Of a DNA stretch of 11,960 nt, positions 1 through 11,960 are shown in pieces (position 1 is the first letter of the stretch; each line of letters opens with the position of its first letter). The notes beneath the pieces are model-generated. The model was not told the origin of the DNA, made no database searches, and saw only the letters and a program-made list of their open reading frames with translations. Source of the DNA: Jatrophihabitans sp. (lineage in GTDB: Bacteria > Actinomycetota > Actinomycetes > Mycobacteriales > Jatrophihabitantaceae). Location: the NCBI GenBank assembly GCA_025966255.1, contig JAOPVG010000133.1:1-11960 (forward strand), read 5' to 3'. A program made the translations under genes and the position numbers.

Positions 1-153
1 ACCTACCGGAACCGCGTCCGCGCAGTGTCGCCCAGCAACCGAACACGACCTGTCCAGGATGAACCGGGCTCGCACATCTTGCCACCGCATGGCAAGGACC
101 AGCCGGGGTCAAATGAGGGTCAAATGATCTTGGACAGGCACGAGCGGTTATAG
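1..153 (+). CDS. Possible 3' end of an ORF entering from the left (identity unknown; integrase tail is one option)
   Basis: Frame 1 is open from the window edge to a TAG at 151-153 and encodes about 50 residues, polar and rich in Pro, Arg, Ser and Asn, ending in ...QMILDRHERL. The first dozen codons have the high G/C third positions of a local gene; the rest are mixed. The stop lies 26 bases before the 3' end of the tRNA-Ala gene. In actinobacterial integrative elements the integrase gene often ends beside the attachment site in a tRNA 3' end, so an integrase C-terminal tail is possible. The catalytic region would lie outside the window and no recombinase motif is visible here. A second frame is also open to 127, so this could be non-coding. 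Confidence 0.25.
   Translation, partial: TYRNRVRAVSPSNRTRPVQDEPGSHILPPHGKDQPGSNEGQMILDRHERL
78..96. repeat. Perfect 7-bp inverted repeat (hairpin)
   Basis: CTTGCCA (78-84) and TGGCAAG (90-96) are perfect complements around a 5-base loop. It lies inside the possible ORF tail and has no T tract, so it is not a classic terminator. It could be a protein-binding arm of an attachment region, or chance. Confidence 0.4.
106..127 (+). repeat. 11-bp tandem direct repeat
   Basis: GGGTCAAATGA occurs twice back to back (106-116 and 117-127). This A/T-richer stretch between the left edge and the tRNA differs in composition from the surrounding GC-rich genes. It may be an arm-type recombinase site or a remnant repeat. 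Confidence 0.5.
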
Positions 154-179
154 AGGCCTTATAAATGCTTGGCCCTATG

Positions 180-253
180 TGGAGCTGAGGGGATTCGAAC
201 CCCTGACCCCCTCGATGCGAACGAGGTGCGCTACCGGACTGCGCCACAGCCCC
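180..253 (-). tRNA. tRNA-Ala(CGC)
   Basis: Read on the minus strand this is a complete 74-nt cloverleaf. The acceptor stem GGGGCTG pairs with CAGCTCC (one G-T pair) and the discriminator is A at position 180. The D-arm contains GGCGCAG..., the anticodon stem CCTCG/CGAGG encloses loop TTCGCAT with anticodon CGC (codon GCG), and the T-arm shows the invariant GGTTCGAATCC. CCA is not encoded. It lies downstream of, and in the same direction as, the sepX/glpR-like gene. Its 3' end faces the left edge, where an integrated element could begin. Confidence 0.96.
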
Positions 254-266
254 GTCGGAACGGGAA

Positions 267-280
267 CGGTCCGAAGACCG
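267..280 (-). other. UUCG-tetraloop hairpin between glpR-like gene and tRNA
   Basis: On the minus strand CGGTC-TTCG-GACCG forms a 5-bp stem closed by the very stable C(UUCG)G tetraloop. It ends 13 bases before the tRNA 5' end. It could help terminate transcription after the glpR-like gene or act as a leader structure for tRNA processing. Confidence 0.5.
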
Positions 281-297
281 GCGATCACGATATCAGT

Positions 298-321
298 GCG
301 GCCGCGACCCGACTCGGCCGC
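298..321 (-). terminator. Possible hairpin terminator of the sepX/glpR-like transcript
   Basis: A perfect 7-bp GC stem (298-304 with 315-321, loop of 10) begins 16 bases after the end of the glpR-like gene in its direction of transcription. There is no T tract, which is common for actinobacterial terminators but lowers certainty. Confidence 0.4.
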
Positions 322-336
322 GGCAGGCGGGCAGCC

Positions 337-1023
337 TCAGCTGGCCCGCCGCTGCGACGCCGCCGGGGCGATCTCTTCGTTGTAGAGGCCGGTCAGGTCG
401 ATCGTGTCCATGCTGTGCAGTGCGATGTCGTCGTCGTCGATGCGGACGACCGATTCTGGCGCCTGCTCGAAGCGGGCGATCTCGGTCGTCGCGTCGTATC
501 CGGCGGGGCGGCGAGCCGACGCCCGCAACTGCCGGGTTTCACGGCGGGCGCGGTCGTTGAGCGCCTGATTGCGCAGAAACAGGGTGTACCCGGCGAGCCC
601 GATCAGGAACGGCGCGGCCAGCAGCCAGGTCAGGCCGCCGACCATCACCCCGAGCACGCCGAAGATCAGGCTGCCGAGGAGCAGGACGCCGAGCGAGCGG
701 CGCCGTCGGGTCAGCATCTGGGCGCGGGCTTCGGAGAGTTCGGAGCGGTCGGGCGGGTACATGAGCGCCTCCTGGGCGGCGGGCACGGGCCGGCGGGCCG
801 GGGCTGCGAGCGGGGCTTTCGGGCTCTGGCGGGGGACGAAGACCTCGCTGCGCGCGTCGGCGTTCGAGGTGCCGGCGCGGCGACCGAGGGCACGCATGCC
901 TCGGCCCCACTCCGCGACCGACCGCTCCCGACGACGTTCGTCGTTGCGGCGCAGCACCATCGGCACGACGACGATCAGCCAGAGGACCACGAGGACGAGC
1001 ACGGTCATGAACGGGGACAGCAC
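337..1023 (-). CDS. sepX: SepX/GlpR-family division membrane protein
   Basis: A 228-residue membrane protein. A hydrophobic helix at about residues 5-24 is followed by a basic cytoplasmic-type stretch (RRNDERRRER). A long Ala/Pro-rich linker runs to about 100, then RRRR precedes a hydrophobic pair at about 111-127 and 131-150, and an acidic tail contains RIDDDD and IDLTGLYNEE. This layout, together with the position after galU, the moeA-like gene and rimJ, matches the actinobacterial SepX (Streptomyces) / GlpR (Corynebacterium) family; the M. tuberculosis counterpart is Rv0996. SepX supports cross-wall formation, and GlpR is the membrane receptor for the gephyrin-like protein Glp at the divisome. 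The start is GTG with GGAGG six bases upstream. It is separated from rimJ by 132 bases, so it may have its own promoter. The family call rests on architecture plus synteny. Confidence 0.82.
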   Translation of the reverse strand: MLSPFMTVLVLVVLWLIVVVPMVLRRNDERRRERSVAEWGRGMRALGRRAGTSNADARSEVFVPRQSPKAPLAAPARRPVPAAQEALMYPPDRSELSEARAQMLTRRRRSLGVLLLGSLIFGVLGVMVGGLTWLLAAPFLIGLAGYTLFLRNQALNDRARRETRQLRASARRPAGYDATTEIARFEQAPESVVRIDDDDIALHSMDTIDLTGLYNEEIAPAASQRRAS

Positions 1024-1120
1024 TACGCACCTCCAGTCACACCAGTAACACCGTCTGGACTCAAGCTAGTGAGCGAATCCGCGCGAAGCCCGTACGTGCG
1101 ACGGCGTGTCGAAAAGGAAG

Positions 1121-1137
1121 CTCAAGTAGAGGTTGAG
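1121..1137. promoter_or_regulatory. Inverted repeat CTCAA-N7-TTGAG upstream of sepX/glpR
   Basis: A 5-bp perfect inverted repeat with a 7-base spacer lies about 100 bases upstream of the glpR-like start. The half-site CTCAAG resembles operators of MerR-family regulators such as SoxR, but the -35/-10 elements such regulators need are not evident. A second CTCAAG lies at 1060-1065. This 132-base gap (1024-1155) also has an imperfect 9-bp tandem repeat (CAGTCACAC/CAGTAACAC, 1034-1051). Function is unproven. Confidence 0.3.
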
Positions 1138-1155
1138 AAATATGCCGGGACTAGA

Positions 1156-1791
1156 TCACCGAACGCCGCGCCAGGACGGCTCTGGGGGCAGCGCGGCCAG
1201 CCGGCCCACCATGCTGCGCCCGTACAGCTCCTCGTACGTCACGGCGAACGCGATGTGGTCGCGCCAGGCGCCGTCGATGTCGAGGAACCGCTCGTAGAAT
1301 CCCTCGCGGCGCAGCCCCAACTTCTCCACGACGCGCAGGCTCGGAGCGTTCTCCGGACGGATGTCGACTTCCACGCGATGCAGCTGGACCTCGTTGAAGC
1401 AGTGGTCGATCACCAGGGCGAGCGCTGTCGGGGTGACGTTGCGGCCGGCAACCACCGAATCCACCCAATAGCCGACGGTGCAGGAGCGCAGCGCGCCGTG
1501 CACCACGTTCGACACGTTCATCTGGCCGACGAGCCGCCCGCCGTAATAGACCATGAAGGGCAGCATGGTCCCGCGCCGCGCGGCCGAGCGCAGCGCGGAG
1601 TGCAACGCCGGCCAGGAACCCGGGGAGTTGCGCTCCTCCCAGGTGTGCGGCGAGGTCGGCTCCCAGGGGCTGAGCCACTGCTCGTTGCGGAGCCGGATTT
1701 CGCTCCACGTCCGCGCGTCCCGCAGCCGCGGTGGACGCAGCACCACTGGCCCCGCAGACGGCTGGGCCGGCCACCCCGGCGTGTTACCCAC
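1156..1791 (-). CDS. rimJ: GNAT N-acetyltransferase, RimJ type
   Basis: A 211-residue GCN5-related acetyltransferase expected to move an acetyl group from acetyl-CoA to a protein N-terminus or another amine; the target cannot be read from sequence. Features of the RimJ/RimL branch are LRPPRLRDARTWSEIR (18-33), strand-forming FMVYYGGRLVGQMNVSN (79-95), GYWVDSVVAGRNVTPTALALVIDHCF (107-132, acetyl-CoA loop and following helix) and HRVEVDIRPENAPSLRVVEKLG (138-159). The acetyl-CoA loop reads GRNVTPTA, where many relatives have GRGxATEA, so the second small residue is a Thr. The start is GTG, three bases after the moeA-like stop, with GGTGAG just upstream, which indicates translational coupling. 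The gene is syntenic with M. tuberculosis Rv0995 (rimJ). Confidence 0.88.
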   Translation of the reverse strand: MGNTPGWPAQPSAGPVVLRPPRLRDARTWSEIRLRNEQWLSPWEPTSPHTWEERNSPGSWPALHSALRSAARRGTMLPFMVYYGGRLVGQMNVSNVVHGALRSCTVGYWVDSVVAGRNVTPTALALVIDHCFNEVQLHRVEVDIRPENAPSLRVVEKLGLRREGFYERFLDIDGAWRDHIAFAVTYEELYGRSMVGRLAALPPEPSWRGVR

Positions 1792-1794
1792 TGC

Positions 1795-3036
1795 TCACCG
1801 GTTGGAGAGCAGGAGCGGCATCACGGTGACCGGTGACCCCGAAGCAACCTCGGTGACGTCCTCGTCGATCACGACGAGGCAGTTGGACAGCGCCAGGGAC
1901 GCAATCAGGTGCGAGCCGGGGCCGCCGACGAACGACACGCTATAGCCGCCGTTCGTCTCGCGGTGGAGCACCCCGCGGCGGTACTGCCGCACGCCATTGG
2001 GACTCTTCGCGCCCTCGAGCGCGGTCGCCTGAACGGTGGCCCGCTGCAGGCTGCGCTTGCCGAGCAACTTACGGATCGCTGGACGGACGAACGCCTCGAA
2101 CGACACCAGGCTGCTGACCGGATTGCCGGGCAGGCAGAAGATCGGCACCTTGTCGCCGAGGTGCCCGAAGCCCTGCGGCTTTCCGGGCTGCATCGCGACC
2201 TTCATGAATTCGACGGTGCCAAGTTCGGTGAGCGCCTCTTTGACAATGTCGTACGCGCCCATGCTCACGCCGCCGCTGGTGACCAGCACGTCGGCGCGAA
2301 GGAGTTGGTTCTCGAGGGTGTCGAGCAGCTTGGCGTGATCGTCGGCGACGATACCGATGCGGCGCGAGTCGGCGCCGGCGTCCTTCGCCGCTGCGGCAAT
2401 CATGTAGGAGTTGGAGTCGATCACCTCGCCGAACGCGGGGCGGTGGCCGACCTCGATCAGCTCGCTGCCCGTCGACAGGATGATCACGCGGGGACGGGGC
2501 CGGACGAGCACGCGGTCGCGTCCGATGGCTGCGAGCAGGGCGAGCTGCTGCGGGCCGAGCGCTGCGCCCGCGCCGAGGGCGGGGGCGCCGCCGGCCAGAT
2601 CCTCGCCCGTCCGGCGCAGGCATTCGCCGCTGCGGACCGGCCGGTTGATGGCGACGCGGGCGAGGCCGCCGTCGGTGTCCTCGATCGGGATCACGGCGTC
2701 GGCGCCGGCCGGGATGGGCGCGCCGGTCATGATGCGCATCGCGAGGCCGGGGCCCATGCCTGATCGGGACTTCGCGCCGGCCGCGATGTCCCCGACCACC
2801 TGCAGCCGGGTGGGGTTCTCCCGGCTCGCGTCACGGGTGTCGATCGCGCGGACTGCGTAGCCGTCCATCGCCGAGTTGTCGAAGCTCGGCAGCGGGAAGT
2901 CGGCGCTGACGTCCTCGGCCAGCAGCAGACCCTGGGCGTCGAGAAGGGTCAGCTCGATGGGTTCGAGCGACCCGACGCCGTCGAGCACGGTGGCCAGGTG
3001 CTCGTCGACCGTCCGAAGGCGATCGTCGTCAGCCAC
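1795..3036 (-). CDS. glp: MoeA/gephyrin-like protein, probably Glp
   Basis: A 413-residue MoeA-family protein. In cofactor synthesis MoeA uses adenylated molybdopterin and molybdate. In Corynebacterium the gene in this neighbourhood encodes Glp, a gephyrin-like protein that binds the FtsZ C-terminus and the membrane receptor GlpR. Motifs: LPSFDNSAMDGYAV (49-62), IMTGAPIPAGADAVIPIED (102-120), STGSEL (188-193), SGGVSMGAYDIVKEAL (254-269) and FCLPGNPVSSLVSFEAFVRP (300-319). The sequence looks catalytically intact, including the Asp of SGGVSxGxxD. The start is chosen at GTG 3034-3036 because GAGGAG lies 8 bases upstream; a TTG at 3061-3063 overlapping the galU stop lacks that support. It is coupled to galU (23-base gap) and rimJ (3-base gap). 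Division Glp versus cofactor MoeA cannot be settled by motif alone; synteny favours Glp. Confidence 0.9.
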   Translation of the reverse strand: MADDDRLRTVDEHLATVLDGVGSLEPIELTLLDAQGLLLAEDVSADFPLPSFDNSAMDGYAVRAIDTRDASRENPTRLQVVGDIAAGAKSRSGMGPGLAMRIMTGAPIPAGADAVIPIEDTDGGLARVAINRPVRSGECLRRTGEDLAGGAPALGAGAALGPQQLALLAAIGRDRVLVRPRPRVIILSTGSELIEVGHRPAFGEVIDSNSYMIAAAAKDAGADSRRIGIVADDHAKLLDTLENQLLRADVLVTSGGVSMGAYDIVKEALTELGTVEFMKVAMQPGKPQGFGHLGDKVPIFCLPGNPVSSLVSFEAFVRPAIRKLLGKRSLQRATVQATALEGAKSPNGVRQYRRGVLHRETNGGYSVSFVGGPGSHLIASLALSNCLVVIDEDVTEVASGSPVTVMPLLLSNR

Positions 3037-3044
3037 GAATGCGT

Positions 3045-3050
3045 CTCCTC
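3045..3050 (-). promoter_or_regulatory. Ribosome binding site fixing the moeA/glp start
   Basis: GAGGAG on the minus strand, 8 bases before GTG 3036-3034. The same motif and spacing precede mogA in this window, which supports this start over the upstream TTG. Confidence 0.75.
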
Positions 3051-3059
3051 GATCTCGGG

Positions 3060-3953
3060 TCAATCGGCCTGAGGCTCATACTCCCGCAACCATGCCCGGA
3101 AGTCCGCTCCGATGTCGGGATGTCGGACGGCGAGCTGAACCACTGCCTTGACGTACTCGAGGCGATCGCCGGTGTCGTAGCGCCGGCCCCGGAAGACGAC
3201 GCCGTGTACAGGAGTGCCGGCGCGGCAGAGGGCGCGCATGGCGTCGGTCAGCTGGATCTCGCCGCCACTGCCCTCGGTGGTGCCGCGCAGCGCTTCGAAG
3301 ATCTCCGGTGGCAGGATGTAGCGGCCGATGATGGCCAGCGTGCTCGGCGCCTCGTCGGGGTCCGGCTTCTCGACGAGATCAGTGATCGCGACGACGTCCC
3401 CGTGCGGGTCGGCGCCCTCGGCCGGGACGACGCAGCCGTACTTGCGGATGTCCTGGCGCGGCACGTCGATCAGCCCGAGGACGATGCCGCCGTGCTCGGC
3501 GTGCACGTCCAGCATCGGCCCGAGCAACGCGTCGCGATCGTCGATGAGGTCGTCGGGCAGGAGAACGGCGACCGCCTCGCCGGCGGCGAAGTCCTCGCCG
3601 TGTCCGACCGCATGACCGAGACCGCGCGGATCCTTCTGTTCGACATAGTCGAACGCCGCGAGCTCCGTGGGACGCCGCACCGCGGCGAGACCGTCGGTGT
3701 CGCCCTTCGCCTCGAGTGCGGCTTCGAGGTCGGGACTGGGCGCGAAGTACTCGGCGATGGCGGCCTTGCCCGGGCTGACCACGAGCAGGACGTCGGTGAT
3801 CTCGTTTCCGGCGGCCTCGGCGACGACGAGCTCGAGCGCCGGCGTGGTGACGATCGGCGCGAGCTCCTTGGGCACCGCCTTGGTGAGCGGCAGGAAGCGG
3901 GTGCCACGTCCGGCCGCCGGGATCAGCGCCTTGCGGACGCGGTTGCCTGGCAT
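3060..3953 (-). CDS. galU: UTP-glucose-1-phosphate uridylyltransferase
   Basis: A 297-residue cytoplasmic enzyme making UDP-glucose from UTP and glucose-1-phosphate, feeding cell-wall and capsular glycans and trehalose synthesis. Visible family features are the nucleotide-binding signature IPAAGRGTRFLPLTKAVPKEL (11-31), YVEQKDPRGLGHAV (103-116), the LPDD metal-site motif (132-135), LVEKPDPDEAPSTLAIIGRYIL (193-214), GSGGEIQLTDAM (228-239) and FRGRRYDTGDRLEYVKA (254-270). Length is normal. The start is ATG. There is no well-placed Shine-Dalgarno, but TAGGCT ends exactly six bases before the ATG, suggesting leaderless transcription. It is the first gene of the galU-glp-rimJ-sepX cluster and is divergent from the 5-FCL gene. 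Confidence 0.95.
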   Translation of the reverse strand: MPGNRVRKALIPAAGRGTRFLPLTKAVPKELAPIVTTPALELVVAEAAGNEITDVLLVVSPGKAAIAEYFAPSPDLEAALEAKGDTDGLAAVRRPTELAAFDYVEQKDPRGLGHAVGHGEDFAAGEAVAVLLPDDLIDDRDALLGPMLDVHAEHGGIVLGLIDVPRQDIRKYGCVVPAEGADPHGDVVAITDLVEKPDPDEAPSTLAIIGRYILPPEIFEALRGTTEGSGGEIQLTDAMRALCRAGTPVHGVVFRGRRYDTGDRLEYVKAVVQLAVRHPDIGADFRAWLREYEPQAD

Positions 3954-3959
3954 GCTCCG

Positions 3960-3965
3960 AGCCTA
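3960..3965 (-). promoter_or_regulatory. -10 element of a leaderless galU promoter (predicted)
   Basis: TAGGCT (form TANNNT) on the minus strand, with six bases between it and the galU ATG. This places transcription start on or next to the start codon. No clear -35 is seen; it would fall at the edge of the divergent gene. Confidence 0.45.
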
Positions 3966-3973
3966 ACTGGGGC

Positions 3974-3979
3974 CAGAAT
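3974..3979 (+). promoter_or_regulatory. -10 element of a leaderless 5-FCL promoter (predicted)
   Basis: CAGAAT (one mismatch to TANAAT) ends six bases before ATG 3986, and no ribosome binding site is present. It mirrors the galU element in the same 32-base divergent spacer. Confidence 0.4.
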
Positions 3980-3985
3980 TGCCGG

Positions 3986-4537
3986 ATGCACCAAGCCGAT
4001 GACGTCACCGCGGAGAAGGCCCGGCTGCGAGCGGAGCTGAGCGCGGTCCGCGCCGAGCGTTCGCCGGAGCGGCTCGACGAGGCTCGCGGGGCCATCCGTT
4101 CGGTCGTGCTGGCGCAGAGCGAGTCGGCCGGGTGGCGCTGCGTCGCGGCCTACGTCGCGTTGCGCACCGAGCCAGGGTCGGCCGAGTTGCTGGCCGAACT
4201 GGCCTCGCGCGGGGTTCGGGTGCTGGTGCCGGTGACGCTGGCCGATCGCGACCTCGACTGGGCGGAATGGCTTCCTGACGGGACAGGTGAGCCGCTTGGC
4301 CTGGAGGCGATCGCATCGGCGGATGTGGTGCTCGTCCCGGCGCTCGCGGTGGCGGCGGACGGGACGCGGCTCGGCCGCGGCGGCGGCTCGTACGACCGGG
4401 CGCTGGCTCGCGCCGCGCCGGACGCCCCTCGGGTTGCATTGCTCTTCGACGGGGAGCAGGTGCCGACGCTGCCCCGCGAATCTTGGGACCTGCCGGTCAC
4501 CGATGTGGTGTCGCCGACGGGCTGGCGGCGGCTATAG
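3986..4537 (+). CDS. 5-formyltetrahydrofolate cyclo-ligase
   Basis: A 183-residue enzyme of the 5-FCL family, which converts 5-formyl-THF to 5,10-methenyl-THF using ATP and so returns a storage folate to the one-carbon pool. Diagnostic features are the N-terminal helix with AEKARLRAEL (9-18, basic residues for the polyglutamate/ATP site), AAYVALRTEPGSAELL (54-69), DVVLVPALAVAADGTRLGRGGGSYDRAL (113-140, the signature ATP-binding loop), and the C-terminal TDVVSPTGW (172-180). Length is typical. The start is ATG without a Shine-Dalgarno. The orthologue in M. tuberculosis (Rv0992c) is likewise divergent from galU. Its TAG stop overlaps the first G of the ECF-type promoter of the next gene. Confidence 0.94.
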   Translation: MHQADDVTAEKARLRAELSAVRAERSPERLDEARGAIRSVVLAQSESAGWRCVAAYVALRTEPGSAELLAELASRGVRVLVPVTLADRDLDWAEWLPDGTGEPLGLEAIASADVVLVPALAVAADGTRLGRGGGSYDRALARAAPDAPRVALLFDGEQVPTLPRESWDLPVTDVVSPTGWRRL

Positions 4538-4564
4538 GGAATACCGCTGTCGCGGCAATCCGTT
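4537..4564 (+). promoter_or_regulatory. ECF sigma factor (SigH/SigR-type) promoter
   Basis: GGGAAT at 4537-4542 and CGTT at 4561-4564. Counting GGAAT (4538-4542) to CGTT, the spacer is 18 bases. This matches the thiol-stress sigma factor consensus GGAAT-N18-(C/G)GTT of Mycobacterium SigH and Streptomyces SigR. Predicted transcription start is near 4571, giving a leader of about 67 bases for the Ruc-like gene. Confidence 0.7.
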
Positions 4565-4589
4565 AGCAGTCGTAGCCTTAGAGTGCCAG
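4563..4589. promoter_or_regulatory. CIRCE operator (HrcA repressor site)
   Basis: TTAGCAGTC (4563-4571), a spacer of exactly 9 bases, then GAGTGCCAG (4581-4589). The consensus is TTAGCACTC-N9-GAGTGCTAA, so 15 of 18 arm positions match (left 8/9, right 7/9). It overlaps the -10 of the ECF-type promoter and the predicted transcription start, an ideal position for repression. Confidence 0.82.
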
Positions 4590-4637
4590 CCCGCATCGGG
4601 CGCCGGCCCAGGATCGGTACGTCGGAGGATTACGCCC

Positions 4638-5072
4638 ATGCCCACCTATCAGTACGTGTGCACGAACCCGGCATGTGCCGAGGACTTCGAGCGCGTCCAG
4701 TCCTTCACCGATCCCGCGGCCAGCGAGTGCCCGGTTTGCGGCGGCGCGGTGCGCAAGAAGTTCTCGGCCGTAGGCGTGGTGTTCAAGGGCTCCGGCTTCT
4801 ACCGCACCGACAGCCGCTCGGAGAACGCCGCGAAGGCCAGCAAGGAATCGGGCGACTCGTCCGCGAAGGACTCGGGTTCCAAGGACTCGGGTTCCAAGGA
4901 CTCCGGGTCGAAGGACGCCGGCTCCAAGGACTCCGGGTCGAAGGACGCGGCCGCGAAGGGATCGTCGTCGGCCAAGGACCCCTCGTCCAGCTCGAAGTCT
5001 TCGTCCTCGTCGAACGGTTCGTCTTCGTCGTCGTCCGCCGCGAAGTCCGGCAAGGCCGCGGCGCCCGCCTGA
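4638..5072 (+). CDS. ruc: Ruc/FmdB-family zinc-ribbon protein with disordered Ser/Lys/Asp tail
   Basis: 144 residues. The N-terminal FmdB/CxxC_CxxC regulatory-type zinc ribbon (1-60) begins MPTYQYVCTNPACAEDF and has cysteines at 8, 13, 31 and 34, then the conserved VGVVFKGSGFYRTDSR (about 49-64). The rest is low-complexity: six KDSGS-like repeats (about 77-106), then Ser-rich sequence ending GKAAAPA. This matches M. tuberculosis Rv0991c (Ruc), a redox-switched chaperone with an unstructured C-terminus that cooperates with Hsp70; zinc-cysteine oxidation activates it. The first pair is CX4C rather than the usual CX2C. ATG has GGAGG nine bases upstream (4624-4628). The SigH/R-type promoter and CIRCE site fit induction by oxidative and heat stress. 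The chaperone role is inferred from family and regulation. Confidence 0.88.
   Translation: MPTYQYVCTNPACAEDFERVQSFTDPAASECPVCGGAVRKKFSAVGVVFKGSGFYRTDSRSENAAKASKESGDSSAKDSGSKDSGSKDSGSKDAGSKDSGSKDAAAKGSSSAKDPSSSSKSSSSSNGSSSSSSAAKSGKAAAPA
4866..4955 (+). repeat. Six tandem 15-bp units inside the Ruc-like gene
   Basis: Units begin AAGGAC at 4866, 4881, 4896, 4911, 4926 and 4941 and encode KD-S/A-G/A-S/A. Units 1 and 2 are identical, and units 3 and 5 are identical, which points to recent duplication of single and double units. Confidence 0.9.
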
Positions 5073-5101
5073 GCATGACCCTCTGACAATCCCGTCTGCG
5101 G

Positions 5102-5129
5102 TCGTCCACAGCCGGCCCGGGCGTCCACA
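5102..5129 (+). other. Two DnaA-box-like motifs
   Basis: TCGTCCACA (5102-5110) and GCGTCCACA (5121-5129) lie in the same orientation 19 bases apart. The actinomycete DnaA box is TTGTCCACA, so they match 8/9 and 7/9. They sit in the 107-base gap 5073-5179, which otherwise holds only the predicted -10 of the next gene. Confidence 0.35.
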
Positions 5130-5167
5130 GTTCCTGCGTTCGGGACTGCTGGCAGCTCGTTGCTTCC

Positions 5168-5173
5168 TAGGGT
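5168..5173 (+). promoter_or_regulatory. -10 element of a leaderless promoter for the SAF gene (predicted)
   Basis: TAGGGT (TANNNT) ends six bases before ATG 5180, the same geometry as at galU and 5-FCL. The overlapping AGGGTGG could instead act as a weak Shine-Dalgarno. No strong -35 is visible. Confidence 0.4.
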
Positions 5174-5179
5174 GGCCAC

Positions 5180-5848
5180 ATGCCTCGTTCGCTTCGTCGC
5201 TCGCTGCTGCGGGTCGGCCGCTGGCCTCGGATGTGCGCCGCCGGCATCTGCTTGTTGCTGGCCCTCGGTAGCGCACTCGGTGCCTCCCGCAACCGACCGC
5301 GGGCACCGGCCGTCCCCACCGTTGCCGTGGTCGTGGCCGCGCGGATTCTTCCCGCCGGGCACGTGCTCGCCCGGCCGGATCTGGCCGTAGCTCGATGGCC
5401 GCCCGGTCTTCGTCCCAGCGGCACGGTGCCTGATGTGCGTCGGCTGGTCGGCGAGCGACTGGCCGGGCCGGTTCAGGTCAGGGAGGCAGTGACGTCAGGT
5501 CGTCTGGTCGGCGCCGACCTGACCACCGGGCTGGCGGCCGGCAGCGTTGCGATACCGGTTGCGCTCGACGACGCGCATGCAGCCGACCTCGTCCGTACCG
5601 GCGATCGGGTCGAACTGCTCGCCTCGCCGCGTCCATCGGACGTCCCTACCAACCGGCCGGCCGACAGCGCGCGGGTGACCGTGGTGGCGACGCGCCTGCT
5701 CGTGCTGGCCGTCCTACGCGGTACAGATCCGGTCGCGCCAAGCGGGATGGGCACAGAGATCGTCGTGGCCGCCAACCGGGCCACCGCACTGGAAATCGCC
5801 CGGCACAGATCCACTCAAATCTTCACGCTGGTGCTGGATTCGCCCTAG
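5180..5848 (+). CDS. SAF-domain membrane-anchored protein (CpaB/RcpC-like)
   Basis: 222 residues. A basic N-terminus (MPRSLRRSLLRVGRWPR) leads into a single membrane helix (about 18-35). A SAF domain follows (about 48-112: VVVAARILPAGHVLARPDLAV ... RRLVGERLAGPVQVREAVTSGRLVG), then a CpaB/RcpC-type second domain (about 120-220) with AIPVALDDAHAADLVRTGDRVELLA. CpaB proteins assemble Flp/Tad pili in the periplasm, but no other pilus gene is in this window. Orphan SAF proteins next to fmdB and mscL are often seen in actinobacteria and their role is not established. Start ATG. Most of the chain should lie outside the membrane. Confidence 0.75.
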   Translation: MPRSLRRSLLRVGRWPRMCAAGICLLLALGSALGASRNRPRAPAVPTVAVVVAARILPAGHVLARPDLAVARWPPGLRPSGTVPDVRRLVGERLAGPVQVREAVTSGRLVGADLTTGLAAGSVAIPVALDDAHAADLVRTGDRVELLASPRPSDVPTNRPADSARVTVVATRLLVLAVLRGTDPVAPSGMGTEIVVAANRATALEIARHRSTQIFTLVLDSP

Positions 5849-5908
5849 CATCGCGATTCTGGCGACGCTTGTCGTCGGGTGTGGGATACGCCGACGCGAA
5901 GGACAGAG

Positions 5909-6304
5909 ATGCTCAAGGGGTTCAGGGAATTCATCATGCGCGGCAATGTCGTCGATCTCGCGATCGCCGTCGTGATCGGAGCCGCCTTCGGCGCGATCGT
6001 GAACAAGCTGGTGGCGGACATCATTACACCGATCGTCGCGGCGATCGGCGGCCAACCGGACTTCAGCAAGCTCACCTTCACGATCAACAAGAGCACGTTC
6101 CTCTACGGCGACTTCATCAACGCGGTGATCTCGTTCGTGATCATCGCCGCCGCCATCTACTTCCTGATCGTGATGCCGCTCAACAAGATCGCCGAGCGAC
6201 GCGCGCTCCGCCTGGCCAAGGGCGACCCTGATCCCGACCCGAAGGCCGAGGACATCCAGCTGCTCGAGCAGATCCGCGACCTGCTGGCCAAGCAGAACGC
6301 CTGA
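5909..6304 (+). CDS. mscL: Large-conductance mechanosensitive channel MscL
   Basis: 131 residues forming a homopentameric emergency valve that opens at high membrane tension during osmotic downshock. N-terminal amphipathic helix MLKGFREFIMRGN (1-13), TM1 with VVDLAIAVVIGAAFGAIVNKLVADIITP (14-41), periplasmic loop (about 45-67), TM2 with FINAVISFVIIAAAIYFLIVMPLNKI (69-94) and a cytoplasmic helix DIQLLEQIRDLLAKQ (115-129). All are canonical, and the length is close to the 151-residue M. tuberculosis protein. ATG 5909 is chosen because the conserved start MLKGF follows AAGGA (5899-5903); an upstream in-frame GTG at 5879 would add ten unconserved residues. Confidence 0.97.
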   Translation: MLKGFREFIMRGNVVDLAIAVVIGAAFGAIVNKLVADIITPIVAAIGGQPDFSKLTFTINKSTFLYGDFINAVISFVIIAAAIYFLIVMPLNKIAERRALRLAKGDPDPDPKAEDIQLLEQIRDLLAKQNA

Positions 6305-6314
6305 CCCAGCTCCG

Positions 6315-6524
6315 TCACTCGTGGTGCGGGGGCCGTTCGCGGCGGTACCAGTCGTCGTCGCGCTCGCCCGGCTCGTCGCCCCAGCCCACGTCCACCTCAT
6401 CCCGGGACACCGTCGGCAGCACCGGCTCGTCGCGCTCCGCGTCCGGCTTTCCTTCCGGCTTCGCGGCTGAGTCGGGGCTCTGGAACGACGGCGGCCCGGC
6501 TGATTTCTCTCGGCGTCCGGTCAC
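6315..6524 (-). CDS. Small conserved actinobacterial hypothetical protein
   Basis: 69 residues, strongly acidic and hydrophilic, with no membrane segment. The C-terminal half carries SRDEVDVGWGDEPGERDDDW and ends YRRERPPHHE, resembling a conserved tail (…D.GWGE…DD..….DRPPHW..) I recall in small uncharacterised actinobacterial proteins. The N-terminal half (GRREKSAGPPSFQSPDSAAKPEGKP) is probably disordered. No function is known to me. It is convergent with mscL (10-base gap). The start is GTG, without a strong Shine-Dalgarno; CACACT ends six bases before it, so it may be another leaderless gene. Confidence 0.7.
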   Translation of the reverse strand: MTGRREKSAGPPSFQSPDSAAKPEGKPDAERDEPVLPTVSRDEVDVGWGDEPGERDDDWYRRERPPHHE

Positions 6525-6588
6525 GTCACTAGTGTGCCGCGCGATGTCGAAAGTGCTTTGATGAGTACGAATGAGCCCGTATCCCTAC

Positions 6589-6593
6589 GGAGG
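6589..6593 (+). promoter_or_regulatory. Ribosome binding site fixing the start at 6601
   Basis: GGAGG seven bases before ATG 6601. It overrules an in-frame ATG at 6571 with no such site. Confidence 0.75.
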
Positions 6594-6600
6594 CACAGAT

Positions 6601-6870
6601 ATGGTCGAACCGAGCAAGATTTCCGAAAAGGCAAGCGTGTTGGCCGGTCAGGCCGTGCAAGCCGCGGGCCCGGCTCTCGACAAGGCGAAGGAAGTCGCAG
6701 GCGAACTCGCCGAGAAGGCCGGCCCCTACGTCGAGAAGGCCGCGCAGGTCGCTGCCCAGGGTGTCGCAGCCGCCGCTGAGCAGATCGACAAGGCCACTGG
6801 CGGCAAGTACGCCGACAAGATCTCATCCGTGGCGTCGAAGATCGAGCACAAGCTCGACCCCACGGACTGA
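6601..6870 (+). CDS. MT0933-antitoxin-like small helical protein
   Basis: 89 residues, rich in Ala, Lys and Glu and predicted to be almost all amphipathic helix (about 5-62), with no membrane segment or cysteine. The C-terminal motif DKATGGKYADKISSVASKIEHKLD (63-86) matches the pattern of the MT0933-like antitoxin family (compare M. tuberculosis Rv0909: ...DEKTQGKYSDTI...). No partner toxin lies beside it: the neighbours are a divergent acidic protein and the molybdenum-cofactor genes. The antitoxin label is a family name, and many members stand alone, so a structural or stress role is equally possible. The gene is closed by a strong terminator, so it is a single-gene unit. Confidence 0.72.
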   Translation: MVEPSKISEKASVLAGQAVQAAGPALDKAKEVAGELAEKAGPYVEKAAQVAAQGVAAAAEQIDKATGGKYADKISSVASKIEHKLDPTD

Positions 6871-6884
6871 GCCCAGACCGATCG

Positions 6885-6922
6885 AGGCCCCACACCGAGG
6901 ATGAGCTCGGGCGGGGCCTTTT
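6885..6922 (+). terminator. Intrinsic terminator after the MT0933-like gene
   Basis: AGGCCCC (6885-6891) pairs with GGGGCCT (6913-6919). Inside it CCGAG (6895-6899) pairs with CTCGG (6906-6910) around a 6-base loop, and TTTT follows (6919-6922). It is 15 bases past the stop codon. The rest of the gap (6923-7000) shows no clear feature. Confidence 0.9.
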
Positions 6923-7000
6923 CGGCGTTTGGCCCGACCGACACGGCGTGCACCCCTTTCGCCACACCAGGGTGGGGCGGAGGACGTTCACGGCTTGCGG

Positions 7001-7501
7001 TCAGGGGCAGTTGACCCATTCGTCGGTGCCGTCGGTGAACATTTGCCGCTTCCAGATCGGCAGGCGCCGCTTGACCTCGTCGACGAGCCGGCCGCACACG
7101 TCGAAGGCTTCCTGCCGGTGCGCGGTCGCGACGGCGGCGACCAGCGCCACGTCGCCCACGGCGAGCACGCCGACTCGATGACTGACGGCCAGCGCCAGCA
7201 CGCCGGGTTCGGCGGCGAACTCTGTCGCGACGTCGGTCAGCACCTGCTCGGCGCTCGGGTGGCCCTGGTACTCGAGTTCGACGACGTCGCGCCCGTGATC
7301 GTGTTCGCGCACGACACCGCAGAACAGGACCCGGGCACCGGCGCGCACATGCTCGACCGCCGCTTCGTGCACGCTCGTCTCGATGGGACCGGACGAGACA
7401 CTCACCATTCGCAACACCGGATCGACGTCGCTGCCCGGCGTCTCCGCCACCGCATTGGCCACCTCGGCCCGCGCCGCCTTCTCCATCGAGAATTCACTCA
7501 T
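7001..7501 (-). CDS. moaE: Molybdopterin synthase catalytic subunit MoaE
   Basis: 166 residues. With MoaD it inserts dithiolene sulfur into cyclic pyranopterin monophosphate to give molybdopterin. Features: VLFCGVVREHDHGRDVVELEYQGHPSAE (58-85), SHRVGVLAVGD (107-117) with the conserved His-Arg, and DEVKRRLPIWKRQMFTDGTDEWVNC (141-165), including lysines 144 and 151 equivalent to the catalytic pair. The first 30 or so residues are an unconserved extension; a start at Met32 is possible, but the ATG overlaps the mogA stop in an ATGA arrangement, supporting the long form. It is last in the moaC-mogA-moaE operon. No moaD is in the window. Confidence 0.95.
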   Translation of the reverse strand: MSEFSMEKAARAEVANAVAETPGSDVDPVLRMVSVSSGPIETSVHEAAVEHVRAGARVLFCGVVREHDHGRDVVELEYQGHPSAEQVLTDVATEFAAEPGVLALAVSHRVGVLAVGDVALVAAVATAHRQEAFDVCGRLVDEVKRRLPIWKRQMFTDGTDEWVNCP

Positions 7502-7986
7502 ACGCCACCTCCCGGCTGATGGTCGCCGCCGCCCAACTGGTCAACCGCGTGCTGCAGCAGCGGAGCAAGCACCGCCATCCCATCCCGCACCCCGCCCGGC
7601 GATCCGGGCAGCGTCACCACTAGCGAAGCACCGATCGTCCCAGCCACGCCACGCGACAGCACCGAAGTCGGCACCTGGCCACGGGACGCGAGCCGCAGCG
7701 ACTCCGCGATCCCGGGCACCAGCTTCTCGAGCATCGGCGCGACGGCTTCGGGCGTGACATCGGTCGGCGTGAGCCCGGTCCCGCCGGTCGTCAGCACCGC
7801 CGATGCGCCAGCGATCAGCGCATCACCGACCGCCGCCCGGATCGTCTCGACCTGGTCCGGCACGATCCGCCGCAGGACGACCTCGTGCCCCGCCTCACTG
7901 AGCAGCGCCACGAGCAACTCGCCGCTGTCGTCCGGCCGCTCGCCGCTGGCCGAGCGGTTGGAGCAGGTGATGACCGCGACCTTCAC
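7498..7986 (-). CDS. mogA: Molybdopterin adenylyltransferase MogA/MoaB
   Basis: 162 residues of the MogA/MoaB/Cnx1G fold, which activates molybdopterin by adenylylation before metal insertion by MoeA. Features: VAVITCSNRSASGERPDDSG (3-22), the signature TTGGTGLTPTDVTPEA (66-81) that binds the pterin, and the LPGSPGG loop (126-132). GTG at 7986 is chosen because GAGGAG lies 8 bases upstream and the codon overlaps the moaC stop by four bases (GTGA). An ATG at 8013 would extend 27 bases into moaC. The downstream moaE overlaps its stop in the same way. Confidence 0.93.
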   Translation of the reverse strand: MKVAVITCSNRSASGERPDDSGELLVALLSEAGHEVVLRRIVPDQVETIRAAVGDALIAGASAVLTTGGTGLTPTDVTPEAVAPMLEKLVPGIAESLRLASRGQVPTSVLSRGVAGTIGASLVVTLPGSPGGVRDGMAVLAPLLQHAVDQLGGGDHQPGGGV

Positions 7987-8495
7987 TCGGCGTTCTCCTC
8001 GCTCGCCGTCCATTCCCCCGACCGGCCACCCGCCTTGGCCAACAGCCGGACGTCGGTGAGCCGGGCCGACCGGTCAACGGCCTTGACCATGTCGTAGAGC
8101 GCCAGCCCGGCGACGACGACGGAGGTCAGGGCCTCCATCTCCACGCCGGTGCGATCGGCGGTGCGCGTCGTCGCCGTGATGTCCACGCCGTCCTCGAGCA
8201 GCTCCAGATCGACGGTCACGCCGTGCAGCGCCACCGGATGGCAGAGCGGGACGAGATCGGGCGTGCGTTTGGCCGCGGCAATCCCGGCGATGCGGGCCAC
8301 CGCGATCGCGTCACCCTTCGGCAAGCCGTCGCGACGCAGTAGCGCCATGACCTCGGGCGTAGTGACAAAGCGGGCCCTCGCGGTCGCGGTGCGGGCGGTG
8401 ACGTCCTTGCCGGAGACGTCCACCATCCGCGCGGCGCCGTGTTCGTCGACGTGGGTGAGGTCGCCGGGGGAGATCACAGGATCGACAGTAGTCAA
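7983..8495 (-). CDS. moaC: Cyclic pyranopterin monophosphate synthase MoaC
   Basis: 170 residues. It acts after MoaA in the first step of molybdenum cofactor synthesis, converting 3',8-cyclo-GTP to cPMP. Motifs: GAARMVDVSGKDVTAR (20-35), KGDAIAVARIAGIAAAKRTPDLVPLCHPV (60-88, with the substrate-binding LCHP) and TGVEMEALTSVVVAGLALYDMVKA (116-139) with the Asp and Lys of DMxKA used in catalysis. The start is TTG at 8495, supported by AGGAA (8504-8508) eight bases upstream. A GTG at 8477 is an alternative; an extension to 8597 is not conserved. It is the first gene of the operon and divergent from the S53 peptidase (117-base gap with no clear promoter except a TACCCT at 8562-8567 on the plus strand). 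MoaA is not in the window. Confidence 0.92.
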   Translation of the reverse strand: MTTVDPVISPGDLTHVDEHGAARMVDVSGKDVTARTATARARFVTTPEVMALLRRDGLPKGDAIAVARIAGIAAAKRTPDLVPLCHPVALHGVTVDLELLEDGVDITATTRTADRTGVEMEALTSVVVAGLALYDMVKAVDRSARLTDVRLLAKAGGRSGEWTASEENAE

Positions 8496-8503
8496 AGGGC
8501 GCG

Positions 8504-8508
8504 TTCCT
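8504..8508 (-). promoter_or_regulatory. Ribosome binding site supporting a TTG start for moaC
   Basis: AGGAA on the minus strand, 8 bases from TTG 8495-8493, the same spacing as the sites of mogA and glp. Confidence 0.6.
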
Positions 8509-8612
8509 GCCAGACCGGAACCTGACACATATCGGGGCACCCACGACGAATGCCGCGGACCTACCCTTCCGCCCAGGCTCCGACCCCGCGAGCCCATAAC
8601 ACAGGAGGCACC

Positions 8613-10568
8613 GTGAACGTTGCTCTTCGAGGGCTATCCGTCCTCGTAGGCGGCACCACGGTCGCGATTGCCCTGTCGACGCAGGCGCTGGCAACCCCGG
8701 CCCAGAATGCATCGGCGAGCGTCAAGACCGTCTACAGCTGCAGTCAGAAGGTGACGGCAAAGCATTACTCCTGCTTCGCCGAGCGCCGCAGCGACCTGGG
8801 CTTCACGTCCAAGGCGACGCTCGACGCCAGTCCACAGGCCCTGCCGAGCGGCTACGGTCCGGCCAACTTGCAGTCGGCCTACAAGCTGCCCTCGTCGAGT
8901 GCCGGCAGCGGCCAGCGCATCTACATCGTCGACGCGTACGACGACCCCAATGCTGAGTCCGACCTTGCGGCCTACCGCGCCCAGTACGGGCTGGCGGCCT
9001 GCACGACCGCGAACGGCTGCTTCCAGAAACTGAACCAGAACGGCGCGACGAGCCCGCTGCCCGTCGGTGACACCGGGTGGGCCGGCGAGATCTCGCTCGA
9101 CCTGGACATGGCATCGGCGATCTGCCCGAACTGCGGAATCACGCTGATCGAGGCCAACGACCCGTCCGACAACCTGTTCGCGGCGGTCAAAAAGGCCACC
9201 GACCTCGGCGCGAAGTTCGTGTCGATGAGTTGGGGCGGGGCCGAAGCCGGCAGCGAGCCCTCCTACGACGCGCAGTATTTCAAGACCTCCGGCGTCGTCT
9301 ACACCGCCTCGACCGGTGACAGCGGCTACAGCGCGGGCGTCATCTATCCGGCCACCGGCGCGAGCGTCGTCGCCGTCGGCGGCACGTCGCTGAACACCTC
9401 GACCAACACCCGGGGCTGGACCGAGTCGGTCTGGAGCGGCGCCGGGTCGGGATGCTCGGGCAGCGTGGCCAAGCCGTCCTGGCAGAGCGGGATCTCCGCC
9501 TGCACCAGGCGCGCGACCTCTGACGTCTCGGCGGTGGCCGACCCGGCCACGGGCGTCGCGGTCTACCAGACCTACGGTGGCTCGGGCTGGGCCGTCTACG
9601 GCGGAACCAGTGCCTCGGCCCCGATCATCGCGTCGGTCTATGCGCTCAACGGCGCGCCGGCTGCGGCGGACAAGCCGGCCTCGGAGCCGTACGCACACAC
9701 CGGGAACCTGTTCGACGTGACGACCGGCTCCAACGGCACGTGCTCGCCGACCACGCTCTGCAAGGGCGGTGCCGGCTGGGACGGCCCGACCGGGCTCGGC
9801 ACGCCGAACGGCACGGCCGCCTTCAAGGCTGGCAGCGGTGGCGGCGGCAACACCGTCACGGTTACCAACCCGGGCAACAAGACGGGCACGGTGGGCACGG
9901 CGACCAGCCTGCAGATCACCGCGTCCGACTCGGGTGGGCTACCGCTGACCTACACCGCGACCGGCCTGCCAACCGGACTGTCGATCAGCTCGTCCGGACT
10001 CATCTCGGGAACGCCGTCGGCCGCGGGCACCTTCACGGTCACGGTGACGGCGACGGACAGCACCAACGCCAGCGGCAGTGCGACGTTCACCTGGACCATC
10101 AGCGGTGGCGGCGGTGGCGGCAGCTGCAGTGGCCAGAAGCTTCTCAACCCGGGCTTCGAGTCGGGCGCGGCCAGCTGGACGCAGACGGCAGGTGTGATCA
10201 ACACCGACGGCGCGCATAAGCGCACCGGTGTCGGCTACGCCTGGCTGGACGGGTACGGCACGACGCACACCGACTCGATCTCGCAGTCGGTGACGATTCC
10301 CGCCGGATGCGCGGCATCGTTGACGTACTACCTGTACATCAGCAGCTCCGAGGGCACGTCGACCGCGTACGACAAGTTGACGGTGACGGTGAACGGCACG
10401 ACGGTCCAGTCGTTCTCGAACATCAACAAGGGCACCGGGTATGTGGCTCGGTCGGTCAGCCTCTCGAGCTACGCGGGCAAGACGGTGGCGATCAAGTGGA
10501 CCGGCACGGAGGACTCCTCGGTGGCGACCTCGTTCTTCGTCGATGACACGGCGCTGACGCTGAGCTAG
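8613..10568 (+). CDS. Secreted S53 (sedolisin) peptidase with Ig-like and C-terminal beta-sandwich domains
   Basis: 651 residues. A signal peptide (1-27, cleavage likely after ALA) is followed by a short N-terminal region and a sedolisin catalytic domain (about 80-405). The catalytic Glu-Asp pair is E159 and D163 in GWAGEISLDLDMAS. The oxyanion Asp is D236 in STGDSGY, and the nucleophile is S333 in YGGTSASAP. SMSWGG (204-209) and the calcium-site-like GAGWDGPTGLGTPN (386-399) are also present. A putative Ig-type domain (about 415-497, SGGLPLTYTATGLPTGLSI) follows, then a GGGGGG linker and a galactose-binding-like beta-sandwich (about 505-651, LLNPGFESGAASW). GTG start with AGGAGG four bases upstream. 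There is no room for the usual prodomain of about 170 residues: only some 50 residues separate the signal peptide from the catalytic domain. It is probably an acid-active endopeptidase; substrate unknown. Confidence 0.9.
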   Translation: MNVALRGLSVLVGGTTVAIALSTQALATPAQNASASVKTVYSCSQKVTAKHYSCFAERRSDLGFTSKATLDASPQALPSGYGPANLQSAYKLPSSSAGSGQRIYIVDAYDDPNAESDLAAYRAQYGLAACTTANGCFQKLNQNGATSPLPVGDTGWAGEISLDLDMASAICPNCGITLIEANDPSDNLFAAVKKATDLGAKFVSMSWGGAEAGSEPSYDAQYFKTSGVVYTASTGDSGYSAGVIYPATGASVVAVGGTSLNTSTNTRGWTESVWSGAGSGCSGSVAKPSWQSGISACTRRATSDVSAVADPATGVAVYQTYGGSGWAVYGGTSASAPIIASVYALNGAPAAADKPASEPYAHTGNLFDVTTGSNGTCSPTTLCKGGAGWDGPTGLGTPNGTAAFKAGSGGGGNTVTVTNPGNKTGTVGTATSLQITASDSGGLPLTYTATGLPTGLSISSSGLISGTPSAAGTFTVTVTATDSTNASGSATFTWTISGGGGGGSCSGQKLLNPGFESGAASWTQTAGVINTDGAHKRTGVGYAWLDGYGTTHTDSISQSVTIPAGCAASLTYYLYISSSEGTSTAYDKLTVTVNGTTVQSFSNINKGTGYVARSVSLSSYAGKTVAIKWTGTEDSSVATSFFVDDTALTLS

Positions 10569-10591
10569 CCGATTCCGCACCGGCGAACGGG

Positions 10592-10621
10592 CGGCGGGCC
10601 ATCCATCCGGGTGGCCCGCCG
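10592..10621 (+). terminator. Strong GC hairpin terminator after the S53 peptidase
   Basis: A perfect 10-bp stem, CGGCGGGCCA (10592-10601) with TGGCCCGCCG (10612-10621), plus inner pairs that leave a 4-base loop. It begins 23 bases past the stop. No T run follows, as is common in high-GC actinobacteria. Confidence 0.75.
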
Positions 10622-10650
10622 TCTGGGTGTCTTGGCATCATGAGCGGACC

Positions 10651-11960
10651 ATGAAGTCACTCCCGCATCGGTGGCGCATCGCCATCGGCGGGGCGTTCGC
10701 AGTGCTGGCGGCCGGCGTTGTCGTCGTCGCGGTTCGATCCGGTTCGGACGGCGTCGGTGCGAAGCCGCACAATGCCGCGGACGTGCGGGCAACGATCCGA
10801 ACGTCGGACGGGGTCACGCTCGCGGCCGAGGTGATCACGTCGAAGGGGACGGGCCCGGCGCCGTTGGTGGTGATGCCGGCGAGCTGGGGCGCCACCGCGG
10901 CGGAGTATCACGTGGTGGGGATGCGCTTCGCCGCCGCCGGCTACGTCGTGCTCGCGTACACGCAGCGCGGCTTCTTTGACTCCGGCGGCGAGATCGACTT
11001 CGCCGGCCCGCGCACGCAGCGCGACGTCAGCGAAGTGATCACGTGGGCACTGGCGCACGCGCCCGCGGATCCGAAGCGCGTTGGCCTGCTCGGCGTCTCG
11101 TACGGCGCGGGCATGTCGTTACTCGCCGCGGCGAACGATTCGCGGATCCGAGCCGTCGTCGCATTGAGCACGTGGGCCGACATGGCCGCGTCGCTGCATC
11201 CGAACGGCACCACAAGCGCATACGCGCTCGGCGGCTTGCTCAGCAACGCCAAGACGAGCGGGCACCCGAGCGCCCTGGTCGCGTCCCTGACGCAGCGGCT
11301 CATCGCCGATCCCACCGCCGCCGGCGCGACGATCGACACCATGTCGCCCTCCCGCTCCCCCATGGCCTACATCGACGCGCTGAACCGCAACCAGCCGGCG
11401 ATCATGCTCGCCAACGGCTACGAGGATTCGCTCTTCGGCCCGCATCAGCTCGTCGACTTCTTCACCAAGCTGACGACGCCGAAGCGGCTGCAGCTCGCGC
11501 CGGGCGACCACGGCGGTCCGGAGGCGGCCGGGCTGCGCGGGAAGAAGGATGACGCCGTCGACAACGGGCTGCAGTGGCTCGACCACTACCTGCGGGGACG
11601 GCCCAACGTGGTCGCCGCCGCCAAGCCGATCCAGTTGCAGGACCAGACGACCGGGGTCTGGCACGGGTATGCAACGTGGCCCGGAGCGCGACAACTGACG
11701 GTTGATCTCGCGCAGCCGGATACGCGCACGGTCACGATGCAAGGCACGCCATCGGTGTGGACGGCGGGGCTGACGACCGGCACCGACAGCGCGGCGACGA
11801 GCGGTCAGCCGCTCGTCTTTTCCGGGCTGTACCAGGTCCCGCACGCGCAGCTCGCGACGATGCCGACCGGTCAGGCGTTCGTCTGGTCAGGCCCGGCCGT
11901 CACGTCGCCGACGCTCGTCAGCGGCACGTCATCGCTGCACGTCTCGATGGCGTCGTCCGG
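10651..11960 (+). CDS. CocE/NonD-type (X-Pro dipeptidyl-peptidase-like) alpha/beta hydrolase, 3' partial
   Basis: At least 436 residues; the reading frame is still open at the window edge. An N-terminal membrane anchor or signal segment (about 8-28, after MKSLPHRWR) leads to an alpha/beta-hydrolase domain: strand and turn APLVVMPASWG (70-80), YTQRGFFDSGGE (103-114), nucleophile elbow GVSYGAG with Ser150, acid in NGYEDSLFG (Asp259), and His287 in APGDHGGP. From about 320 a beta-rich region resembles the C-terminal domain of the PepX/CocE family. Members cleave peptides after X-Pro or hydrolyse esters; the substrate is not evident. It follows the secreted peptidase in the same direction, but a terminator separates them. 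The ATG lacks a strong ribosome site. Confidence 0.82.
   Translation, partial: MKSLPHRWRIAIGGAFAVLAAGVVVVAVRSGSDGVGAKPHNAADVRATIRTSDGVTLAAEVITSKGTGPAPLVVMPASWGATAAEYHVVGMRFAAAGYVVLAYTQRGFFDSGGEIDFAGPRTQRDVSEVITWALAHAPADPKRVGLLGVSYGAGMSLLAAANDSRIRAVVALSTWADMAASLHPNGTTSAYALGGLLSNAKTSGHPSALVASLTQRLIADPTAAGATIDTMSPSRSPMAYIDALNRNQPAIMLANGYEDSLFGPHQLVDFFTKLTTPKRLQLAPGDHGGPEAAGLRGKKDDAVDNGLQWLDHYLRGRPNVVAAAKPIQLQDQTTGVWHGYATWPGARQLTVDLAQPDTRTVTMQGTPSVWTAGLTTGTDSAATSGQPLVFSGLYQVPHAQLATMPTGQAFVWSGPAVTSPTLVSGTSSLHVSMASS

What the first reader, a model, noticed from the sequence alone, without database searches (positions are those of the whole stretch)
4537..4589. Stress promoter and CIRCE operator fused upstream of a Ruc-like chaperone
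GGAAT-N18-CGTT (SigH/SigR type) at 4538-4564 is overlapped by a CIRCE element at 4563-4589 (15/18 arm matches, exact 9-base spacer). The -10 GTT shares bases with the operator's left arm. This predicts dual control: thiol-stress sigma for activation and HrcA for heat-labile repression, converging on a chaperone that is itself a redox switch. As I recall, Ruc in M. tuberculosis is linked to the same stresses, so the logic may be conserved across distant actinobacteria.
Basis: partly seen in the sequence, partly recalled or inferred. Interest (0 to 1): 0.75.

Follow-up and report, generated by a model that had tools for sequence, protein, structure and literature searches.

The report
Dual stress switch before Ruc chaperone
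A soil-type actinobacterium's gene for a redox-sensitive chaperone carries a thiol-stress promoter that overlaps a heat-shock repressor site; the same layout is already known at this gene in the tuberculosis bacterium, and here the repressor site is found before most sampled copies of the gene in its bacterial class while the promoters around it differ.

Summary
GGGAATA-N17-CGTT (4537-4564) is the only such site in the 3.79 Mb assembly. The CIRCE (4563-4589, 15/18) is one of three sites with at most 3 mismatches; the other two are in tandem before groEL. The downstream gene (4638-5072) is a Ruc/FmdB-family gene in the galU / 5-FTHF-ligase / ruc order. The assembly encodes HrcA, SigH and an adjacent anti-sigma protein, and has SigH-type motifs before trxB, an htpX-like gene and a sigma-70 gene.

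The interpretation (SigH activation, HrcA repression) is very likely correct but not new in kind: Becker 2020 reports overlapping SigH and HrcA sites at M. tuberculosis ruc.

New here: (1) CIRCE stands upstream of ruc in 135 of 150 sampled Actinomycetes loci, 41 of 45 families. (2) The SigH/SigR promoter is patchy; where present its -10 TT most often is the first TT of CIRCE. (3) 46 of 135 loci have a housekeeping-type motif there instead or as well. (4) In the window's family the ruc CIRCE is the asymmetric one (22 of 24 genomes). (5) Four other actinobacteria have the composite before hsp20. No bench data.

The parts
4537..4543 (+). SigH/SigR-type -35 element GGGAATA (first G is the last base of the upstream stop codon)
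   Evidence: matches published GGAAYR (passage)
4561..4564 (+). SigH/SigR-type -10 element CGTT, 17 bases after GGGAATA
   Evidence: GGAATA-N18-GTT fits the published N17-18 spacing
4563..4571 (+). CIRCE left arm TTAGCAGTC (8/9; position 7 is G instead of C)
4572..4580 (+). CIRCE 9-base spacer GTAGCCTTA
4581..4589 (+). CIRCE right arm GAGTGCCAG (7/9)
4624..4629 (+). probable ribosome binding site GGAGGA
   Evidence: sequence; inference
4638..5072 (+). ruc / FmdB-family gene, 144 aa: four-cysteine zinc ribbon plus Ser/Lys/Asp-rich tail
   Evidence: PF09723 46.1 bits, TIGR02605 57 bits; 62% identity over 60 residues to a Mycobacterium-like homologue
3986..4537 (+). 5-formyltetrahydrofolate cyclo-ligase gene, upstream neighbour
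   Evidence: PF01812, TIGR02727
3060..3953 (-). galU-like nucleotidyltransferase gene, syntenic neighbour
   Evidence: PF00483; TIGR01099 258.6 bits, below its cut-off 326.8

Best explanation
4537-4589 is a composite promoter-operator for the chaperone gene ruc. Under thiol or heat stress SigH/SigR is released from its zinc-containing anti-sigma factor and RNA polymerase starts from GGGAATA-N17-CGTT. In unstressed cells HrcA on the CIRCE covers the -10 and start region and excludes polymerase; heat or loss of HrcA lifts the block. Full output therefore needs both sigma release and HrcA release. Shown: the motifs, their rarity, the overlap, the gene, genes for both regulators, and conservation. 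Inferred: binding, start site and stress response, by analogy with M. tuberculosis ruc where both regulators are documented. Evolutionary part, inferred from comparison: the CIRCE is the fixed element at ruc, while SigH/R-type and housekeeping-type promoters come and go around it.
For: Rare sites in the own assembly with low or zero controls. HrcA, SigH and anti-sigma-like genes present. SigH-type motifs also lie upstream of trxB (GGGAAT-N17-GGTT), an htpX-like M48 peptidase, a sigma-70 gene with regions 1.2-4 and a Fe-S biosynthesis gene. Other CIRCEs lie before groEL and between hrcA and dnaJ. CIRCE of at least 14/18 at ruc in 135 of 150 loci; the reversed pattern reaches at most 13. SigH-type scores of at least 8.5/10 pile up in one register: 21 loci at offset 0 (11 f1, 6 f14, 3 f31, 1 f7), 5 at -2, at most 3 at any other offset from -150 to +60. 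Fused pattern in 44 of 394 class genomes, control 0. Asymmetric fused pattern in the 84,980-species collection: 39 stretches, 28 with ruc just downstream. Published dual control in M. tuberculosis.
Against: No expression, footprint or start-site data for this organism. The SigH motif is weak at ruc in G040 of the same genus (6.5/10) and absent in most families sampled, so it is not under universal constraint. The 18-base spacing is the minority spacing (4 of 25) in M. tuberculosis. The operator has a non-consensus base in the left arm that could lower HrcA affinity. Several of the 11 SigH-type sites have no stress gene that I recognised downstream (C168 on both strands, C135, C173). Score thresholds were set after looking at the data.
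Confidence: 0.85

Rival explanations
1. Only HrcA control matters: the CIRCE acts on a housekeeping promoter as it may in many families, and the SigH-like hexamers are an incidental or decayed match.
For: Most sampled families have CIRCE without a SigH motif in register; 46 of 135 loci have T[GT]GAC-N17..19-[TC]ANN[AT]T ending at the CIRCE (shuffle mean 0.09, max 2).
Against: In the window itself that housekeeping motif is not found, nor a sigma-70 consensus site in 4300-5200, whereas the full SigH motif is unique in the genome and recurs in the same register in four sampled families.
Confidence: 0.1
2. Only SigH control matters: the CIRCE here is a degenerate relic (15/18, palindrome broken at position 7).
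For: Left-arm position 7 is G, not C; in this family the other CIRCEs read on both strands, i.e. keep C.
Against: The other 17 arm positions each carry one of the two commonest bases of the 135 loci, and G7 is itself recurrent (62 of 135). Caveat: those loci were selected for at least 14/18.
Confidence: 0.04
3. Chance juxtaposition of two weak motifs in GC-rich DNA.
For: The loose SigH core GGAAT-N17..19-GTT is common by chance.
Against: Genome-wide counts and controls, conservation of register, and 28 of 29 actinobacterial hits of the asymmetric fused pattern at ruc in a gene-blind scan.
Confidence: 0.01

Closest known systems
M. tuberculosis ruc (Rv0991c) control region (Becker et al. 2020 mBio, PMC7448276; it cites Stewart 2002 and Sharp 2016)
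   Same: Overlapping SigH and HrcA sites upstream of a Ruc chaperone; a Mycobacterium-like genome (G007) has the same neighbours galU and 5-FTHF ligase
   Different: In the 7 sampled loci of the Mycobacterium-like genus g18 the SigH -10 TT lies 2 bases upstream of the CIRCE start (CTAGCACTT-type arm) with 17-base spacing; in the window the TT is shared, spacing is 18 and the left arm carries G7. The M. tuberculosis sequence itself was not inspected.
CIRCE/HrcA operators of groESL and groEL
   Same: Inverted repeat with 9-base spacer, HrcA as the presumed repressor
   Different: The own groEL operators are in tandem and symmetric at position 7; GGGAATA-N16/17-CGTT does not occur at them
SigR/SigH regulon promoters (GGAAYR-N17-18-GTT, Sharp 2016)
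   Same: Exact consensus match
   Different: Here the -10 is merged with a repressor operator

Membership tests
CIRCE element | 9-9-9 inverted repeat TTAGCACTC-N9-GAGTGCTAA with few mismatches | tested here: met
   15/18, exact spacer; 3 such sites in the assembly, control 0
CIRCE element | bound by HrcA | not testable with these tools
   hrcA gene present; binding not tested
SigH/SigR promoter | GGAAYR-N17-18-GTT | tested here: met
   GGAATA-N18-GTT (consensus)
SigH/SigR promoter | cognate ECF sigma factor with zinc anti-sigma partner in the genome | tested here: met
   TIGR02947 363.5 bits; overlapping gene for a 97-residue zf-HC2 protein
SigH/SigR promoter | sigma-dependent transcription start | not testable with these tools
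   no transcript data
Ruc chaperone family | N-terminal four-cysteine zinc ribbon | tested here: met
   PF09723, TIGR02605; CxxxxC and CxxC
Ruc chaperone family | disordered C-terminal half | tested here: inconclusive
   Ser/Lys/Asp/Gly-rich tail from about residue 60; disorder itself not predicted
Ruc chaperone family | oxidation-activated holdase | not testable with these tools
   reported for Rv0991c
M. tuberculosis-type dual-control ruc promoter | SigH and HrcA sites overlap upstream of ruc | tested here: met
   by motif; published case
M. tuberculosis-type dual-control ruc promoter | HrcA removal by the Pup-proteasome needed for full induction | not tested
   pup and proteasome genes not searched

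The most novel reading that the evidence does not exclude
At ruc the HrcA operator is an old fixed point of the class Actinomycetes and the promoters are interchangeable parts: housekeeping and SigH/SigR -10 elements are repeatedly placed so that they share the operator's first T or TT, because TTAGCACTC already supplies the conserved end of both -10 elements. The same composite has been assembled independently before hsp20. In the Jatrophihabitans-like family the ruc operator alone carries a broken left half-site, which would let ruc derepress earlier than groEL.
Probability: 0.4. Interest if true: 0.5.

Novelty: new member of a known kind. Interest (0 to 1): 0.42.

Why it matters
It widens a one-species observation (overlapping SigH and HrcA sites at M. 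tuberculosis ruc) into a comparison across a bacterial class, points to harmless relatives in which competition between an ECF sigma factor and HrcA could be measured, and offers a simple case of promoter turnover around a fixed operator.

Tried and rejected
Wrong frame first: read the ruc gene from 4640 and found no family; corrected to 4638. In one search minus-strand loci were not turned round and gave false low CIRCE scores; corrected.

Is the G7 half-site strictly ruc-specific? Not across the order: 80 G7 matches in 78 of 200 genomes (the reversed control has one match in each of 11 genomes by my count); 61 lie just upstream of ruc, 6 elsewhere, and 13 were not placed by the script because one search did not list their ruc; of the 13, G160 is at ruc and G128 too, by a matching named record (L219). 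Two of the six elsewhere precede groES-like (G014) and dnaJ-like (G022) frames, recognised by eye. Is G7 tied to the SigH promoter? No: the 13 f16 loci have G7 without SigH in register.

Is the G211 fused hit a composite? No: its GGAAC lies in a groEL-like frame on the other strand. The 10 non-actinobacterial stretches precede, by eye, hrcA-like (4), groEL-, groES-, hsp20- and clpB-like frames (1 each) or nothing clear (2); treated as CIRCE plus chance GGAAY. GGGAAT-N18/19-CGTT gives 8 genome sites; none of the other seven preceded a stress gene that I recognised.

Literature: a SigR-controlled FmdB/ruc gene in Streptomyces was not found in the held library; a 2012 paper on SigR regulons is recalled and was not looked up. 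That the class-wide pattern is unpublished rests only on searches of an open-access library.

Full report
WHAT IS THERE. From 4535 the window reads: stop codon TAG (end of a 5-FTHF-ligase gene), whose last G opens GGGAATA (4537-4543), 17 bases, CGTT (4561-4564), and a CIRCE whose first two bases are the TT of that CGTT (4563-4589). In the notation of Sharp 2016 (PMC4803200, passages seen) this is GGAAYR-N18-GTT. The ruc start codon is at 4638, 48 bases after the CIRCE, with GGAGGA at 4624-4629. The 144-residue product has the FmdB/Ruc zinc ribbon and a Ser/Lys/Asp-rich tail. It is 62% identical over 60 residues to the homologue in a Mycobacterium-like genome that also has the galU / 5-FTHF ligase / ruc order.

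MORE THAN CHANCE. Own assembly: 3,786,989 bases in 631 contigs, 79.5% complete. CIRCE with at most 3 mismatches: 3 sites, two in tandem upstream of a groEL frame and this one; reversed control 0. A further, weaker CIRCE lies between hrcA and dnaJ. GGGAATA-N16/17-CGTT: one site, this one, control 0. GGGAAYR-N17/18-GTT: 11 sites, control 2; downstream frames include an M48 (htpX-like) peptidase, a sigma factor with regions 1.2 to 4, a Fe-S biosynthesis protein, a Bax-inhibitor-like protein and ZnuA, while others have nothing that I recognise. trxB has GGGAAT-N17-GGTT upstream. That thiol-stress genes such as trxB and htpX are SigR/SigH targets elsewhere is recalled, except trxB1 and sigE, which the passage of Sharp 2016 lists. 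HrcA, SigH and a zinc-finger protein gene overlapping sigH are encoded.

WHO IT IS. The locus of G159, a genome of the window's own genus, shares its middle 400 bases exactly with a record titled Jatrophihabitans sp. (JAICKR010000108.1). Ten further loci were matched to named records in the same way: nine of this family (titles Jatrophihabitans, Pseudonocardiales, Frankiales or Actinomycetota) and one Rhodococcoides kyotonense. The window is therefore from an uncultured Jatrophihabitans-like actinobacterium. Labels such as f7, f31, g75 are tool handles; g18 as Mycobacterium and g75 as Streptomyces are my inference from genome size and numbers.

CONSERVATION, GENE FIRST. A match to the window's Ruc was found in 196 of 200 genomes of the order and a match to its first 60 residues in 232 of 236 of the class. 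I read the DNA upstream of 150 loci: 90 of the order (the 30 best matches supplied, rich in f1 and f16, and 60 picked by eye for spread over families) and 60 of the class picked likewise from the listed places; weaker matches were not listed and so not sampled. A CIRCE of at least 14/18 stands within 450 bases upstream in 135 of 150, in 41 of 45 families; f19, f36, f43, f46 have none among their 1, 4, 3 and 2 loci. Two of the 15 loci without it (L056, L143) had less than 450 bases because the contig ends. The reversed pattern reaches at most 13/18.

A SigH-type promoter (at least 8.5 of 10 against GGGAAT-N17/18-CGTT) was sought from -150 to +60 around each CIRCE. It sits with its -10 TT on the first TT of the CIRCE in 21 loci (11 f1, 6 f14, 3 f31, 1 f7), at -2 in 5 (f7), at -24 in 3 (f29), and once each at ten other offsets. 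With a threshold of 7.5 the shared register holds in 27 loci of 15 genera. The thresholds were set after seeing the data, and related loci are not independent; the four families are the better count. Against universality: the motif is weak at ruc in G040, of the window's own genus, and absent in most families.

CONSERVATION, GENE BLIND. GGAAY-N18/19-GTTNGCANTC-N9-GAGTGCNA occurs in 44 of 394 class genomes, control 0. Thirty-seven are of genus g75 (39 sampled); in the 18 of these whose ruc position one search lists, the element ends 11-13 bases before the ruc start; the other 19 were not checked. Of the remaining seven, three are at ruc (G000, G160, G027), three precede hsp20 (G417, G263, G410) and one (G211) is a groEL coincidence. 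The version with G or A at left-arm position 7 was scanned over the 84,980-species collection: 39 stretches, 29 actinobacterial by title. Of these 29, 28 have ruc within 300 bases downstream (Jatrophihabitans and relatives, Rhodococcus/Rhodococcoides, four Geodermatophilaceae MAGs; one is cut by the contig end) and one, Herbihabitans, has hsp20.

A HOUSEKEEPING-TYPE MOTIF IN THE SAME PLACE. With the loci aligned on the CIRCE, the group without the shared-register SigH motif and without the Mycobacterium-like loci (101 loci, 80 genera) shows A at -4 with a genus-weighted frequency of 0.78, fitting the A of a -10 hexamer whose last T is the first T of CIRCE. The motif T[GT]GAC-N17..19-[TC]ANN[AT]T ends near the CIRCE start in 46 of 135 loci (30 exactly on the first T, 10 at -3, 3 at -10, 3 at -6 or -5) against a mean of 0.09 and a maximum of 2 in 200 shuffles. 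The motif was written after seeing the alignment and the shuffles keep only base composition, so these numbers describe rather than test; 89 of 135 loci lack it. In 8 of 21 f1 loci and in all 3 f31 loci it coexists with the SigH motif; in some f1 relatives TGGACG directly abuts the SigH -35, so two promoters would be interleaved over one operator. In the window GCTATA stands where those have TGGACG, and no housekeeping motif is found.

THE ASYMMETRIC HALF-SITE. Left-arm position 7 is G in 62, C in 70 and A in 3 of 135 ruc operators, while its mirror position is G in 134. In the window's family (24 genomes) TNGCANTC-N9-GAGTGCNA gives, by my sum over the table, 84 sites read on both strands and 23 read on one strand only (reversed control: 3 matches in 2 genomes). 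G171 (no ruc found, 63% complete) and G100 (ruc operator with C7) have no one-strand site, G065 has two (one of them not CIRCE-like), the other 21 have one. The one-strand CIRCE is the ruc operator in all 22: 19, G001 and G030, G128 by the named record L219. In the rest of the order the pattern is common at ruc but not exclusive. Whether it lowers HrcA affinity is inference.

MECHANISM AND NOVELTY. Becker 2020 (PMC7448276; passages, discussion section) states that HrcA represses and SigH activates ruc in M. tuberculosis, that the two binding regions overlap, that Ruc is low at 37 C and high in an hrcA mutant, and rises further on heat in that mutant. Sharp 2016 lists Rv0991c at 40.3 in its table of SigH-dependent expression (passage). 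A review repeats the HrcA part (PMC8223512, passages). The window therefore holds a new member of a known kind. What I did not find in print, in the searches named in Tried and rejected, is the class-wide CIRCE at ruc, the patchy register-locked SigH element, the housekeeping-type motif in the same place, the family-wide asymmetry of the ruc operator and the hsp20 composites.

Noticed in passing
window 7498-8597 (-): MoaC (7983-8597) and a MoCF_biosynth-domain protein (7498-8013) lie together on the minus strand; a Glp/MoeA gene is at 1795-3063 of the same window.
   Followed up: no
window 5180-5848 (+): SAF-domain, CpaB-like protein (below the NCBIfam cut-off) directly downstream of ruc; in a g75 genome (L176) an MTAP-like and a SAF/CpaB-like frame, recognised by eye only, also follow ruc.
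   Followed up: no
window 8550-10568 (+): 672-residue protein with a He_PIG putative Ig domain and a weak MAM match below its cut-off; function unclear.
   Followed up: no
L172, L173, L174, L229: hsp20 genes preceded by a SigH/SigR-CIRCE composite in four other actinobacteria.
   Followed up: partly
L255, within 300 bases upstream of 1489: trxB of the window's genome has GGGAAT-N17-GGTT upstream.
   Followed up: partly
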